Positions 1 to 64,000 of a stretch of 64,000 bases of DNA are shown piece by piece (positions within the stretch are counted from its first letter, which is position 1; each line of letters opens with the position of its first letter). Origin of the DNA: a virus; IMG/VR virus record IMGVR_UViG_3300044715_001611, positions 62,001 to 126,000 of that record. The stretch is one strand, 5' to 3'. Position numbers and translations under genes: made by a program. A model generated the notes under the pieces. It ran no database searches, was not told where the DNA came from, and saw nothing but the letters and a program-made list of their open reading frames with translations.

Positions 1-163
1 AGTCGCATTTGCGGAAGATGTCCTGGATGATGCGGGCGGCCTCCGGGCTGTAGGGAGCCCCATCGCCAAGCTGCGCCTCCAATTGGATCATCTCCTGACT
101 GAGACGATCCAATTCATTGACGAACTTCGCATTCGTCAGTAATTCATGGTACAAGTCGAACAT
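1..163 (-). CDS. Partial hypothetical protein (N-terminal 54 residues)
   Basis: Read on the minus strand from an ATG at 163, the frame is open to the window edge. It encodes a hydrophilic, probably helical segment starting MFDLYHELL and ending IIQDIFRKCD. A weak GAGGTGG lies just upstream of the ATG. The same bases also read open on the plus strand at 2-142 (codons in register), but the minus translation has the more protein-like composition. If correct, this is the only minus-strand gene in the window and 164-267 is a divergent promoter region. No function recognised. Confidence 0.5.
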   Translation of the reverse strand, partial: MFDLYHELLTNAKFVNELDRLSQEMIQLEAQLGDGAPYSPEAARIIQDIFRKCD

Positions 164-267
164 GCCATCCACCTCACCGCAATCACTCCGCAAAGTCAAA
201 CCCGGCCAATTCCCGGCCGTCCGCTTCGGAACCGTCCCAACACTCAAACCAAAAACAATTGAACCAA
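164..267. promoter_or_regulatory. Intergenic region, probably divergent
   Basis: A 104-base gap between the probable minus-strand gene and the first plus-strand gene. No convincing promoter hexamers were identified. The end of the gap has the ACCAA context that precedes most starts in this window. The assignment rests on position only. Confidence 0.3.
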
Positions 268-762
268 ATGCCATCATCGAATCCGGCGACCACATCGCCG
301 AGCCCGTCCCCGCAAGACCCGAAGGAAGCGCAGCCCAGCGGCGCGCCGACCGCTACAACTAATTGGGATTACCTCTGGAAGACGCCGGGGCCTCGAAAGC
401 CCCGCCCCAAGGAAATCGCCAAACGCTACCCACGCCTGATGGCTGCCATCGGCGCTGCCATGAAGCGCTACGCGGAGGATCCTGCCACGCCGCCGGTCAG
501 TTCCATTATCCTGGAGCCTGACGACCTGCATCTGGATTTCCGCATCAGCCTGCGCACCGCAGACGGCACCACCAAGACCATCAAAGGCGACACCATCCTG
601 CCGGACATCTTCGCCGTCATGCAAATGCCGGGGGCCGTCAATAATTTCGAGGTCATCCTGCATCAGCTCGCCGTGAACCCGACACAGACGCGGTTCCAGT
701 CGCTGCTGCAGGCCCGCGTGCAAGTCGAACAAACTCCGAATGACAGAATTCTGGGCTCTTGA
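268..762 (+). CDS. Hypothetical protein, 164 aa
   Basis: The start is the ATG at 268 in the context aaccaaATG; an in-frame TTG at 259 is less likely. The first ~35 residues are Pro/Ser/Thr-rich and probably disordered. The rest begins around NWDYLWKTPG and holds an alpha/beta-like domain with a basic stretch (RPKEIAKRYPRL). No family is recognised. It overlaps the next gene by 23 bases, so the two are probably cotranscribed. Confidence 0.6.
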   Translation: MPSSNPATTSPSPSPQDPKEAQPSGAPTATTNWDYLWKTPGPRKPRPKEIAKRYPRLMAAIGAAMKRYAEDPATPPVSSIILEPDDLHLDFRISLRTADGTTKTIKGDTILPDIFAVMQMPGAVNNFEVILHQLAVNPTQTRFQSLLQARVQVEQTPNDRILGS

Positions 763-949
763 AGAAAGGGCAGCCCGGCTGCTTCAATTGGAAGAGATCG
801 CCGAGGGATTGCGGAATCTGGATTGGTGTATCGGATACGAATTAACCGAAGCGCAGCATGTCGAATTGGACGATCTGCGCACAAAAGCCTTTGAACTAAT
901 GAATAAAACAAATGAGTGCAGCACCAACAACAGAATCCCACGCCACTGA
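740..949 (+). CDS. Small hypothetical protein, 69 aa
   Basis: The ATG overlaps the end of the preceding gene, and the C-terminus overlaps the start of the RNase H-like gene. The product is acidic and probably helical (LLQLEEIAEGL near residue 15). No family recognised. The tight overlaps on both sides support a real coding region. Confidence 0.5.
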   Translation: MTEFWALEERAARLLQLEEIAEGLRNLDWCIGYELTEAQHVELDDLRTKAFELMNKTNECSTNNRIPRH

Positions 950-1712
950 ATGCCATCGGCAGATCGCCGCCAATTACCCCCAAAAACCAGAGCACGAGTT
1001 CTTCATCCTCTCCGACGGCAGCGGCTACATTGACGGCTTCGCCGGTGCGGCCGTCATAGTCTACAGCCCTCAGCATTGCTTCTGCGATCTGAGCACCATT
1101 GCATGGTCCGGCGGGGACACGGAGAGAGCAGAGTTTGAAGGGCTGCTGGCAGGTCTGCAGGGTATCATGAATCGTTGCAAATGGGACAATGGCGATGATT
1201 TCCAGATGCTGCGGATGAAGCGTCCGCTGGTGCATTGGTTGACGGACAGAGAATCGCTGGCCCTGGCCGTCGCCAGGAAGCCCGACGGCTCCACTTTCTA
1301 CCGCCGCAAATCCACCCCTGACCTATGGGCCCGGTTCGAGTGGTATGAGGCGATGTTCCGCATCACGCCGCATTACGAGTCCCGCAATGCCACGCCGGTG
1401 TTCCGCCTTATTGATCGGATGGCCTCGGACATGCGCGAGATGATGCAGCGGTATGCCGCAGCCTGGCCGCAGGATTTGAAATGGATGAGCGGCTACGAGA
1501 AAATATGGAAGGCGCCGGAATTGTTCGAGACGCACGTGGATGCCATGATCACCGCGCTCACGCCGATAGATCATATTGATGCCGAGAGGGAATCTCAGAT
1601 GCTGGCGATCCTGGGCGCGGATGTGTATCCAATCGTCTTGCAGACCGCCCGGAACGAAATTGCAAATGCGCCAATTGAGCGCCAGCACAAAACAAACAAA
1701 CCATTGTTATGA
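912..1712 (+). CDS. RNase H-like domain protein, 266 aa
   Basis: The N-terminal half shows the RNase HI arrangement of acidic residues: a first strand FFILSDGSGY (Asp), then RAEFEGLLAGL (Glu on a helix), then VHWLTDRESLA (Asp after a strand), followed by a Trp-rich segment around LWARFEWYE. This matches the D-E-D pattern of the RNase H fold. Such enzymes degrade the RNA of RNA:DNA hybrids, fitting primer removal or R-loop processing in phage replication. The C-terminal ~120 residues are unassigned. The start ATGAGT at 912 has the acaaATG context. The stop overlaps the sigma-factor start (ATGA). The catalytic assignment is by motif spacing only. Confidence 0.6.
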   Translation: MSAAPTTESHATECHRQIAANYPQKPEHEFFILSDGSGYIDGFAGAAVIVYSPQHCFCDLSTIAWSGGDTERAEFEGLLAGLQGIMNRCKWDNGDDFQMLRMKRPLVHWLTDRESLALAVARKPDGSTFYRRKSTPDLWARFEWYEAMFRITPHYESRNATPVFRLIDRMASDMREMMQRYAAAWPQDLKWMSGYEKIWKAPELFETHVDAMITALTPIDHIDAERESQMLAILGADVYPIVLQTARNEIANAPIERQHKTNKPLL

Positions 1713-2371
1713 TCGCTACTGAAGTCCCTGATGATTTACCAGAAGACCAACCACACCATCCTGACAATCCCCCGGAGCTGGTGGAGAAGCTAGTAACCGA
1801 GAACATACGCCTGGTTTCCCACATGCTGAAAGAATGGGGGGCGTTGCGTGGAGATTCGGAATATGACGATTTGTTCTCCGCGGGTATGCTTGGATTGTTC
1901 CACGTTAGCCGGCGGTTTGATGTCAGCCGTGGATTCAAATTCAGCGCTATGGCCTGCCTAGCTATTCGCCGTGAGATGTGTAAAGTCTATACGGCCCGTC
2001 GGCGGCAAAAGCGCGGAGGCGGAAGACCCGACCTTTGCTTGCACACGTCCAATTCGGAACACGGAGGAATACCCCTGGAGGATCAATTGATCGACGAGCA
2101 GAATGTGGATGGGTTGCAGGCGTTGCTCAAAACAGATGACGTAGCGACTGTAATGAATTGTGTAATGAAACTCACGGAGTCGCAGCAAAAGTTCCTCGCG
2201 TTGCGATTCGGGATGGACGGAAAAGATCCACACACGTTGGTCGCGATCGGAATGCTATACGGAGTAACGGGCGCACGAGCCGGGCAACTGGAAAGCAAAC
2301 TCTTAACGCGGTTGGCTTTCTTTATGAGGCAGGCGCAAAAAATTGACGAGACGGCGGAATGCCCATCCTGA
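1709..2371 (+). CDS. RNA polymerase sigma-70 family factor, 220 aa
   Basis: Region 2 is clear at about residues 24-95: an N..LV.. helix (ENIRLVSHML), YDDLFSAGMLGL and FDVSRGFKFSAMA, which correspond to the core-binding and -10-melting helices of sigma-70 proteins. Residues ~155-205 (LTESQQKFLALRFGMDG onward) resemble region 4, which contacts the -35 element. There is no obvious region 3. The protein would redirect host RNA polymerase, or a phage-modified one, to phage promoters. It overlaps the RNase H-like gene by an ATGA. With the RNA-polymerase-beta-like genes at 41-46 kb, it indicates that the phage encodes parts of its own transcription machinery. Confidence 0.85.
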   Translation: MIATEVPDDLPEDQPHHPDNPPELVEKLVTENIRLVSHMLKEWGALRGDSEYDDLFSAGMLGLFHVSRRFDVSRGFKFSAMACLAIRREMCKVYTARRRQKRGGGRPDLCLHTSNSEHGGIPLEDQLIDEQNVDGLQALLKTDDVATVMNCVMKLTESQQKFLALRFGMDGKDPHTLVAIGMLYGVTGARAGQLESKLLTRLAFFMRQAQKIDETAECPS

Positions 2372-2381
2372 ATGAAACCAA

Positions 2382-2618
2382 ATGAGTAAATCCTATTACC
2401 TCGACTACTATCGGGAACTCTGCCCGAGCGAAGAGGGTTGGGTAATTGGGCAACTGGCCGAGGAGCGCATCGCTGCGGATAAGAAAGAAAAGGAGTTGTG
2501 TGCCTTGCTGATGCGAATCCGCGAAGACTACAACCATCCGTGGCCAAATGAGAATTCCGGCACACATAACCATCGCACGACAACCTTCAACGAAATCACG
2601 GCTGTCCTCGCAAAATAA
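2382..2618 (+). CDS. Small hypothetical protein, 78 aa
   Basis: Starts at ATGAGT in the consensus aaccaaATGAGT context. It is a charged, probably helical protein (EERIAADKKEKEL) with a His/Asn-rich stretch near residue 60. No family recognised. It sits between the sigma factor and the SbcD-like nuclease in the same presumed operon. Confidence 0.55.
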   Translation: MSKSYYLDYYRELCPSEEGWVIGQLAEERIAADKKEKELCALLMRIREDYNHPWPNENSGTHNHRTTTFNEITAVLAK

Positions 2619-2631
2619 ACACCAAATCAAA

Positions 2632-3816
2632 ATGAGTAACAATACACAAATGCTGCCTGTCATGGCAGTCATGGGGGACACCCACCTCAGGTCGAGCCAA
2701 TACGGACGCACTTACCGAGGCGAAGACTTCTTCAACGCCGTCATTTCAGCAATTGATGTGGCTTACGAAGCCGGCGTCAAAACCATTATCAACACCGGAG
2801 ATCTGCATGACGTCAGCACCCCGGCATCGGCAGTCATCAACCAGCTCGTGCGGATCTGTCAGCACCTGAACAAAAAGCACATGACCATGTGGGTGATTCC
2901 TGGCAACCACGATCATTGCGAGCCAAGCTGGCTGTCCGTGCTTCAGCAGACGGCCGGGATGTTTGAGGGCGAACTGCCCATGCGGGCGCTGGTGGATACG
3001 TCCATAGCGATCGACAAAGCCGGACTGCATCGTCCAATTACCATCCATGGCATTTCCTGCCTCGCAGGCGACGCCATGCGGGAATTCCTGGCAGATCCCA
3101 AAGGCCCCAAAGCCGATTTCCTCGCATGGCACGGGATGGTGAAGGAATTCGCGGATTTCCCCAATGCGGACACCGTCTCCATTGCGGACTTTGAGGCCTG
3201 CCCGCGCTACCAGTCCATCCTGCTCGGGGACGTGCATGTGACGGACTACCGACGCTTCGGGCAACATGGCATCATCGGCTATCCCGGCTCCACGGAGCTG
3301 TGCAGCGCCACGGAGGCGATGCAGAAATACATCGGTCTCGTTTACGTCAGTCCGGATTGCAGCCATCATGAAGTGCAGACGCTACCCATCATGACACGGA
3401 AGGTGCTGACGCTGCGTGCGGACACGGAGGAGATCTTCCAGAAGATGCTGGTCGAGCAGGTCATCCCGACCAAGGCGGAGAAGCCCATGATCTTCTTCAA
3501 ATACAATCCAAACATCCTGGACTGCATGCCGCGTCTATTTGCGGCAGCCAATCCGGATTCGATCGTACGCGGCACGGCGATTGCATTTGATGTGTCGCGT
3601 CCAAATGTTGAAACCGGGGAGAACGAAGAAGCCCCGCAGGCCTATACCCAGGAGCAGACCCGCGCAAATCTGGAGGGACTGCTCACGCAATTCGTCCCTC
3701 CAAACTTCAAAGACCTGCACACGCTGGCAATGAAGCTCATGGACCCGGAGGCGAAGGCCACATCACTGCTGACGGACTACGTCGGCGCAAAACTCAGCAA
3801 ATCGAACGCACAATGA
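2632..3816 (+). CDS. SbcD/Mre11-like metallophosphoesterase (recombination nuclease subunit), 394 aa
   Basis: Calcineurin-like phosphoesterase motifs appear in order: GDTH (~residue 15), NTGDLHD (~57), PGNHDH (~90), AWHGMV (~165) and GDVHVTD (~200). These ligate the two metal ions of Mre11/SbcD/T4 gp47 nucleases. The start is the ATG at 2632 (atcaaaATGAGT); the frame is open further upstream but without that context. The likely partner is the SbcC/Rad50-like ATPase at 6972. Together they would process DNA ends and hairpins for recombination-dependent replication. Five unrelated genes separate the two, whereas they are usually adjacent. Length fits SbcD. Confidence 0.85.
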   Translation: MSNNTQMLPVMAVMGDTHLRSSQYGRTYRGEDFFNAVISAIDVAYEAGVKTIINTGDLHDVSTPASAVINQLVRICQHLNKKHMTMWVIPGNHDHCEPSWLSVLQQTAGMFEGELPMRALVDTSIAIDKAGLHRPITIHGISCLAGDAMREFLADPKGPKADFLAWHGMVKEFADFPNADTVSIADFEACPRYQSILLGDVHVTDYRRFGQHGIIGYPGSTELCSATEAMQKYIGLVYVSPDCSHHEVQTLPIMTRKVLTLRADTEEIFQKMLVEQVIPTKAEKPMIFFKYNPNILDCMPRLFAAANPDSIVRGTAIAFDVSRPNVETGENEEAPQAYTQEQTRANLEGLLTQFVPPNFKDLHTLAMKLMDPEAKATSLLTDYVGAKLSKSNAQ

Positions 3817-4316
3817 AACCTACTAAAGAAATCACCACCGGCGAGAAGATCATCGACTCGCGCGACGTCATTGCGCGAATTGATGAATTGCGCGGGGAAC
3901 TGGATGCGCTGGTTTCCAGTGTGACTTCGGTGGCAAACTCCGAGGATAGGGAAGCCGCACGGGAGCCGCTCGCCGACTGGTTGGGTATCGCAGTAGACGA
4001 GCTACCAGAGGACATTGACGCCTTTGCGCCAAAGCTGTACGGTGCTTACTACAAAAGCGATGAAGCGCATGAGCTGGCCGCCTTGGAAGCCCTGCAAAGC
4101 CAGTGCAATTATGGAGACTGGCGACACGGAGAGTCGCTCATCCGCGACGACTACTTCGAGGAATACGCCGAAGAGCTGGCCTCGGACATCGGAGCAATTG
4201 ACCGAAATGCCAACTGGCCGATGAACCACATCGACTGGAAGGCGGCAGCAGCGGAACTGACCCAGGACTACACCCTCGTCTCCTTTGACGGGACGGATTA
4301 CTGGATTCGGGCGTAA
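3813..4316 (+). CDS. Conserved phage-type hypothetical protein, 167 aa
   Basis: Overlaps the SbcD-like gene by ATGA. The C-terminal ~70 residues (ESLIRDDYFEEY, ELASDIGAI, NHIDWKAAA, FDGTDYWIR) are of a type I recall from many phage and plasmid proteins of unknown function. The N-terminal half is an acidic helical region with a possible helix-turn-helix-like LADWLGIAVDELPED. No catalytic motif seen. Confidence 0.65.
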   Translation: MKPTKEITTGEKIIDSRDVIARIDELRGELDALVSSVTSVANSEDREAAREPLADWLGIAVDELPEDIDAFAPKLYGAYYKSDEAHELAALEALQSQCNYGDWRHGESLIRDDYFEEYAEELASDIGAIDRNANWPMNHIDWKAAAAELTQDYTLVSFDGTDYWIRA

Positions 4317-4329
4317 CCCAACACACCAA

Positions 4330-4827
4330 ATGACTGACAAAAAAGACAAACAAGCACGACTCCGCGACCGCATCGCTACCTGCGTAGTGGAATCTCAGGA
4401 TGGAAGACCAGATCGCGCAATTCAACAGGCGACCGACCACGGACGTTTAGACTGGGCAATTGAAGGACTCAATTCGATCCTTGGGGGCATAATCCTGGAC
4501 ATCCTAGAAACGGACGACGCGCAAAAAGCCATTGATGATTTGACCTATTGCTCCCAACAGCTGGCCCGTGCGGCGCATGCGATCAACAAGGAGTTCCTCG
4601 CAAATCCACCAGAGGAGGAAGAGGACGCACGCAAATACAATGTCTTCCATCGGACCTGGTGGATTGAAAATCCAAGCTGGCCGAATGGCAGGGAGCCCGG
4701 CGCAGGAAAGAAGCATTACCTCGCCGAGGATGTGAGCTACGCAATTGCGCGAGCGATGTGCAAGGAATGGAACGACGAACACGATCCCGGTCCGCTGAGC
4801 GATAAGGCGGAATTCGAGGAAGCCTAA
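4330..4827 (+). CDS. Hypothetical protein, 165 aa
   Basis: Start chosen at ATG 4330 (acaccaaATGACT); the frame is open 45 bases further upstream. Predicted mostly helical, strongly acidic in the middle (PPEEEEDARKY). The C-terminal region contains EDVSYAIARAMCKEW. No family recognised. It is in line with the SbcD-SbcC gene run. Confidence 0.55.
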   Translation: MTDKKDKQARLRDRIATCVVESQDGRPDRAIQQATDHGRLDWAIEGLNSILGGIILDILETDDAQKAIDDLTYCSQQLARAAHAINKEFLANPPEEEEDARKYNVFHRTWWIENPSWPNGREPGAGKKHYLAEDVSYAIARAMCKEWNDEHDPGPLSDKAEFEEA

Positions 4828-4839
4828 AATCAAAAACAA

Positions 4840-5541
4840 ATGAGTGAGAAAAAAGACGAGCGAGCGAAAGACCAGGCAAAGGCCCAATTGGCCAGCATCC
4901 GCGAAATGGTCGCGGCGCTGGACCGCGAGACGGCGGCAAAGGCCTACGTCAAAGGACTGACCAAAGCCCAAATCATTGACCTAATCAAAGATGAGGAGGG
5001 AATGGGCTGCAATAACGATCGCGATGAGGATGATCTGCGCGAGGAGCTGACGGATAAAATCACCGACAAGACCATTGAACCGGCTGATTTCGAGTTCGAT
5101 GAGGAGGAGGAGGCCCGAGAGACGGCGGCAAAGGCCTACGTCAAAGGACTGAACAAAACCCAAATCATTGACTTAATCAAAGATGAGGATGATCTGCGCG
5201 AGGAGTTGACGGATAAAATCATCGACGAGACCATTGAACCGGCTGATTTCGAGTTCGATGAGGAGGAGGCCCGAGAGCGAATTCAGGAAGACCCGCTGTC
5301 CGTGCAAATGCGATCCGGGTGGTGCTACAGCAAGGAGGACATGGAGCCTGAGGAATACACGATCCTACTTTGCACGGGTGGGCCTGCCTGTCGGATCATC
5401 GGGAATTTGGATCGTGGGGAGCCTTGCTCTGCACGCCTGGAATATCAGGATTGGTTCACTCGCTGGGAACCTTATTGCATGGATCAGGAAGAAGAGAACG
5501 ACGTCATCAAATATGCCCGGCAATTCTGGTTCGGAGAATGA
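4840..5541 (+). CDS. Hypothetical protein with internal duplication, 233 aa
   Basis: The N-terminal two-thirds consist of two near-identical units of ~64 and ~52 residues, each starting ETAAKAYVKGL, containing QIIDLIKDE and ending PADFEFDEEE. The C-terminal ~60 residues (LLCTGGPACRIIG, ARLEYQDWFTRWEPY, YARQFWFGE) match a small domain that is common in phage and plasmid proteins, to my recollection, with unknown function. The duplicated part is very acidic, so a protein-interaction role is possible. Starts at ATGAGT in the aacaaATGAGT context. Confidence 0.65.
   Translation: MSEKKDERAKDQAKAQLASIREMVAALDRETAAKAYVKGLTKAQIIDLIKDEEGMGCNNDRDEDDLREELTDKITDKTIEPADFEFDEEEEARETAAKAYVKGLNKTQIIDLIKDEDDLREELTDKIIDETIEPADFEFDEEEARERIQEDPLSVQMRSGWCYSKEDMEPEEYTILLCTGGPACRIIGNLDRGEPCSARLEYQDWFTRWEPYCMDQEEENDVIKYARQFWFGE
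4927..5274 (+). repeat. Tandem duplication inside a coding gene
   Basis: A unit starting gagacggcggcaaaggcc at 4927 is repeated from 5119 with few substitutions. The second copy (about 156 bases) lacks an in-frame block of ~33 bases after the IKDE codons plus one codon later. All differences keep the reading frame. This indicates a recent in-frame duplication under coding constraint. Confidence 0.85.
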
Positions 5542-5551
5542 CCTACACCCA

Positions 5552-5842
5552 ATGACCACGAAACAATTCATCAAGAAATTCCCAGACTCGGAGATCAACG
5601 CGAACTGCCTGCAGGACATGGCATGCCCGCAGTGTGGCGCCCGTGGAGGATTCAATATCCAATTTACCGGCACATGCACTGTTTACGATGACTGCACTGA
5701 GGAAGCCGGAGATCATGAATGGGACAACGACTCGGACTGCATCTGCAATAGCTGCGACCGGGCCTCCTCCGTCAAATACTTCATCATTGAAGGACTGGAT
5801 GATGCCCTGCGAGAACGCCAGAAAACTGAAATACCAGAATGA
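5552..5842 (+). CDS. Zinc-ribbon-like small protein, 96 aa
   Basis: Start at ATG 5552 (cacccaATGACC). Cysteine pairs ACPQCGARGG (~residue 29) and CICNSCDR (~residue 68) suggest one zinc ribbon with an intervening acidic loop. No further family assignment. The stop overlaps the next start (ATGA). Confidence 0.6.
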   Translation: MTTKQFIKKFPDSEINANCLQDMACPQCGARGGFNIQFTGTCTVYDDCTEEAGDHEWDNDSDCICNSCDRASSVKYFIIEGLDDALRERQKTEIPE

Positions 5843-6975
5843 CCACCCCAGAACACCCCAGCCTCACCCGTGCCCGTGAGCTAGCACATGATTCAGGCTC
5901 AACCGCAGAGACGGCAAAAGGAATATGCCGCTGGTTGTCCTCCCGTTACGGCACCAGGTATCAGCGATGGCTGGAACGCCTACCCAAACAGACCACGAAA
6001 CAATACCTGAAGGCCGAGCGTGAACGCACAACAGATCCGGAAGCCAAGCGTGCAAGACATGATGTGAAATTCAGGAAAAAATACCTGCTACAATTGCGCC
6101 GCCGGGAACTGAAAGCCAAGCGCAGCACAGCCCATACACTCAGAGGCGTGACCGCATGGATGGACTCCTTCAATGCCCGGAAATCGGAGATGCGGGAGAT
6201 TGCACGGCTGCGCGCCATCATCAAAAGGCATGGCGTCGCCATCCCGCAATTGATCGCAGAGGCCCCCGGCACCCTAGTCATTGGATTCGATGCGGACTTC
6301 GCCCGAAAGCGCGGAGTGCCGAACATCTGCATGGTTGGTAAAGAGGCCACGCTGACTGCCACGAAGAAATCCTCCTACGGAATTCATTGCGAAGCCACAC
6401 CAAGCACCTGTGATCATCGTGGGCGCTGGAGTGGATATGAAAGAGCAACACACAGCAACTACGTCCGCTCCTTCGGCATCATCGATCGGAAAAATCCAAG
6501 GCTGCTCCATTACGCATTCCACACCACGGAACTGCATTTGGAATTGCCGGAAGGATACCAATGGCAGGAGGACAGCCTCGGGCTGAAGGCAGTCTGCGGT
6601 CCGGATGACTTCCATGTGACGGCTCCGATTTTATTGGGAGCAAATGCCGTCGGCGACATCGTAAGGCACCTGCAGGACAATGCCAATCGGCGCAACCTGA
6701 TGAAAGCGCAGATGGCTGCGGAGAAGGCGCACGTGGAAGGCGTCTGGGTCTGCCTCGCGGATGCTTTGCGTGCGGGCAATTGCAAAGCCGGCTGCCTGGC
6801 CTTCGCGGAGCGGCATCATATCAGCGCCTCAAGGCACTACCCGGCGCCGGTGCTGCTAGACATGGCAAATGGTGAAGCAGGGCGGGTGAGGCTGGCAATT
6901 ACTGCGGCTTCCATCCGACACAGAAAAGAAATGGAGCAGGGATTCGCCCTACTCGAAGAACATATCACAAATTGA
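5839..6975 (+). CDS. Hypothetical protein, 378 aa
   Basis: The basic N-terminal ~150 residues are rich in Arg/Lys and probably helical (YLKAERERTTD, LLQLRRRELKAKR). A mixed domain with several His/Cys residues follows (YGIHCEATPSTCDHRG). No recognised motif. It is located immediately upstream of the SbcC-like gene, whose TTG start overlaps its stop codon (TTGA), so translational coupling is likely. A DNA-binding role is possible from the basic N-terminus, but this is inference only. Confidence 0.6.
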   Translation: MTTPEHPSLTRARELAHDSGSTAETAKGICRWLSSRYGTRYQRWLERLPKQTTKQYLKAERERTTDPEAKRARHDVKFRKKYLLQLRRRELKAKRSTAHTLRGVTAWMDSFNARKSEMREIARLRAIIKRHGVAIPQLIAEAPGTLVIGFDADFARKRGVPNICMVGKEATLTATKKSSYGIHCEATPSTCDHRGRWSGYERATHSNYVRSFGIIDRKNPRLLHYAFHTTELHLELPEGYQWQEDSLGLKAVCGPDDFHVTAPILLGANAVGDIVRHLQDNANRRNLMKAQMAAEKAHVEGVWVCLADALRAGNCKAGCLAFAERHHISASRHYPAPVLLDMANGEAGRVRLAITAASIRHRKEMEQGFALLEEHITN

Positions 6976-9581
6976 TCAAACGACTAAAACTCACAAACTT
7001 CGGAGGCCACGAGTCTCTGGACATCGACCTCAATGGTCGGTGCGTAGGAATCCTCGGCGCCAACTTCACGGGCAAATCGACCGTACTCAAGGCGCTGGAA
7101 TTCGCATGGACTGGCGGACTGGACGAAAAGGCGGAATCCTTCGTGCGCTCGGCGGCGGATGGCTCTGTCGCCAATGCAGAAGTAGAAATGGACTTCGAGA
7201 AAAGCGGCATCACCGGCAAGATCTACCGTCGCGTGGGCAAATCACCCAAGCGCTGGCTGGAACTCAGCACGATGGTGGACGCAACCGGCAAGCCGGAACG
7301 CATCGCGAAGGCCGCGGAAATCGACAAGCAACTGGCGGCGATCTTCTGTGCGGACAAGCAAGCCATCGCCAATGCGATCTTCCTGCCTCAGGGCTACCTC
7401 GACAAGCTGCTCTTCGGCGACCAGCCCGAGCGCGAGAAGCTGTTCATGCGCCTGCTGCTCATCGGGCATTTCGGTACCGTGGAGAATGCTGTGGATACGC
7501 AAATCACCAGCGTCTCCGCCATGCTGCAGGATTGCGGCACGGTGATGGATGAGGTGCGGACGCAATTGCGCGACTCGCAGGAAAAGCAGAGCACACTGTC
7601 CGCCAATCTCGCCGGGCTGCTGGATCCATCCGAGACCATCACGCGGTATCGCACTTACCTGAATGCCGTGAAGGCGCAGGAGGCGGCGCTGAATGGAGTT
7701 TCGCTGGCGGAGGCAGCGCGTGCCTCCGTACACGACAAGCTGAAAGCGGCCTCCGTGGCGGTTGAGAAGGAATTCTTCGCCGACCTGGACGGCGGAGACC
7801 CGAAGAGCGTCCTCGCCGTCACGGAGGCAAAGCTCGCAGAAGCCGACGCCTCGGCCGCAAAGCTGCTGGCCGAATGCAGTGAACTGTCCGCGTTCATCAC
7901 GCGGGCGGATACGCTGTCCGCGGCATGGGCAGACCACGAACGCCTGAAGGCCGCCGGGCTGGTCTTCGACACAGAGCGCGCGACCTTGCAGACGGCGCTG
8001 GATGCGCTGCCCAAGGACATCACAAAGCAGATGGAGCAATTGCGGAGCATTGCGACCTACGAGCAGACGCAAGCAGCGGCAACGGCGCAAATCGCCAAGC
8101 TTGAAACTGCCAGCGAGACAGCCCGGCAGGAGGTAGCGCGTAACATCAACGACACGGCCCGCATGACACAATGCGACCAGGAGCTGTTTCCTCTGGAAAA
8201 AGAGGCGGCAGCCCTATCAGGCCGCGCAACACTGGCGGAACGTCTTCGCGTACAGCAGGCCCAGGCCGGATGCGTTGGGGATAAATGCCCGATGTGTGCG
8301 CAGGATATCCCGGCTGAATTGGTGTTCAGCAAGGATGACGAACAGCGCCTGTTTGGAATTAAGGGACAGATCGCCGCGCTGAAGCAGACGCGGACCGAGG
8401 CGATGACTGCCTGCACCACTCGCAATAACGCAGTGACTTCGGCAGAGACAGCATTGCGGGAGGCCCAGGCACAATTGACGCTGTCTCAGAAGCACGCGCC
8501 CGCACCCTATACCGGAACACACAGCCTTGCGGAACTGGAAATCGCAGAGAAGAATCGACAGGAACTGACAATCAAGCTCGGCGTGGCAAATGCCCAATGG
8601 ACTGCCAATAATGCGGAGATCGATCGCATCAATGCATTGCATCCAGTCGGGTCGTGGGCGTGGCTGGTCACCGAAGCCAAACCAGAAATCGTGGCGCAGA
8701 AGAAAGCCCGACTCGCCGCGGCCACGAAGCTGCGCGAGGAATGGGTCACCTATGTCAATTACTGGAGGCCTGAAGTGGCGAAGCTGCAGACGGCATTGCG
8801 GGAGGCCGGGGAAGCCTCCGGACGTTACGAGGCGGCGAAGGAAGCTTACGCGGAGGCAGGGGCAATCAGAGTGCGAGCCGGGGTTGTTATTGTTGAGGCT
8901 GGTAGAGCCAATGCAGAGGCGGACGCCATTGCCATGGAACTCCCCATCCTCGAAGGCACACAGACCCAGCGCCAGCAATTGCAGGGCGAACTGCGCCAAT
9001 TGGATTCCGCCATCACCACACTACATAAGCGACTGAAGGAACTAAAGGACCTGCAGGACAAGCAGGAGGACGTGCGGGCGCTGGTGGAAGACCTGCGCCG
9101 ACTCAAGGGCACCTTCACACGACAGGGCCTTCCGCGGATGTATCTCTCGGAGCGCTTCAATCAACTGACTGGCCTCACCCAGCGGAATCTCGGCATGCTC
9201 AATGCCAATTTCGTGGTGACGCCGTCGGTGGACGAAGTGCTGTCGTTTGACTTCACGGACCAGGAACGACCCTGGATCGGAAAGCTGTCGCAGAGCAAGC
9301 TGTCGGGGGCGCAACGGGTGCTCCTGACGATCTCGTTCCTGCTGGCGGTGCAGCAATTGATTCTGCCGCAGGTGGGATTGCTCGTTTTGGACGAACCCAC
9401 GTGCCATCTCGATCGGTTTGCGATTGAGTCTCTGCGTGACTTATTTGCCGGAATGCAGCCGCAGATGCGCAGCTCAGATATGCAAGTAATTGTAGTGGAC
9501 CACTGCCTTGAACTGGTGTCGGGATTTGACAAAAACGTGAGGTTGACGCGTGTGCTTGGTGAGGGTAATAAAAATGGATGA
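6972..9581 (+). CDS. SbcC/Rad50-like ATPase (recombination nuclease subunit), 869 aa, altered C-terminus
   Basis: SMC-type ABC ATPase architecture. Walker A GANFTGKST is at ~29-37, followed by a long coiled-coil arm. A zinc-hook CPMC is at ~439-442, then a second coiled-coil arm, an ABC signature LSGAQR at ~777 and Walker B LLVLDEP at ~803, with a terminal VVDH histidine. It would pair with the nuclease at 2632. It starts at TTG, overlapping the upstream stop. The last ~25 codons after VVDH are AT-richer than the rest and end at 9581. A second, differently spelled C-terminal tail lies beyond the inserted endonuclease gene (10587-10667), so the present C-terminus was probably brought in with that insertion. 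Confidence 0.88.
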   Translation: MIKRLKLTNFGGHESLDIDLNGRCVGILGANFTGKSTVLKALEFAWTGGLDEKAESFVRSAADGSVANAEVEMDFEKSGITGKIYRRVGKSPKRWLELSTMVDATGKPERIAKAAEIDKQLAAIFCADKQAIANAIFLPQGYLDKLLFGDQPEREKLFMRLLLIGHFGTVENAVDTQITSVSAMLQDCGTVMDEVRTQLRDSQEKQSTLSANLAGLLDPSETITRYRTYLNAVKAQEAALNGVSLAEAARASVHDKLKAASVAVEKEFFADLDGGDPKSVLAVTEAKLAEADASAAKLLAECSELSAFITRADTLSAAWADHERLKAAGLVFDTERATLQTALDALPKDITKQMEQLRSIATYEQTQAAATAQIAKLETASETARQEVARNINDTARMTQCDQELFPLEKEAAALSGRATLAERLRVQQAQAGCVGDKCPMCAQDIPAELVFSKDDEQRLFGIKGQIAALKQTRTEAMTACTTRNNAVTSAETALREAQAQLTLSQKHAPAPYTGTHSLAELEIAEKNRQELTIKLGVANAQWTANNAEIDRINALHPVGSWAWLVTEAKPEIVAQKKARLAAATKLREEWVTYVNYWRPEVAKLQTALREAGEASGRYEAAKEAYAEAGAIRVRAGVVIVEAGRANAEADAIAMELPILEGTQTQRQQLQGELRQLDSAITTLHKRLKELKDLQDKQEDVRALVEDLRRLKGTFTRQGLPRMYLSERFNQLTGLTQRNLGMLNANFVVTPSVDEVLSFDFTDQERPWIGKLSQSKLSGAQRVLLTISFLLAVQQLILPQVGLLVLDEPTCHLDRFAIESLRDLFAGMQPQMRSSDMQVIVVDHCLELVSGFDKNVRLTRVLGEGNKNG

Positions 9582-10582
9582 TCTCAGAAGAAACATTAGG
9601 GTATGCGAATGTCGTAAATGAACATGCTGCGTTCTCGTTCGCCTCCGTGTTTGACAGCAAAACCGATGCCGATAATGTGGCAGGTATTTACCTGATTACG
9701 TGTTTGAAAGACGAGCGGATGTATGTTGGTAGTTCCTCGGTATCTTTGCGTTACAGGCTACGCAAACATTTATCGGATTTACGGGAAAATAAACACGGGA
9801 ACTCACACCTTCAGAGATCTTTTACTAAACACGGAGAAGACCAATTCACATGCCAAGTGCTGGAAGAATGCAATGCGACAATAGCGCTGCAGGTTGAACA
9901 GGATTATCTGGACACACTACGCGAATCGGGTATTCCTAGTTTTAATCAGTGTTGGAGTGCCGTGGCGCCCTTCGCGGGGAAAACATTGCCAGAGGAATCT
10001 AGGAAGAAGATTTCAGAATCAAACGCACGCCGAGAAGTGACGGAGGAGACCAAACAGCGAATCAGAAATTCTTTGCTTGGTCGAAAACTCAGCGCGGCAA
10101 GGAGAGCATCCATGAAACTTGTTGCTAAAGCGAGATGGCAGTCCGAGGCGTTCAGACAGAAAGTAGCAGACTGTCATGATGTAAGATCTGCGCAAGCAAG
10201 ATTATGGCATGCGAAACGCCGAAGACCCATTACGTTTAAGTTTCAACTCTTAGATGGTCGAATTATTTCTGGTGAAGATTTATTTGATTTCTGCAAGTTG
10301 CAAGAATTGGATTACGCAAGAGCACGGCGGGTTGCGTCAGGTGAATTGCCGGTGTTCAGTGGTTTCTATTATCCCGGTAAGGCTCCGAAATTACGCACGC
10401 TCATGTTCATGAACGGAATAACATGTCATTTCTCCAGCACGCCAGAGTTCTGTAAATCCGAGGATTTGAGTGTCAGCGCCATAAACGGAGTCTTCAGGGG
10501 TACACACAGACACCACAAGGGTTGGCATCTACCGGAGTTCGATTATTACAGGGCACAGAAACTACATATACCAAACCCATAG
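9578..10582 (+). CDS. GIY-YIG homing endonuclease, 334 aa
   Basis: GIY-YIG nuclease domain near the N-terminus: AGIYLITC, then MYVGSSS, then RYRLRKHL with the usual Arg and His. Downstream, PEESRKKISES and EETKQRIRNSLLGRK are NUMOD3-type DNA-binding repeats typical of Seg/I-TevI-like enzymes. Its base composition is visibly more AT-rich than its neighbours. The start overlaps the SbcC-like stop (ATGA). Behind it lies a leftover C-terminal coding piece of the SbcC-like gene, showing that it inserted there. It probably makes a site-specific cut in uninvaded homologues to spread by recombination. Confidence 0.88.
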   Translation: MISEETLGYANVVNEHAAFSFASVFDSKTDADNVAGIYLITCLKDERMYVGSSSVSLRYRLRKHLSDLRENKHGNSHLQRSFTKHGEDQFTCQVLEECNATIALQVEQDYLDTLRESGIPSFNQCWSAVAPFAGKTLPEESRKKISESNARREVTEETKQRIRNSLLGRKLSAARRASMKLVAKARWQSEAFRQKVADCHDVRSAQARLWHAKRRRPITFKFQLLDGRIISGEDLFDFCKLQELDYARARRVASGELPVFSGFYYPGKAPKLRTLMFMNGITCHFSSTPEFCKSEDLSVSAINGVFRGTHRHHKGWHLPEFDYYRAQKLHIPNP

Positions 10583-10586
10583 ATGG

Positions 10587-10667
10587 GATCCCATCGTCAC
10601 GCAGGCGCTCACGAAAGTGGTGCGCCTGACGCGGCAGATGGGCAATCACACGGAGGAACCAAAATGA
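10587..10667 (+). pseudogene. Displaced original 3' end of the SbcC-like gene
   Basis: The frame starting GAT CCC ATC at 10587 encodes 26 residues, including KVVRLTRQMG, and stops at a TGA that overlaps the next ATG. It aligns without gaps with the current SbcC-like C-terminus over 19 positions (KNVRLTRVLG against KVVRLTRQMG), and it keeps the GC-rich codon use of the rest of the SbcC-like gene. The usual ATGA coupling to the following gene is also preserved. I read it as the native tail cut off by the endonuclease insertion. Confidence 0.75.
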
Positions 10668-10960
10668 CCACTGAAACCAAATCCATCACCGTAATCGCCT
10701 ACCGGGACAAAGACGGCAATCCATGCTGCGCAAATGACTTCAACGCCGGCGGCGTGTGTGTGTTTTACCGGACACATCGGTTCGGTTGCAGCGAGACCTG
10801 CGTGTTTGCAGAGGTGGTGCCTGGAAAGCGGAGCCAGACAATGGAACGCCGGGGAGCATATGGCCTTGGCACGTTGATTCCCCTTCCGCAATGCCCGGTG
10901 TGGGCTGGAGAGCCAAAACAGAAATCCTTGCCGCCCGAGCCCCCCACCTCTACGGTCTAG
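10664..10960 (+). CDS. Cys-containing hypothetical protein, 98 aa
   Basis: Starts at ATG 10664 (accaaaATGACC), overlapping the stop of the displaced SbcC tail. Contains CCANDF, a CVFYRTHRFGC segment and a later CPVW, so possibly metal-binding. The C-terminal tail is Pro-rich. No family recognised. Confidence 0.55.
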   Translation: MTTETKSITVIAYRDKDGNPCCANDFNAGGVCVFYRTHRFGCSETCVFAEVVPGKRSQTMERRGAYGLGTLIPLPQCPVWAGEPKQKSLPPEPPTSTV

Positions 10961-10968
10961 CCTCCGAC

Positions 10969-11628
10969 ATGCTCCACGATCTCCGCATCCGCCTCACCAC
11001 CCCTTTCCTGGGGGCGACCAAAGGCGAACCCACGCTGCGGTTCGATCGCGGGGACACGGGAGACTGGCTGCGGCTGAATGTGGCGCAATGGCTGCATGCG
11101 CTTTCCGAGGCCGGCAAATCATTGGAATTGCCGGAGGACATGGATCCGACTGCGGTGACCGTTCAACCCGTTTACCGCAGGCCCTCCTCCATGGTGCTCT
11201 ACCGCCGCAATTACCACCGGGACGGGAAGGCGACGCATGTGATGCACGAGGCCATCAATCGCAATGTCATCCTGACCGTGGAGGTGTTTCTGCCGGGGAA
11301 GCTGGACAGCGGGGATTCCCACAGACCCCCGACGGCGGAGGAATTGCGGCAGATGTTCGAATTCATCGGGACGTATGTGGGATTGAGTCCATGGGGCAGC
11401 AAATTCGGATATGGGAAATTCACGGTGGAGAGCCTGCATCCCGCGGACTCCCGCACCATCCTGGCGAATCTGCAGCAGCGCCGAAACCGGCTTCCGCAGA
11501 AATTCCTGGAAGACAACAGAGAACACAGCAGCAACATCGTGATTATGGGTCACCGCATTGCCGACCTCTCTAAATCGGAGTTGCTGGCGGTTGTGGCCTT
11601 TTACGACTCCCTGCTGGAACGCCAGTAG
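10969..11628 (+). CDS. Hypothetical protein, 219 aa
   Basis: Start chosen at ATG 10969, just after the preceding stop; the frame is open further upstream. It has a region GTYVGLSPWGSKFGYGKFTV near residue 140 and a C-terminal hydrophobic helix (LLAVVAFYDSLL). I recall similar SP.G.KFG.GRF segments in phage proteins of unknown function. No catalytic motif identified. Confidence 0.6.
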   Translation: MLHDLRIRLTTPFLGATKGEPTLRFDRGDTGDWLRLNVAQWLHALSEAGKSLELPEDMDPTAVTVQPVYRRPSSMVLYRRNYHRDGKATHVMHEAINRNVILTVEVFLPGKLDSGDSHRPPTAEELRQMFEFIGTYVGLSPWGSKFGYGKFTVESLHPADSRTILANLQQRRNRLPQKFLEDNREHSSNIVIMGHRIADLSKSELLAVVAFYDSLLERQ

Positions 11629-11651
11629 TAAAAATTAAATGAGTAAGCAAA

Positions 11652-13130
11652 ATGACCAAGTTAATTCACCTCATCCTCGATGACCTTGTCCTCGGCGTCT
11701 CACCCAGGACGCCCGAGATCGAGAAGCTGCTCACCTACGAGCTGAAGACCCTGGAGCCCGACCCCAAGAAGCCATGGATTCGCCGGGCGAAGAAGCAGAA
11801 GATCGAGATATTCAACCGGATCGACAAGGAGGGCATCTGCGCCTTGAACACCCATCAGGGGATGTGGTGGCGCATTGTCCAATACTGCAATGAGAATGGT
11901 ATCGCGGTCAAATGGGGGGCCGACCAACGACTGCCCTTTCCCGCGCCGCGGTATGAGCAGATGCGAGGATTCCGGTTCAGCCAGGAGGCACTGCTCAAGC
12001 AGGCCTTGCAGTATAATGTGAGCTGCTGCATCAAGGCCGTGACGAGATTTGGTAAAACGACCCTCCTGATCAATACACTCCGTGCGTTCAATGGATTGAC
12101 AACGGTGGTCACCGCCCCCGGTATTGATTTGCTCAAGCAATTGAAGGATGAGATTGCCGCCGCGCTGCCAGACCGACAGGTCGTCATGATCGGAGGCAGT
12201 AGCAAGACGAAGTTTGCAAGCGAGGACATCACGGTGTGTTCGATGGATAGTCTCGACAAATGCGACCATGGACGGACTCGTCTTTTGCTAATCGATGAAC
12301 CCCACGCCGCCGTCACGCGTGGTCGCATTCCGGATTTGCTCAAGTTTTCCAAGGCCAGGAAGATTGGCTACGGGGCCACGCTGGAGGGGCGCTATGACAA
12401 TGCTGACATTCTTATCGAGGGCATCATCGGACCAACACTTGCAGAGAGGACGTATTTGGAAGCGGTGAAAGAAGGAGCCATTTGTGAGATTGTGGTGATT
12501 ATCCTTCGGGTCAAAATCAATACATCCTCGCTGCGCGGGCATCCTTCAAGGGACCAAGTCTACAAAAGTGTGGTGTATGAAAACGCTGATTTACATCAGA
12601 AGATTCGTGCTATTTCTGAGGACGTGATTCCGAAGGAATGGCAGACGCTCATCTTCATTGAGAATGAGAAGCAGGCGATAGGGATTCAAAAGGCAATGGG
12701 AGAGGAGACGACCATCGCGATGGCAAAGCGCATGACCGCAAAAGAAAGGGATGCCGTCGCCGCCCGGATGAAAGACGGAAGTATCACGCGCTGTATATCT
12801 TCGGAGATCTTCGCGACCGGCGTTACGTTCAGCAACCTGCAGGTGGTCATCAATGCTACAGGGGGCGGAGGCTCGATTTCTGGGATCCAAAAGCCGGGGC
12901 GTTTGGCTGAAGTGCGCCCAAATAAACGATGCGGCGTCATGATCGATTTCATGTTTGAAAAAGATGGAGCACCGGAAGGAGTCCCGCAGTCTGGGGGAAA
13001 TTCACCATATAGCTGTGTGAACATAGACAGCTGGGCGCGGCATCGCGTTTACAAAAACAAAGGCTACACCATCCTATGGGCCGACACGATTGATGATGTC
13101 CAAAAACACCTGTTTGACCACTGCGTGTGA
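11652..13130 (+). CDS. Superfamily 2 DNA helicase (UvsW-like), 492 aa
   Basis: Walker A-like AVTRFGKTT (~129-137), motif II LLLIDEPH (~211-218), motif III GYGATLE, a second RecA-like domain with LIFIENEKQA, and motif VI-like QKPGRLAE. The order and spacing fit SF2 branch-migration/annealing helicases such as T4 UvsW, with DEPH rather than DEAH. It probably remodels recombination intermediates with the SbcCD-like and RecA-like proteins. The start is ATGACC at 11652; an out-of-frame ATGAGT lies 13 bases upstream. It is followed by an intrinsic terminator at 13181. Confidence 0.78.
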   Translation: MTKLIHLILDDLVLGVSPRTPEIEKLLTYELKTLEPDPKKPWIRRAKKQKIEIFNRIDKEGICALNTHQGMWWRIVQYCNENGIAVKWGADQRLPFPAPRYEQMRGFRFSQEALLKQALQYNVSCCIKAVTRFGKTTLLINTLRAFNGLTTVVTAPGIDLLKQLKDEIAAALPDRQVVMIGGSSKTKFASEDITVCSMDSLDKCDHGRTRLLLIDEPHAAVTRGRIPDLLKFSKARKIGYGATLEGRYDNADILIEGIIGPTLAERTYLEAVKEGAICEIVVIILRVKINTSSLRGHPSRDQVYKSVVYENADLHQKIRAISEDVIPKEWQTLIFIENEKQAIGIQKAMGEETTIAMAKRMTAKERDAVAARMKDGSITRCISSEIFATGVTFSNLQVVINATGGGGSISGIQKPGRLAEVRPNKRCGVMIDFMFEKDGAPEGVPQSGGNSPYSCVNIDSWARHRVYKNKGYTILWADTIDDVQKHLFDHCV

Positions 13131-13180
13131 GACCGCGAGTAAGCTCCCGCGCGTCCAGATTCGCAAACTTCGATCTTGAA

Positions 13181-13205
13181 AACCCAGCTTGTTGGGTTAT
13201 TTTTC
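13181..13205 (+). terminator. Intrinsic terminator after the SF2 helicase gene
   Basis: AACCCA (13181-13186) and TGGGTT (13193-13198) form a stem around a 6-base loop, followed by ATTTTTC. A run of A before the stem can extend it by pairing with the T run. It ends the helicase transcript ahead of the HNH endonuclease gene. Confidence 0.7.
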
Positions 13206-13216
13206 AGGAATGCCAT

Positions 13217-14035
13217 ATGAAAAATACTCGACGAAGTTTGCAAGAATGGGAGGCCGAACTATCACGCTTAAAAAGTCTGAGGCTGCCCGCGCCAATGGGC
13301 GAAAGCCATGTGCTCCTGGACGAAAGAGAGGCCGACCCAAAGTGGGTGACAAAAAGAATATGGGAAGTGGTGGGGATTATTAATTACCACACCAACCCAG
13401 CGATCAAAGCGAGAGTGCAAGCGCACGCTAGAGCGACGGAAGAAAGGCAAAGACTCAATGATCCAGTAAAGTTCAAAGCCGCCGCTTGTGCAAAGACAAA
13501 GCGGTGGCAGTTGAAAAATCCAGACAAAGTCAAAGCCAATAAAGTTAGAAATCGAGATCGAGAAAGAGTGAGGGCCCGTGGAGAAAAAGCAAAGGCGAAG
13601 CGCCTGGCGTGGGTAGAGGCAAACAGGCGCAGAATTACGAATTACACCCTGACAAGACTGAAGTCAGACATCCAATTCAGACTGCGACATAATATCCGTA
13701 GCCGTGTGTACCAATTCGTAAAATCTCAAAAAATGAAAAAGCCCGCCGGGTTTTCCACCTACATCGGATGTTCACTGGCGGAATTGCAGGCGCATTTGGA
13801 ATCATTATTTAAGCCCGGAATGACATGGGAGAATTACGGAACAGGTGGATGGGAGATCGATCATATCCGCCCGCTGATTGACTTTGACCTGCAACAGAAA
13901 GAGGAGTTCCTGAAAGCATCCAATTACAAAAATCTACAGCCCATGTGGGCAGGGCTCAACCAGAGCAAAAACCGGCGAGAAAAACCACATCCAGATTACC
14001 CGGACCCGTCTTTGAAATTCACCAAATGCGTCTAA
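13217..14035 (+). CDS. HNH homing endonuclease, 272 aa
   Basis: The C-terminal HNH signature is clear: GGWEIDHIRPL, then ASNYKNLQPMWAGLNQSKNRR. The first ~170 residues are Lys/Arg-rich and helical and probably contact DNA (NPDKVKANKVRNRDRERVR). The chosen ATG at 13217 follows a terminator. A second open frame (13210-13383) overlaps its 5' end. Base composition is AT-richer than the neighbours. It is a free-standing endonuclease gene inserted between the helicase and the next small gene, so probably a homing element. Confidence 0.82.
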   Translation: MKNTRRSLQEWEAELSRLKSLRLPAPMGESHVLLDEREADPKWVTKRIWEVVGIINYHTNPAIKARVQAHARATEERQRLNDPVKFKAAACAKTKRWQLKNPDKVKANKVRNRDRERVRARGEKAKAKRLAWVEANRRRITNYTLTRLKSDIQFRLRHNIRSRVYQFVKSQKMKKPAGFSTYIGCSLAELQAHLESLFKPGMTWENYGTGGWEIDHIRPLIDFDLQQKEEFLKASNYKNLQPMWAGLNQSKNRREKPHPDYPDPSLKFTKCV

Positions 14036-14337
14036 AACCAGAATACCAACCCGTAAGAGCCACACATCTCACCGACGCCCAACTCACCTTCGTGGGGCGT
14101 GTGGTGGCGGCAAAGCGCTGCGCCGCACAACTGCGCAGGATCCGGGCCGGCTACTTCATTGCGGACGAGACTCTATGGTTGTCCGTAAAGCGACAATGGA
14201 CGAGGCAGGCCCGACAATCCGCACAGGAAATTAAGGCAGACGGAAACGCAATTCCCCGCAGGCCGCGGGAGGTTTACTACAACGGCCGGGATACCGGCAA
14301 ATTCAAAGTGCTCGTCGGCGATCTGCCGGCAGCTTAA
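14026..14337 (+). CDS. Hypothetical protein, 103 aa
   Basis: The start at 14026 has the accaaATG context and overlaps the HNH gene by 10 bases. Small, basic, with a helical segment LTFVGRVVAAKRCAAQL and a C-terminal strand-rich part (GKFKVLVGDL). No family recognised. Confidence 0.55.
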   Translation: MRLKPEYQPVRATHLTDAQLTFVGRVVAAKRCAAQLRRIRAGYFIADETLWLSVKRQWTRQARQSAQEIKADGNAIPRRPREVYYNGRDTGKFKVLVGDLPAA

Positions 14338-14348
14338 CTGGTAATTCA

Positions 14349-14798
14349 ATGAAACCAACCAACACCAAAGAATACTTCGTCACGGAGAGCAACAGGATCG
14401 AGGGCATTTTACGCCCACCGACACAAGAGGAACTGGAGACTTTCGCGCATTTCCTGCGATTGCCGCACGTCAGTGTGTTTGACCTGCATTCATTCGTAAG
14501 CGTCTATCAGCCGGATGCACAGCTGCGTAATGTAGTAGGGCGCAATGTGCGCGTCGGCCATCATTGTCCGCCACCCGGAGGTCCGGAGATTCGCGAGCGG
14601 CTCATTGATCTACTGTCCCGCGCAAAACGCACACCGGACTCAGCTTATGCAATTCACCTGGAGTATGAAACCCTGCATCCGTTCACTGACGGAAATGGAC
14701 GATCCGGTCGCGCCCTGTGGGCCTGGCAGATGCAAAGCTTCCCGTTGGGATTCCTGCATCACTTCTACTACCAGACCCTGAACGCCAACCAACACTGA
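14349..14798 (+). CDS. Fic-domain protein (probable AMPylase), 149 aa
   Basis: Contains the Fic core HPFTDGNGRSGR at ~residues 111-122, with the catalytic His and the phosphate-binding GNGR loop. Near the N-terminus ESNRIEG fits the auto-inhibitory (S/T)xxxE(G/N) helix of class II/III Fic proteins, so the protein probably carries its own brake. Fic proteins transfer AMP or other phosphate-containing groups from nucleotides to protein hydroxyls. The target here is unknown; a host protein is plausible. Compact at 149 residues, slightly shorter than typical. It stands in a run of small genes with no visible antitoxin partner. Confidence 0.85.
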   Translation: MKPTNTKEYFVTESNRIEGILRPPTQEELETFAHFLRLPHVSVFDLHSFVSVYQPDAQLRNVVGRNVRVGHHCPPPGGPEIRERLIDLLSRAKRTPDSAYAIHLEYETLHPFTDGNGRSGRALWAWQMQSFPLGFLHHFYYQTLNANQH

Positions 14799-14799
14799 C

Positions 14800-14994
14800 A
14801 TGCCTGCATATCGCGTGCTTTGGGAGATCGACGTCATTACGGACAATCCAGTCGAAGCTGCCAGGGAGGCCTTGAAAATTCAACTCGACGCCGGGCGTTC
14901 GTGGTCCGGGGTCTTTGATGTGTTCGACGACGAGGGTAATAAGATGCGGGTAGACCTTGATGAGGATCCCGCTACCGCGGAACTCATAGGATGA
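14800..14994 (+). CDS. Small hypothetical protein, 64 aa
   Basis: Strand-helix pattern YRVLWEIDVITDNPVEAARE followed by FDVFDDEGN. It resembles a widespread class of ~60-residue plasmid and phage proteins of unknown function. It follows the Fic gene by one base and overlaps the next start (ATGA), so it is cotranscribed. Confidence 0.6.
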   Translation: MPAYRVLWEIDVITDNPVEAAREALKIQLDAGRSWSGVFDVFDDEGNKMRVDLDEDPATAELIG

Positions 14995-15665
14995 AAGACG
15001 GACCACCACCCCCACCGCAGGCACCCGCCAACCCCGCGACCATCAAGGTGTTGGCGGGGAACCTGCGTCGGGAATATATTGAGAAGATGCGGCAACTGAC
15101 CGGAAACAAGACCTACAAGCCGAAGACCAAGGACAATGAGCCGGCGGTATGGGAAAAAGTAGCGGCAGTCTGCCACCGGCTGAATGCCCGGTTTGACAGT
15201 TTCCTTCAGGCGCAATTTGAGGAGACCAAAAACAAAGGCGGACCCTACGTCAATCAGCTGACCGGGGACTACGCCGCCTCCTGCTACCTGACCTACAAGA
15301 ACCGCTGTCAGGGCCCCGCAATGGAAGCTGGTCCGACCGCGACCGCGCCCACGGAACCGCCGGACTTCACCATTCCAGCCGACAGAGACTTGGAATTATC
15401 CCTGGCCAGCATCGCAGACCAGTGCATGAAAGCAGCCGGAACCTGCAACCCATTGGATCCGAAAGTGCAGGCGATATTCTTCCACGAATACTCCGGCATT
15501 CCTCCGGTCCTGCGCTGCGCCCTGTGTGGGGATGATCCGGAGGTGTTCCGCAAATACGGAAAGCAGGCCCGCGCCGCGCTGGAAGGCGATAGTCCCATGC
15601 AGAACGCCATGCGAGTGCTGGGCCTGCCAGTGCACGAAATACTCAACTATCAATCAAATGACTGA
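14991..15665 (+). CDS. Hypothetical protein, 224 aa
   Basis: Pro-rich N-terminus (PPPPPQAPANP), then a helical domain. A CALCGDDPEVF motif occurs near residue 180, and additional cysteines occur earlier. No recognised family. It lies directly upstream of two genes leading to the DnaB-like helicase, so a replication accessory role such as helicase loading is possible, but nothing in the sequence proves it. Confidence 0.55.
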   Translation: MKDGPPPPPQAPANPATIKVLAGNLRREYIEKMRQLTGNKTYKPKTKDNEPAVWEKVAAVCHRLNARFDSFLQAQFEETKNKGGPYVNQLTGDYAASCYLTYKNRCQGPAMEAGPTATAPTEPPDFTIPADRDLELSLASIADQCMKAAGTCNPLDPKVQAIFFHEYSGIPPVLRCALCGDDPEVFRKYGKQARAALEGDSPMQNAMRVLGLPVHEILNYQSND

Positions 15666-16128
15666 ATTACAACATTGGAGCGACAAACTGGCGGAGTTGC
15701 ATGAGCCCAAGGTAGTTCCTACCAAGGAATCACCCCACTGCACCCATAATCATGTTTTTGCGTATCTCATGAAGTATGCCAAGATCGACTTCCAGAAACG
15801 CACGTTCACGATGCAATGTCGACATGGAGAAGAAATCACGGAGCAAACTATTTCCGTGTTTTTGCCGGCGTTGTGGGAGTGGGCGGATAAGCATATCGCC
15901 CGTATGGGAGAAGTGATTGGGGGTCTTATACGCCAGGCAGACGCAGACGGCATCCCGCTGGCGTATGCGACCATCCCCTACGAATGGCGGCAATTCAAGA
16001 TGTCGCACATTTTGGGAGTGCGGCTGAGCTACGAAAAGGATGCCTTTATGGCATTCTCATACCTGCAATACGGCAGATTCTACTGCGCGGAGGATCCCGG
16101 TGCAGTAACTGAACCAAAGGAAACATGA
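15658..16128 (+). CDS. Hypothetical protein, 156 aa
   Basis: Starts at ATG 15658 (atcaaATGACT), overlapping the previous gene. Mixed alpha/beta composition with SPHCTHNHVF and an aromatic C-terminus. It overlaps the DnaB-like helicase start by ATGA, so it is translationally coupled to it. No family recognised. Confidence 0.55.
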   Translation: MTELQHWSDKLAELHEPKVVPTKESPHCTHNHVFAYLMKYAKIDFQKRTFTMQCRHGEEITEQTISVFLPALWEWADKHIARMGEVIGGLIRQADADGIPLAYATIPYEWRQFKMSHILGVRLSYEKDAFMAFSYLQYGRFYCAEDPGAVTEPKET

Positions 16129-17591
16129 GCAACAAGCTGATTAAAAATTCCGTCCACAGCTTCCTGCGGGCCAATCGGGAGCTGTTCGAAATGCATGTGC
16201 TGGCGTCCGTCTGGTGGGACCAGAAGTTCTTCATGCGCGTGATGCCGATGCTCTGCCGAGGACCCGATGAGAAGACACCCTGGACGGATGATTTCTCCGA
16301 TCCAAAGCGCTCGGCCGTCTATCGCGCCATGTACGACTACAACATGGCCTGGATGAGCACCAACCGCGATCCGAAGGCCAGGCTGCAGCCCATCGACATC
16401 GGCACGCTGCAAGGCTACCTGGTGTCGTATGCGCAGGCGGGACACACGCTGACCGAGGACGAGGTGATGCCGGCGGTGCAGATTTGGGTACAGGCCTGCA
16501 CCATGGCCCAGGCTGTGAACATGCAGTTCATGAATCTGGCGGTGGGAGCTTGGATGGAAAGCCAACGGACTGAGGGAATGCTGAAGCGTCGGCTGAGCAC
16601 GCGGAACTTTGAGGGCATGGTGGATCAGCTGGCAAAGATGAAGGCAGCCATGCAGCCCAAGGGGGAGCGGAATCAAATCTTTGGATTCGGACATGGCATC
16701 GACAACGAGCAGCTGGAGGTCATGCGTACGCCCACGCATTTCAAACCATTGGACCGGGCGCTGGGCGGGGGATTCGGGCAGGGGGAAGGGTCGCTCATCA
16801 TCGCGGCCACCGGCGGGGGCAAGACGGTGTTTGCCACCCAAATGGCGGCGCTGATGTCCATGAATGGGGCCCGCGGCGTGTTCATTTCCACGGAGCAGCC
16901 GTTCCAGGAGTTGGAACCCCGCATCGTGTCGGCAATATGCCATGTGCCGTTCGACACGATCAAGGACCGGGTGGTTACGACAAAATTCGAGAGAGACCAA
17001 TTGATGGAATATGCAAAACTGCGCGAGAGGCTGACCGCCAAAACCTTCTCCTTTGTGAACTGGGATGCCGATTCGGAAACGGATGTGATGGCGGAAGTGG
17101 ACTCGATCGTCGAACGCGCCGGCTCCACCATGGGCGGCGTGGATTACCTGATCTTTGACTGGTTGGGGAAGGCCCTTGGGAAAAATGTGATGCATGATCC
17201 CGCGCGGTATCGGCTGGCCCTGCTCTCAGGTGCCACTGCAATCGTGGAGATGGCGAAGAAATACAAGCTGAGCGCCATTGCCATGGCCCAGGGGCATCCG
17301 GGACGTTGCAAAAACAATCCTCGGGTGGATTCCACCTGCCTGACGGAATGTCTCACGCTTGGCAATGACATGACCACCATCGTCGGAATCACCACGATGC
17401 TGAAGCCGGAGACAGAAAAGAAAACATGGGAGGCAAAGGATGAACCCACCTTTGAGGAAAAGCAGTCCTTCTACATGGGGAAGGCGCGCAAATCGCAGGC
17501 CTGCAAAGTGCCCGTGGTGCGGGACTTCGGATATCAAAGGTTCCGCCAATTTACCGCGGCGGACTTCAACAAATACAAACAAGAGAAATGA
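16125..17591 (+). CDS. DnaB-like replicative helicase, 488 aa
   Basis: A helical N-terminal domain (~1-190) precedes a RecA-fold domain. The latter has a Walker A AATGGGKTVFA (~227), a strand-Glu FISTEQP (~255), Walker B YLIFDWL (~341) and MAQGHP, followed by a distal strand FYMGKARKSQ that would carry the trans-acting basic residues. The order fits DnaB/T7 gp4/T4 gp41 hexameric helicases that unwind the fork 5'-3' and bind primase. The primase gene at 22384 and the PolA gene at 24707 complete the fork set. Length is typical for DnaB. Confidence 0.82.
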   Translation: MSNKLIKNSVHSFLRANRELFEMHVLASVWWDQKFFMRVMPMLCRGPDEKTPWTDDFSDPKRSAVYRAMYDYNMAWMSTNRDPKARLQPIDIGTLQGYLVSYAQAGHTLTEDEVMPAVQIWVQACTMAQAVNMQFMNLAVGAWMESQRTEGMLKRRLSTRNFEGMVDQLAKMKAAMQPKGERNQIFGFGHGIDNEQLEVMRTPTHFKPLDRALGGGFGQGEGSLIIAATGGGKTVFATQMAALMSMNGARGVFISTEQPFQELEPRIVSAICHVPFDTIKDRVVTTKFERDQLMEYAKLRERLTAKTFSFVNWDADSETDVMAEVDSIVERAGSTMGGVDYLIFDWLGKALGKNVMHDPARYRLALLSGATAIVEMAKKYKLSAIAMAQGHPGRCKNNPRVDSTCLTECLTLGNDMTTIVGITTMLKPETEKKTWEAKDEPTFEEKQSFYMGKARKSQACKVPVVRDFGYQRFRQFTAADFNKYKQEK

Positions 17592-17815
17592 GTAAAACGA
17601 TCGACCAAATTGCAAGTGATTGCGATCTACACGGAGCGGACATTGAAACGCTGAGGGACATCCTCGAAGACAAGACGGCGGTGATGCAGGAGCAATCCCC
17701 GACGAAAGACGGATTCTGTGACATCATCGAGGCGCTCTACCGGCGCATTGAAAAGCTGGAGGAGGAGAGGGCAACGCTGGAGCGCAATTTCGCGCAGGCA
17801 GGTGGTCTGTGCTGA
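17588..17815 (+). CDS. Small hypothetical protein, 75 aa, paralogue of next
   Basis: Begins MSKTIDQIASDCDL and contains EALYRRIEKLEEE, a probable coiled coil. The neighbour at 17828 begins MSKTTKQIAEDCGL with GALYRRIVVLEEL, so the two are diverged duplicates. Overlaps the helicase stop (ATGA). Confidence 0.6.
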   Translation: MSKTIDQIASDCDLHGADIETLRDILEDKTAVMQEQSPTKDGFCDIIEALYRRIEKLEEERATLERNFAQAGGLC

Positions 17816-17827
17816 ACCCCCGACCAA

Positions 17828-18220
17828 ATGAGTAAAACAACCAAACAGATAGCGGAAGACTGCGGACTCGACGATCCACTCGGGAAGATTCTCGATGGAA
17901 TCCTGACGGAGCGATACAAAGCGCTCGATCAGGGCGAGGAGTATCTGCAAGAAATCGTCGGCGCGCTCTACCGGCGCATTGTGGTGCTGGAGGAATTGGT
18001 CGATGAACTGTGGGTATCTGAATGCGAGGACATCTTCCTCGTCAGTCAGACCTGCAACGGTGGCGAATGGAACAAGCTCGTCAAAAGCCAGGAGCGGTGG
18101 TGGTATTCGGAGCAAGAAGCGCAGCGCTGGCTGGATACGCAGGAGGACTGGTTCAAGGAAAGCAACAAGGTGTTCAAATGCAGGATCAACCTGACGGACA
18201 TCCAGAGGACACAACAATGA
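17828..18220 (+). CDS. Hypothetical protein, 130 aa, paralogue of previous
   Basis: The N-terminal ~60 residues are homologous to the 75-residue product of the gene at 17588. The C-terminal half is extra and Trp-rich (ERWWYSEQEAQRW). Consensus start accaaATGAGT. Function unknown. Confidence 0.6.
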   Translation: MSKTTKQIAEDCGLDDPLGKILDGILTERYKALDQGEEYLQEIVGALYRRIVVLEELVDELWVSECEDIFLVSQTCNGGEWNKLVKSQERWWYSEQEAQRWLDTQEDWFKESNKVFKCRINLTDIQRTQQ

Positions 18221-18471
18221 GCAAATCAAAGACCAGGAAGAAAACGGTTTCCGAGCTGTACAACGAATACAGCTTCCATATCGGCGGCATGCGCCGCAGC
18301 GAATTGGAGGATGAGTTTTTCGAGATGTGCGATGAAGTGGAGGTGCAGGGACTGCAGGCGGTCTACCCGCACATGGATGGGTTTACAGGGAACAGCAGTG
18401 ACGAAGTCCGCAGCATGCTGCTGGATTACTTCGAGGGGAAACAGGAAGGCCGAACCAAATTCAAAGAATGA
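18217..18471 (+). CDS. Small hypothetical protein, 84 aa
   Basis: Start at ATG 18217 by ATGA overlap with the previous stop. Basic N-terminus (SKSKTRKKTV) followed by an acidic helical body with MRRSELEDEFFEMCDEVEV. No family recognised. Confidence 0.55.
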   Translation: MSKSKTRKKTVSELYNEYSFHIGGMRRSELEDEFFEMCDEVEVQGLQAVYPHMDGFTGNSSDEVRSMLLDYFEGKQEGRTKFKE

Positions 18472-18650
18472 AATCAAAACCCAAAAAGACTGAAGAACCA
18501 AAAGAGACCGGATGGACCTATTCCGCATACCGGGCGACGCTGAAAAAGGACGGCAAATTCTTTGCGTTTGTGACGCCGGACGGCAGGGATTGCCTGGGTC
18601 CGGTGCAGATAAAGGAATTACTGAATGCCCTGAATGCCGGGAGGGGGTAA
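18468..18650 (+). CDS. Small basic hypothetical protein, 60 aa
   Basis: Overlaps the previous gene by ATGA. Lys-rich start, then a beta-hairpin-like segment [11 protein letters not shown] and a short helix. No family recognised. Confidence 0.5.
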
Positions 18651-18651
18651 A

Positions 18652-19191
18652 ATGAACACCGTAATTCAACTCGTCAGCGGTCACTACTTCAATTTCCTCA
18701 ATCCCGAGGAATCGGTATTTGGAATTGAGGATGTGGCACATGCGTTGTCGCACATCTGCCGGTTTACCGGGCATGTGCGGGAGTTTATGAGCGTGGCTCA
18801 GCATTCCGTAATGGTCAGTCGTATCGTCCCGCCGGAGCATGCGCTGGCTGGTCTCCTGCACGATGCCTCGGAGGCCGTGATGGGGGACGTGTCGAGCCCA
18901 CTGAAGGCCCTACTGCCGGATTACAAGGCGATTGAGAAAAGAGTGCATGCCGCCATCATGGCGCGCTTTGGACTGCCGTCGGAATTACCAGACTGCGTAA
19001 AGGCGGCGGATTTGGTGATGCTGGCAACGGAGCGCCGGGATTTGATGCCAGCCGAGGACAACGACACTGAATGGTCTGTGCTGCATGGGGTGGTGCCGCT
19101 GATGGTGCGCCTTGAACCCATGCATCCGGTAATCGCCAGGGCTTTGTTCTTGCGGCGGTATGCGGAGATTACAGGTGGGAAAATTAACTGA
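18652..19191 (+). CDS. HD-domain phosphohydrolase, 179 aa
   Basis: HD signature: SVAQHSVMV (His ~51), then [13 protein letters not shown] (HD ~70-71, acidic residue after it) and further Asp in VKAADLVML. The N-terminal [17 protein letters not shown] and RFTGHVREF are characteristic of the phage/bacterial YfbR-like HD hydrolases that act on nucleotides. A 5'-nucleotidase or nucleotide-pool role is likely but the substrate is not shown. Start chosen at ATG 18652, just after the previous stop. Confidence 0.8.
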
Positions 19192-19212
19192 GAACACCAA
19201 CCACATCAATAA

Positions 19213-19518
19213 ATGCGCAAATACGAAGAAAAAGTCACACTCGTCAAAAAACGAGTGAAGGTGGTCATTGAATGCGACCTGTGTCGTGCAAATCGGAATC
19301 ATTGGGCACAGAACCCATGGGAGATCGGACAGACCGAGGTCAGCATGCGCATTGGGGAGCTGGATCCCGGCGGGGACTTCGGGGAGGACACCACGGTGGA
19401 TCTGTGCCCGAAATGCTTCACCGAGAAGCTGCTGCCATGGCTGAAGACGCAGGGCGTCAAACCCCGCACCGAGAAGTGGGAAGAGCCGAACACACCCAGC
19501 CTGGAAGATCGCGATTGA
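19213..19518 (+). CDS. Zinc-ribbon-like hypothetical protein, 101 aa
   Basis: Two cysteine pairs, ECDLCRAN (~residue 21) and LCPKCFTE (~68), frame a strand-rich core (EVSMRIGEL). This is a probable zinc-binding module. A 218-base gap with no clear plus-strand gene follows, so an operon boundary may lie here. Confidence 0.6.
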   Translation: MRKYEEKVTLVKKRVKVVIECDLCRANRNHWAQNPWEIGQTEVSMRIGELDPGGDFGEDTTVDLCPKCFTEKLLPWLKTQGVKPRTEKWEEPNTPSLEDRD

Positions 19519-19561
19519 CGGGTTCTCGTGATGTGTGCGAAGGTGTTGTCGTCCGCAAGGA

Positions 19562-19736
19562 CTAGGGGTACCAATCCTCCGATTGTCGAAGCATCACACT
19601 AGACATAAACGCAGAAAATCTTAATGCCCGCTTGTGGTGGGCCGTATCCTCGTTGGTCCGCCGTGTGATGCCGGCGTAAACCTTTTTGTTGGTCTTGGAT
19701 ACTCCACCACTCGCGGGCGCCTTTTTATCTACGTCT
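19562..19736 (-). pseudogene. Possible minus-strand GIY-YIG-like fragment in a gap
   Basis: The gap 19519-19736 has no convincing plus-strand gene. On the minus strand a frame is open from within the next gene to a stop at 19562. It reads SKTNKKVYAGITRRTNEDTAHHKRAL, shaped like the second part of a GIY-YIG domain (Y-x-G-x-T-R...H). The first GIY element is imperfect and no start is convincing. A decayed homing-endonuclease remnant is one explanation; chance is another. The gap also holds two short hairpin-prone stretches (around 19637 and 19712). Confidence 0.22.
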
Positions 19737-21194
19737 ATGCAAAACTCAGATCCGCACCCAAATCCCCCCAAGCGCAGGACAGCGCGACTCGTAAGATCCG
19801 TGGCCCCATGGGAGATCGACATTCTTTGTCAGGAGGTGGAGCAGGCCACCATGCTCCACTACTTCCAATGGACCACGCAGAAGCACATCGAATGGAAGAC
19901 GCCGCTGGCCATGCGGTTCACTGAGGCGGACATCCGTCGGCAGGTATTCGCGGGACGAGGCGACCCCAAGACCGTTCGAAAATGGCTCCGGGCCATGGTG
20001 GACGAGAACCTCATCACAATCACCAAAGATCCATCCAAGTTCGTGAACGGGTATCCCGACCGAGCGAACTGGATCACTGTCAATATGGAGGAGGTCAATC
20101 GGCGGAAAAAGCTGTGGGAAAACAGGCAGTGGGATGCATGGAATCCAGAGAAAAACAGGCTGCGTCCATCCGGGAATTTTCCCGGATCGTTAGCAGGGGG
20201 GATCGTCGGGACAGAACGACACACCCAACAGGTTCAAAACTCCCAAATGGAGGGGGATTGTCCATCCGGGAAATTTCCCGCACTAACAGGATCATCAGAA
20301 ACAGGAACAAAAAGATCCCTTCCTTACCTTCCCCCAAGTCCGCAACCGGAGACCATCCGGGATTCCCTCCCGGCGGAGCCGGGTCCCTCCCTTGAAAGAG
20401 AAGAATCTTTTTTGGGCAGACCCGAAAGCAAAAGGAAAACCGGCAGCGTTAAGAATCTGGTCTGGAGGATCCACCTCGATCCGGTGCCGCAGGACAGCGA
20501 CGCCCTTGTGACATTCTCCAGGGACCGCTGGGGTATGCGCCTCGCGCACCTGCTGAACATCCAGACCATCGGCCACCAGGAAGCTCGGAGCTTCAATACC
20601 CGGATCACCAACGGCACCCTTGGAACATTGGAGTTTCTCTGGCTGGTGCTGGTTTGGCACCCCCGGAATACCGGGACTTACGTCGGGGGGATCATGTCGC
20701 TGCTCAAACACCTTCCCGGTCAAATGGAGTCAGCCACATCCCCGGCCCGGAAGGAATTGGATAAAGCGATGCAGGATTACCTGATCACCTCAGACAACCC
20801 GAGAGAGATTTCCGACATGAAAAAGCAGATTGTCTTTCTGTGCGATGTGACGAAGTCCTTGCCAATGACGGATGCCCAAATCCCGGATATGGAGGCCTGG
20901 GCCAGCCTCTGGCGGTGCTACGTCACCCTGCGCAAGACGGATGTCGCAGAGGCCGACAAGATGAAGGCCCGGTATTTTACCCACCTGCTGGTTCAGGAGG
21001 GATACCCGGCGATGGAGGAGGAAGCCGGGCAGGAAGACCAGCCCGAAGACCCTGAGGAGCCCGCCAGCGAGCTAGACTGCGCTCCGCGCCCCGAGACCGC
21101 GGAATGGGCGTACCGGGGCCACGGCGCCCTGTTTACGCCACCGCCGCACCCCTGCCCGGAAAGGATGATACTCAACCCCGATTCACATGATTAA
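19737..21194 (+). CDS. Putative replication initiator (lambda O-like), 485 aa
   Basis: The N-terminal ~120 residues look like a winged helix: ADIRRQVFAG, then GDPKTVRKWLRAMVDENLITI, a recognition helix and wing. Residues ~130-240 are low-complexity and poorly structured. The C-terminal half is helical and acidic (EEEAGQEDQPEDPEEPAS near the end). The DNA of the low-complexity part contains three spaced repeats with palindromic cores (20166-20374). A DNA-binding N-terminus, in-gene iterons and a C-terminal interaction domain is the layout of lambda O. The DnaB-like helicase and primase genes are nearby. The start is ATG 19737. The assignment is inference from architecture, not from sequence identity. 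Confidence 0.5.
   Translation: MQNSDPHPNPPKRRTARLVRSVAPWEIDILCQEVEQATMLHYFQWTTQKHIEWKTPLAMRFTEADIRRQVFAGRGDPKTVRKWLRAMVDENLITITKDPSKFVNGYPDRANWITVNMEEVNRRKKLWENRQWDAWNPEKNRLRPSGNFPGSLAGGIVGTERHTQQVQNSQMEGDCPSGKFPALTGSSETGTKRSLPYLPPSPQPETIRDSLPAEPGPSLEREESFLGRPESKRKTGSVKNLVWRIHLDPVPQDSDALVTFSRDRWGMRLAHLLNIQTIGHQEARSFNTRITNGTLGTLEFLWLVLVWHPRNTGTYVGGIMSLLKHLPGQMESATSPARKELDKAMQDYLITSDNPREISDMKKQIVFLCDVTKSLPMTDAQIPDMEAWASLWRCYVTLRKTDVAEADKMKARYFTHLLVQEGYPAMEEEAGQEDQPEDPEEPASELDCAPRPETAEWAYRGHGALFTPPPHPCPERMILNPDSHD
20166..20374. repeat. Three iteron-like repeats inside the putative initiator gene
   Basis: CCATCCGGGA begins at 20166, 20262 and 20353 (spacings 96 and 91 bases). The first continues into a near-perfect palindrome at 20168-20187 (ATCCGGGAA, two bases, TTCCCGGAT). 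The second forms the perfect palindrome CGGGAAATTTCCCG at 20267-20280. The third is degenerate (gggattccc core). They fall in the unstructured middle of the gene, as origin iterons do in lambda O. Candidate replication origin. Confidence 0.5.
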
Positions 21195-21214
21195 ACCAAA
21201 ACACACAAAACAAT

Positions 21215-21490
21215 ATGAATGACCTGCGTCCTATTTACGATGAAATGTTGGAACACACCAGTGACAAAGTCACCGCCGCGCTTCTGACCTTGGCTGATGT
21301 CATCCAGAACAAACACATGATCGATGTGGCGTCCGGGGAAAACTTCGGGCACGAACTGGCTTTGGCTTTGAAGAATGTCTTTAAGAATAGCTCCATTTCG
21401 ACAACCGCAAGCGTATCCATGGAAGGTCCGATTGAAGTATCGGTGAACGTGGACGAAATGCCCGTGGTGACCGTTGAAAACGCAGAGTGA
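21215..21490 (+). CDS. Small acidic hypothetical protein, 91 aa
   Basis: Helical N-terminal half (LLTLADVIQNKHMID, LALALKNVF) followed by a strand-rich, Val-rich acidic tail. No family recognised. Start in the acaatATG context, 20 bases after the initiator stop. Confidence 0.55.
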   Translation: MNDLRPIYDEMLEHTSDKVTAALLTLADVIQNKHMIDVASGENFGHELALALKNVFKNSSISTTASVSMEGPIEVSVNVDEMPVVTVENAE

Positions 21491-21933
21491 TGGCAACAGA
21501 AGAACACACCCTGCGCCCGGACTTCCACCTGGTGGTCGAGCCGCACAATCTGGAATACTGGAACATCCCCGAATACCGGGACAAGATCGCCTCCATCGAA
21601 ACCGTCTGGCTTTTCGACCGCAACGTCCACGTCCACTGCGCCGAGCTGACGCCCAGCTACGAGATGTGGCCCGTCGAAACCCGCGTAAATCTAAAGGTGG
21701 CCTTTGCCGATGAGGAGGAATTGCGTAATGACATTGAGGACATCGTGCACTCCAACTCGGATTACGACATCGGCTATCAGCATGTCCATGATGTGGAGGC
21801 GTGGCTGAAGAACCCACAAATGAGACACAAGAGACTGGGAGACATAGGAGACGGGGTCTCTTACGAAGAGGAAAGCTACGAAGAGCAACGGGATGCCGCT
21901 ATCGAGCGTTGCCGGTGCAATACCCAAATCTGA
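21490..21933 (+). CDS. Hypothetical protein, 147 aa
   Basis: Start at ATG 21490, overlapping the previous stop by one base; a GTG codon directly before it is an alternative. Aromatic and His-rich N-terminal domain (VWLFDRNVHVHC), then an acidic helical C-terminus. No family recognised. Confidence 0.55.
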   Translation: MATEEHTLRPDFHLVVEPHNLEYWNIPEYRDKIASIETVWLFDRNVHVHCAELTPSYEMWPVETRVNLKVAFADEEELRNDIEDIVHSNSDYDIGYQHVHDVEAWLKNPQMRHKRLGDIGDGVSYEEESYEEQRDAAIERCRCNTQI

Positions 21934-21936
21934 ACA

Positions 21937-22323
21937 ATGAAAAAACAAGACTTCATCCAGGAATTCATGGAACGGCAGCGAAACCTCACACCCGACGAAT
22001 GCGCCGATCTGTCGGCGTTTGTGGCGCAGGAGCTGTTCGGGCATTCGGGGCCCAACCCCATCAGCGACCAAATGCAGGAACTGGAAGAGATGCGCGCCGC
22101 CTACGCCGCAATTCGGGAGGCCTTGCAGGCCTCGCAAATGTTCAAGGACGCGGACATTGACTGGGACACATTCCCAACGAAGACGCTGTGCATGGCGCAT
22201 GTGGAGATCCTGAAGCTGAGCAAGAGCCTGAATACTTGCCGGAAGGCATTGGCGCCATTTACGGCAGTCTTCAACCAGCAGCATGTCGCCGACGCCAAAA
22301 AAGCGATGGAGGAAACCAAATGA
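21937..22323 (+). CDS. Hypothetical helical protein, 128 aa
   Basis: Mostly helical, with QEFMERQRNLTPDECADL and a Leu/Ala-rich C-terminal helix. Several Met and two Cys residues, no motif. Starts acaATGAAA, and its stop overlaps a possible 20-codon gene. Confidence 0.55.
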   Translation: MKKQDFIQEFMERQRNLTPDECADLSAFVAQELFGHSGPNPISDQMQELEEMRAAYAAIREALQASQMFKDADIDWDTFPTKTLCMAHVEILKLSKSLNTCRKALAPFTAVFNQQHVADAKKAMEETK

Positions 22324-22382
22324 ACATCACCGCCGAGTCCAGGTTTCCTGGGTGTCGGATCAATTGCGTGACGTACTGCTGA
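22320..22382 (+). CDS. Possible micro-gene, 20 aa
   Basis: An ATG in the strong local context gaaaccaaATGAAC overlaps the previous stop. The frame runs for 20 codons (ends NCVTYC) and stops one base before the primase start. It may be a real small peptide or only a coupling element for primase translation. Confidence 0.3.
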   Translation: MNITAESRFPGCRINCVTYC

Positions 22383-22383
22383 C

Positions 22384-23661
22384 ATGCTGACCCCATTCCC
22401 CATCCAAACTCCCACCGGCATCACCGCCGCCCCCAATGTGGTGCTGCCGCGGGAAGTGGAAATGCTGGCCGGCGCCCTGGCGCGCATTCACGGGCATGTG
22501 AACATCCGCAGGGAAAAGGGCGGCCTGCAAATTATGATGGCTTGCCCGGAATGCCTGCAAAGGGACGGCAAGAAGGAATTGAGTTCCCGGCATCTGGCCG
22601 TGAATGCGGAGCGGAATCTGGGCCTCGGCAAATACGCGATGCAGGTCGGACAGTACAATGCGGACTACTCGGGGTTCTGCATGAAGCACTCGTCCTCAAC
22701 CGGCAAAGGCATGTTGGTCTCCGATCTGCTGGTCATGGTTCCTCTGAAAGAGCGCGGATATCCCGATGCTCCGCTGGGAGGCATCACACGCCCCGCCCCC
22801 GGCAAATGTCTCATCCCTGACGGCAAGGGCAACATGATCCCCGATCATCCCGGTGAGGTGATTTCCTTGCTGGATTTGCCCTCAAATCATCCGGCTGTAG
22901 AATATCTGGTCAACCGCGGCTTCGACATCAAATCGCTGACGGTGCAGTTCCGGGTGGCGTATTGCGTGCAGGAGGCGCCCAAGAACGAGGAAATGGGCCG
23001 CTATTATCGCGCACTGCCGTGCGGGTTCAAGGATACGCCGCAGAACCGGATCATCTTCTACGCGGACATGCAGGGCGTGCAGCGCAACTGGCAGGCCCGC
23101 ATCATTGAGAAGGTAGTCGGGGACATCAAATACTTCCTGCACCCATATCAGAATGACTGGATGCCCATCCAGCGCAAGAATCCGTCGACGGGCGAGTGGG
23201 AGGTGATGGACCATGTGAAAAAGGATTCATCGCTAGCGTGGAAACCGCAGAAATACAAATCGGCCTTCAGCTCAGAGCGCAACAACACAATCATGGGGCT
23301 GGATGCGGCGATTCGTTGGAACAGGCTAATGCGGTTGCCAAAGACATTGGCCATCATCACAGAGGGACCTGGTGACGCTGGTAGATTCGGACCACCAGGA
23401 GTTTGCGTGATGGGCCGCTTCCTGGCAGATGCACAGGCGCGCATACTCCTCGATAACTTCCAGTGCGTGCTTTACGCAGGGCAGAACGCAGTTGAGTCCC
23501 GGCAATTGGGAAACCAGATCGAAATCGCCATGGTAGGCAGGGCGGAATACGCAGCGATCTATCCGCCCGAGGGAACCAAGGACGTGGGCGACATGACAAC
23601 AGAGGCGGCGTGGGCAATTGCTCGCGCGGCAATTAAACAACACTTCAAAATTACATTATGA
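22384..23661 (+). CDS. DnaG-type DNA primase, 425 aa
   Basis: An N-terminal zinc-binding part with ACPECLQ (~54-57) and a later GFCMKH (~98-101). A primase-like HPAVEYLVNRGFD follows (~165). Then comes a Toprim-like core IITEGPGDAGRFGPPG (~322), whose Glu and Asp would bind the catalytic metal, followed by a strand-helix repeat. It makes RNA primers for the lagging strand and should work with the DnaB-like helicase at 16125. There is no fused helicase domain, unlike T7 gp4. It overlaps the next gene by ATGA. Confidence 0.75.
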   Translation: MLTPFPIQTPTGITAAPNVVLPREVEMLAGALARIHGHVNIRREKGGLQIMMACPECLQRDGKKELSSRHLAVNAERNLGLGKYAMQVGQYNADYSGFCMKHSSSTGKGMLVSDLLVMVPLKERGYPDAPLGGITRPAPGKCLIPDGKGNMIPDHPGEVISLLDLPSNHPAVEYLVNRGFDIKSLTVQFRVAYCVQEAPKNEEMGRYYRALPCGFKDTPQNRIIFYADMQGVQRNWQARIIEKVVGDIKYFLHPYQNDWMPIQRKNPSTGEWEVMDHVKKDSSLAWKPQKYKSAFSSERNNTIMGLDAAIRWNRLMRLPKTLAIITEGPGDAGRFGPPGVCVMGRFLADAQARILLDNFQCVLYAGQNAVESRQLGNQIEIAMVGRAEYAAIYPPEGTKDVGDMTTEAAWAIARAAIKQHFKITL

Positions 23662-23858
23662 GCGCAGAGAAAAAAGAGATCTACATCGCGTCTCGGGCGG
23701 TCGGAAAATCAACGGTAAAGATGTGCATGCAGCGGCTCAGGGGGGCTAAAGCGACACCTGGGTTGTTGGTGAACTGTCGCAAATGCGACAAATTCACAAC
23801 GGGGGTATCGGTATCATCTACGCGCATCATTTGCGCGCAATGCGGGGAGCCCATTTGA
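23658..23858 (+). CDS. Zinc-ribbon small protein, 66 aa
   Basis: The C-terminal CRKC (~40) and CAQC (~61) pairs form a likely zinc ribbon. The N-terminal IASRAVGKST resembles a P-loop, but there is no room for an NTPase fold. Coupled to the primase by ATGA; possibly a primase or polymerase accessory. Confidence 0.55.
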   Translation: MSAEKKEIYIASRAVGKSTVKMCMQRLRGAKATPGLLVNCRKCDKFTTGVSVSSTRIICAQCGEPI

Positions 23859-23859
23859 A

Positions 23860-24435
23860 ATGACCGCCTCTGAACTCTTCCACGCGGACGGCAAACCCAC
23901 CGGCGTCTTCTACTGCGGGAAATGCCGCATCGTCCACCGGGACCGCATCATGGCGGACAATTGCTGCGTACCCTATCGTTGCAAGTACTGCGACGTGGAG
24001 GTCGACAAATACCGGCTGGTCTGTGCTGCTTGCTGTAGAAAGCAGGATATTGCCAAAGAGGCTGCCCGATTCGAGAAGGCCGAGAAGCTGACTGCGTGGG
24101 ATGGTCCCGTGGTGATGCCGGATAGCGATCGGTATTTCTCAGATGTCGGCGACTACCTCGACCAGATGGAATGGGACGAGGAGCAGACAGAGTGTGAATA
24201 CCTCTGGACGTGCCACGCGAAGCCCGTCTGCCATTTGGATTACGACACAATCATCGAGAACGCCACGCAGGAGCCCTACGAGGATTTCGATCCGGAGAGC
24301 CTGCGCGGACGCAAGGATCTGGAGGTGGCACTGGCTGTTTTCAATGAGCTGAACAAAGGAAATGTCTGCTGGACGCCCGACTACAAGGTGGCGCTGCTGC
24401 TGCCTAAAACGAAGATAGAGGAACCAAATGGCTAA
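23860..24435 (+). CDS. Cys-rich zinc-binding protein, 191 aa
   Basis: The N-terminal ~65 residues hold several cysteine pairs (YCGKC, NCC, YRCKYC, CAACC), implying two zinc sites. The remainder is acidic, with a C-terminal VALLLPK strand. I recall phage proteins of this type with no known function. One base separates it from the upstream stop. Confidence 0.6.
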   Translation: MTASELFHADGKPTGVFYCGKCRIVHRDRIMADNCCVPYRCKYCDVEVDKYRLVCAACCRKQDIAKEAARFEKAEKLTAWDGPVVMPDSDRYFSDVGDYLDQMEWDEEQTECEYLWTCHAKPVCHLDYDTIIENATQEPYEDFDPESLRGRKDLEVALAVFNELNKGNVCWTPDYKVALLLPKTKIEEPNG

Positions 24436-24700
24436 TTACACCGAAGAAGAACTGAAACATTGGTGGGTGGCCAAATGCCCCGAATGCGGGTGGGAAGGGC
24501 TGAGCCGGGACGCCGAGGGCGGACGCGCCATTGCGGACACGGGCGACTACGACGACGTCATCTGTCCCGTCTGCATTCACAATGAGGATGGCAAATGGCG
24601 AGGGGACTTCGTCGTCGTGGAGGAGGTCACCAACTACCATGGAGAAGAACACACCGGAGACGTGCCTTTACGGCGACCTGATTGCGTATCCGAAGAATAA
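24428..24700 (+). CDS. Zinc-ribbon small protein, 90 aa
   Basis: Cysteine pairs KCPECGWEG (~17) and ICPVCIHN (~46) form a probable zinc ribbon with an acidic linker. Start accaaATGGCT, overlapping the previous gene. It lies directly upstream of the polymerase gene. Confidence 0.55.
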   Translation: MANYTEEELKHWWVAKCPECGWEGLSRDAEGGRAIADTGDYDDVICPVCIHNEDGKWRGDFVVVEEVTNYHGEEHTGDVPLRRPDCVSEE

Positions 24701-24706
24701 AACCAA

Positions 24707-27700
24707 ATGAGTGAAAAACTACAAAGCCCCACGCCCGCCCCTGGCGAAATTGAAATCGGCATGCCGACCAGCCTTGTCGCCCGCAATAAAAAGGTGGGGG
24801 ATCGGCTGCTGGTCGCCGGCGAGGGCAAAATCCCGGCCGAGATCATGTTCGTGGCTACGGCGGTGGATGAGGACGAGGCCGTGGACCATATCAAGGGCTC
24901 CTACGGGCGCACCATCCCTCAGCGCGCCCGGTATCTGAAGGGAGCCGCCGGATGCATCCTCTCGGACATCCTGGCCTCCATCGGCATTGACATCTACGAC
25001 CACTACTACACGGCGGTCATCAAATGGCTGCTGCCTCGACAGGATCGCAATCGCCCCAAGCAGACGCTCGTCGCGCAATCCATGCCCATCCTGCTGGACG
25101 AGATCAAACGGGTGCAGCCGAAGATCATAGTCACGTTCGGCAAGGTGGCATTCGATGCCGTGTTTCCGAACCGGATGAAATTCGACTCGGTGAGGGCGGG
25201 CTGGTTCTACTCCGAGCAGCACGAGGCCAAAATCTTTGTGATGCAGGATGTCAGGAAGCCGGTTTATGAGCCGGCGCAAATCGAGGCGTTCCGCATGGAG
25301 CTGCTGGAATTGCGCAAGATGCTGGATGAGACCAGGGGAATTGAAGTGGTCAAATCGCCGGAGGATTACCAAATCATCTCCACACCAGACCAATTGGTTG
25401 AGTTCACCAAAATGCTCGCCGGGGAGAAACAGCATCTCCTATCGGTGGACTGCGAGTTCGGCGGCAGGAATCACGTCGATGGGAGGCTGCGCTCGCTGCA
25501 AATGGAATGGACGCCAGGACGGGCACGCTATATCCGGCTGATGGATGACAAGCTGAACATTGCCTTCCCAGGGGGATACGAGGCTGCCGGTCAAATCCTC
25601 CAACCGCATTGCAATGACCCCAAGACCAAATACATCGGCTACCATATCTCCGCGGATTTGCCGTGGATGCATACGTGGTTGGGCTTGGACTGGTATCAAA
25701 AGGCAATGATCGATGTGGAAGGTGCGCAGCAGGTGCTCGATGAGAATGCCGAATTGGGATTGGAGAGGCTGGCGTTGCAATACACAGCACTGGGACGCTA
25801 CGACATCCCATTGGAGCTTTGGAAGTTGGATAATCGGGAGAAGGTCTCGGACGACCTGGGCTACCTGCTGATCCCGGACGAGATCCTCGTGCCCTACGCA
25901 TTAAAGGATGTGTCTGCGCCGATGATCGCCGCCCCACAGATCATCAAGCGCCTGATGTCCGACAAGACCTGGGAGTATTACCGGGACTACCGGCATCACC
26001 TCGTCACAGACATCTTCACGCAATTTGCTTTGCTGGGACTGCCAATTAATAAAGCTAAAATAGATATCCTCCGCGACCTCTACAGCTACGCGCGTGAGCT
26101 GCTGGAGAAGAAATTCATCCACGAGTTGCGGATTGAGTCCGGGCAATTGCTGCTGAAGGCGATGCTCTCCGCATCCAAGGACCCGAAATGCTTTGGCGTG
26201 TATCAGGAGATCCTGACCATGGCGGCTGAGGGCCATCACGTGGAGGCGGAGGCGCGGTTGAAGGAGTTCGTGATGCCTGATCTTGATCTGATCAAGCATA
26301 CGACATCCAAACAGGATTTTGAGATGGCAAAGGCCATGGCCGCGGAGACGGAGAAGAAAGTACTGCCGGCGCTGCATCATTTCCTGGAAGCCCCCAATTT
26401 CAATGTGCGGTCGGCGGACTGCAAGAAGCGGTGGCTGTTCGACGTCAAAGGCATGACGCCCGTAAAGACCACCAATCGCAAGGAGGCGGGGCTGCCATCA
26501 ATTCCATGGAGCCGCGTGCAGAATCTGCCGCCCCACATCGCGGCGCAATACGCCCCGGCCTGCGACAAGCAGACGCTCAAGATGCTGGCGGATGACACGC
26601 AGGATGCATTGCTGCGGCGGATGCTGGACATGCTCGCCGTGGGCAATATTGCGAAGTCATGCTTCAAGCAGCCGCAGGTGGATGAGTTTACGGGGGAGAT
26701 CGTGAAGGAGAATGGGTTGCACACCTGGATTGCGGGCGATGGGTACATCCATCCAAATAATTCTGTGACTGAAACGGGGCGTCCTCGGGGTTGGAAGCCA
26801 AACTACTTAAACTGGGCCAAATATATTCATAAAGGCGTGGCTCGGGGGATTGCTGAGGTATTGAAGGAGCAGCATGATATCGGCGAATTGCCCGAGAAAT
26901 TTCAAGTGTTCCTGGATCCAGATGCGATCCCAAGCGTGCGTAGTATTGTAGATGTTACGGAACTGCCTCCGCTCGAAGGGTCCGTTGGCTGGTGCTTTAG
27001 TGACAGCGATTTCGCTACGGCAGAAATTAGATCTATGGCGTTTTTGAGCGGGGATGAGAACCTGATCCGCTTGATGACGGAACCGGACGATCAGTTTGGG
27101 TTGGCAAAAGTGAAGGATAAAAAGCATTCGATTCGTTTGCGTTATGCTTCCGACTGCGGCATTGATGAAAAGAACTGGAGATCTGAATTCATTCTGACTT
27201 CAGCGACCAATGGAAAAATAGAGGCGCGTGTCTCGTGGGCTGAATTGCTGCGCAAAGATGGAAAGCTAATTCATCCGCCACATGATTTGCACTGGTCACT
27301 GGTGGAGTGGGTGCAAAACAATCCACGCGAACTGTTCGACGCCGAGATCGATCGCGGCGGCACGGGCAAGCCAGGGAATTTCTGCATCGCCGAAGATGAA
27401 CTCGTGCTGACCGGTCGCGGGTGGATAGCAATTCAGAATGTTCTTGGTTGCGATGTCCTATGGGACGGCGTAGCGTGGGTCCATCATGAAGGACTCAAAT
27501 ACAACGGAATTGCTGAAGTGCGAAACTACCAGGGATTGCGCGCGACCGACGGACACGAAGTTTGGGATCGAGACGGAAGAAAAATCTACTTCGGGCAGGC
27601 GCGCACACAACAAATTGAACTTGCCTCAATTGGTGGAGCGGGCCAAAAAATTGAATGTGCCTGGCCTGATAGTTTTCCCCGAAACGATTCACAGAACGGG

Positions 27701-28966
27701 GTCGGGATACTTTCACCTGATGACGCAATGCACTTTGTGCGGAAAACAACTGGAGAAAGAGATCCGGAATTTGGAGCAGGGTTTTTCCAGCAAGTGCCAT
27801 TGTCAGAGGCTGGGGGCGCGTGCGGCGTACGGCGTAGCGCGACCGTTGACGAAGACGCTCGGCACTCGATACAATGCGATGATGCAGCGCTGCTACAAAG
27901 ACACGCACGTGTCGTCGTACAATTACAAGATGCGCGGCATTCAAGTGTTGTTCAAATCTCGCCGGGATTTTGTGACGTGGGCGTTGGAGAAATGGCCGGA
28001 GGAGACATTCAAGAAAAAGGACTTCGACAGGATCGACAACGACGGACATTACTCGAAAGAGAATCTTCGGTTGGTGGATCGTCGGACGAATTTGTTGAAT
28101 CGGAGAAGACCCAAAGATGTGGACATTCAGACCGCACGGGACTTCATGGCACGGCATCCCGAGGTGAATTACACGGCGACCACGTGCTACGGGTTATTCC
28201 GGCTGGGCATGAGCGAGTATCAAATACTGGAACGCCACAGGAACAGCAGCAAGGCAGGGTGGAGAAAGTCAGGGTCTACGACATCATAAACGCGGGGCCG
28301 CGAAATAGGTTTGTGTGCTCCGGGATACTTGTGTCGAATTCCACCTCGTACGGAGCTACAGCGAGCACGCTGGATCGTCAAATCAAAGCCATCATTGGCA
28401 AGTCACCACCAGAAGGCACAGGGCAAGGTATTTTGGATGCCCTTCGACGCAGACAGCCCGTGGCGGTGGAATGGCTGGAGGCGCTTGCGGAAATACCAGG
28501 ATCACAATATCCGGAATACCAATTGGAGTCGGGGCAGAAGCGAAGGTTCCATGCCCACCGTTCATTTGTTCGAGGGATGGATGAAAGGACCAAGAACAGC
28601 ATCCTCTCCGGATTGAGCAGACAGGCGCGAAATTTTCCGAACCAAGCCATCGTGGCCGATACATCGACGAAAGCGGTGAAGAATCTGATGGCGTATTACC
28701 GGCAGTATGGATTTCGGTCCTACCCGCTGGTGATTTTATACGACTCCGTGGTGAGCTGTGGTCCCGTGGAAGAGCGGTTCCATGTGGCAGCGGCGCATCA
28801 GCGATTCATGACGACGGAAAACTGCTGGCATAACCACGGTAGGACTTGGAATTTTCCGATCGACACCGGCTTCACATTGGCGTGGGGATCGAAGCCCTCA
28901 GATGATATGAAAAAGAAACTCAACGACAAGACTTGGCACAGCGAGGCCCCATGGCTCAAGCTCTGA
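24707..28966 (+). CDS. Family A DNA polymerase with N-terminal UDG-like domain and an intein, 1419 aa precursor
   Basis: Domains in order. Residues ~1-205 resemble a uracil-DNA glycosylase fold (YTAVIKWLLP, RPKQTLVAQ, PKIIVTFGKVAFDA). A 3'-5' exonuclease follows, with SVDCEF (~246), SADLPW (~315) and YALKDVSA (~397). The polymerase has motif A DSDFATAEIR (~766), motif B GKPGNF/STSYGA (interrupted) and motif C LYDSVV (~1344; HD is replaced by YD). An intein of 319 residues lies between Phe892 and Ser1212. Excision would leave ~1100 residues, and splicing is needed because motif B binds the incoming dNTP. Start accaaATGAGT. It is probably the replicative polymerase; the UDG-like part could scan for uracil or be structural. 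Confidence 0.88.
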   Translation: MSEKLQSPTPAPGEIEIGMPTSLVARNKKVGDRLLVAGEGKIPAEIMFVATAVDEDEAVDHIKGSYGRTIPQRARYLKGAAGCILSDILASIGIDIYDHYYTAVIKWLLPRQDRNRPKQTLVAQSMPILLDEIKRVQPKIIVTFGKVAFDAVFPNRMKFDSVRAGWFYSEQHEAKIFVMQDVRKPVYEPAQIEAFRMELLELRKMLDETRGIEVVKSPEDYQIISTPDQLVEFTKMLAGEKQHLLSVDCEFGGRNHVDGRLRSLQMEWTPGRARYIRLMDDKLNIAFPGGYEAAGQILQPHCNDPKTKYIGYHISADLPWMHTWLGLDWYQKAMIDVEGAQQVLDENAELGLERLALQYTALGRYDIPLELWKLDNREKVSDDLGYLLIPDEILVPYALKDVSAPMIAAPQIIKRLMSDKTWEYYRDYRHHLVTDIFTQFALLGLPINKAKIDILRDLYSYARELLEKKFIHELRIESGQLLLKAMLSASKDPKCFGVYQEILTMAAEGHHVEAEARLKEFVMPDLDLIKHTTSKQDFEMAKAMAAETEKKVLPALHHFLEAPNFNVRSADCKKRWLFDVKGMTPVKTTNRKEAGLPSIPWSRVQNLPPHIAAQYAPACDKQTLKMLADDTQDALLRRMLDMLAVGNIAKSCFKQPQVDEFTGEIVKENGLHTWIAGDGYIHPNNSVTETGRPRGWKPNYLNWAKYIHKGVARGIAEVLKEQHDIGELPEKFQVFLDPDAIPSVRSIVDVTELPPLEGSVGWCFSDSDFATAEIRSMAFLSGDENLIRLMTEPDDQFGLAKVKDKKHSIRLRYASDCGIDEKNWRSEFILTSATNGKIEARVSWAELLRKDGKLIHPPHDLHWSLVEWVQNNPRELFDAEIDRGGTGKPGNFCIAEDELVLTGRGWIAIQNVLGCDVLWDGVAWVHHEGLKYNGIAEVRNYQGLRATDGHEVWDRDGRKIYFGQARTQQIELASIGGAGQKIECAWPDSFPRNDSQNGVGILSPDDAMHFVRKTTGERDPEFGAGFFQQVPLSEAGGACGVRRSATVDEDARHSIQCDDAALLQRHARVVVQLQDARHSSVVQISPGFCDVGVGEMAGGDIQEKGLRQDRQRRTLLERESSVGGSSDEFVESEKTQRCGHSDRTGLHGTASRGELHGDHVLRVIPAGHERVSNTGTPQEQQQGRVEKVRVYDIINAGPRNRFVCSGILVSNSTSYGATASTLDRQIKAIIGKSPPEGTGQGILDALRRRQPVAVEWLEALAEIPGSQYPEYQLESGQKRRFHAHRSFVRGMDERTKNSILSGLSRQARNFPNQAIVADTSTKAVKNLMAYYRQYGFRSYPLVILYDSVVSCGPVEERFHVAAAHQRFMTTENCWHNHGRTWNFPIDTGFTLAWGSKPSDDMKKKLNDKTWHSEAPWLKL
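27383..28339 (+). mobile_element. Intein in polymerase motif B, 319 aa
   Basis: The N-terminal splice junction is Cys (codon 27383) followed by a block A-like DELVLTGRGW. Block B is GLRATDGHEVW with the TxxH residues. The C-terminal blocks are VRVYDIINAGPRNRFV, then GILVSN, with Asn at the end and Ser (28340) as the +1 nucleophile. The usual penultimate His is Ser here, which some inteins tolerate. Only ~85 N-terminal and ~35 C-terminal residues look intein-like. The ~200 residues between them, read in the polymerase frame, are not protein-like and correspond to another gene in a different frame. Confidence 0.85.
27486..28289 (+). CDS. HNH-type homing endonuclease nested out of frame inside the intein, up to 267 aa
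   Basis: Read in a frame different from the polymerase/intein frame, this stretch encodes TRYNAMMQRCYKD and later KDFDRIDNDGHYSKENLR with NLLNRRR. That is the core of a common phage HNH-type endonuclease family. An upstream zinc-binding segment is present (TQCTLCGKQ, KCHCQRLG). The frame opens at ATG 27486, but the protein-like part begins near 27620, so the true start may be an internal TTG/GTG or Met. It ends at 28289, inside the intein C-terminal blocks. Both frames stay open for about 800 bases, so the DNA appears to be dual-coding. It probably drives intein homing. Confidence 0.8.
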   Translation: MKDSNTTELLKCETTRDCARPTDTKFGIETEEKSTSGRRAHNKLNLPQLVERAKKLNVPGLIVFPETIHRTGSGYFHLMTQCTLCGKQLEKEIRNLEQGFSSKCHCQRLGARAAYGVARPLTKTLGTRYNAMMQRCYKDTHVSSYNYKMRGIQVLFKSRRDFVTWALEKWPEETFKKKDFDRIDNDGHYSKENLRLVDRRTNLLNRRRPKDVDIQTARDFMARHPEVNYTATTCYGLFRLGMSEYQILERHRNSSKAGWRKSGSTTS

Positions 28967-29037
28967 ACCCCCGGAATCACAGGTAGGAAAAATCAGTAAA
29001 TCAGTCAGTAAACCAAACAACAAAAACAAAAAAACAG

Positions 29038-30888
29038 ATGAGTAACCAAGCACCAACAGCACCACACGCCCCCGGATCAGCACCCACAGCACCCGGCGGC
29101 CCTGAAAAGAAAAAGTTCAAGAAGACAGGCAACGAGTTCGTCGACGGCCTGAACGACTTCGACTTCGAGTTAGGAACGCGGTTCTTCCAGGATCACGTCC
29201 TCGGCGCCACCCCCAGCGGCAAGTTCGCCGTGGATGGTCGCATCCTGCCAGCGCGGAATCCTGCGCTGATCGGAAAGCCCGAATACGCGACGTCCTACAT
29301 TCCGTATCGCCACTGCAATACGGCGAACCTCGTGGACCAATCGCTGCTCGACGCGGATCGCAATGTACCCAAGACGACAAATTTCTTCGTCGGGATGCTG
29401 GCCGTCCGCAGGTACGGCAGCAATGCGCCCCGGCATGACATCGTCTCTCCACGCACGCGAAAGGTGTATCCGGGATTCAAGGCCGGTCCGGATGATCTGG
29501 CCTGTCCGTTCATTGACATTCGCGCTTACGCCAAGAAACTGGCGGAGGATGACGAGTCGCTGGAGCATCTCTTGGAGGGTGATTTCGCCAATAAGATCGA
29601 TCCCATCATTCCCAAGGTGAAGACGTTCTTGCTTTGCAATATGTGGGGCCTGGTCGGCACGGATGCCCATCGCAACAATGCCTCGGAGAACTTCCTGGGC
29701 TACCTCACGGACTACGGGTTCAAGAACATGCTCGACCGGCTGACGTTCCCGCCGCAATACGGCACCACATCCCGCGATCCCAATTTCCCTGAGTTCATGC
29801 TCGGGGACATCACGGATCCGAAGACCGGCCTTTGGGCCTGGGGGCAGCAGGTGCAGGAAGGCGTGACGACCCCGTGGTCGTGGACGTTCTCCAAGAGCCC
29901 CAACACGCTGGATGGTAGCTCGGTCGTCGCGATGACGGACGAAATCTTGGCGAAGCGGTATGCACTGGATCACACGCTGTTCAACATCCTGTCGTATCAG
30001 GAGATCGTGGACATCATCTGCGAGGACAAATCCATCCCGCACCGGTTCGTGGAGACGGCGTGCGCGCACAGGGCAAAGGTCACGGCGTACAAGGAGAACA
30101 CCACATACTCGTTCGGCAATCCGGCGGCAAATGGCCCGAGTGCCGCGCCCGCAGGAAAGCTCTACTACGTGTTCAACGCAGGAGTGACGGATCCGACGCC
30201 GGTGACGCTCGCGCAGATCGTGGTGGTACTGCAGACCAAGCCGCAGGCGATGTTCTGTGAGAAGGGCAAGCAGGAATGGCAGACGGCGCAGCAGGTGCTG
30301 GCGTCCATGGTTCCCGCTGGTCCGGTCAATCAAGGCCCTCCGACCCCTCCGGCGGCCCCGCAATTGCCGACTCCGCCGCAGGCTCCCTCGGCGCCCACGC
30401 CTCCGGTTCAGCCGACAGCGCCCACGCCACCGCCGCAACCAGCAGCCCCCGCCCCGCAACGGCCGGCCCCGCCGACGCCGCCAGCAGAGCCGACACCAGC
30501 CCCAGTCACACCCGCGGATACGCGGATGTTCTGGGTGTCGCAGGCCGGGAAGATGAGCGATGGATGTGTGAATGTCGCCGCCGCAAAGGATGTGGCGGCC
30601 AATGCACCGAAGGCTCTGTTCTGCGAGGATGGAACGGAGAAGTGGCAGACGGCCGCGCAGCTCGGATGGGCAGCAGCCCCCGCCGCAGCGCCCCAGCCGC
30701 CCACAGGTCCCACAGCCCCGCAGGCACCGGCGGCAGCCCCCGCAGAGGCAGCCCCCAACGGCATGACTCCTGAGGAGGCCGCGGAATACGATCAGCTCAC
30801 CGCGGCGCTCGCCGTGCCGGGCGTGGTGCCTCAGATGGACCAGGTGACGCGCCTGATGGCGCTGGAGCAGAAGAAGTCCGGGAAGTAG
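29038..30888 (+). CDS. Large Pro-rich protein with two GYF-like modules, 616 aa
   Basis: The N-terminal ~350 residues form an uncharacterised domain (FVDGLNDFDFELGTRFF, KPEYATSYIPYRHCN). Then come two ~50-residue modules, each with a Y/W-x-V strand, a C..G....WQT..Q motif and intervening helices, resembling GYF_2-type adaptor domains. They are joined by a long Pro/Ala linker (residues ~435-500). The extreme C-terminus (TAALAVPGVVPQMDQ, then RLMAL) recurs in the product of 32907. Gene position after the polymerase and before the recombinase, together with codon use suggesting high expression, would suit a single-stranded-DNA-binding or scaffold protein, but no OB-fold signature was seen. Bounded by a strong terminator. 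Confidence 0.65.
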   Translation: MSNQAPTAPHAPGSAPTAPGGPEKKKFKKTGNEFVDGLNDFDFELGTRFFQDHVLGATPSGKFAVDGRILPARNPALIGKPEYATSYIPYRHCNTANLVDQSLLDADRNVPKTTNFFVGMLAVRRYGSNAPRHDIVSPRTRKVYPGFKAGPDDLACPFIDIRAYAKKLAEDDESLEHLLEGDFANKIDPIIPKVKTFLLCNMWGLVGTDAHRNNASENFLGYLTDYGFKNMLDRLTFPPQYGTTSRDPNFPEFMLGDITDPKTGLWAWGQQVQEGVTTPWSWTFSKSPNTLDGSSVVAMTDEILAKRYALDHTLFNILSYQEIVDIICEDKSIPHRFVETACAHRAKVTAYKENTTYSFGNPAANGPSAAPAGKLYYVFNAGVTDPTPVTLAQIVVVLQTKPQAMFCEKGKQEWQTAQQVLASMVPAGPVNQGPPTPPAAPQLPTPPQAPSAPTPPVQPTAPTPPPQPAAPAPQRPAPPTPPAEPTPAPVTPADTRMFWVSQAGKMSDGCVNVAAAKDVAANAPKALFCEDGTEKWQTAAQLGWAAAPAAAPQPPTGPTAPQAPAAAPAEAAPNGMTPEEAAEYDQLTAALAVPGVVPQMDQVTRLMALEQKKSGK

Positions 30889-30903
30889 GCAGTTGAATCA
30901 AAC

Positions 30904-30943
30904 AAGCAGGCCGGGTCCGAACCCCGCGCCTGCTTTTCTTTTT
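30904..30943 (+). terminator. Intrinsic terminator after the Pro-rich protein gene
   Basis: AAGCAGGC (30904-30911) pairs perfectly with GCCTGCTT (30928-30935) and is followed by TTCTTTTT. This is a classical rho-independent terminator that ends the polymerase-region transcript. Confidence 0.85.
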
Positions 30944-30951
30944 GCAGATAA

Positions 30952-31323
30952 ATGACATTCAAAGAATTACAAGCGAAAGCCACCCCAGGAGAATGGTATC
31001 TCGGGGTGGGCACGCAATATTGCTTTCATTCCGGAAACCGGGTGGCAATGTGCGTGGGATTTGAGGAGGGAGGAGAGCAAAGCGAATGCACACTCGCGGA
31101 GTTTTGGCCGGCGGATCACGACAAGGATATCATCGACGCGCAATTGATGCTGCACTGCCGGAAGCATTTCGCCAAGGCCCTGCAGGCGCTGGAGGACATG
31201 ACAGGAGCCATGCAGGTCATGTGGGAGGCCCTGCCGGATGATGCGACCGAGGAGCAGGAGGAGGACTTCACTGGATTGAACGAGGCGCAGCAAATTCTCA
31301 AAGAAGCAAAGGAGATCAAATGA
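30952..31323 (+). CDS. Hypothetical protein, 123 aa (MTFxEL family copy 1)
   Basis: Begins MTFKELQAKATPGEWY and has a helical half with LMLHCRKHFAKALQALEDM. The genes at 31320 and 31876 share the MTF(N/K)EL start and the HC.NHF..L..AL pattern, so this is one of three diverged paralogues. I recall similar helices in many phage proteins of unknown function. Each gene overlaps the next by ATGA. Confidence 0.6.
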   Translation: MTFKELQAKATPGEWYLGVGTQYCFHSGNRVAMCVGFEEGGEQSECTLAEFWPADHDKDIIDAQLMLHCRKHFAKALQALEDMTGAMQVMWEALPDDATEEQEEDFTGLNEAQQILKEAKEIK

Positions 31324-31646
31324 CATTCAATGAATTGATGAAGAATGCGGTGATTCTGCCGCTAACCGTGGAGATGGAAAAGGGTATCGGAAATATGTGG
31401 GAGCCGACCATCTACCAGAGGAATGCTCACCCAGACAGGCAGTGGGTGGCCGATCTGCCGAAATGGCCGAGCGAAACTCCGCCGCCGCTGGCTGACCTCA
31501 TCGTCCATTGCGTGAACAACTTCACGTCTTTGATGGAGGCTCTGACGGACTGCGCTGCCGCACTCCAGCCGAGTCGAAACCAAGAGGAGCGAGAAGCTCT
31601 GGCGAAAGCGTGCGTCGCGCTGGCGATGGCAAAGGAGGTCAAATGA
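31320..31646 (+). CDS. Hypothetical protein, 108 aa (MTFxEL family copy 2)
   Basis: MTFNELMKNA start, central VHCVNNFTSLMEAL and an Ala-rich C-terminal helix. Homologous in outline to the products of 30952 and 31876. ATGA overlaps on both sides. Confidence 0.6.
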   Translation: MTFNELMKNAVILPLTVEMEKGIGNMWEPTIYQRNAHPDRQWVADLPKWPSETPPPLADLIVHCVNNFTSLMEALTDCAAALQPSRNQEEREALAKACVALAMAKEVK

Positions 31647-31879
31647 CGAACAACACACTGGAGATTGGCGACTGCAACGAGCATGACGCCTTCATTGAAA
31701 ACGACGCCGGGTGGGATGTGGCTATTTTGAGCCGCTACACCAAGCTGTCCAAGGGGGTCGGATGCGACGAGCATGTCCCGCAGCTCCTCACTGATGAGCA
31801 GTGGCAGGCTCTCGTGGATTGCGTGGATGCATGCCTGAAACAATACAAAGCTCCCACAGAGGAGAAGGAGACCAAATGA
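31643..31879 (+). CDS. Small acidic hypothetical protein, 78 aa
   Basis: ATG 31643 overlaps the previous stop. Acidic, with DAGWDVAILSRY and a helical LVDCVDACLKQY. Not clearly related to its MTFxEL neighbours. No family recognised. Confidence 0.55.
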   Translation: MTNNTLEIGDCNEHDAFIENDAGWDVAILSRYTKLSKGVGCDEHVPQLLTDEQWQALVDCVDACLKQYKAPTEEKETK

Positions 31880-32232
31880 CATTCAATGAATTGAGCGCGC
31901 GGGCGACGCCGCGACCCTATCACACAGACGGCGACGGGCAGATTTATGGACTCAATCCAGAGTTCGACCCGACCGACCTGCAGACGCACGATGAAATACT
32001 CATTGCGGATGTGGCGCCGGAGAACGTGGCGCTTACGGAATATGATGCGGATAACGCGGCCTTCCTTGTGCATTGCGCGAACCATTTTGAAACGCTGGTG
32101 GTAGCGCTGCAGGCATGCCGTAAAGCGCTGGAGGACCACGTCCAATACGAGGACGACGAAGAGGGCAGTGCAGAGGGTGACGCCTTCAGGTTGACGGAGA
32201 AGGCCCTCAAAGAAGCACAGGAGGTCAAATGA
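31876..32232 (+). CDS. Hypothetical protein, 118 aa (MTFxEL family copy 3)
   Basis: Starts MTFNELSARATPRPYH and contains FLVHCANHFETLVVALQACRKAL. This is the clearest member of the local paralogue set with 30952 and 31320. Consensus start accaaATGACA. Function unknown. Confidence 0.6.
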   Translation: MTFNELSARATPRPYHTDGDGQIYGLNPEFDPTDLQTHDEILIADVAPENVALTEYDADNAAFLVHCANHFETLVVALQACRKALEDHVQYEDDEEGSAEGDAFRLTEKALKEAQEVK

Positions 32233-32399
32233 GCTACACGCTGACAATGACAAGCGATGAGTTTGGTTCAGAGGACTTCGGTCCCTACGCCAATATGAAG
32301 GATGCGCTGGCAGCACAGGCGCGCATCTTGAAAAAAGCGGAGAAATTGAAGGACGGGATCGTCAGGTCATTTACCATCCAACCAGAGGACTCCCAATGA
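32229..32399 (+). CDS. Small hypothetical protein, 56 aa
   Basis: ATGAGC at 32229 in the gtcaaATGAGC context overlaps the previous stop, and the frame ends in the ATGA of the next gene. Contains DEFGSEDFGPYANMKDAL and a Lys-rich helix. The perfect chain of ATGA overlaps on both sides supports it despite its length. Confidence 0.6.
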   Translation: MSYTLTMTSDEFGSEDFGPYANMKDALAAQARILKKAEKLKDGIVRSFTIQPEDSQ

Positions 32400-32584
32400 C
32401 CCATCCGGAAGCAATGGACCTAGCGGTGCGCTGCAGGTTGTCCGGGAGCGATGCCGACGCCGTCTATATGGCAACAAACACACCCGATGGTGAATTAACG
32501 CGGTCAGGTATCATCATAAAGCGGATGGCTATCACGCTTGGCGAACTGACCAAGAAAACGACCACCGAGGAGCAAATCAAATGA
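32396..32584 (+). CDS. Small hypothetical protein, 62 aa
   Basis: Coupled by ATGA to both neighbours. Helix-rich, with [11 protein letters not shown] and [15 protein letters not shown]. No family recognised. Confidence 0.5.
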
Positions 32585-32910
32585 CCATGCCTAAATCCAA
32601 AATCAAGGCACGCCTCGAATACCTACGGGGAGAGTTGCGCGCGGAACGAATCAGCTATGGCGAAATCGCGGAGCTTGCAGACCTGGCGGAGCACATCGCC
32701 CCCGGAGACGTGGAATTGCTGGAGGCGGCAGGAATCCCGGAATTTTCGAAGAAGCGGGATTACAAAAGGCAATACATGGGAGTGACCATTGACCGGGCTG
32801 GACGAAACAGCAGCGGCATCCGATGGACGGCGCTGGGAACTGACGGCTATCTTCGGGCTGACACGCTGGCAGGCATCAAACAACTGATCAAAAAGAATAA
32901 AACCAAATGA
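32581..32910 (+). CDS. Conserved hypothetical protein, 109 aa
   Basis: The N-terminal part [19 protein letters not shown], followed by [20 protein letters not shown], belongs to a type I recall as widespread in plasmids and phages, with no known function. The C-terminal half adds a strand-rich segment. ATGA overlaps on both sides. Confidence 0.65.
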
Positions 32911-33260
32911 GTGATTCAAACCAGGGACATGTAGTCCCCAAACACTACGACAAGAAAGTGCAGCCGTGGGATCTGCAGAAATGCATGGAGAGTTCGGGCA
33001 ATGCCTTCGTGGATTCCCGCAGGACGGACGCCATTGAATATTGTTTCCGCAACAAGGGAGACATGCTGGGCGATTTGCGAAAGGCCCGGCATTGCATTGA
33101 TGCGGCGATCGAGGTGCTGGAGCTGCCGCCGCCGCTGACGAAAGCCGAGGAAGAGGAGAAAGCCAGGATTACGGCAGCCCTGTCAGTGCCTGGCTGCGTG
33201 CCGGTAATGGCGGATGTCAGTCGCCTCATGGATCTGATATTCAAGCAGCATGGAAAGTAA
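32907..33260 (+). CDS. Hypothetical protein sharing a C-terminal tail with the 29038 product, 117 aa
   Basis: Consensus start accaaATGAGT. The N-terminal half resembles phage proteins that begin with a short unstructured region followed by a helical VVPKHYDKK / [10 protein letters not shown] segment. The last 30 residues ([15 protein letters not shown], then RLMDL and a basic end) match the last 30 residues of the Pro-rich protein at 29038. This suggests both carry the same C-terminal docking peptide. It lies just upstream of the RecA-like gene. Confidence 0.6.
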
Positions 33261-33295
33261 TTCGAATCCACCCCCACGTACAACCCAAAAACCAA

Positions 33296-34702
33296 ATGCC
33301 CGCAAAAAATAAAAGAACCCCGCGCAAGTCCTCCGTAACGCAGGCGCGCGAAGAACTGGAACAGGCCGCCGAGAAGGCCGCCAAAAAGAAACTCAGGGAC
33401 GAGGCTCCACCCGTGGACATCTTCGACCCCAAGGATCGCACGCAGGAGATCGTGCAGAAGACACTGAACACGATCCTCTCGGCCCGAAACAACCGGCCCA
33501 CCGGCTTCGCCACGCTGTCGGAAATCCAACGGTCGATGATTCCGCTGCCGCATTTCTACTGGCGGTATCTGCTGGCATCCTACGGGATTCCCAAGCAATG
33601 CATCATCAGCCTCATCGGCGCGGAGCACATCGGCAAGACGACCCTGGGCCTCACGCTCGCGGCCGCCAATATCGCCGACCATGGCTTCTCGCTTTGGATT
33701 GAGACGGAGAACAAGCCCTTCCTGCCGCAGCATGTCTGGCGGTTGATGGACCCAAATGTGGAGCGGTCGATCATCATGGAGCGCAAGGGCCTCACCTACA
33801 AGCCGGCCCGGACGCTGGATGAAATGGTGGAAGTGATGACCGAGTGGGTGCAGGTGATGCGTGGCGTGAAGAGCCGCGGCAAGGAGACGGTCTGCGTGCC
33901 GATGTCCCAGACGCTGCTGGTATTCGTGGACACGCTCAGCAAGCTGATGACCCCGCAGGAGGCCGTAGGCAATTACGACTACGCCAAATACATGTCCGTC
34001 GGCGAGGGCAAGAAAGCCGCCAAAATGAAAAATATCGGCGAGGGCTCAAATCTGAAATTCGCCACGTTCGTGCATGAATTCATGCGCAAGCTGCCCGCCT
34101 TCACGCAGCAGTACAATGTGGTGATCATCTTCGCCGAGCACCAAAATGACGAGGTGGACATGTCCGGCCTCAGCTCCTTCATGCCCGAGACGTGGACGGC
34201 CATGTTCAACAAGAAGAAGATCGGCGGCAGGGCCACGAACCAGAGTTCGGCGATCCAGCTCATCATGGCGAAGCAAGGAGATCTTCAAAATGAGGACAAA
34301 AAGATCATCGGAAAGCGCGTGCGGGTGCGGTGCGACAAGAATACGTTTGGGGTGAACTCACGCATCATGTCCTACGAACTGCACATGGATTACAAGGACC
34401 GCCTGGGCGAGAACGGGCTGATCGAGCACTGGGATCGCGTGCTGCGGATGGACGAGCCCATGCTGCGGTGGATGCTGGATGAAAAGCTGCTGGATCTGTC
34501 GGTGACGGATACGGGCCTTTGGTCCTGCCCCTCGCTCGGCGTCCTCGGTAAGCCGGCGGTGTCGGTGGTGAATGCATTTCATGCCAATTTGGAATTGCAG
34601 AAAAAGCTCGGCAAGCAATTGATGATTGAAGGCTACCACGACACCGTGGAGGAGATTCAGCAGGCCATTGCGGATTACCGGGCAGAACCTAAGAGCAAAT
34701 GA
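33296..34702 (+). CDS. RecA/UvsX-like recombinase, 468 aa
   Basis: A basic N-terminal region (~1-60) precedes a RecA core. The core has Walker A GAEHIGKTT (~108-116), SLWIETENKP with the conserved Glu (~137), Walker B LLVFVDTLSKLM (~208) and a strand IIFAEHQND. The order fits RecA/UvsX-type strand-exchange proteins. It is longer than RecA at the C-terminus, and loop regions could not be assigned. It should act with the SbcCD-like nuclease and the helicases in recombination-dependent replication. Start accaaATGCCC at 33296, after a 35-base gap. Confidence 0.72.
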   Translation: MPAKNKRTPRKSSVTQAREELEQAAEKAAKKKLRDEAPPVDIFDPKDRTQEIVQKTLNTILSARNNRPTGFATLSEIQRSMIPLPHFYWRYLLASYGIPKQCIISLIGAEHIGKTTLGLTLAAANIADHGFSLWIETENKPFLPQHVWRLMDPNVERSIIMERKGLTYKPARTLDEMVEVMTEWVQVMRGVKSRGKETVCVPMSQTLLVFVDTLSKLMTPQEAVGNYDYAKYMSVGEGKKAAKMKNIGEGSNLKFATFVHEFMRKLPAFTQQYNVVIIFAEHQNDEVDMSGLSSFMPETWTAMFNKKKIGGRATNQSSAIQLIMAKQGDLQNEDKKIIGKRVRVRCDKNTFGVNSRIMSYELHMDYKDRLGENGLIEHWDRVLRMDEPMLRWMLDEKLLDLSVTDTGLWSCPSLGVLGKPAVSVVNAFHANLELQKKLGKQLMIEGYHDTVEEIQQAIADYRAEPKSK

Positions 34703-34917
34703 GTGATTCAAAATTCAAATCAATTGAGACGGCCCCGAAGGATGGGACGCGTATCCTTGCCTTTATGCTTGGTTCATGGAGGGTTGCCTCTTGGGAATTG
34801 CAGACATATCACAAGAAGCCTAATCCATTTTGGCAAGCGGAGGGGCCATGGGGCACGGGTCATAATAGGCGCAATCAGCCGCAATGGTGGACGTCACTGC
34901 CGGAGGATCCAGAATAA
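34699..34917 (+). CDS. DUF551-like small protein, 72 aa
   Basis: ETAPKDGTRILAF near the N-terminus and PQWWTSLPEDP at the C-terminus, with Trp in between, match the DUF551 pattern (APkDGt..iL... W ...HW.pLP). Common in phages and their hosts; function unknown. ATGA overlap with the recombinase. Confidence 0.7.
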   Translation: MSDSKFKSIETAPKDGTRILAFMLGSWRVASWELQTYHKKPNPFWQAEGPWGTGHNRRNQPQWWTSLPEDPE

Positions 34918-35159
34918 TGAAAATTCGAATCCCAATGGTGGTCAGTGAGAACGGAAATATCAGCTCGTCTTTTTTCCGGGCGAGCGACGGAGGCGAGCAT
35001 CAGGATGTGGGTCTGCTGTGGGAGGATGTTCCGCCGCACCTGCAGGCACGGCTGCTGCATGTCGTCGTCGAGGTGGACATCGAGGCGTTGTTCAAGGATG
35101 CGACCATCGAGGGCAGTGTAGATCTGCAGGTATCCAGGGAGATTCCAAATGGCGCATAG
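34917..35159 (+). CDS. Small hypothetical protein, 80 aa
   Basis: ATG 34917 shares a base with the previous stop (TAATG). Strand-rich, with IPMVVSENGNI and a Val-rich HVVVEVDIEALF. No family recognised. Confidence 0.5.
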   Translation: MKIRIPMVVSENGNISSSFFRASDGGEHQDVGLLWEDVPPHLQARLLHVVVEVDIEALFKDATIEGSVDLQVSREIPNGA

Positions 35160-35595
35160 CCCCCTAAAATTCACGCAATCAGTGTCGGCGTTGTTCCGGG
35201 TGCCGGCGCAGAATGGCGAGCGCATCGAGGCCTACCTCTACCGCCTGAGCGGCATCCTGTCCTCGGCATCCTCCTTCCCGTTTGATTTGGAGCATCTGCG
35301 GGTGGATTTCACGGACCTGCCGGTGGTGGGGGATTTCGCATTTGCGAGACATGCCAGCGCAGCATTGGACAAGGTATTCGACAATTACGACGACGACCGG
35401 TATGTGCTGATGGCGGACTCGCATCGCGGGATGCCCGATGGTTTCATGCTCATCATGCGGACGGAATTGGAGAGGCTCTCGCAGCATGTGGCCTCGGCCC
35501 TGCGTTTCTTGAAGACGCCCAGGATTATGGTGACGGGATCGCGCAGACAGCAGACGGGATTCATCGGGATTCCGCTCACGGCATTTGTAAAATGA
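35149..35595 (+). CDS. Hypothetical protein, 148 aa
   Basis: Start ccaaATGGCG, overlapping the previous gene by 11 bases. Mixed alpha/beta, with HLRVDFTDLPVVGDFAF and a C-terminal strand. No recognised family or motif. Confidence 0.55.
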   Translation: MAHSPLKFTQSVSALFRVPAQNGERIEAYLYRLSGILSSASSFPFDLEHLRVDFTDLPVVGDFAFARHASAALDKVFDNYDDDRYVLMADSHRGMPDGFMLIMRTELERLSQHVASALRFLKTPRIMVTGSRRQQTGFIGIPLTAFVK

Positions 35596-35861
35596 ACACA
35601 GAAACAACTAAAACAATGAAAACGAAAATCGGCACTTCCGCCGAATATCCAGACCCAAAGCCGGAGCCAGGATGGTCCGTATGGATCGAGAACGGGGTGT
35701 GGTTTACCGCACCGACAGTGGACCCGGAGAAATTTGGAGAGCACGCCTACTGGAAGCAGGCCTGGGTCGGCAATTGCAAATGTGGGTGTGAAATGCATAG
35801 CTCATCGAGCAGCGGTTCCGTAGACCCATTTGGGGCGTGCCCGGAAAATCCAAAACAATAA
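35592..35861 (+). CDS. Small Cys-containing hypothetical protein, 89 aa
   Basis: Coupled by ATGA. Trp-rich centre (WSVWIENGVWFTAP) and a GNCKCGCEMHSS cluster that may bind metal. Ser-rich tail. A second ATG at codon 9 (aacaATGAAA) is an alternative start. Confidence 0.5.
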   Translation: MNTETTKTMKTKIGTSAEYPDPKPEPGWSVWIENGVWFTAPTVDPEKFGEHAYWKQAWVGNCKCGCEMHSSSSSGSVDPFGACPENPKQ

Positions 35862-35863
35862 CC

Positions 35864-36277
35864 ATGGAGAAAGACCAAATTGTTCTTCAGGGATGGATCG
35901 AGGTGCTTCACCGGACATCCAAATCAATTCCTCGGTGTTGTCGGGATTTGAGGCGCGAGGATTACGCCCCGGCCGCACCAACCCCACTGCCCTTAAATGA
36001 GTACGATCTGATGACGCAAATTCTGGCGCAGTTTCTCAGCCCGCAAATGGTGCCGGCGGAGGGGATGGAATTGCGGGGGCTTCGTGAGTATGACGTCATC
36101 GCCAACTACATCACAACTCCGCCACTCAGAAGCTCGACGCTCATCCTGGTCTCGCCGAAGAATGCAGGGAAGTTCTACACAGCAGGGATGGATGTGTACG
36201 GGTCTTCGCACACAGAATTGAAAATGATTCCATTGCCGGCGGCGCTTAGATTTGCCCCATTCTTTCGAAACCAATAA
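35864..36277 (+). CDS. Hypothetical protein, 137 aa
   Basis: Start at ATG 35864, two bases after the preceding stop. Contains DLMTQILAQFLSPQM and a C-terminal strand-rich part. No family recognised. Confidence 0.5.
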   Translation: MEKDQIVLQGWIEVLHRTSKSIPRCCRDLRREDYAPAAPTPLPLNEYDLMTQILAQFLSPQMVPAEGMELRGLREYDVIANYITTPPLRSSTLILVSPKNAGKFYTAGMDVYGSSHTELKMIPLPAALRFAPFFRNQ

Positions 36278-36279
36278 CC

Positions 36280-36798
36280 ATGAACGTATTGATAAACTTC
36301 ACCTGCATCGGCGATACGGAATTTCCTAGCGATCCCTGGCAAATGACACCCAAGGATACGCCGGAGACTGCGTGGATAGTAGAGGTGGCATCGCTGGGCG
36401 CGTCAGTGTTTAAGGAGGAGCGGATGGTGTTTGAGAACGGGCTGGAGGATGCACTGATGAAGACACCAGCCTTTCTGGACTCGTGGCGATCCAGGGCGGC
36501 AGGCACACTGGAAGCATGTCCTGTGGACGTCATCTACGGCATCCACATCAAATCCGTCCTGCTGCGCCTGCTGGGCCGCTGGGCTGTGCTACGTGGAGCC
36601 CCCAATTGCAATCTCATCAATCCCCCTGTTGGCACTCCGGTGTTCCAGGATTTGTGCGAGCTGTTCAATTATCCGGCGGGTCTCACCAAGGAGGAGCGGT
36701 ATTCGTTCTCCCCGGCACGCATTGACCGCGTGTTGAACATCAAATCAGGTTCCTCGACGGAGGCGGCCTGGAATCTGGCGAGGCGGTTCATCAGCTAG
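36280..36798 (+). CDS. Hypothetical protein, 172 aa
   Basis: Mixed alpha/beta protein with HIKSVLLRLLGRWAVLRG and a C-terminal helix. Two cysteines only, no motif. Separated by two bases from the previous stop. Confidence 0.5.
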   Translation: MNVLINFTCIGDTEFPSDPWQMTPKDTPETAWIVEVASLGASVFKEERMVFENGLEDALMKTPAFLDSWRSRAAGTLEACPVDVIYGIHIKSVLLRLLGRWAVLRGAPNCNLINPPVGTPVFQDLCELFNYPAGLTKEERYSFSPARIDRVLNIKSGSSTEAAWNLARRFIS

Positions 36799-36803
36799 CT
36801 CAC

Positions 36804-37163
36804 ATGTACACAGAAAAAGTAAATCGAGTCATCAGGGAGAGAATGCCCGCGGGATTTATTGAAGGAATCCGTTGGAAGTTTCTCGGGCAATGGATTGTGT
36901 TCAACCCCGCCGAGGATTTGAACGCATGTGCCGCGTTTGAGCAGACATTGGATCCCGTCAAGAACCTGCTCAATGCGGAAGACGGAGAAGAAACACAATG
37001 GGGCAACTACGTGTGGAATCTGGAGCATACGGGCGAGCCAACATGCGCCGAGGAGGATATCTACAACCGCACAATCAGTGCAACGCCGATGCAGAGATGC
37101 AAGGCATACATCAAGACCGTATGCCCGGAAGAATGGGAGGAGACTCCCCACAAAAACAAATGA
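36804..37163 (+). CDS. Hypothetical protein, 119 aa
   Basis: Contains RVIRERMPAGFIEGIRWKFLG and a C-terminal YIKTVCPEEW. No family recognised. Its stop overlaps the RecQ-like start (ATGA). Confidence 0.5.
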   Translation: MYTEKVNRVIRERMPAGFIEGIRWKFLGQWIVFNPAEDLNACAAFEQTLDPVKNLLNAEDGEETQWGNYVWNLEHTGEPTCAEEDIYNRTISATPMQRCKAYIKTVCPEEWEETPHKNK

Positions 37164-38881
37164 GTGAAACAACAACAGCCTTCTCGGCCGTAAGATTCCC
37201 CGACCGGAACAATATCAACAACATGGCGCAGTGCGCCCGCGGGTTTCAAAACCTGAATGCGGTGCTCAAGCGGATGGGGTTCGACAAATTGCGCAAGGGG
37301 CAGGACGGGGTGATCACGAGCATCATGTGCAATCGGGATACGCTTTGCGTGCTTCCCACGGCGACTGGGAAATCGGCCTGTTTTACAATCCCCACGCTCG
37401 CGCTGGATTGGAGGACGCTGATCTTCGTGCCGCTGGTGGCGCTGATGCGTGACCAGGTGCAGAGTCTGTGGAGAAAAGGCATCTCGGAGGCCGGCTGTCT
37501 TTCCAGCCTGCAATCCGAGGGTGAGAACGTACAGGTGGCGCGGGATTGGATGTCCGGCAAATTACGGTTCCTGTTCGTCGCACCGGAGCGATTGAGGAAT
37601 CCATGGTTCCAGCAGGCAATGAAGGCGGTTGCGCCTGATTTGATCGCGGTGGACGAAGCTCACTGCTTGTCCGAGCACGGGGACGATTTCCGTCCGGACT
37701 ATTGCAAGATCGGCGACTACCTTCGCGAGAACCCCCCGAAGGTGGTGGCGGCATTCAGTGCGACGGTGGACGAGGAGGCGGAACTGGATATCCGCCGCGT
37801 ACTCTGCATGAACAACGCCGTGAAGGTGACGCACATGCCGCGACGCAAGAATCTGATTCTGAGCAGCAGCGATTTGACCCACGACAATGACGTCGTGGAT
37901 TTCCTGGAGGAGAAGATCAAGGAAAAGGAAAGCTTCGTGGTCTATTGCTCGACTGTGAAGCATGTCGAGGAATTCACGATCTTCCTGCAGGCCAACCTGA
38001 AAGGGGAGGTCGGGATGTATCATGGAAAGCTGACACCGGCGCAGAAGCGATCCATGCAAGATGAGTTCATGAAGGACCGGGTGCCGGGGGTGGTGGCCAC
38101 GAATGCATTCGGTATGGGTGTGGATAAACCGAGCATTCGGGCCGTCGTTTACCGAGACATGCCCGGTAATCTGGGTGAGCTTAGCCAGGGGCAAGGCCGT
38201 GCCGGTCGCGATGGGAACATCTCCCACTGTCACACCTTCTTCGACGACAACGGTCTGCGCACCCAGAACTGGTTCCTGATGACCAAGTATCCCAGCGAGT
38301 CGGCGGTGCGGTCGGTGTTCCTGGCGTTGAAGAAACTACAAAAGCCAAATGGCATGGTGCAGGCCAGCTACGACGACATCGCCAAGGTGGCGCAGGGACA
38401 TGCCGCGCAAATCGGCGCCGCCCTGCAAAACCTCAAAGCGGCCGCGGTCATCGAGAGCACCAGGCCCGAGACCAAGAATCACAAAATCAAATTCCTGGAT
38501 GAAGTGCCGAAGGCGCAGGATTTGCGCTTTGAGGAGTACAAGCACGTGATCAATCAAATCGGCGTGGAGGACAACAACACCGGCCTGTTGATGGTGGATG
38601 CGGATACGCTGGCGGAGCGGCTGGATGTGGGAGACCAGACCATTCGCAACAACCTGCGCAAATACCAGTCGGCGGGTTTTCTGTATTTCGAGCCGCCCTA
38701 CAATGGCTCGGACATCAAAATCATCGGAGGAATTGAACGCATGGAGTTTGGGCGGCTCAAGGACAAGCAGGCGGCGGCGGAGAAAAAATTGAAAATGGTT
38801 TTGGATTACAACCATGTGCCGGATGATCAAAAGCATTCTTTCCTGGAGAAATACTTCGGCATCACCGAGCCTTCCGAATAA
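37160..38881 (+). CDS. RecQ-like DNA helicase, 573 aa
   Basis: RecQ helicase core: an upstream Q-type motif (GFDKLRKGQDGV), Walker A TATGKSACF (~67), motif II AVDEAHCLSEHGDDFRP (the aromatic-rich-loop position typical of RecQ, ~163), FSATVDEE and motif VI QGQGRAGRDG. The C-terminal ~150 residues contain a winged-helix-like segment (LAERLDVGDQTIRNNLRK). No zinc-binding cysteine set or HRDC domain is evident. It probably unwinds forks and recombination intermediates 3'-5'. Start acaaATGAGT at 37160. Confidence 0.82.
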   Translation: MSETTTAFSAVRFPDRNNINNMAQCARGFQNLNAVLKRMGFDKLRKGQDGVITSIMCNRDTLCVLPTATGKSACFTIPTLALDWRTLIFVPLVALMRDQVQSLWRKGISEAGCLSSLQSEGENVQVARDWMSGKLRFLFVAPERLRNPWFQQAMKAVAPDLIAVDEAHCLSEHGDDFRPDYCKIGDYLRENPPKVVAAFSATVDEEAELDIRRVLCMNNAVKVTHMPRRKNLILSSSDLTHDNDVVDFLEEKIKEKESFVVYCSTVKHVEEFTIFLQANLKGEVGMYHGKLTPAQKRSMQDEFMKDRVPGVVATNAFGMGVDKPSIRAVVYRDMPGNLGELSQGQGRAGRDGNISHCHTFFDDNGLRTQNWFLMTKYPSESAVRSVFLALKKLQKPNGMVQASYDDIAKVAQGHAAQIGAALQNLKAAAVIESTRPETKNHKIKFLDEVPKAQDLRFEEYKHVINQIGVEDNNTGLLMVDADTLAERLDVGDQTIRNNLRKYQSAGFLYFEPPYNGSDIKIIGGIERMEFGRLKDKQAAAEKKLKMVLDYNHVPDDQKHSFLEKYFGITEPSE

Positions 38882-38890
38882 ATAAAGCAA

Positions 38891-39135
38891 ATGAGTTTGA
38901 ATCTTGAAAGTGTTCCGTGGATTGCGGGAATTGGCGTAATTGCGGCGTGTTGGCGATCGTGTCTGTCTTTTTTAAGCAGGGTGCGATCGTTCTTTGTGGT
39001 GAAGACGGTGCTGCGCGGGGATGTGAGCACCATGCCAATTTCGACATCATCGAGGCGCGGAACAAGGCGGAAGCCGTGAAAATCGCACGGAAGCGATTTG
39101 AAGACGTGATGGACGTGGTGGAAGTTTCCACGTAA
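38891..39135 (+). CDS. Small protein, possibly made by -1 frameshift, ~81 aa
   Basis: The consensus start gcaaATGAGT at 38891 opens a frame that looks protein-like for ~28 codons (MSLNLESVPWIAGIGVIAAC). The protein-like sequence then continues in the -1 frame (FDIIEARNKAEAVKIARKRF) and ends at 39135. The switch coincides with T TTT TTA (38968-38974) in the correct phase for -1 slippage. Alternatives: a sequencing indel in the T run, or an independent start (GTG/TTG near 38945) for the second frame. No function recognised. Confidence 0.5.
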
Positions 39136-39144
39136 GAAGTCCGG

Positions 39145-39633
39145 ATGCCCGACGAACCTCGCCTACACATCCCGCCGGAAATCATTCCGGTAATTCAAAA
39201 TGCATCGGCGAGGTACGCGGCGAGCATCAGCAATGATGCCCCGAGGCTGTCCACGGAGGAACCACACCTCATCTCGGACATGGCCTGCGCCTGTAAGAAG
39301 TTCAAACCGGCCGTGGATTTCCCGCTGTATGACACCGGACAGATGCAGGCATTCAACACGGTGTGCCGGGGATGTGAGAAGCAATGGGCCCCATTTGCGC
39401 GGATCATTTGCAAGAACTGTCGGATACCGGCCATGTTCGTTTCGCCGCACAAGGACGACAAGGGGTTCGAGTTCGTAAAGGGGCGATCGTATCACGTCAC
39501 CGTGTGTCCGAATTGCGACCCGACGGCGAAGGCGGCAATTCCGGTGGAGAAAATAGTATTTGATTATCGGAGGTCGGGGAGTCAGCTTCCAATGAAGGAA
39601 TTCGCCAGACTCGTCATGGGTCGCGGGTTCTGA
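39145..39633 (+). CDS. Zinc-ribbon protein, 162 aa
   Basis: Multiple cysteine pairs (ACACKKF, VCRGCEK, CKNCRIP, VCPNCDP) indicate two zinc ribbons in the central part. The N-terminus is helical and the C-terminus basic. No further family. It lies between the RecQ-like gene and a probably highly expressed gene. Confidence 0.6.
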   Translation: MPDEPRLHIPPEIIPVIQNASARYAASISNDAPRLSTEEPHLISDMACACKKFKPAVDFPLYDTGQMQAFNTVCRGCEKQWAPFARIICKNCRIPAMFVSPHKDDKGFEFVKGRSYHVTVCPNCDPTAKAAIPVEKIVFDYRRSGSQLPMKEFARLVMGRGF

Positions 39634-39656
39634 AACCAAATCACCTCTGTATTCCA

Positions 39657-40289
39657 ATGAACCAAGAACTCAAGAAACCCACCCTCTCCGACGCCACCCG
39701 CACCCCCATCGCCGCATTCAAGCCGGCGTATTTGGATCAGCGGGGCGGTGACGACAAGCTGATGCTCGTGGCAGTCACACCCACCGGCCAGCAGCGGAGC
39801 GTGCAATGCACCCCGCAGGTATTTGCCGCGGCCTACGGGCAGCCCCTGCCGGACAACAAGCATTCCGCACTGGACCGCCTCACCGAGCACGACTTCGTGA
39901 TGCTCACCAAAAATATCAAAGGCACGGATATGTGCGTCGGCGTGCATGTCTTCCCGCGCAATGATTTCCTCGGCACTTCGATTCCGATCAAGGCAGCAGA
40001 GGTGGATGTCGTGGAAGTGGTCATCAACCCGGCCAGCGGGGAGCTGAATGTCCGCAAGGCCCCGATCTCCGTGAAGGCGCCTTCGATGCATCGCATCCTC
40101 GCCGCGATCGACAAGCGCGACACGCTCAAGGTGGGTGAAGTCATTGATTCGGGGCTCGGACTCCGAGTGAAGAACATCATCGGCAACGAGGTGCAATTTA
40201 CGGTCAACATCTCCACGGCGCGGCAGGAGCGCACCACGCTCGGTAATGTGATGGCGGCGGCCAATGCGCCGGCGGCGGTGCCTGCGTAG
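39657..40289 (+). CDS. Hypothetical protein, 210 aa
   Basis: Start tccaATGAAC. Strand-rich, with an HVFPRNDFLG segment and repeated V-rich strands (AEVDVVEVVINP, EVQFTVNIS). Ends in an Ala/Pro tail. Strict GC-rich codon choice suggests high expression. It is followed by a perfect hairpin. Function not recognised; a virion or abundant DNA-associated protein is possible. Confidence 0.55.
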   Translation: MNQELKKPTLSDATRTPIAAFKPAYLDQRGGDDKLMLVAVTPTGQQRSVQCTPQVFAAAYGQPLPDNKHSALDRLTEHDFVMLTKNIKGTDMCVGVHVFPRNDFLGTSIPIKAAEVDVVEVVINPASGELNVRKAPISVKAPSMHRILAAIDKRDTLKVGEVIDSGLGLRVKNIIGNEVQFTVNISTARQERTTLGNVMAAANAPAAVPA

Positions 40290-40315
40290 TCTGCAATTCA
40301 AATTCTGAAGGCCAA

Positions 40316-40348
40316 CGGGCGCTCCTTGTGAAATACGGGGAGCGCCCG
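40316..40348 (+). terminator. Perfect 10-bp hairpin after the 39657 gene
   Basis: CGGGCGCTCC (40316-40325) pairs with GGAGCGCCCG (40339-40348) across a 13-base loop. There is no T run after it, so it may be a non-canonical terminator or an mRNA-stabilising 3' end. Confidence 0.55.
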
Positions 40349-40400
40349 AGTCATATACAAGTGTAGCGCCACTGGTTTCTTTTATGGCGAATGGAGCGGT

Positions 40401-40428
40401 TTCAAAATTCAAAATTCAAAATTCAAAG
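40401..40428. repeat. Short tandem repeat TTCAAAA x4
   Basis: Four 7-base units (TTCAAAA three times, then TTCAAAG) lie 18 bases before the small membrane-protein gene at 40446. Very AT-rich compared with the surroundings. Possibly a regulatory or bendable region, or simple slippage. Confidence 0.7.
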
Positions 40429-40445
40429 TGAACGAAAATACAAAA

Positions 40446-40607
40446 ATGCCGCCCGAACCCCCCTCACCGAAACCCACATCCGAATTCACCATATGGCATG
40501 GGATGTGGATCGTGATCGGGGTCATTGCCGTAGTGCACTTCATCCCACCGGTCCTGATCTGTTTGGGTGGGGGAATTGCGCTGGCGGCGGCGGGAGACAA
40601 GATCTGA
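40446..40607 (+). CDS. Small membrane protein, 53 aa
   Basis: ATG 40446 (caaaaATG). A Pro-rich N-terminal ~17 residues is followed by a long hydrophobic stretch WIVIGVIAVVHFIPPVLICL and an Ala/Gly segment, so one or two membrane passes. Short holin-like or other phage membrane proteins look like this, but no lysis genes are adjacent. Confidence 0.55.
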   Translation: MPPEPPSPKPTSEFTIWHGMWIVIGVIAVVHFIPPVLICLGGGIALAAAGDKI

Positions 40608-40608
40608 A

Positions 40609-40785
40609 ATGAAACTGACACTGACGATTCGTGAGCTGTCGAATTACAACTGGGACAAGGTGTGTGCCGTGACAGGGTTGAATCCCTGGTGCATGGCCGA
40701 GGGCCTCGCCTCCGGCGACGAGGCAGTCGAGCTGACGGAAGAGCAGGCGCGGGAGATTGGCGTGATGTCGAAGCGGGAGGAGTGA
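40609..40785 (+). CDS. Small hypothetical protein, 58 aa
   Basis: ATG 40609, one base after the membrane-protein stop. Contains TIRELSNYNWDKVCAVTGLNPW and an acidic helical C-terminus. I recall similar short phage proteins of unknown function. Confidence 0.55.
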   Translation: MKLTLTIRELSNYNWDKVCAVTGLNPWCMAEGLASGDEAVELTEEQAREIGVMSKREE

Positions 40786-40815
40786 GCTTTGAAGTAAATA
40801 CAAACCAGAAATCAA

Positions 40816-41031
40816 ATGACCAATGCGCAAGGAATGATAATGCGGCGGGTGATCGCGGAGGGCGGCTCCTCACAAATCCGGCGCGGGTTCAAGACAATGA
40901 TCGAATGGGAGCAAGGCAGGAAGCTCTGTGATGAAGGGCTGTTGTCCATTGTCACGCTGGATGCCGCGCCCATGTGGTGGACGATCACGCCGGCGGGACG
41001 GAAAGCCTGCGAGGAATACGGATTGAGTTGA
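40816..41031 (+). CDS. Winged-helix-like small protein, 71 aa
   Basis: Start atcaaATGACC. Helix pattern followed by KLCDEGLLSIVTLDA and WWTITPAGRKACEEYG, which resembles the wing and C-terminal end of a winged-helix domain (the TPAGR element is typical). Possibly a small regulator acting before the structural block. Followed directly by a strong terminator. Confidence 0.55.
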   Translation: MTNAQGMIMRRVIAEGGSSQIRRGFKTMIEWEQGRKLCDEGLLSIVTLDAAPMWWTITPAGRKACEEYGLS

Positions 41032-41036
41032 GATTT

Positions 41037-41069
41037 GAAGGAGGGGCGAACGGGCGCCCCTCCTTCTTT
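41037..41069 (+). terminator. Strong intrinsic terminator before the structural block
   Basis: GAAGGAGGGGCG (41037-41048) and CGCCCCTCCTTC (41055-41066) form a perfect 12-bp stem around AACGGG, followed by TTTA. It separates the replication/recombination block from the RNA-polymerase-beta-like and structural genes. Confidence 0.85.
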
Positions 41070-41088
41070 ACCTGGCGCATCTTTTGGG

Positions 41089-41094
41089 TATGCT
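41089..41094 (+). promoter_or_regulatory. Possible -10 box TATGCT close to a start codon
   Basis: TATGCT ends 11 bases before the ATG at 41106, directly after the terminator. Similar TANNCT boxes lie 6-10 bases before the starts at 47352, 48523, 51445 and 53500. A transcript starting this close would be leaderless. The -35 region here is weak (TTTACC, 16 bases upstream). Confidence 0.4.
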
Positions 41095-41105
41095 GGTGGA
41101 CGCAA

Positions 41106-44100
41106 ATGCCAACGGACAATTCACCAATCACCCTGCCCACCGGCGTCGTCCTGCGCGCCCCGGAGGATTTCGACACCCTGCGCACCAGCATTTACGACAC
41201 CGCGAAGAAGGGCCTGGAATCCTCCTTTCCGACGTCCTACAACGGCGTGCGCATGGAATTGAAGGACGTGCATTACGCCGATCCGGATGACTTCCCGCTG
41301 GATGTGCAAAAGCAGGCCATGCTCACGGACAAATCCCTCGGCCGCCGGCTGCGGGGCTCCGTGCATCTCTACGATGACAATACCGGCGACCTGCTGGACA
41401 AGCGGGACATGACGCTGATGACGGTGCCGCATATGACTGAGCGGGGCACGTTCGTGAACGCGGGCAGTGACTACGCGCATGTAAATCAGGCCAGGCTCTT
41501 GCACGGCGCCTACAGCCGCCGGATGCAGAATGGCAACCTGAGCACTTCCGTGAACGCCAAGACCGGCACCGGTCCCGCCTTCCAGGTCGAGTTCGAGCCG
41601 ACGACGGCGCAATACCGGATGCACATCCGCGGCAGCAATCTGCATCTCTATTCCCTGCTCCATGACATCGGCATCCCCGATGAGCAATTGGAGAAGACCT
41701 GGGGCCCTGAGCTGCTGGATCGTAATCGAAAGAAATACGACGCGCGGGTCATTAGCAAAGCCTACGAGCATTTGGTCGCCCCCCGACACAAGCTGCCCGA
41801 GCACACACCCGAGGATCGCGTCAAAGCCATCCATACGGCATTGGACTCCGTGCGGGTGCACCGGGATGCCATCGGCAAAACGCTGCCGGTCCTGCTCGGC
41901 GGCAAATCAGCCACGGCATGGCGGGCGAAGATGAGCGTCCGGCAGGCCGACTTCGAAAAGGAAATCTTCGCCCCTTCAATTCCACCACATGAGGCAATGG
42001 GCATGGGATTTGAAATGGCGCACCCGGAGATCTTTTTTGAGGTCGCCGGGGATTGTGAAGTGCCGGTGTTTGAAAAGCTGGCCAGCGCCAAATCCGAATC
42101 CGAAGCCAAAGGCTTTGAACCCGACCTGGATGCCGATGGTATGCGCGAGGCCTACAATGCCGTGTATGCCAAGGCAGGCCCGCGGCTGGCAGGCATGAAG
42201 CAATGGCCGAAGCACTGGTTTACGGACGAGGGCGATCCGCTCGGCTGGATTTCGTGGTATTGTCGATACGCCGATGGAGCGCGCGGTCCGGACGACGAGC
42301 GTCAAATCAACCGCTGGAAATCCTTCAAGGCGCGCAGCGTGCCACGCTTCATCAAGAACCCCACAGCCCGGCAGGCATTTGCGCTGCGGTATTGGGCAAT
42401 CGACCCGCTGCCGCTGATTACGGATGCCGATGCACGGAAGCAATTGAAGGAGGACATGAAGGAGCACCAGGCGGCGGAGATGCGGAAGTTCTCGGAGCGG
42501 GCGTGTGATGATTATCCCAAATTGGAGCGTGAGAAGGAGGCCAGTGTGTTGGCGGTTGGTGTTGTCCCTCCGCCCAGAGACCTACCCGAATGGCAACTCG
42601 GCCTCATCAAATACGCACGGGCAAATGCGCCCAAGGATCCGGAGAAGCCCAATCCTGAATACAAGGGATGCCTGATGGCCCGACTGCAATTGTCCGACGC
42701 GAAGAAGATCATCGAATGGGCCGAGGAGAACATCCCGGAAGATCAATTGGCGGAGGACGGATTTGAACGCGAAATTCACTGTACAGCCCTATTCGGGATC
42801 CATCAAAGCGTCACGAAGGAGCTGCTCGAATCCGCCGTGAAGGAAATCATGAAGGACGCCGGCGGTTCGCTGATCCTGCAATTGAAGGAGATCCATCGGT
42901 TTCCTGCCAGCGAGCATCGCAACAGCGACGTCATTGTCCTGAAGTGCGAGTCGCCGTGGCTGGAGGAATTGCACTACGGGCTGATCGAGAAGCTGGGGGA
43001 CAAGGTGCAGGTCACGTATCCTGATTACACCCCACATGTCACCGTGGCATACGTTAAGCCCGGAGCATTGAAGCATCTCGATGACAGCCAGGTGTTCGAT
43101 GGGCAATTGCTGCCGCTGAGTCCTTTGATTTACTCGATTGCGGATCGCACTGCGAAACATGAAATTGAGATGTTCGATTCCAAGATGGAAAAGGACGCAG
43201 CGGAAGTTCCAATGTTTGGGGATCAGCCGGCCCATGAGGTCGTCAGTCCCGGCGGGGCTCGCTCATCTCATCAATTCACGACCAGCAGCGGGTCTCGTTA
43301 TATCATGGGCGAGGATGGTTCTTCCCGCAGAATTAAGTCCTTCCATGCCAACACAGGTGGGGCAGATGTAGGCTTGAAACCGTGGCAGGAGAACATCCGA
43401 TTTGTAGACCCGAAGAATCCTCATTTTTCTACAGACGTCGGGCGACTTCAAGAGTTGGGGCATCACGTGCATCTGGCCCCAAGTGGCGAACAAATGGGTG
43501 TGAATATTTATGACCAGGCCGCGCAGAAGTGGAGGCCTGCTACTATTGCAGATGCGAGACCGAAGGCTGTCGCGGCCGGAATCCTCAAAGGCGGAGAGGC
43601 ACCGCTGCGCGCGGGGATATCGGCAATCCCACAGCCAGGATCGCACGTGCTGGAGTGGAACAATCATTCCGACGGGCGCCTAAAGAGCGTACACCCCGGC
43701 AGCCCGGTTGCACAGACGGAGTGGGCAAGGCCGCCTGCGGCGACCACAACCCCAGCCACCCCAGCCCCAGCGCCTGCGTCAGCCGCCGCCCCAGCCGCCG
43801 CCCCAGCCGCCGCCAATGCCGTCACGGCCACCAAAGCGGTAGCTCCAATTGCGCCAGCCGCCTCAGCCGCCCCAACCGGCCTCAAACCTCTTGCGGCTCT
43901 AAAGGGTACTGCTGGCGCTCTCGATGGGGGTGCGGTGAGGGCGGCAGGTCGGGCCTTGGGAACTGGTGTAAAGATTGTTGGTGCGGTTGCCAGGCCCTTG
44001 TCTGCCATCACCACAGTAAATGACCTTTATCAATCAGCGACGAATCCTAGAGGTGCTGCAAAAGATTTTAATGACAATTGGAATAAGGCAGGCCCGATCG

Positions 44101-45179
44101 GCCGTACGCTGTCCGTGATCGGCAGTCCAATTGCAGCGCTGAATGCGCAGGCTGAGAATCACGAGGAGAATCGGGACCGGCTGCAAGACGCCCAACGTAG
44201 AAGCTCAATTCTTCCGATTCATCCACCGGACCCGGTATTCCCTCGACCTACGCAGCAATCAGATCCAAGAGCATTAACCCCGAGACCCCGCCCAGCACCG
44301 ACGCCAGCACCGACGCCAGCACCGACGCCAGCCGTCCCCCCGGCACCCAAACCCACAACTCCGACCGGTTCTGGTTTTGTAGGGGCGCCACCCATTCCCA
44401 AACCTCCAGCGCCAGAACCCATCATGGCCGGGGGTCTCAGCAAGACCACCACGCCGTCGATCGGCAAGATCGCCGCTGCCCAGCAAGGCTGGCCTCCAGT
44501 CGCTATACAGGAACTTCAGGCACGCTTCGCCGCTGACCAGAAAGCACGCGCGGGTGTCAATCCAACCACCATGACTGCAGAAGCCGCACAACAGACGGAA
44601 TCGGGCATGGCGAAAACGGATCGCGACAACACGGCATGGCTTCAATCCAACATCGGAAAATACGGCTGGCCCACTGGCGCCCCCGCGAATCAGGCTTGGT
44701 TGCTGGCACAGCATGCGGATCACGATCCGAAGTTTCAGGCCGTCGTGTTGGAGAAGATGCAGGCTGTGTCGAAGAATCTCCAACATCCGGAGCATCTGTC
44801 CAACGTGGCGTATCTGACGGACCGAGTGGCCGTGAATAATAAACAACCGCAGCTTTACGGCACGCAACTGAATCATCAGTGGGATCCCGTGAAAAACACA
44901 TTTTCGAATCCGACACCGCACCCAATTAGCGATGCCGCAAACTTGGATGCGCGACGTAAGTCCATGGGGATGGGACCGCACGTCGATTATTTGAAAACGC
45001 GTGCACCTGCCGCACCCGCCCCTACTCCCACGCCACAGCCCGCAGCACCGCCAGCTTCTGCACCGCCGCCGACACCCAGCGGGACAGTACCGAAAGCGCC
45101 CACCGCTCCCATGTCGTCAATTAAGGGTGTGCCGGGTGCAGTAAAATCCGCAGCCGCAAATGCAGAGGATTCCAAATGA
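41106..45179 (+). CDS. RNA polymerase beta-subunit N-terminal lobe fused to other enzyme-like domains, 1357 aa
   Basis: Residues ~1-240 match the start of RpoB: RRLRGSVHLYDDNTGDLLD, then VPHMTERGTFVNAGSDY and NQARLLHGAY, equivalent to MT..GTF.ING.ERV..SQ in bacterial beta. It then leaves the beta sequence. Residues ~366-405 (WPKHWFTD, GWISWYCRYADG, DDERQINRW) match a WYCRY-type domain I recall from other phage proteins. At ~480-680 there is a 2H phosphoesterase-like domain with HCT (~558) and HVT (~644). Ala/Pro linkers and a Gly/Ala helix follow. Residues ~1170-1295 (LLAQHADHD, AYLTDRV, YGTQLNHQW) resemble DUF6624. The start is ATG 41106. The stop overlaps the next gene, which continues the beta homology. 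Confidence 0.75.
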   Translation: MPTDNSPITLPTGVVLRAPEDFDTLRTSIYDTAKKGLESSFPTSYNGVRMELKDVHYADPDDFPLDVQKQAMLTDKSLGRRLRGSVHLYDDNTGDLLDKRDMTLMTVPHMTERGTFVNAGSDYAHVNQARLLHGAYSRRMQNGNLSTSVNAKTGTGPAFQVEFEPTTAQYRMHIRGSNLHLYSLLHDIGIPDEQLEKTWGPELLDRNRKKYDARVISKAYEHLVAPRHKLPEHTPEDRVKAIHTALDSVRVHRDAIGKTLPVLLGGKSATAWRAKMSVRQADFEKEIFAPSIPPHEAMGMGFEMAHPEIFFEVAGDCEVPVFEKLASAKSESEAKGFEPDLDADGMREAYNAVYAKAGPRLAGMKQWPKHWFTDEGDPLGWISWYCRYADGARGPDDERQINRWKSFKARSVPRFIKNPTARQAFALRYWAIDPLPLITDADARKQLKEDMKEHQAAEMRKFSERACDDYPKLEREKEASVLAVGVVPPPRDLPEWQLGLIKYARANAPKDPEKPNPEYKGCLMARLQLSDAKKIIEWAEENIPEDQLAEDGFEREIHCTALFGIHQSVTKELLESAVKEIMKDAGGSLILQLKEIHRFPASEHRNSDVIVLKCESPWLEELHYGLIEKLGDKVQVTYPDYTPHVTVAYVKPGALKHLDDSQVFDGQLLPLSPLIYSIADRTAKHEIEMFDSKMEKDAAEVPMFGDQPAHEVVSPGGARSSHQFTTSSGSRYIMGEDGSSRRIKSFHANTGGADVGLKPWQENIRFVDPKNPHFSTDVGRLQELGHHVHLAPSGEQMGVNIYDQAAQKWRPATIADARPKAVAAGILKGGEAPLRAGISAIPQPGSHVLEWNNHSDGRLKSVHPGSPVAQTEWARPPAATTTPATPAPAPASAAAPAAAPAAANAVTATKAVAPIAPAASAAPTGLKPLAALKGTAGALDGGAVRAAGRALGTGVKIVGAVARPLSAITTVNDLYQSATNPRGAAKDFNDNWNKAGPIGRTLSVIGSPIAALNAQAENHEENRDRLQDAQRRSSILPIHPPDPVFPRPTQQSDPRALTPRPRPAPTPAPTPAPTPAVPPAPKPTTPTGSGFVGAPPIPKPPAPEPIMAGGLSKTTTPSIGKIAAAQQGWPPVAIQELQARFAADQKARAGVNPTTMTAEAAQQTESGMAKTDRDNTAWLQSNIGKYGWPTGAPANQAWLLAQHADHDPKFQAVVLEKMQAVSKNLQHPEHLSNVAYLTDRVAVNNKQPQLYGTQLNHQWDPVKNTFSNPTPHPISDAANLDARRKSMGMGPHVDYLKTRAPAAPAPTPTPQPAAPPASAPPPTPSGTVPKAPTAPMSSIKGVPGAVKSAAANAEDSK

Positions 45180-45904
45180 TCTCAAAACGCGACCTCAATT
45201 CACTTTCCCGCAAGCGCAACCAGCCCGTCAAAAGGGCGGCCTCGATAAAGCCGAAGCCCGCCCAGCCGGTCTCCCCGCAGGAACCGGAGGATCCAGACTA
45301 CGTCCCATTTGGCGTGAAGGGTGTGCTGGGAGCCACGGAGCGCCTGCTGGCCGTCAGCCGCGGACTCGATGAACCTGACAACCGGGACAGCTACGGCTTC
45401 AAACGCATTTGGGGCGTGGACAAACATCTCGGCGAACGCATCCGTCTCGATGCCGGCAAAATCCGCCGGCAGCAAATCCGCACGGCTGCCAAATTGCGAT
45501 CCCTCAAGGGCACCCATCCATTTGCTTTCGATACCTACACTCGTGGCCTGATTCTCGGAGATCCCGGCGAGGCCAATCCTCTCAGCTCGCCCCTGGAGGA
45601 AATCAATCCATTGCATTTGCTGGAGCAGGCGCGTCGCATTACGCAAATGGGGCCTGGGGGGATTCAGTCGTCGCAGGCGATAACGGCCGACGGACAGAAC
45701 GTCTCGGCATCTCAATTCGGATTTGTGTCCTCGATCGCTGGACCAGAATCAGAAAAGATCGGCATCGACGCCCGCCTCGCCCATGGAGTTCGAATTGGGT
45801 CCGACGGTCAATTGTATCAGCAGTTCAAAAATTCGCGGACCAAGCAATTGGAGTGGAAGACGCCCGGCGAGATTGAGCATCTTACAGTTCGCATCCCGGA
45901 CTAA
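45176..45904 (+). CDS. RNA polymerase beta-subunit middle segment (Rif region), 242 aa
   Basis: Collinear with bacterial RpoB from about the end of lobe 2 through the rifampicin-binding region: TERLLAVSRG and FKRIWGVDKHLGERIR, then NPLHLLEQARRITQMGPGGI and SQFGFVSSIAGPES. These correspond to NPL..I.HKRRISALGPGG and HYGR.CPIETPEG. The protein ends where beta would continue toward the catalytic double-psi barrel. No such barrel (KM.GRHGNKG) is encoded elsewhere in the window. It overlaps the upstream beta-lobe gene by ATGA, so the two fragments are probably made together. Split beta subunits are known from phiKZ-type jumbo phages. Confidence 0.85.
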   Translation: MISKRDLNSLSRKRNQPVKRAASIKPKPAQPVSPQEPEDPDYVPFGVKGVLGATERLLAVSRGLDEPDNRDSYGFKRIWGVDKHLGERIRLDAGKIRRQQIRTAAKLRSLKGTHPFAFDTYTRGLILGDPGEANPLSSPLEEINPLHLLEQARRITQMGPGGIQSSQAITADGQNVSASQFGFVSSIAGPESEKIGIDARLAHGVRIGSDGQLYQQFKNSRTKQLEWKTPGEIEHLTVRIPD

Positions 45905-45983
45905 ATTGGTATTTGACGACGATGTGTGTTTTGCAGATGATGCTTCCAGCAATCACGCAATTCTCTAAAACACCCATCCACAA

Positions 45984-47093
45984 ATGATCGTCCAAAACAT
46001 CAGCGGCCGCAAACTCAGCATCTCCATCGGGAACGTGTCTGCGGATCTCATCAGCAATCAGACCACGAGCGCAGGCACCTTTCCGGACACGGAGCAGGCC
46101 GCGGCGGACGCGGAGAAATATCGCAAGCTCGGCTACATCAAGGTGCTGTCCTCGGCCCTCGAAGCCGAAGGCGACCTCGATGTGCCGGCTGGCTACCTCC
46201 TTTCGGCGACCGGCCTCCCGGTGGTTCTGAAGGCGGCCACTGGCACGCTCACCATCACCAGCACGGGTCCGGCGGCAGACGAGACTTTCGCAATTGACGG
46301 CACGACTTTCACTTTCAAGGTGTCTGCCGCCACTGCGACCGAAGTCACTATCAGCACGACCCCAGCAACGCAGGCTGCGAACATTGTTTCCAAGGTGAAT
46401 GCGCAGATGACCACGGTCACTGCAGCCAATGTGCTGGGTGTGGTTACGTTCACGGCGGTGACTCGCGGTACTGCGGGCAATTCGATTGCTCTGGCGGAGT
46501 CAGCGGCCAATGTGGCGAAGTCCGACACTACCCTCACCGGCGGGACTGCCCACGGCGCAGAGAATGTCACGGTCAACGGCGTGGTTTTTGAGGCGTGCGC
46601 CCAGGTCGGCGATGTCAGCGACAGCAGCTACGTTCCCGTGCTGATCGGCGCGACTGCCAGCTCCTGGCTCACCAATCTGCAGACGGCGGTGAACGCCAAC
46701 ACTACCCTCATCGCTGCGCAGGTGCAGGCGCAGAGCCTCATCACCATCGTGGCGGCAACTGATGTGCGCCTGACTATTCAGGGCAACGGCAGCACGGCGG
46801 CCTCGGTCACAGCGGGCGTCACCAACCTCGCCATCGCCTCGGTCGCGGCGGTCAACCGCACAGCGGGCGTTCCTGTGATGGAGGACTTCGCGGTTACGGG
46901 CACTACGGCACTCGTGAACACTGGCCTTCGCACCATCGACCGTCTCGTCGTGCAGGCCAAGACTTCTGCCAACGCACTCAAGCCGCTGGACGGCACGCTG
47001 ACAATCGGCGGCGGCCTGTTCTACATCACCGGCGGTTCCGCTGGCATCCTCGCGAACGGCGACACGCTGACCTACATCGCGGAGGGCGTGTAG
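45984..47093 (+). CDS. Virion protein with repeated beta-sandwich-like domain, 369 aa
   Basis: Two copies of a strand-rich module: GTLTITSTGPAADETFAIDG with FTAVTRGTAGNSIAL and TLTGGT, then a second copy from ENVTVNGVVFEAC to ASVTAGVTNLA. Such modules with a GxAGNSIAL motif are common in phage head-decoration and tail-surface proteins. The N-terminal ~80 residues differ. Thr/Ala/Gly-rich, without cysteine-based sites. It is placed before the portal gene, so a capsid surface role is likely. Confidence 0.65.
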   Translation: MIVQNISGRKLSISIGNVSADLISNQTTSAGTFPDTEQAAADAEKYRKLGYIKVLSSALEAEGDLDVPAGYLLSATGLPVVLKAATGTLTITSTGPAADETFAIDGTTFTFKVSAATATEVTISTTPATQAANIVSKVNAQMTTVTAANVLGVVTFTAVTRGTAGNSIALAESAANVAKSDTTLTGGTAHGAENVTVNGVVFEACAQVGDVSDSSYVPVLIGATASSWLTNLQTAVNANTTLIAAQVQAQSLITIVAATDVRLTIQGNGSTAASVTAGVTNLAIASVAAVNRTAGVPVMEDFAVTGTTALVNTGLRTIDRLVVQAKTSANALKPLDGTLTIGGGLFYITGGSAGILANGDTLTYIAEGV

Positions 47094-47127
47094 TCCATTT
47101 GATTTCAACTCCAAACCATAAAATTAA

Positions 47128-47298
47128 ATGACACACGCTGACCAAGTAAAAGCCCACAACTACGCAATGAACACGCATCTGCTTGCCGCCGGCAAGTCGG
47201 AGGCGTTCGTCAAAGCCGCCCTCGCCAAATTCCCGGAAGTGCAGAAGGCTCGCGTCTCGCGCTCCTCGCACATCGCGAAGACGCTCCTCGGCGCGTAG
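47128..47298 (+). CDS. Small hypothetical protein, 56 aa
   Basis: Start attaaATGACACACGC. Basic and helical (HLLAAGKSEAFVKAALAKF). It ends 24 bases before a strong terminator, which supports it as the last gene of the decoration-protein transcript. Confidence 0.55.
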   Translation: MTHADQVKAHNYAMNTHLLAAGKSEAFVKAALAKFPEVQKARVSRSSHIAKTLLGA

Positions 47299-47321
47299 TT
47301 CGTCGAAGATTCCCATTGCCG

Positions 47322-47359
47322 AAATCACGCCGCGGTCTTTAGGCTGTCGGCGTGATTTT
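47322..47359 (+). terminator. Intrinsic terminator
   Basis: AAATCACGCCG (47322-47332) and CGGCGTGATTT (47348-47358) form a perfect 11-bp stem followed by one more T. Its 3' arm overlaps the possible GTG start of the next gene, and a TAGGCT box sits in the loop (47340-47345). Termination and the next promoter are therefore interlaced. Confidence 0.8.
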
Positions 47360-48017
47360 GCGTACTGACGACAGCTCGATTCAACAATTCAAGAATGCCC
47401 TGCGCGATGCGCTGAGCAACCGGAGGATCCCATTGTACCAGCTTGCCGAGGCAGGGAAGGTGCATCGGAAGACATTTGGTGAATGGCTCAGTAGCAAACG
47501 AAAACCGAGACCAAGCTCCATGCGTCGTTGCAGCGAAAACCTGCAATTGAACTGGGAGCGCAAATCCAAATCCACCAGCAGACATCCGCCACGCGGACCG
47601 CTGGAGGAAGCAATCAAGCGCAGCCGGGAAAAGCTCGCTACCCGAGGAGCATGTTACGCCGTAGAGGATGTGGGTATCCGGGTGGCCGCCAGGCTGCGCG
47701 ACGCCGGCATTCCACTGAAGGTGGAGACGCATTACACGGATGACGCCCCCTGCGTGATCATGGTCATCGACAACTGTGCGTTTATTTCAGGCGCCATGCA
47801 TTTCAGCGTCCACGCCCATGCGGGTTCCATCAATTACGAGCTGGGGACTGTGGACTTCGTCACCGCTCAAAGCATCCGTCACCTCTTCGGCGCGCTGAGC
47901 GCAAAGGCCGTGGATGCCGCAATTGATTTTATTTTGAAGGCAGCACGCAAACACAAAGGGGATCGCAATCCCCTGCAAGACCTAGACTCCAAGCTGGAGG
48001 AAGCAATTCACAACTGA
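47352..48017 (+). CDS. HTH-containing hypothetical protein, 221 aa
   Basis: The N-terminal ~70 residues contain an XRE-like helix-turn-helix (LYQLAEAGKVHRKTFGEWLSSKRKP). The remainder is an alpha/beta domain with a hydrophobic strand CVIMVIDNCAFISG and a basic C-terminal helix. A DNA-binding regulator is possible. The start is uncertain: GTG 47352 lies in the terminator stem, and TTG 47358 is the alternative. Confidence 0.55.
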   Translation: MILRTDDSSIQQFKNALRDALSNRRIPLYQLAEAGKVHRKTFGEWLSSKRKPRPSSMRRCSENLQLNWERKSKSTSRHPPRGPLEEAIKRSREKLATRGACYAVEDVGIRVAARLRDAGIPLKVETHYTDDAPCVIMVIDNCAFISGAMHFSVHAHAGSINYELGTVDFVTAQSIRHLFGALSAKAVDAAIDFILKAARKHKGDRNPLQDLDSKLEEAIHN

Positions 48018-48021
48018 GCAT

Positions 48022-48486
48022 ATGACACACCTCGCAAACGAAGACCTGACACCCGACGCGGTAGTCGATCAGCACAACGCAGTCCTGGCAGCCTTGCGTC
48101 GGGCCGGGCAGTCCATGGGGGATGGGCAAGCGACTGATGACTACAATGCATCCGAGCCGTACAGCAACATCAGACTTTTACCCACCGAGCAGCGCAGCAT
48201 TCCGCGACAGGAAATCCCCACAATGAAGATCGCCCTGCAGCACCGGGACTTCACCATGCACCTGCAGGTCATTGACGTGTGCGTGGGGGAGGACCAAATC
48301 GGCGTCATCATGCCGGCCAGCCTCCACGTCGAGACCATCCGCAACAAGGCCAAGTTCGATTTGGTATTTGAGGAGCAGAGCTACCCCATCGCCTACTTCG
48401 GCGGTAATTTCACATTCACGGCAGCCGACCCGGAATTGCGGATGCTGACGTTCATGCGGCTTCCCACACCGACAACCAGTTCCTGA
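48022..48486 (+). CDS. Hypothetical protein, 154 aa
   Basis: The N-terminal ~65 residues are polar and probably disordered. The C-terminal part is strand-rich (KIALQHRDFTMHLQVIDVCVG, YFGGNFTFTA). An internal Met near codon 68 (acaATGAAG) is an alternative start for a shorter 87-residue protein. No family recognised. Confidence 0.5.
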   Translation: MTHLANEDLTPDAVVDQHNAVLAALRRAGQSMGDGQATDDYNASEPYSNIRLLPTEQRSIPRQEIPTMKIALQHRDFTMHLQVIDVCVGEDQIGVIMPASLHVETIRNKAKFDLVFEEQSYPIAYFGGNFTFTAADPELRMLTFMRLPTPTTSS

Positions 48487-48522
48487 TGGCGAAAGCCAAT
48501 TGAAGCCGCTACACTCGGGGTC

Positions 48523-48705
48523 ATGATGACGAAATCTGCTGTCGTAACCAAGGACACTCCCTCCGTCGTGTCCGCCCGCCGCGGCACCGAGGTGCGTGAC
48601 GGCGAGGCCGTACGCCGCGGGGAGCAATTGCCCGAGGTATATGCCCGCCCGCTGGAGAAAAATGCGGCGGTGCGCGTGAAGCCAATTCATTCCGAAGACC
48701 AGTAG
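48523..48705 (+). CDS. Small basic hypothetical protein, 60 aa
   Basis: Two adjacent ATG codons (48523, 48526). A TACACT box ends 7 bases before the first. Basic and unstructured (VSARRGTEVRDGEAVRRGE). It immediately precedes the portal gene; a small head-associated protein is plausible. Confidence 0.45.
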   Translation: MMTKSAVVTKDTPSVVSARRGTEVRDGEAVRRGEQLPEVYARPLEKNAAVRVKPIHSEDQ

Positions 48706-48708
48706 CAC

Positions 48709-50562
48709 ATGCATTGTCCTGACATCGGCACGGAATTGGGATCGAAATTTGGGATGACCTTCAAGGGAGGGAAGGCCCAATTCGAGGATCCGTACATGAT
48801 GGATGCGGCGCAGTATATGCCGCGCACGCTGGAGTCCGCTTTTGATTTCTGCGCGTTCCTTTACCATCTCAATCCCGCCTACAAACAGGCCAAGCATCGA
48901 ATTGCCAGCTACTTCCTGGCGCCTGGCATTGAGTTCATCGGCGACAAGCACGGTGACAAAAAAGAGCAGGAGATGCTCACGGACATCCTGATCGATCAGG
49001 TGAACATCAAAGGGGAGTGCACCATTGGTGGGATGGAATCGGCCGCCTACGGCAATACATTCTTCACACACTACAAACCATTTGACCGGATGCTCTATTT
49101 CCCGAAGGAGATGGAGAATCGAATTCCCGGCGAATGGCACGTCTCCATGTTCGAGGGCCTCGGTCCCGTCAAATATCTCTATAAGGAGATGATGTACGAG
49201 GTGATCGACCCGCGGGATGCAGGCAAGGCCATTGGCAAACGTCGCAAGGTCAGACTGGATTTCTACGACCGCGCCAGCAAGGACGTCAGCCGGTTCAAGC
49301 TCATCCGGGTTCCGGTGCACGAGATGCATCTGGTCATCACCCCGATGCTGAACAACACGCGCTACGTGCGCAGGTTCTCGGAGCAAATCCGCCAGCAGAT
49401 CACACAGGGCGACCCGTTCTATTGCAACGACATGCCGATTGAGTTCCTGGAGGCGCTCTCGAAGAACGAGGATTTCCTGTACCACCCGGACCATATCTTC
49501 CACATGAAGTCTCCGACGATCAATTGCCTGCGCAACTCGGCGTGGGGAATTCCGGAGACGCTGATCAATTACCGACAGCTGCATCATCTGCAGGTCATGC
49601 GTCGGATTGACGAGGCTGTGGCCCGCGACCGCGTGCTGCCATTGCGCATCATGGTTCCGAATCTTGCCGGGGCGGGAGACGTCATGCTGCAGGACATGCT
49701 CGGTTCCAATGTGCGCGGCGAGATCCGGGAGCTGATCGCCAATCATCGCCGCGACCCCTATGCGATTCATTCTTTGCCGTATCCGGTCTCCATGGTGCAG
49801 GCTGGCGGCGATGCCCAGGCGTTGGTGCAGAGTGCCAACATCGAGTATCACACCAACGCGCTGATGGATGCCATCGGCACCCCGGTGGAGCTGTATAAAG
49901 GCACCGTGGAGATTCAGAACATGCCATCGGCCTTCCGGTTGTTCGAGAGCCAGCATCAGTTCTATTATTATTCCTTCAACAAGGTGATTCGCTGGACGGC
50001 AGACGCCATTCAGGATGTGCGCGGTGCGGCGAGAATGCAGACCCGTCTCAGTCGTTCGCAAATGGCGGATCAATTGGAGGATCGCGGCATTTACATGCAG
50101 CTCATGGCTGGCGGTCAGATTAGTTACGAGCGAGGGCTTGGGTCTGTGAATATCGAGGACCCTGTCGCAGAGAAAAAGAAGCGCGTGATGGAGGACATGG
50201 AAATCATGAAGATCACGGGAGATGCCCAGCGGGAATTTGAACTCCAGCAACAACAAGGCACTCTCCAAGACGCACCCCAGCAACCCGGAGCAACCCCCAC
50301 AGCGGGATACGGCAATGCGCCTGGCGCTGGGGGCGCAGGCCCACAATCCACACCCATTGATGTCCAGAACAAAGCTCAGGAAATTGTGGAGCGTTGGAGA
50401 ACGGCCCCTGACCAGGCGACTAGGACGAAGGATATGGCTTCTGTGCGCGCCACGGATCCGGTGCTTGAGGGCTACTGCCAGCGGCTTTTCAAACAAGTCA
50501 AAGAACAAGGAGCATCGCAAGGGCGTGCCTCTGTGACACAGCCTCAGCAGCCCCAGCAGTAA
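48709..50562 (+). CDS. Portal protein, 617 aa
   Basis: Features of large-phage portal proteins: an N-terminal wing (AFLYHLNPAYKQAKHRIASYF), SAAYGNTFFTHYKPF, PDHIFHMKSPTINCLRNSAWGIPE, then a helical region with RRIDEAVARDRVLPLRI (a conserved stem/crown segment). The C-terminal Gln/Pro-rich tail is unstructured. The dodecameric portal forms the DNA entry channel at the capsid vertex. No terminase or capsid gene lies in this window, so the rest of the packaging module must be elsewhere. It is followed by a homing endonuclease gene. Confidence 0.75.
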   Translation: MHCPDIGTELGSKFGMTFKGGKAQFEDPYMMDAAQYMPRTLESAFDFCAFLYHLNPAYKQAKHRIASYFLAPGIEFIGDKHGDKKEQEMLTDILIDQVNIKGECTIGGMESAAYGNTFFTHYKPFDRMLYFPKEMENRIPGEWHVSMFEGLGPVKYLYKEMMYEVIDPRDAGKAIGKRRKVRLDFYDRASKDVSRFKLIRVPVHEMHLVITPMLNNTRYVRRFSEQIRQQITQGDPFYCNDMPIEFLEALSKNEDFLYHPDHIFHMKSPTINCLRNSAWGIPETLINYRQLHHLQVMRRIDEAVARDRVLPLRIMVPNLAGAGDVMLQDMLGSNVRGEIRELIANHRRDPYAIHSLPYPVSMVQAGGDAQALVQSANIEYHTNALMDAIGTPVELYKGTVEIQNMPSAFRLFESQHQFYYYSFNKVIRWTADAIQDVRGAARMQTRLSRSQMADQLEDRGIYMQLMAGGQISYERGLGSVNIEDPVAEKKKRVMEDMEIMKITGDAQREFELQQQQGTLQDAPQQPGATPTAGYGNAPGAGGAGPQSTPIDVQNKAQEIVERWRTAPDQATRTKDMASVRATDPVLEGYCQRLFKQVKEQGASQGRASVTQPQQPQQ

Positions 50563-50567
50563 ATCAA

Positions 50568-51443
50568 ATGCGTGAAGTCAATTTGCAGTTCCTGAATAAT
50601 TTGGATAATCCGAAAAAGGAGAGCCCCTCTGAAATGCGCATGCCCATTTTTCGAATGCACGGTTTGACTGGAGTGTATTGCGCAATTCATCGCGAAACCG
50701 GAATGTGTTATGTGGGGAGTGCTTCAGTCAGCATTCAACGGCGGTACACGGCGCACCTGAGGCAAGCTAGGTGTGGGAGTAAAACTGCGTTTCACTCGGC
50801 AATTAGAAAATACGGAGCGTCTGCGTGCGATTTCGAGGTGCTGCGTGAGTGTAAGCCCGCTGAGGTTTTGAAGTGGGAGACTTTTTATATCAAATTTCTG
50901 AATTCGGCTTCCGTGGAAGGCTTTAATACCGTGACCGAACCAGGAACCACCTTGCTCGGGTTCAAGAAAACGGAGGTCATGCGTTCACGTATCTCGCAGG
51001 CAAACAAAGGAAATGTTTTCTCGGCGGAGAGTCGCGAGAACATGTCCAAGGCTAAAAAAGGAAGGCCTATTGCGCCAGAGGTAATGGTGCAAAGGTTAGA
51101 GTACTACAAGACACATCCGACATCCACAGAGACCAGAGCAAAGATATCCAAAGCAGTGAAAGGAAGGAAGGCTTCTCCAGAAACCATTGTTAAGATAGCG
51201 GCTGCAGCACGAGGGAGGACGTGGTCAGAAGCGGCAAGAAAGCAGATGTCCGCTACACGAACGGGTAGAAAGGCGTCCGACGAGACCCGTAATAAAATGT
51301 CCCAATCGAAAAAAGGAAAACCCAAGTCTGAGGAGACCAAACGGCGCATGGTCTTGGCGTGGCAAATACGCAAACAGAAGAAAGCCGAAATGAAGGCAGC
51401 GCAGGAATTGGCAAACGCCCCGGAAACGAGCTATACTTCCTGA
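50568..51443 (+). CDS. GIY-YIG homing endonuclease with NUMOD3 repeats, 291 aa
   Basis: The GIY-YIG core TGVYCAIHRETGMCYVGSAS is at ~34-53, followed by the conserved Arg (IQRRYTAHL) and a Glu further on (KWETFYIKF). Several NUMOD3-type repeats follow (SRENMSKAKKGRP, TRAKISKAVKGRK, TRNKMSQSKKGKP), which typically bind the target DNA. More AT-rich than its neighbours. It is free-standing, inserted between the portal gene and a small gene, with no sign of a displaced portal tail. Confidence 0.88.
   Translation: MREVNLQFLNNLDNPKKESPSEMRMPIFRMHGLTGVYCAIHRETGMCYVGSASVSIQRRYTAHLRQARCGSKTAFHSAIRKYGASACDFEVLRECKPAEVLKWETFYIKFLNSASVEGFNTVTEPGTTLLGFKKTEVMRSRISQANKGNVFSAESRENMSKAKKGRPIAPEVMVQRLEYYKTHPTSTETRAKISKAVKGRKASPETIVKIAAAARGRTWSEAARKQMSATRTGRKASDETRNKMSQSKKGKPKSEETKRRMVLAWQIRKQKKAEMKAAQELANAPETSYTS
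51408..51437 (+). promoter_or_regulatory. Sigma-70-like promoter at the end of the endonuclease gene
   Basis: TTGGCA (51408-51413), an 18-base spacer and TATACT (51432-51437). The -10 box ends 7 bases before the ATG at 51445, so transcription would begin at or very near that codon. It lies inside the 3' end of the endonuclease gene, which would uncouple the following structural genes from it. Confidence 0.5.
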
Positions 51444-51444
51444 C

Positions 51445-51666
51445 ATGCCCCATCACCGCACCGCCGATGAAATGCTGAAGTCCCTGCAGGAAAGCGGCCT
51501 CTTCACGCACCAGCGTTCCAAATCAAAGGACTTCAAAAAGCCGGAGGACGCGACACCCGTGAACACAGACAAGACCGATCCGCTGCTGCCAGTGGAATCC
51601 ATGATGCCCGAAACCATTCTACCGAAGACGATGGCCGCGCAGGGATTGATCCTCAGGCAGCCGTAG
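51445..51666 (+). CDS. Small hypothetical protein, 73 aa
   Basis: Polar, mostly unstructured, with a helical N-terminus (HRTADEMLKSLQESGLF) and a Met/Pro-rich end. It follows the promoter at 51408. In the structural block; role unknown. Confidence 0.5.
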   Translation: MPHHRTADEMLKSLQESGLFTHQRSKSKDFKKPEDATPVNTDKTDPLLPVESMMPETILPKTMAAQGLILRQP

Positions 51667-51681
51667 GATACCATCTTCCAA

Positions 51682-52719
51682 ATGTCGACGCCCGCCATCC
51701 CAACGCCACCAGTCGCCCCGCCAGCGACGTCTGATCCTCTAAATCCAGGACAGCCGCTGAAGCTGACTGCGAATGAGACAGCGGCCGTGGACCCAAAATT
51801 TCAAAGACAGCATCCTGCGCTGGCGGCCATGTGGCGGCACAAGCCCTACGACACGATGACGCGCTCCCTGCCCTACCAGGCGGGCAATTGGCTCACATCC
51901 AATTTCCAAGGCATGGCCAAGCACATCGCTCCGCTGTTTCAACAGGGTGCGGGTCGCGGGGCGTTGGCCGGCGGCGGCATGGGCTTGCTGGCTGGTTTCC
52001 TTGGCGACAAAGCCATGCAGTATTTCACCGGCAAAGATCCCGGCATGACCTGGAAGCTCGGGCTTCTCGGTGCCGGACTCGGCGGATATGCCGGGTACCA
52101 GAAGAAAGCAACTCACATGCAAAACAAATCACTCACCAAAGTGGCCGCCGCCATGGTCGCCGCACTCAATCACACGGACGCACAGCAGACCCGTATTGCG
52201 CTGCATACGGATGCCTCGCTCCATCAGAGCGCCGAGGCCGCGCAGGGGGTAATGGAGAAGGTGGCATTTCAAATCGCGGCCGATGCCTACGCCCACGCCG
52301 CGAAGATGGACACGCCAGAATTTCATCTATTCACCAAGTTTGCGGAGATGCGCCGCTGGTCGAACGATTTGCAGCCCTATTCGGACTGCGTGCTGTCCGC
52401 CCTCGGGCGCAATGCACGGTATCGTAGGGACCTGGAAGCGGAGGAGCGGGCCTATATCACGAAAGCGGCCGGTGTCGCCGAGGTCATGGCGACTCTCGCG
52501 AAAGTCCTGCCTGGCGCGACGCGGACGGGCATGCGTGGTGCTTTGCTCACCGGCGCGGCTGCCGGCACGGGCGCAGGTGCGCTCTATTGGCTGGCGAATC
52601 GTCACGTCAAAGAGGACGACAATGAAAATGAAGCGACCCGCCAGAAGGTCGATTATTACAAGAACCTCACCGCCGACATTTCCGCCCAATTGAGGAACAA
52701 GGGGCTCGTCGCGGCATAG
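51682..52719 (+). CDS. Probable virion-associated membrane-segment protein, 345 aa
   Basis: Pro-rich N-terminus, then a Gly/Ala-rich hydrophobic stretch (GALAGGGMGLLAGFLGD, LGLLGAGLGGYAGY) and another near residue 290 (GALLTGAAAGTGAGALYWLA). The middle is helical and Ala-rich. The gene at 53500 has a similar composition. Such glycine-zipper proteins in phage structural blocks are often ejected or internal virion proteins; this is inference. Confidence 0.55.
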   Translation: MSTPAIPTPPVAPPATSDPLNPGQPLKLTANETAAVDPKFQRQHPALAAMWRHKPYDTMTRSLPYQAGNWLTSNFQGMAKHIAPLFQQGAGRGALAGGGMGLLAGFLGDKAMQYFTGKDPGMTWKLGLLGAGLGGYAGYQKKATHMQNKSLTKVAAAMVAALNHTDAQQTRIALHTDASLHQSAEAAQGVMEKVAFQIAADAYAHAAKMDTPEFHLFTKFAEMRRWSNDLQPYSDCVLSALGRNARYRRDLEAEERAYITKAAGVAEVMATLAKVLPGATRTGMRGALLTGAAAGTGAGALYWLANRHVKEDDNENEATRQKVDYYKNLTADISAQLRNKGLVAA

Positions 52720-52732
52720 AAAACCAAATCAA

Positions 52733-53020
52733 ATGAGTGAACAAAACAATGCTGCGGCTAGTCTGTCTGCCGCGGTAGAGGGTATATTTGCACAAAGCAG
52801 AGAGGCAATTTTGGTAATGGTGGAGACTGCAGCGGCTGGCGGTTGCGGGGATTGCGAGGAGGAGGTGTTTGCGGAGACTGCAAATCCACCGACACCCTGC
52901 CGTGATTGCGATGCGGACTGCCTTGGAATTGTGGACAAGCTGCATTGCCTGTTGCTGGATCCCACACAGGGCTATTGCCCTTTTCTGGCGGGTGAAATGA
53001 AAGACGAGACACTCCCATGA
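52733..53020 (+). CDS. Cys-rich small protein, 95 aa
   Basis: Cysteines at GGCGDCEEE, PCRDCDADC, LHC and YCPF suggest a metal-binding module. Consensus start atcaaATGAGT. Its stop overlaps the next start (ATGA). No family recognised. Confidence 0.55.
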   Translation: MSEQNNAAASLSAAVEGIFAQSREAILVMVETAAAGGCGDCEEEVFAETANPPTPCRDCDADCLGIVDKLHCLLLDPTQGYCPFLAGEMKDETLP

Positions 53021-53451
53021 TCGGCGACTCCGGACAATCATTCGCACTCCCCAAACCTTCCGAGGAAAAGACCCCCGAGGAGAAACAGGAGCATCGAAAG
53101 CAGGTCACCGAGGAGGTGGCGAAGATCCTCGGCAAAGGCAAATGGGGGCCGGAGCCTGCGCACTCAAATCAATGCGTGGCGTTTCCGCAGACGGTCAAGG
53201 ATGACGCCCTGCAATTCGAATTGTTTGAGACGACGACCGCGGAAGGCAAGGAAGCCCTGAACAAATTTCTGAGGCAGGCCCAGGAACCCACTCCCGGCGC
53301 TCCGTATTTGAGGATTAAAAAAGAGCACACCTATTTCTCAGACCACCACGCCAGGGTGTTCGTGGAAGTGTGGTACTATCGCCACATCTTCATGCAATTG
53401 GCGAACGAGGATCTGAAAGTGTTGGCGGCTACGGCTACGGCCACGCCGTAG
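53017..53451 (+). CDS. Hypothetical protein, 144 aa
   Basis: Polar N-terminal half with HRKQVTEEVAKILGKGKWG, then a strand-rich C-terminal part (HARVFVEVWYYRHIFMQL). No recognised family. ATGA-coupled to the Cys-rich protein. Confidence 0.5.
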   Translation: MIGDSGQSFALPKPSEEKTPEEKQEHRKQVTEEVAKILGKGKWGPEPAHSNQCVAFPQTVKDDALQFELFETTTAEGKEALNKFLRQAQEPTPGAPYLRIKKEHTYFSDHHARVFVEVWYYRHIFMQLANEDLKVLAATATATP

Positions 53452-53499
53452 AGTTTTTGGCTGCAAGAGGCACGGCGTCCGTGTAAGCTGCTGGACACT

Positions 53500-54627
53500 A
53501 TGACTGATGTCGACAAGGCCCTAATCACAAACTACCTCCTTGGCGGAGCCGCCCTCGGCGCTGGCGCTGCCGGCGTCACTGCGCTCCTCAATAATATCAG
53601 GGAGGTCCACCGCGAGGCGACGGGCGCCAATCCGCTGCAGAAGGACACCCTGAAGCTGACGCTGAAGCGTCCGAAGGGCACACAGATGAAAATGGCAAGG
53701 GAGGGCAATGGTGAGCAGTCATCCTCCTTCTTGCGCGGTCCCTTCGCCATCACAGGCGGGCTGGTCACTGCCCTCGGCTCCTACGCTGCAGGTCGCGCGC
53801 TCCACCAGTATTTCAAACGCAAGGCGCTCGCCAAGGAATTAGAACAGGCCCAGAGCAGCTACCTCACCACGCTCGACCCTAATCAACCAGAGACGGAACA
53901 AAAGAAGCTGGCTTCCGGGGAAGGCAAAGGTATGGGTTGGGATGAGGCCCTGACCAGCATACCGCTGACCGGAGCACTGCTCACGGCACTGGCGGCGGCC
54001 GCGGTCTCCAATGCGGCGCTGCGCAAAACCTTCCCGGACGTGAAGCCTGGCACCCGCCTGGGCCCCAAACGTGTCGTATTGGACTACGAGGACGATGACC
54101 AACCGCCAATGACCATCCCGCTGGAAAAGGCTGCGACTGCATTCCTACTGGATACGGTGGCAGATGCAGGAATCGCCGATTCGCCTACGCGGGATTTAAT
54201 CGCCGCGGTCGCCAAGGGGCGGCTCGAAGAGCTGCGCAAAGTGGCCAGCGAGCAGGGCATCGAGATGGTGATGGATGTGGTGCATGGTGCCTCGCGCACT
54301 CCCGCTTCTATCTTGCGCACCAAGCTGGCCTCGCGGCTGCTGGCAGACGATGGGTTGGTCGGACCAATGGCCCTGTTCCTGGCGGCGGCTGAATTGACGG
54401 ACGCCGCGCCGATGCACACCAAGCTGGCGGCCTTCATGGAGCCCGAGCTGGAGCAGGCAATGGTGAAGCACGCGGCCTATTGCCAGCATGCCTATTACAG
54501 CGAGACGCTGCTGCCCCTGCTGGAGACCTGCGGTCCCAGCGAGGAGACCAAGGCAACATTTCCCAAATCGGCCGCGATGAGGACGTTGGACTTGCTTCCG
54601 ATGAGTCTGATTCCCGGTCTCAATTAA
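53500..54627 (+). CDS. Probable virion-associated membrane-segment protein, 375 aa
   Basis: The N-terminus contains a hydrophobic Gly/Ala segment LLGGAALGAGAAGVTALL. Others lie near residue 90 (ITGGLVTALGSYAAG) and residue 155 (LTGALLTALAAAAVSNAAL). The C-terminal half is helical. Similar in style to the 345-residue product at 51682, so the two may form or line a virion or membrane channel. A TAAGCT box ends 10 bases before the ATG. Confidence 0.55.
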   Translation: MTDVDKALITNYLLGGAALGAGAAGVTALLNNIREVHREATGANPLQKDTLKLTLKRPKGTQMKMAREGNGEQSSSFLRGPFAITGGLVTALGSYAAGRALHQYFKRKALAKELEQAQSSYLTTLDPNQPETEQKKLASGEGKGMGWDEALTSIPLTGALLTALAAAAVSNAALRKTFPDVKPGTRLGPKRVVLDYEDDDQPPMTIPLEKAATAFLLDTVADAGIADSPTRDLIAAVAKGRLEELRKVASEQGIEMVMDVVHGASRTPASILRTKLASRLLADDGLVGPMALFLAAAELTDAAPMHTKLAAFMEPELEQAMVKHAAYCQHAYYSETLLPLLETCGPSEETKATFPKSAAMRTLDLLPMSLIPGLN

Positions 54628-54655
54628 ACCAGCGCCAATAGGCGCATCGAAACAA

Positions 54656-54940
54656 ATGAGTGAGACAAAAAATGCGACTTCACGCACCGACGGAGATTTG
54701 TGCATATCCGTCACGCGGATGGGCTCCCGATGGATTGGGACGCTCACGGTGAAGGGCAAGATAATGGACAGCACAGCGTGCGCATTAAAGCGGGATATCG
54801 GCTGGATGTGTCGCGAGATGCTGCGTTGGTACGACAAGCTCGGAGGAACCTCCAAGTGGGCCAAGTCCGCACGCCGCAGACAGACGTCCGGTCCATCTGG
54901 TAAAATCTGGTATCGAAAAGACCTGACGAATACGGTGTGA
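54656..54940 (+). CDS. Small basic hypothetical protein, 94 aa
   Basis: Consensus start acaaATGAGT. A strand-rich start (LCISVTRMGSRWIGTLTVKG) followed by a basic helical C-terminus. Short phage proteins of this kind are familiar to me but have no function assigned. Confidence 0.55.
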   Translation: MSETKNATSRTDGDLCISVTRMGSRWIGTLTVKGKIMDSTACALKRDIGWMCREMLRWYDKLGGTSKWAKSARRRQTSGPSGKIWYRKDLTNTV

Positions 54941-54941
54941 T

Positions 54942-55397
54942 ATGCGCCTTTCGGATCTCCCCAAAGAATTGCAGGCCAAAGTCAGGGAGCAATACCCGGC
55001 GAGGCCTGCCTCAGGAAAAGGCCCAAGGACTCCTGCGCAGGAATTGAAGCTGCTCAAGATTCGCACCCAACGGGAGAAATTCACGGGGAGCTTCGAGAAG
55101 CTGTGGCGGCAATGCGGTGGGCCTGTGCTGGAGACGGAGCATTTATTTCACGAGACCAGGAAATGGCGCATGGACTATGTCCACAGGGAGACGAAGACGG
55201 CCATTGAGCTTGATGGTGGCGTATTCGTGCAGGGCAGGCATAGCCGGGCGAAGGGAATTCAGGATGCCTGCGACAAGAAAAACAGCGCCATTCAAATGGG
55301 CTGGGATGTCTTCGTGCTTTGCACAGGCATCATCACGGAGGATCGAGTGCGGGCTATCGTTGAATTCGTGAAGCAGAAAATGAAGAACAATGAGTGA
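54942..55397 (+). CDS. PD-(D/E)XK nuclease (DUF559/Vsr-like), 151 aa
   Basis: Nuclease core: WRMDYVH (Asp), then TAIELDGGVFVQGRHSR (the E-x-D part with Gly-Gly and the following His/Arg) and a helix-strand GWDVFVLC. This fits the DUF559/Vsr-like group of PD-(D/E)XK enzymes, which make single- or double-strand cuts. Here it could be a recombination or repair nuclease or a free-standing homing-type enzyme. The N-terminal ~45 residues are a basic helical extension. Confidence 0.75.
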   Translation: MRLSDLPKELQAKVREQYPARPASGKGPRTPAQELKLLKIRTQREKFTGSFEKLWRQCGGPVLETEHLFHETRKWRMDYVHRETKTAIELDGGVFVQGRHSRAKGIQDACDKKNSAIQMGWDVFVLCTGIITEDRVRAIVEFVKQKMKNNE

Positions 55398-55719
55398 AAA
55401 ACAAATCAGAACAATTCGGGCGTTTGAATCGCGGATAGAGAGCGCCCATCCGCTGCAGGAGTTAATGAAATGGCTGACGGAGAGAGCGGAGGAAAACATT
55501 CCGCATGAGTTTCTGGGCACGGCGAAAGTTAATCTTGACGACAGGGGATACGATGGGGACACGGACCTTTGGTGCTCCATTTTCTACGACCGACCAGAGA
55601 CGAACCAGGAGCAAACAAAACGCCTAAAGGCAGAGAAGGCACGCGCTGCGTTTGATGAACACTCGCAACGCCAAACATACGAAAAACTGAAACGCAAATT
55701 CGAACCACAAACCAAATGA
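55390..55719 (+). CDS. Hypothetical protein, 109 aa
   Basis: Start acaATGAGT, overlapping the nuclease gene by 8 bases. Helical N-terminal half, strands around TDLWCSIFYDRP, and a charged coiled-coil-like C-terminus (RLKAEKARAAF). No family recognised. Confidence 0.5.
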   Translation: MSEKQIRTIRAFESRIESAHPLQELMKWLTERAEENIPHEFLGTAKVNLDDRGYDGDTDLWCSIFYDRPETNQEQTKRLKAEKARAAFDEHSQRQTYEKLKRKFEPQTK

Positions 55720-56273
55720 TCGAAATCAATCAAATCAAAGAAGCACTCGCAAAGGCAATTGCCACCAAAGGCATCCTGCGTGTGCACAATTACACCTCGT
55801 CCACCACGGGTGAGGTCACGGAATTGCTGGAAGCCCGGTATCACGGCCCAGGGCTATATCATGTCATGGCGCGGGAAACCCTGGAAATGTTGAAGACAGG
55901 GGAGGACTATATTACGATTCGCCCAATGAGCATCAGCGTGGAGGACTGGGAGAAGGCATTCACCGAGCAGCGGGCATCCTGGGAGAAATCACTGGAACCC
56001 AACGCAACCCCCACAGCAAGTCGGGAGAAAAGCTACGACCGAGATCCGACTGGCTTCCTGGTCAACAAGGTGAGACCAGAGACCATCGGCATTGAGGATT
56101 TGCGTCTGCTGTCCGCCGTCCCAAAGATGCCGGACACCAATTACAAAAACGGAGTCACGGAAGCCAAGGCCATCATGCGCTGGCGGTCGCCGCTGTCGCG
56201 CTACATTGGCATCCTCACCCTCACGCCCGAGAAGGCTGCTGGTATTGAGGTGGTGGAGGACGCCCATGAATAG
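55716..56273 (+). CDS. Hypothetical protein, 185 aa
   Basis: Start accaaATGATC, ATGA overlap. Contains ILRVHNYTSSTTGEVTELLEARYHG, a mixed alpha/beta segment, then a polar linker and a strand-rich C-terminus. No family recognised. Confidence 0.5.
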   Translation: MIEINQIKEALAKAIATKGILRVHNYTSSTTGEVTELLEARYHGPGLYHVMARETLEMLKTGEDYITIRPMSISVEDWEKAFTEQRASWEKSLEPNATPTASREKSYDRDPTGFLVNKVRPETIGIEDLRLLSAVPKMPDTNYKNGVTEAKAIMRWRSPLSRYIGILTLTPEKAAGIEVVEDAHE

Positions 56274-56508
56274 CTGGGAGAACTCACACACGCGGCGCAG
56301 CCTGCGGAGGTTGGTGTTTCTGATCGGAATCGGACCGATAGCAGTTTTTGCCTTTCTTTGGGCGGTTTGCTGCATGCTGATTGGCGGGGTGTGGATGCTG
56401 CTATCTTGGTGTCTCGGTGCCGCGGAAGTTTCCGACGCTGTGGTTGAATCCGGTGCCGATATCTCCGGGAGGTTGCTTGAGTGGTGGAGTGGCTGGCTGA
56501 AACCATGA
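56266..56508 (+). CDS. Small membrane protein, 80 aa
   Basis: Basic N-terminus (HTRRSLRRL), then one long or two short transmembrane helices (VFLIGIGPIAVFAFLW, CCMLIGGVWMLL), and a polar C-terminus. The positive-inside pattern suggests a cytoplasmic N-terminus. Overlaps both neighbours. Possible lysis or membrane-remodelling role, not shown. Confidence 0.6.
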   Translation: MNSWENSHTRRSLRRLVFLIGIGPIAVFAFLWAVCCMLIGGVWMLLSWCLGAAEVSDAVVESGADISGRLLEWWSGWLKP

Positions 56509-57005
56509 CACACAAATCGCTCCGCGGCTTTCTGGTGGAAGCAGTCCCGGCGCGGCAGGTGAGTGAGCAGCAGGCAGTGCGTCCGGGGCAGTTCCTTTAC
56601 GATCTGTCTGCGTGGAGTGATTACGCAGGCGAAGGAGCCGCGAACTTATTCCTACCCACGGCCCCGAAAGCGGATGTGCTGTTCCTGTATCGTCCGGAAG
56701 GTAAGCATCTGTTCTGGGCCTTGGTGCGCCGGCTGCATCTGCTGGATTACGAATATCTGGGACCAACAAGCTGCGGGCTGTTGATGATGCCTGGACACTA
56801 CTGGCCGCTGGCGATCGTGCACGACTTGGTGGCGGCCGAGGACATGTATAGGCAGACGTATCGTGAGCCGTTCAAGAAACCGCAGAAGCAGAAGGATGCA
56901 GAGGCGTGTGAGACGTTCCGGAGGAATCTGCTCGGAGCGGACTGGGGATCCCGGACTCCGCTTTTCACGATCCCCATAGCGGCTGGAAATTCGACGGAGC
57001 AGTAG
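56505..57005 (+). CDS. Hypothetical protein, 166 aa
   Basis: Start accATGACA overlapping the membrane-protein stop. Aromatic-rich alpha/beta protein (KHLFWALVRRLHLLDYEYLG). No recognised motif. It ends just before a 258-base regulatory gap, so it is the last gene of its transcript. Confidence 0.5.
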   Translation: MTHKSLRGFLVEAVPARQVSEQQAVRPGQFLYDLSAWSDYAGEGAANLFLPTAPKADVLFLYRPEGKHLFWALVRRLHLLDYEYLGPTSCGLLMMPGHYWPLAIVHDLVAAEDMYRQTYREPFKKPQKQKDAEACETFRRNLLGADWGSRTPLFTIPIAAGNSTEQ

Positions 57006-57263
57006 CTGTAAAAATTAAGTCTTTCGCCAACAACGACTTACGGCAAAAATTGTGACATTAGACCCTCCCGATTGTGACACTTGCGAGGATTGTGACATTA
57101 CGCATTTCAAACTCACATTAAGGAATACTGTGTAAACAGTTCTGGGATAGTCACTTAATTTTTTCTAGTAATTACAAGTGCGCACCAAGAAAAAATTAGG
57201 ATTTGCGCGTTGACAGGTTTGGTGGGGGTGTTATTTACCTTGGAACTAACCCACCAACCACCA
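57006..57263. promoter_or_regulatory. AT-rich regulatory gap with three TTGTGACA repeats
   Basis: ATTGTGACATTA or a close variant occurs at 57049, 57071 and 57089 (starts 22 and 18 bases apart). An interrupted palindrome ACTGT-4-ACAGT follows at about 57128. A consensus -35 hexamer TTGACA lies at 57210-57215, with a weak TATTTA about 16 bases later. The block is markedly more AT-rich than its surroundings and holds no gene. It looks like an operator/promoter region for the 57264 gene group. Confidence 0.6.
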
Positions 57264-58016
57264 ATGATACCCTGGTCCTTCCTCTCACGCGTTTCCTTAA
57301 CCGCCAAACGCCAATGCCGCTGCAAAGTCCGGCTCATGTTCCAGCCGCCCGAGGAGGCCAGCGATCCCAGTGTGCTCGGTGTGTATTTCCATGAAGGCGA
57401 CTACGTGACGCTGATGATGAACCAGGATCACCGGGACACCCTGCGGCTCAGTCTGGAGGATGTCGTGAATGTCCCGGCGATGACGCTGCAGATTACGGAG
57501 ATGCGGACCGGGACGATGCAGCGGTTGACGATGTGGCGAAATGCAGAGAACAAACTCAGCGCCACCATCAACAACGCCGGGGTCAGTTGTCGGTTGTCTG
57601 AGTTCGCGAGTTGCAAGCAGCGCGCGTGTCGGACGAGTGAGGTGACCGCGGCCACGGGAGGAGTGCCGCAATACCTGTGTGTGGTATCAGCCAGGGACGG
57701 GGTAGCGAGACGCAGGCACGCCTACTACACCACGTCCTGCCTCCCATCACCCGAGACCGAATGGGCGATGCAACACTTCGCAGCAGTGTTTCCGGAGGCA
57801 GCGGGGATGGAGAAGTGGATGGAGTTCCACGCGGCGGCAGACATCGGTGAGTTCGTGAGGGAGGCGAAGTCGGTAAAATGGTGGGTGTATTTGGCGGGGG
57901 AGCCAAAGCTGGTGGAATCAAATGAGGCAACTCGCCTCTTTAACGAAAAACAAATTACGCACGTTTGTCCCAATGGCAGCGAGAGCTGGCAGACGCGGGA
58001 GCAGGCGGTGCTTTGA
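57264..58016 (+). CDS. Hypothetical protein with C-terminal GYF-like module, 250 aa
   Basis: Start ccaATGATACC at 57264. The N-terminal ~195 residues are a mixed domain with several cysteines (RQCRCKVRL, CKQRACRTSE). The last ~50 residues (WWVYLAGEP, then HVCPNGSESWQTREQ) match the two modules in the 29038 product, with the same C..G...WQT..Q pattern. This may be a binding partner or regulator using the same adaptor fold. First gene after the regulatory gap. Confidence 0.55.
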   Translation: MIPWSFLSRVSLTAKRQCRCKVRLMFQPPEEASDPSVLGVYFHEGDYVTLMMNQDHRDTLRLSLEDVVNVPAMTLQITEMRTGTMQRLTMWRNAENKLSATINNAGVSCRLSEFASCKQRACRTSEVTAATGGVPQYLCVVSARDGVARRRHAYYTTSCLPSPETEWAMQHFAAVFPEAAGMEKWMEFHAAADIGEFVREAKSVKWWVYLAGEPKLVESNEATRLFNEKQITHVCPNGSESWQTREQAVL

Positions 58017-58023
58017 AAAACAA

Positions 58024-58176
58024 ATGAAATATTTACTGTGTTTTGTGTGGGTGTGGGGATGGATTGCGGGAATGGTGATCGCGAATGGCTTCTGGTCCAC
58101 GGGGTTCGCCTTTTGGACCGGCGGGCTGTGGTCATGGTACCTGGTGTTGGAGAAGCTGATTCATAAATTCCTGTGA
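58024..58176 (+). CDS. Small membrane protein, 50 aa
   Basis: ATG 58024 (acaaATGAAA). Nearly all hydrophobic and Trp-rich (LLCFVWVWGWIAGMVIA, WTGGLWSWYLVL), probably two membrane helices with a short turn. Too short to assign; phage lysis or membrane-modifying peptides look similar. Confidence 0.55.
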   Translation: MKYLLCFVWVWGWIAGMVIANGFWSTGFAFWTGGLWSWYLVLEKLIHKFL

Positions 58177-58376
58177 GCCTGAAATCCATAACGGAATACG
58201 AGGCAGAGAAAAATCGCCTCCACCAAAATCAAGGCAGCCACTATACGGGAATCGAATGCCCGGCATGCGGCAGGGAATTACAGGACGCTGAACCTGGCGT
58301 CATTCTGATGAGCAACCCGCCTAAGAAAGCAGTTCAATGCTTTGGGTGCGGATTACAGACGATCGTCACGGCATGA
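58173..58376 (+). CDS. Zinc-ribbon small protein, 67 aa
   Basis: GTG start overlapping the previous stop (GTGA). Contains IECPACGREL and VQCFGCGLQT, a classic four-cysteine zinc ribbon. The C-terminus overlaps the next ATG. Small phage zinc proteins of this design are common; function unknown. Confidence 0.6.
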   Translation: MSLKSITEYEAEKNRLHQNQGSHYTGIECPACGRELQDAEPGVILMSNPPKKAVQCFGCGLQTIVTA

Positions 58377-58756
58377 TCCTTCAAATCGCAGGCAAGGACC
58401 ACGCAGGGCGTCGTCTCAATGCTCGGTATAAAGGATGGCTGCTCCACGATCCCGGAGAGCAGGCATGGGCAATTCACCATTTCACGGAGACGCTTGGCGC
58501 AAAGGGTTCCGTAGGTATTTGCACCTTCTCGGGAGTGGGGGACGATCGGCCGACCAGCAAGGAGGCCAACACGTTTGCCATCCCGGCGGCTGAATGCAGG
58601 GCGAGGGTGTGGGTTCAGGAGTCCGGCAAGGAAGCCGAGGAGGTCTCGATGCAAATGGCAGCGCAGAAGATCAACGCGGGTGCCGTGAAATTCGTGTATC
58701 CAGTCGCGCACGGAAAACGGTGGATTCCGAAGGAAGAACTGAGCGCTCTCAATTGA
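58373..58756 (+). CDS. Hypothetical protein, 127 aa
   Basis: ATG 58373, ATGA overlap. A strand-rich N-terminal part (ILQIAGKDHAGRRLNARYKGW) and an alpha/beta C-terminus. No recognised family. Confidence 0.5.
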   Translation: MILQIAGKDHAGRRLNARYKGWLLHDPGEQAWAIHHFTETLGAKGSVGICTFSGVGDDRPTSKEANTFAIPAAECRARVWVQESGKEAEEVSMQMAAQKINAGAVKFVYPVAHGKRWIPKEELSALN

Positions 58757-58808
58757 GCGGCAAATAATTTCCTTGTCTCGATTCCGAATTGAGGCAATGA
58801 ATCGAATG

Positions 58809-58828
58809 TGCGCAATTTCTGCGCAATT
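58809..58828. repeat. Direct repeat TGCGCAATT x2 upstream of the H1-like gene
   Basis: TGCGCAATT at 58809-58817 and 58820-58828, spaced by one helical turn (11 bases), within the 107-base gap before the gene at 58864. A possible protein-binding site. The gap also carries an out-of-place GAGTAACAAAC motif resembling the local start context. Confidence 0.45.
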
Positions 58829-58863
58829 CAAATCAAACAACAACCAAACTGAGTAACAAACAA

Positions 58864-59694
58864 ATGAGCAAAATCAAAATCGCGGCACCCAAAGCGGTGA
58901 CCCAATTCCAATCATCCGACGGCGTGACGCATGAGTCCAAGGCGGCGGCCATCGCCCACGAGGCGAAGGTCCAAATCGGTCCCAAGGTGGACGCGCTGCT
59001 GGAAGCGCTGGATATCAACGTGGACGAGTCGGAGGATATCCGGTTGGCAATTCTGTCCGCCAGCGGCAGCAAAATCGTGCAGGATCTCGCCGCCACGCTG
59101 ACCGCCTACGCTCCCTATCTCGGTGGCGCAAAGGCAAAGGCGACGGCACCCAAAGCTGCGACGCCCGCAGCCCCAAAGGCAACCAAAGCAGCGAGCCCGA
59201 CAAAAGCCGCAGCCCCTACCAATACAGGCGACGGCCCGATGACCATCGAAGCCGCCAAGAAGCTCCACAAGGCCTACTGCAAGAAGCGCGGATGCAAGCC
59301 CAAGGGCTACGCCGAGGCCAAGGCAATGGTCGAGGCGGCGCAGCAGGCAGCCGCGGATGAGAAGGCAGCCGCCAAGGAAGCCAAGACCGCAGCCAAGCCG
59401 GCCGCGACCCCAAAGGCAACCAAACCCCCGAAGGCGCCGGCAGCTCCCAAATCCGATGACACCGGCCCGATGTCGCTCGAAGAGGCGGAAGCCATGGTCG
59501 AGCGATATGAGGGCAAGCGCGGACGCAAGCCGGGGAACTTCGAGAAGGCGCAGCGCATCGTCGCCGCCGCCGAAGGCAAGCCCGCACCGGTGCCCACCAA
59601 AGCACCAGCGGAGAAAGCGCCAGCCGCGCCGGTGACGCCACCGCCCACAGCCGGACATCGTCCTCCGCCGCCTCCGCCGCAGTCGCCGGAGTAA
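58864..59694 (+). CDS. Histone H1-like Ala/Lys/Pro protein, 276 aa
   Basis: The N-terminal ~85 residues may fold (AIAHEAKVQIG, DIRLAILSASG). The rest consists of Ala/Lys/Pro-rich linkers around two copies of a ~33-residue charged helix-turn module (GPMTIEAAKKLHKAY and GPMSLEEAEAMVERY, each ending in a GRKPG/GCKPKG loop). It ends in a poly-Pro tail. Such composition is typical of nucleic-acid-binding H1/AlgP-like proteins, and could serve genome condensation or host nucleoid interference. The start is acaaATGAGC. Followed by a perfect terminator hairpin. Confidence 0.6.
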   Translation: MSKIKIAAPKAVTQFQSSDGVTHESKAAAIAHEAKVQIGPKVDALLEALDINVDESEDIRLAILSASGSKIVQDLAATLTAYAPYLGGAKAKATAPKAATPAAPKATKAASPTKAAAPTNTGDGPMTIEAAKKLHKAYCKKRGCKPKGYAEAKAMVEAAQQAAADEKAAAKEAKTAAKPAATPKATKPPKAPAAPKSDDTGPMSLEEAEAMVERYEGKRGRKPGNFEKAQRIVAAAEGKPAPVPTKAPAEKAPAAPVTPPPTAGHRPPPPPPQSPE

Positions 59695-59717
59695 ACCACC
59701 ACCGCCCTACACCAACC

Positions 59718-59749
59718 AAATGGCGTCCTGAGCAATCGGGACGCCATTT
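59718..59749 (+). terminator. Perfect 11-bp hairpin terminator
   Basis: AAATGGCGTCC (59718-59728) pairs with GGACGCCATTT (59739-59749) around a 10-base loop. The stem ends in its own T run. It terminates the H1-like gene transcript. Confidence 0.75.
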
Positions 59750-59810
59750 GCGTTTGTGGGAGTGAAGCATTGCAAAAGGCAGCCCGCCACGGTAATGAGG
59801 ATGGATTCAA

Positions 59811-60095
59811 ATGCGCCCGCATAACGAATCCCGCCTCTTCGTAGGCAATTTACCCGAGGACATTACAAAGGATGCCCTGCGCAGGATCTTCGAGCAATGC
59901 GGCGAGGTGCGGGATGTTTACATTCCGTACCAGCGAACCAAGGACGGGCGACTGACCTACAAATCAAAAGGATTTGCGTTCATTGAAATGGACTGCCCGG
60001 AGGATGCAAGAGTGGGAATTGAGATTTGGAATGAGAAATCGGTGTTCGATGATGGGCAAAAAATAGTCGTGCGTATCGCAAACGAGCGCGCTTAG
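59811..60095 (+). CDS. RRM-domain RNA-binding protein, 94 aa
   Basis: RNP2 RLFVGNL (~8-14) and RNP1 KGFAFIEM (~51-58) with the helix DALRRIFEQCGEV between them match the RNA recognition motif. The domain fills the whole protein. RRM proteins are found in some bacteria but are rare in phages. It could bind phage or host mRNA, affecting stability or the unusual translation initiation seen here. The start is ttcaaATGCGC. Confidence 0.85.
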   Translation: MRPHNESRLFVGNLPEDITKDALRRIFEQCGEVRDVYIPYQRTKDGRLTYKSKGFAFIEMDCPEDARVGIEIWNEKSVFDDGQKIVVRIANERA

Positions 60096-60107
60096 AGTGG
60101 AGCCCTC

Positions 60108-60635
60108 ATGAGTAACATTATCGGCGCACCCAACATCCTCACCGGCGAAATCCACGTCCCCACCAAGCTCATCGGAGTCATCGAACTTCCGCCCGAGCAC
60201 ATTGAGCGGAACGCATTTCGCTTCACCGGCGAGTACGATCCCAAATCAAAGCCATTCCTGATCGATGTCTCGATTCTGGAGAGCCCCCTGACCCAGCGGT
60301 ATTACCGGCGTCGGTATTTTGTGCGGGCTCCGAAGCCTGGCATTGCCGGGACCGTCGCCGCCCGTTACTGGCGCGGATACGAGAAACCCAAAGGACAGCA
60401 ATTCCCGGAAGTGGCAGGCCCGACGGACATCATCGCACTCGATGAACAGGACTGGTTCAAATATTTGAAGGAGATGAAAAGGTGGCCTCATCATTTCGTG
60501 GGGCCGGAAAGAAATCCGGGACTCTTTACATACATCACGGACGAAGATGCTCCGATGGTGGATTTGGGAAATGCGTTCTTCACGCACCCCCGCAATTTGG
60601 AAACGCGGGATATGGCAGACAAAGTGTCCGATTAA
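60108..60635 (+). CDS. Hypothetical protein, 175 aa
   Basis: Start ATGAGT at 60108. Strand-rich, with IHVPTKLIGVIELPPEH and FVRAPKPGIAGTVAARYW; aromatic C-terminal part. No recognised family. A TTAGAGT sequence precedes the start by 9 bases. Confidence 0.5.
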   Translation: MSNIIGAPNILTGEIHVPTKLIGVIELPPEHIERNAFRFTGEYDPKSKPFLIDVSILESPLTQRYYRRRYFVRAPKPGIAGTVAARYWRGYEKPKGQQFPEVAGPTDIIALDEQDWFKYLKEMKRWPHHFVGPERNPGLFTYITDEDAPMVDLGNAFFTHPRNLETRDMADKVSD

Positions 60636-60662
60636 CAATTAAAACTAAATGAGTGTAAAACA

Positions 60663-60962
60663 ATGAACCCAATGCCAAAACAGGCGGCCGCAGGAGCCGC
60701 CACAATTCTCACCGTGGAAGTGGAGGATGCCTCAAAGCACCCAGCCATTACCACCAGCGTCACCATGCCCGTGGACTCGGCGGAGGACGTCATCACGGAG
60801 GCGCTGGCGCTTTACCGTGAAATCATGGGACGGCATTCGTGCTCTTCCGTGGCGGACTGGAGCGCAATTCAGAGCAAGGCCAAGCAGCTCGGTAATGCCC
60901 TCAAGGTGGCCGGCGTGATGTCGGCCATTTCGCGGGCGGAGGCGGGTGAGGAGGAAGACTGA
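60663..60962 (+). CDS. Hypothetical protein, 99 aa
   Basis: Strand-helix protein with ILTVEVEDASKHPAITTSVTM and an Ala-rich C-terminal helix. A five-codon frame (ATGAGTGTAAAACAATGA, 60649-60666) in the consensus context precedes it and overlaps its ATG, like a tiny coupling leader. Confidence 0.5.
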   Translation: MNPMPKQAAAGAATILTVEVEDASKHPAITTSVTMPVDSAEDVITEALALYREIMGRHSCSSVADWSAIQSKAKQLGNALKVAGVMSAISRAEAGEEED

Positions 60963-61204
60963 TGCGCGCCTGGATCACAAAATACGCGCTCACTTCCGGA
61001 ATCTGCGAGGTGGAGGCGGAGCAATGCAGAGAGTCACCGAGCATGATCTCATGGGGTGGTTGGAATGGCTACGCCCATGGTGAAGGCAGGGGCTGGCACC
61101 GAACCCGAGAAGGCGCAATGGTGCGGGCGGAGGCAATGCGGAAAAAGAAAATCGAGTCGCTCAAAAAGAGCATCAAAAAGCTGGAAGCCCTTCGGTTCCA
61201 GTAA
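60962..61204 (+). CDS. Conserved small phage-type protein, 80 aa
   Basis: The N-terminal AWITKYALTSGICEVEAEQC resembles a set of short phage proteins beginning W.TKYALT.GI. The C-terminus is a Lys-rich coiled coil (RKKKIESLKKSIKKLEAL). One-base overlap with the previous stop. Confidence 0.6.
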   Translation: MRAWITKYALTSGICEVEAEQCRESPSMISWGGWNGYAHGEGRGWHRTREGAMVRAEAMRKKKIESLKKSIKKLEALRFQ

Positions 61205-61215
61205 CCAAAAAACAA

Positions 61216-61881
61216 ATGAGTGAACAAGAAGAAGAGCAGGTGCTCGTAATCCCCCGCCGCGCATTCGACGCCTGCGGGTCATTTCAGGGCTACAGCCCAA
61301 ATGTGACGCAGTATATGGATTTGCTCAGCGGCGAGCTTTTCCAATACATGCCACGGTCGAAGGCGGAGCAGGACGAGACCGCGAAGCAGATCATCCCTTA
61401 CGTGGTGTTTGCCCGGCGAAACGAAAATGCCATTGAATTGCTGACGTATCAGCGTTCCAAAAAATCAGGCGAAACGAGATTGGCGTCGAAATACTCAATC
61501 GGCATCGGAGGCCACATCAATAGCGGCGACCTGGACTACCAGACGGCGCTGATGCGCGAGATCAACGAGGAGATCAGTTTCGGTGGCGTCAGTCCATTGT
61601 CGCCCGGTGACCCAATTGGCATCCTGAATGACGACAGCAATGCCGTCGGCAGAGTGCATCTGGGGTTTGTGCATCTGGTGATGTTGAGCAGTGATGCGAT
61701 GATTCACCGACACGAGGATGCGCTGGCGAATCTGCAATGGATTGCGCTGGAGGAGCTGGAGGATGCAGTCAGTTGCGAAACCATGGAGTTCGAGACATGG
61801 TCTCTGCTGTGCATGAAACCCGTGATGCGGAAGGCGCTGGAGCGGTCACTTGCCGAGGTCGTCGCCGCCGGAAAGCAGTGA
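61216..61881 (+). CDS. Nudix hydrolase-like protein, 221 aa
   Basis: Nudix box at ~98-122: GGHINSGD followed by ALMREINEEISFGG (the REuxEE core; the first Glu of the box is replaced by Asp). A strand-rich N-terminal region precedes it. Nudix enzymes cleave nucleoside diphosphates linked to another moiety. A nucleotide-pool, NAD or cap-processing role is possible. Start acaaATGAGT. Confidence 0.72.
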   Translation: MSEQEEEQVLVIPRRAFDACGSFQGYSPNVTQYMDLLSGELFQYMPRSKAEQDETAKQIIPYVVFARRNENAIELLTYQRSKKSGETRLASKYSIGIGGHINSGDLDYQTALMREINEEISFGGVSPLSPGDPIGILNDDSNAVGRVHLGFVHLVMLSSDAMIHRHEDALANLQWIALEELEDAVSCETMEFETWSLLCMKPVMRKALERSLAEVVAAGKQ

Positions 61882-62303
61882 TGCCTGTCGCGCCGGAAGA
61901 AGGAGCGACTGGAAATCCCCTAGCGTCCAAGTTCCTCTACCGCTACGAGGCAGCGCGCGGAAGCATCACCTACGTGCAGGTGGTGCTGAGGAGATACAGG
62001 GTGAGCAAGGAGACGCCTTCTGGATATTGGATTCAGCACCCCGATGGTTACCCATGGGAGGATCGTCAAAAGTTCATCCTGAAATGCGGCGGAGGATCCA
62101 AGAAACGATTCGCGTATGAAGATCCGGATCGCGCATGGCAGTCTTGGAAATCTAGGAAGCATCACCACATCAACCACCTCACCAACCAATTGCGCCGCGC
62201 CCAGTTGCTGAATGAAATCGAGAGGCCCGAGTTCCCGAAGGATTCAGCCGAGGTGCTGGATGGGGACGATGCGGGAATACTGAAACCAAAAGAAAATGAG
62301 TAA
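61881..62303 (+). CDS. Conserved phage-type protein, 140 aa
   Basis: ATG 61881 overlaps the Nudix stop by one base. Contains YRYEAARGS, LRRYRVSKETPSGYWI and KKRFAYEDPDRAWQSW, a pattern I recall from phage proteins of unknown function (RYEA...ET..GYWI...KR.AY). Basic middle, acidic C-terminus. Confidence 0.6.
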   Translation: MPVAPEEGATGNPLASKFLYRYEAARGSITYVQVVLRRYRVSKETPSGYWIQHPDGYPWEDRQKFILKCGGGSKKRFAYEDPDRAWQSWKSRKHHHINHLTNQLRRAQLLNEIERPEFPKDSAEVLDGDDAGILKPKENE

Positions 62304-62308
62304 ATCAA

Positions 62309-62722
62309 ATGAGCGAACCGAATAAACCGGAGCCGATGACCATGGTGCCAGTATGCTGGCGGCTGGAAGTCAGCGAGCCATACCTCTGGCCGTCGAACAT
62401 GTGGGTTTTTCGGCGTGATGAATGGCGCAGCCTGGTCGTGGGGTCGATGGAAGAGAAATGGGGATTTCACGAAGGACTCTGGCTAATAGGTCAGGATGCG
62501 GAGGAGGGCGTCACAGATCAGGGAACCATGGAGGTAGGATTGTTGCATCTGGATCCGGCACAGTTGATTGAGAGTATGGACTTGCCGCAGCCGCATCTGC
62601 CAAAAGAGTGGCTGCGAAAATCATTCCATGACCAGCTGGTGATTCTGCAGAAGACCATGCGGGATATCGTCGGCGGCATTTGGGAGAGCGATATCGTCCC
62701 CTGGCTCAAAACGCTGAAGTGA
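62309..62722 (+). CDS. Hypothetical protein, 137 aa
   Basis: Consensus start atcaaATGAGC. Trp-rich strand region (VPVCWRLEVSEPYLWPSNMW), then a helical C-terminus. No recognised family. Confidence 0.5.
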   Translation: MSEPNKPEPMTMVPVCWRLEVSEPYLWPSNMWVFRRDEWRSLVVGSMEEKWGFHEGLWLIGQDAEEGVTDQGTMEVGLLHLDPAQLIESMDLPQPHLPKEWLRKSFHDQLVILQKTMRDIVGGIWESDIVPWLKTLK

Positions 62723-62723
62723 G

Positions 62724-63086
62724 ATGACAAAGCCAATCGTATCCCTCCTGCATACGGAGGATCCGACCGCGTCGTATTTACAGGATTACGAGACCCATCA
62801 GGGCGCGTGCGGGGTGGTGCTGGCATTTGCCAGGAATTGGGCGGTGGCAATTGTGCAGAGGGACGGGCGCATCAACAGGTTCACATTCGCCAGGAATCTA
62901 GGGAGCAAGGGGGAGCCGGCAATTACGGTGTATGAGGACATCGCTCTCGTCCCGAAGCAAATCCACAGGAGAATGGTCCTGCATATGCAGGCGAAGCAGC
63001 ATAAATACAAGAAACAGCTACACGCGCATGGACCCTTGGCGGTCTTCGAGGCGGTGTTGCAATATCTCAACTTAAAATCAAAATGA
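62724..63086 (+). CDS. Hypothetical protein, 120 aa
   Basis: One base after the previous stop (tgagATGACA). Strand-rich core (CGVVLAFARNWAVAIVQRDGRINRF) and a basic helical C-terminus. No recognised family. Confidence 0.5.
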   Translation: MTKPIVSLLHTEDPTASYLQDYETHQGACGVVLAFARNWAVAIVQRDGRINRFTFARNLGSKGEPAITVYEDIALVPKQIHRRMVLHMQAKQHKYKKQLHAHGPLAVFEAVLQYLNLKSK

Positions 63087-63148
63087 CAAAATCAACGCAG
63101 GAAATTGAAACGAACGCAGGACGGAAAGGATTTACCCATGCCGACTGA
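63083..63148 (+). CDS. Possible micro-gene, 21 aa
   Basis: atcaaaATGACA overlaps the previous stop by ATGA. The frame gives 21 codons and ends within the next gene. The position and context resemble other starts here, but the peptide has no distinctive content. Confidence 0.3.
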   Translation: MTKSTQEIETNAGRKGFTHAD

Positions 63149-63443
63149 GCCGGAGCAAATTGTACAACTGGAAGGGGACTACAGGACTCGGATAGAGCAG
63201 ATGCAATTCTGGCTATGGCTGCAGCGGATGCTGATGTGGTTGCTGGTGGCGATGCCGCCGGTCGCCTGGTGGTTCGGAATGCAGAGCGTGGGATTGCTGG
63301 TCGCGCTGTTTGTGTTTGTGCTGCTGCTGGAGCTTGGGGTATGGATTCTATACCGCAGCACAAAACAGGATGCGCATCTGTTGCATCTGCATTTGATCTG
63401 TCTGCAGAAACCCAAATACATTCCGAAAGACGAAGGACAATAG
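63138..63443 (+). CDS. Membrane protein with two transmembrane segments, 101 aa
   Basis: Start at ATG 63138. Hydrophobic helices at ~28-45 (WLQRMLMWLLVAMPPVAWWF) and ~50-70 (LLVALFVFVLLLELGVWIL) are separated by a short turn. The C-terminal tail is basic and His-rich. Function unknown. Confidence 0.6.
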   Translation: MPTEPEQIVQLEGDYRTRIEQMQFWLWLQRMLMWLLVAMPPVAWWFGMQSVGLLVALFVFVLLLELGVWILYRSTKQDAHLLHLHLICLQKPKYIPKDEGQ

Positions 63444-63446
63444 AAC

Positions 63447-63764
63447 GTGAAAGAGAACAAAAAACCAAAGACCCAAATCCCCCATTGCGACTTCCTGGAG
63501 GTGCTGGCGTTTGAGTTGCGAATGGTCATCCACACCGCCGGCGCGACGGGCGATGTCGATCCGGGGACGGAGAGGGATAACTGGCAGGCTGAGGTCCAGA
63601 CTCGGAAGAATTGGAGACACGATGCCGCAATGCTGCTGACGCATTTGGAGAATGCAGGAATTGCGGTGAAGGTTTCCAAATCTGCGAAGCTGCAGAAGGC
63701 GCTGCAGTTCATCGTCACGCAACCCGAGAAGATTGCCTACCGTCCGCTGGATGAAAGCAACTGA
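63447..63764 (+). CDS. Hypothetical protein, 105 aa
   Basis: GTG start at 63447, three bases after the membrane-protein stop. Helical middle (FLEVLAFELRMVIHTAG) and C-terminus. No recognised family. Confidence 0.5.
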   Translation: MKENKKPKTQIPHCDFLEVLAFELRMVIHTAGATGDVDPGTERDNWQAEVQTRKNWRHDAAMLLTHLENAGIAVKVSKSAKLQKALQFIVTQPEKIAYRPLDESN

Positions 63765-63921
63765 GAACGTGGAACGGCTAGGGAACGCCATCACGGAGGC
63801 GCTGCGTGAAATGGAAAAATGTCCGGATGACTCGGTGCAAAACATCTGGAACGAGGCTCTCGAATCCTGGGAGACAGGGCTGCGGATGAATCAGCGGCTC
63901 GAAATAGAGTCCGCCCGCTGA
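63751..63921 (+). CDS. Small acidic hypothetical protein, 56 aa
   Basis: ATG 63751 overlaps the previous gene by 14 bases. A single helical protein (RLGNAITEALREMEKCPDD). No recognised family. Confidence 0.45.
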   Translation: MKATENVERLGNAITEALREMEKCPDDSVQNIWNEALESWETGLRMNQRLEIESAR

Positions 63922-63922
63922 C

Positions 63923-64000
63923 ATGAGAAAGGCGAAGTCAATTCTGCATGTGAATCAACATGCTGTGCGCGCAAACAAAAAGGACGGAGGCAACCGACCT
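63923..64000 (+). CDS. Partial conserved phage-type protein (N-terminal 26 residues)
   Basis: ATG 63923 follows the previous stop by one base and is open to the window end. SILHVNQHAVRAN matches the beginning of small phage proteins I recall (K.ILHVNQH.IR.N...). Cut by the window edge. Confidence 0.6.
   Translation, partial: MRKAKSILHVNQHAVRANKKDGGNRP

What the first reader, a model, noticed from the sequence alone, without database searches (positions are those of the whole stretch)
27383..28339. HNH-type homing endonuclease encoded out of frame inside a PolA intein (dual-coding)
The PolA motif-B intein has good splicing blocks at both ends in the polymerase frame. The endonuclease sits in another frame (27486-28289) with a clear DRIDNDGHY core. 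The intein frame remains stop-free for the ~200 codons under the endonuclease, although that translation is not protein-like. Inteins normally carry their endonuclease in frame as an internal domain, and I do not know of an intein that keeps it as a separate overlapping gene. This would give a cis-splicing intein whose linker is the wrong-frame reading of its own homing gene. It might be an intermediate in how inteins gain or lose endonucleases.
Basis: partly seen in the sequence, partly recalled or inferred. Interest (0 to 1): 0.92.

Follow-up and report, generated by a model that had tools for sequence, protein, structure and literature searches.

The report
Intein hiding an out-of-frame endonuclease gene
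A phage DNA polymerase gene carries a self-splicing protein insert (intein) whose middle also encodes, in a different reading frame, a DNA-cutting enzyme that probably spreads the insert; the same arrangement turns out to be the rule across a large family of phage inteins, and I found no published description of it.

Summary
Window 27383-28339 is a 319-aa intein in a phage DNA polymerase A. An HNH endonuclease ORF (27486-28289) lies wholly inside it in the +1 frame, and the intein frame has no stop beneath it. This is not an indel artefact. A divergent phage (L004, HNH about 50% identical) has the same two frames. Dozens of other phage and prophage inteins have the HNH in the +1 or +2 frame, and none has it in frame. 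Across 60 non-redundant cases the intein frame holds 0 stops where about 347 are expected; the third frame holds 704 against 701 expected; 103 free-standing HNH genes show no such effect. The HNH frame is conserved as a protein. The intein frame beneath it is conserved only as open. The two predicted structures fold in complementary stretches. A tree puts the HNHs in at least two, probably three, independent captures, so this is a stable recurrent design, not an intermediate. Intein-less alleles with exact empty sites exist in Jerseyvirus. Deletion derivatives, mini-inteins and one split version (L080) also exist. How the window's HNH is translated, and splicing and cleavage themselves, remain untested.

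The parts
24707..28966 (+). DNA polymerase A gene (precursor, 1419 aa) with UDG-like and 3'-5' exonuclease domains upstream; host (extein) gene of the intein
27383..28339 (+). Intein, 319 aa, polymerase frame, inserted in PolA motif B (GKPGNF^C ... LVSN^STSYG)
   Evidence: Hint fold
27383..27622 (+). N-terminal splicing half (blocks A-B; Cys1, T55-x-x-H58); predicted folded, residues 1-80
28253..28339 (+). C-terminal splicing half (blocks F-G, VYDIINAGPRNRF...LVSN); predicted folded, residues 291-319
27623..28252 (+). Intein linker = wrong-frame reading of the HNH gene; predicted mostly disordered, no stops, not conserved as protein
27486..28289 (+). HNH endonuclease ORF (267 aa), +1 frame relative to PolA, nested entirely in the intein; ATG shared in position with L004 but no strong Shine-Dalgarno
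27606..28235 (+). Folded HNH core (residues ~41-250): zinc-ribbon-like CTLCGK..KCHC (C82, C85, C104, C106) and DRIDNDGHYSKEN motif

Best explanation
This is a mobile cis-splicing intein whose homing endonuclease is overprinted out of frame. Translation in the polymerase frame makes a PolA precursor in which the two Hint halves, joined by a roughly 200-residue disordered linker, splice out and join the exteins. The same mRNA also yields the HNH protein from the +1 frame, most likely by internal initiation inside the N-terminal splicing half. The HNH then cuts intein-less polA alleles and drives homing. The nucleotides under the HNH are selected as HNH protein, while the intein frame is selected only to contain no stop. 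Shown: the two frames, the stop avoidance, the frame-specific conservation, the complementary predicted folds, the recurrence in many phages, and exact empty sites in relatives. Inferred: splicing, initiation, cleavage and homing.
For: All splicing blocks are present in one open frame and the model matches solved inteins, NpuDnaE best. The orthologous L004 has the same frames. HNH-led survey: 36 places in +1, 35 in +2, 0 in frame with an intact intein ORF. Survey led by the splicing block alone: 54 in +1, 11 in +2, 18 mini, 0 in frame, 0 long without HNH. Bacterial genomes: 25 in +1, 0 in frame. Intein-frame stops 0 against 347 expected, third frame 704 against 701; free-standing HNH controls 754/740 and 1507/1620, with zero stops in only 1 and 2 of 103. 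Amino-acid identity: HNH frame 0.44-0.49, intein frame 0.23-0.25, third frame 0.23; codon positions 0.54-0.58, 0.61-0.64, 0.36. omega 0.05-0.22 in the HNH frame against 0.9-2.4 in the intein frame beneath it and 0.03-0.34 in the splicing halves, where calculable (one identical C-block pair gives 0). Exact intein-less alleles in Jerseyvirus, e.g. phage skrot, 96% identical flanks spanning 1404 bp = 2301 - 897.
Against: No experiment shows splicing or cleavage. The window's penultimate residue is Ser, not His. The window's HNH start (ATG 27486) has a weak Shine-Dalgarno (-4.1 kcal/mol, weaker than its own recoding null of -6.8), so its initiation is unexplained. Strong Shine-Dalgarno/ATG pairs at intein +145 nt are about as frequent in mini-inteins without HNH (7 of 14 with the ATG) as in +1 HNH inteins (40 of 75), so they are not proof of selection for HNH translation. 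Neither sequence nor fold search linked the HNH to a solved nuclease. No intein-less allele of the window's own polymerase was found.
Confidence: 0.82

Rival explanations
1. Sequencing or assembly indels near 27620 and 28235 moved an ordinary in-frame HNH intein out of frame.
For: The two frame changeovers lie at plausible indel positions; one public record (SS3e, L018/L105) does show a broken frame.
Against: The divergent L004 and dozens of independent genomes have the same arrangement, none in frame; the intein frame is stop-free far beyond chance.
Confidence: 0.01
2. The insert is a group I (or other) self-splicing intron carrying an HNH ORF, as the GenBank record of Sodalis phage SO-1 notes for its relative, removed from the RNA; the open polymerase frame is incidental.
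For: HNH genes are common in phage group I introns; the SO-1 record is annotated 'type I self-splicing intron'.
Against: No Rfam intron match in the window insert, SO-1 or five relatives; conserved Hint blocks with omega 0.03-0.34; predicted Hint fold; an RNA intron would not need the frame kept open.
Confidence: 0.02
3. The HNH is made as a fusion by programmed ribosomal frameshifting from the intein N-terminal half rather than from its own start codon.
For: The window start has a poor Shine-Dalgarno, and the frame changeover lies just after block B.
Against: Many relatives have an own ATG with a good Shine-Dalgarno at fixed intein positions: +1 class nt 145 (AAGGAGGT), +2 class nt 92/98. No slippery-site analysis was done. 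Frame classes +1 and +2 would need opposite shifts.
Confidence: 0.1
4. The HNH reading frame in the window is a no-longer-expressed remnant; only the intein matters.
For: Relatives show decay: L006 has a stop in the HNH while its intein stays open; L011 retains only fragments of the HNH.
Against: 267 codons intact with the conserved motifs; window against L004 pN 0.32 and pS 0.80 in the HNH frame; the HNH folds with high confidence.
Confidence: 0.05

Closest known systems
ShiLan domain and Pacc40 insertion: out-of-frame HNH in phage DNA methylases (Arsenault, Gosselin and Gogarten 2025, PMC11855218)
   Same: HNH gene in another frame than the host gene, host frame without stops, sporadic distribution suggesting homing
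   Different: Those inserts have no intein splicing motifs and are thought to stay in the protein; here full splicing halves flank the HNH and the insert is a cis-splicing-type intein. The host genes in the window's family are mostly polymerases
Classical bifunctional inteins with an endonuclease domain (from general knowledge)
   Same: Hint splicing halves with an endonuclease between blocks B and F; insertion in a conserved motif
   Different: The endonuclease is normally an in-frame domain of the same polypeptide; here it is a separate protein from another frame
Split inteins with a free-standing endonuclease gene between the halves ('fractured genes', Dassa et al. 2009, from memory)
   Same: Separate endonuclease protein encoded between intein halves; L080 has exactly such a split arrangement with this HNH family
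   Different: The window's intein is one uninterrupted ORF and the HNH overlaps it rather than lying between two genes; my recollection is that those endonucleases belong to a different family
Nested annotations in APSE-1 (P45/P46), Sodalis phage SO-1 (gp38/gp39) and the intein of Salmonella phage Ent1 gp37
   Same: The same architecture, by my frame analysis
   Different: Records annotate a nested HNH, or an 'intron', or an intein with splicing domains only; none of the records or papers I read describes an intein with an out-of-frame HNH

Membership tests
Intein (cis-splicing, Hint fold) | Nucleophile Cys/Ser/Ala at position 1 with block A | tested here: met
   CIAEDELVLT, Cys1 invariant in 30 aligned inteins
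Intein (cis-splicing, Hint fold) | Block B TxxH | tested here: met
   T55, H58 invariant
Intein (cis-splicing, Hint fold) | C-terminal Asn and +1 Cys/Ser/Thr | tested here: met
   N319 then Ser
Intein (cis-splicing, Hint fold) | Penultimate His | tested here: not met
   Ser318 (LVSN); a common variant in this family and not strictly required in known inteins (general knowledge)
Intein (cis-splicing, Hint fold) | Hint fold | tested here: met
   AlphaFold model, splicing halves pLDDT >=92; Foldseek best hits NpuDnaE and Ssp DnaB inteins, probability 1.00, E 0.004-0.005
Intein (cis-splicing, Hint fold) | Uninterrupted frame through both exteins | tested here: met
   1419-codon ORF
Intein (cis-splicing, Hint fold) | Splicing activity | not testable with these tools
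   needs expression
Classical bifunctional intein | Endonuclease domain in the intein frame | tested here: not met
   HNH in +1 frame; the same in all relatives examined
HNH homing endonuclease | HNH domain | tested here: met
   PHROG 374 E 3.6e-21, 3377 E 3e-19; no Pfam hit
HNH homing endonuclease | Sporadic presence with exact empty sites | tested here: met
   met for the Jerseyvirus relatives; not shown for the window's own site (one search found no relative)
HNH homing endonuclease | Cleavage of the intein-less allele | not testable with these tools
   needs an enzyme assay
Group I intron with HNH ORF | Intron RNA structure | tested here: not met
   no Rfam match at E<=1 in the window insert, none in six relatives
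ShiLan-type out-of-frame HNH insert | No splicing domains | tested here: not met
   splicing halves present
Split intein with endonuclease between halves | Intein halves in separate ORFs | tested here: not met
   one ORF in the window; met only in L080

The most novel reading that the evidence does not exclude
A large, previously unrecognised class of phage inteins encodes its homing endonuclease by overprinting: an HNH gene was captured two or three separate times, always out of frame, into inteins at more than 20 sites in polymerases and other genes. Selection maintains an open but meaningless frame beneath it, and intein codons may double as its ribosome-binding site. When the open frame finally closes, the cis intein can become a split intein with the endonuclease between the halves (L080).
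Probability: 0.6. Interest if true: 0.86.

Novelty: new variant of a known kind. Interest (0 to 1): 0.78.

Why it matters
Inteins are the textbook case of splicing and endonuclease activities fused in one polypeptide. Here a whole family separates them by reading frame, so a wrong-frame sequence is kept open by selection on splicing alone. That gives an unusually clean natural example of overlapping coding with one real and one merely tolerated frame. It suggests how inteins gain an endonuclease without disturbing splicing, how they lose it (in-frame deletions to mini-inteins), and how split inteins could arise. It is testable now in Salmonella phages Ent1/SETP3 and their intein-less sisters. 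Current annotation misses or misnames most of these endonucleases.

Tried and rejected
1) Indel artefact: rejected because independent homologues share the frames. 2) Group I intron: Rfam negative. 3) Chance openness of the intein frame: rejected by codon shuffles, the third-frame control and the free-standing HNH control. 4) Ascertainment: I required both splicing halves in one ORF. What this left out was SS3e (broken frame, two copies), L080 (split) and L126 (no C-block hit; checked by eye, open); the window's own record L005 was left out as a duplicate. The block-only survey lost two places for lack of a C block (N block near the end of the fetched stretch). 5) A Shine-Dalgarno made of intein codons as a signature of HNH translation: striking in some relatives (AAGGAGGT from the K-E-V codons) and better than a recoding null in many (28 of 60 at <=0.05), but equally frequent in mini-inteins and absent in the window, so not claimed. 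6) 'Out-of-frame is preferred to in-frame': with only two or three captures, chance would give all out of frame often, (2/3)^3 = 0.30, so no preference is claimed. 7) HNH against PDB by fold and by profile: uninformative. 8) Search for an intein-less relative of the window's own polymerase: nothing found. 9) Pfam and NCBIfam do not recognise either frame of the insert. The library lacks most subscription papers and InBase, so prior notice cannot be excluded.

Full report
Observation. The window holds a 1419-codon DNA polymerase A ORF at 24707-28966, on a 185.7-kb virus record. An intein lies at 27383-28339 in motif B (GKPGNF^CIAEDELVLT ... VYDIINAGPRNRFVCSGILVSN^STSYG). Inside it, an ORF at 27486-28289 in the +1 frame encodes a 267-aa HNH endonuclease. 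The polymerase frame has no stop beneath it. With the HNH protein held fixed and synonymous codons shuffled, 8.85 stops are expected in the intein frame and 0 of 20,000 shuffles had none.

Two proteins, two frames. AlphaFold models show complementary order. In the intein frame, residues 1-80 and 291-319 are confident (pLDDT >=92) and resemble solved inteins such as NpuDnaE, while the 200-residue linker is mostly below 50. In the HNH frame, about residues 41-250 are confident and both ends, which overlap the splicing halves, are not. The folded parts change over near 27606-27622 and 28235-28253.

It is not an artefact. A distant phage contig (L004, HNH about 50% identical) has the same intein, the same site and the same +1 HNH with an ATG at the homologous place. 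Searches with HNH alignments in viral contigs, plus annotated phages, gave 71 places (including the window twice) where both splicing halves lie in one open frame with an HNH between: 36 in +1, 35 in +2, none in frame. A second survey that used only the N-terminal splicing block found 54 in +1, 11 in +2, 18 mini-inteins without HNH, none in frame and none long without HNH. Bacterial genomes gave 25 more places, all in +1. The family includes about 166 phage records, mostly Jerseyvirus of Salmonella, Dhillonvirus, APSE-1 of Hamiltonella, and Streptococcus, Gardnerella, Caulobacter, Shewanella and Vibrio phages.

Selection. In 60 non-redundant inteins the intein frame under the HNH has 0 stops against 347 expected; the third frame has 704 against 701 expected. 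In 103 free-standing relatives of the HNH the same two frames have 754 against 740 and 1507 against 1620, and only three frame readings are stop-free. Between homologues, amino-acid identity is 0.44-0.49 in the HNH frame but 0.23-0.25 in the intein frame, the same as in the unused third frame, and variation concentrates at HNH third positions. Pairwise omega, where calculable, is 0.05-0.22 for the HNH, 0.03-0.34 for the splicing halves (one identical pair aside), and 0.9-2.4 for the intein frame under the HNH. So the HNH is the selected protein there and the intein frame is selected only to stay open. In the single split case, L080, where splicing in cis is no longer required, the N-intein frame under the HNH has 33 stops: a natural control.

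Origin and fate. A quick tree of 194 HNHs places the +2 inteins in one group (support 77), most +1 inteins (with the window) in another, and a third +1 group (APSE-1, Caulobacter and Shewanella types; support 98) among free-standing HNHs: at least two, probably three captures. Inteins of this family sit at more than 20 sites, mostly in PolA but apparently also in helicase-like and other genes (judged from flanking motifs). Jerseyvirus polA shows precise empty alleles: phage skrot matches Ent1 at 96% over exactly the 1404 flanking bases without the 897-base intein, as expected from homing. Decay is visible: L006 has a stop in the HNH while its intein remains open; L011 is a 168-aa intein whose linker is still the wrong-frame remnant after an internal deletion; mini-inteins have lost the HNH.

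Mechanism. Best explanation: the precursor splices in cis with a long disordered linker, and the HNH is translated separately from the overlapping frame and drives homing. Several relatives have a good Shine-Dalgarno and ATG at fixed intein positions, made from intein codons. But mini-inteins have these about as often, and the window's own start has a weak one, so its initiation is open; frameshifting remains possible. An RNA intron is unlikely: Rfam finds none in the window insert or six relatives, and an intron would not need an open frame.

What is known. The nearest published idea is the out-of-frame HNH in phage methylases (PMC11855218), which lacks splicing domains; that paper leaves open how such genes are translated. 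GenBank records show fragments of the present arrangement: nested HNH in APSE-1 and SO-1, 'intron' in SO-1, an intein with splicing domains only in Ent1. I found no paper describing it as an intein class, but the library is incomplete. I rate it a new variant of a known kind.

Limits. No experiment. The tree is quick and weakly supported at some nodes. The HNH assignment rests on PHROG profiles and motifs; fold and profile comparison with solved structures was uninformative. The intein-less allele of the window's own polymerase was not found.

Noticed in passing
L080:3104-6078: Split form of the same system: PolA N-half plus intein-N ORF, an HNH ORF 4743-5450 overlapping its end in another frame, and an intein-C plus PolA C-half ORF in the third frame; 33 stops close the N-intein frame under the HNH. 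A possible route from a cis intein to a split intein.
   Followed up: partly
L006:4231 and L009: Two nearly identical Streptococcus prophage inteins, one with a stop in the HNH frame (L006) and one intact (L009), both with an open intein frame: HNH decay without loss of the intein.
   Followed up: partly
L011:3501-4004: 168-aa intein whose linker is the remnant of the wrong-frame HNH reading after an internal deletion.
   Followed up: partly
L114, L192, L198, L202, L259: Loci with two inteins of this family, in the same ORF in L192, L198, L202 and L259, sometimes of different frame classes.
   Followed up: no
L016 (NC_013600, SO-1 gp38/gp39): GenBank note calls the insert a 'type I self-splicing intron'; splicing blocks and the Rfam search indicate an intein with out-of-frame HNH instead.
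   Followed up: yes
window 24707-28966: The polymerase carries an N-terminal uracil-DNA-glycosylase-like domain (Pfam UDG E 4.6e-9, TIGR00758 E 3.1e-12, below the curated NCBIfam cut-off) before the exonuclease and polymerase parts.
   Followed up: no
window 40974-45179: 1401-aa protein with an RNA-ligase-like stretch (PHROG 755, E 4.2e-9) and otherwise no match.
   Followed up: no
L018 / L105 (SS3e): The PolA intein frame of the SS3e record is broken, unlike its close Jerseyvirus relatives; possibly a sequencing error.
   Followed up: no
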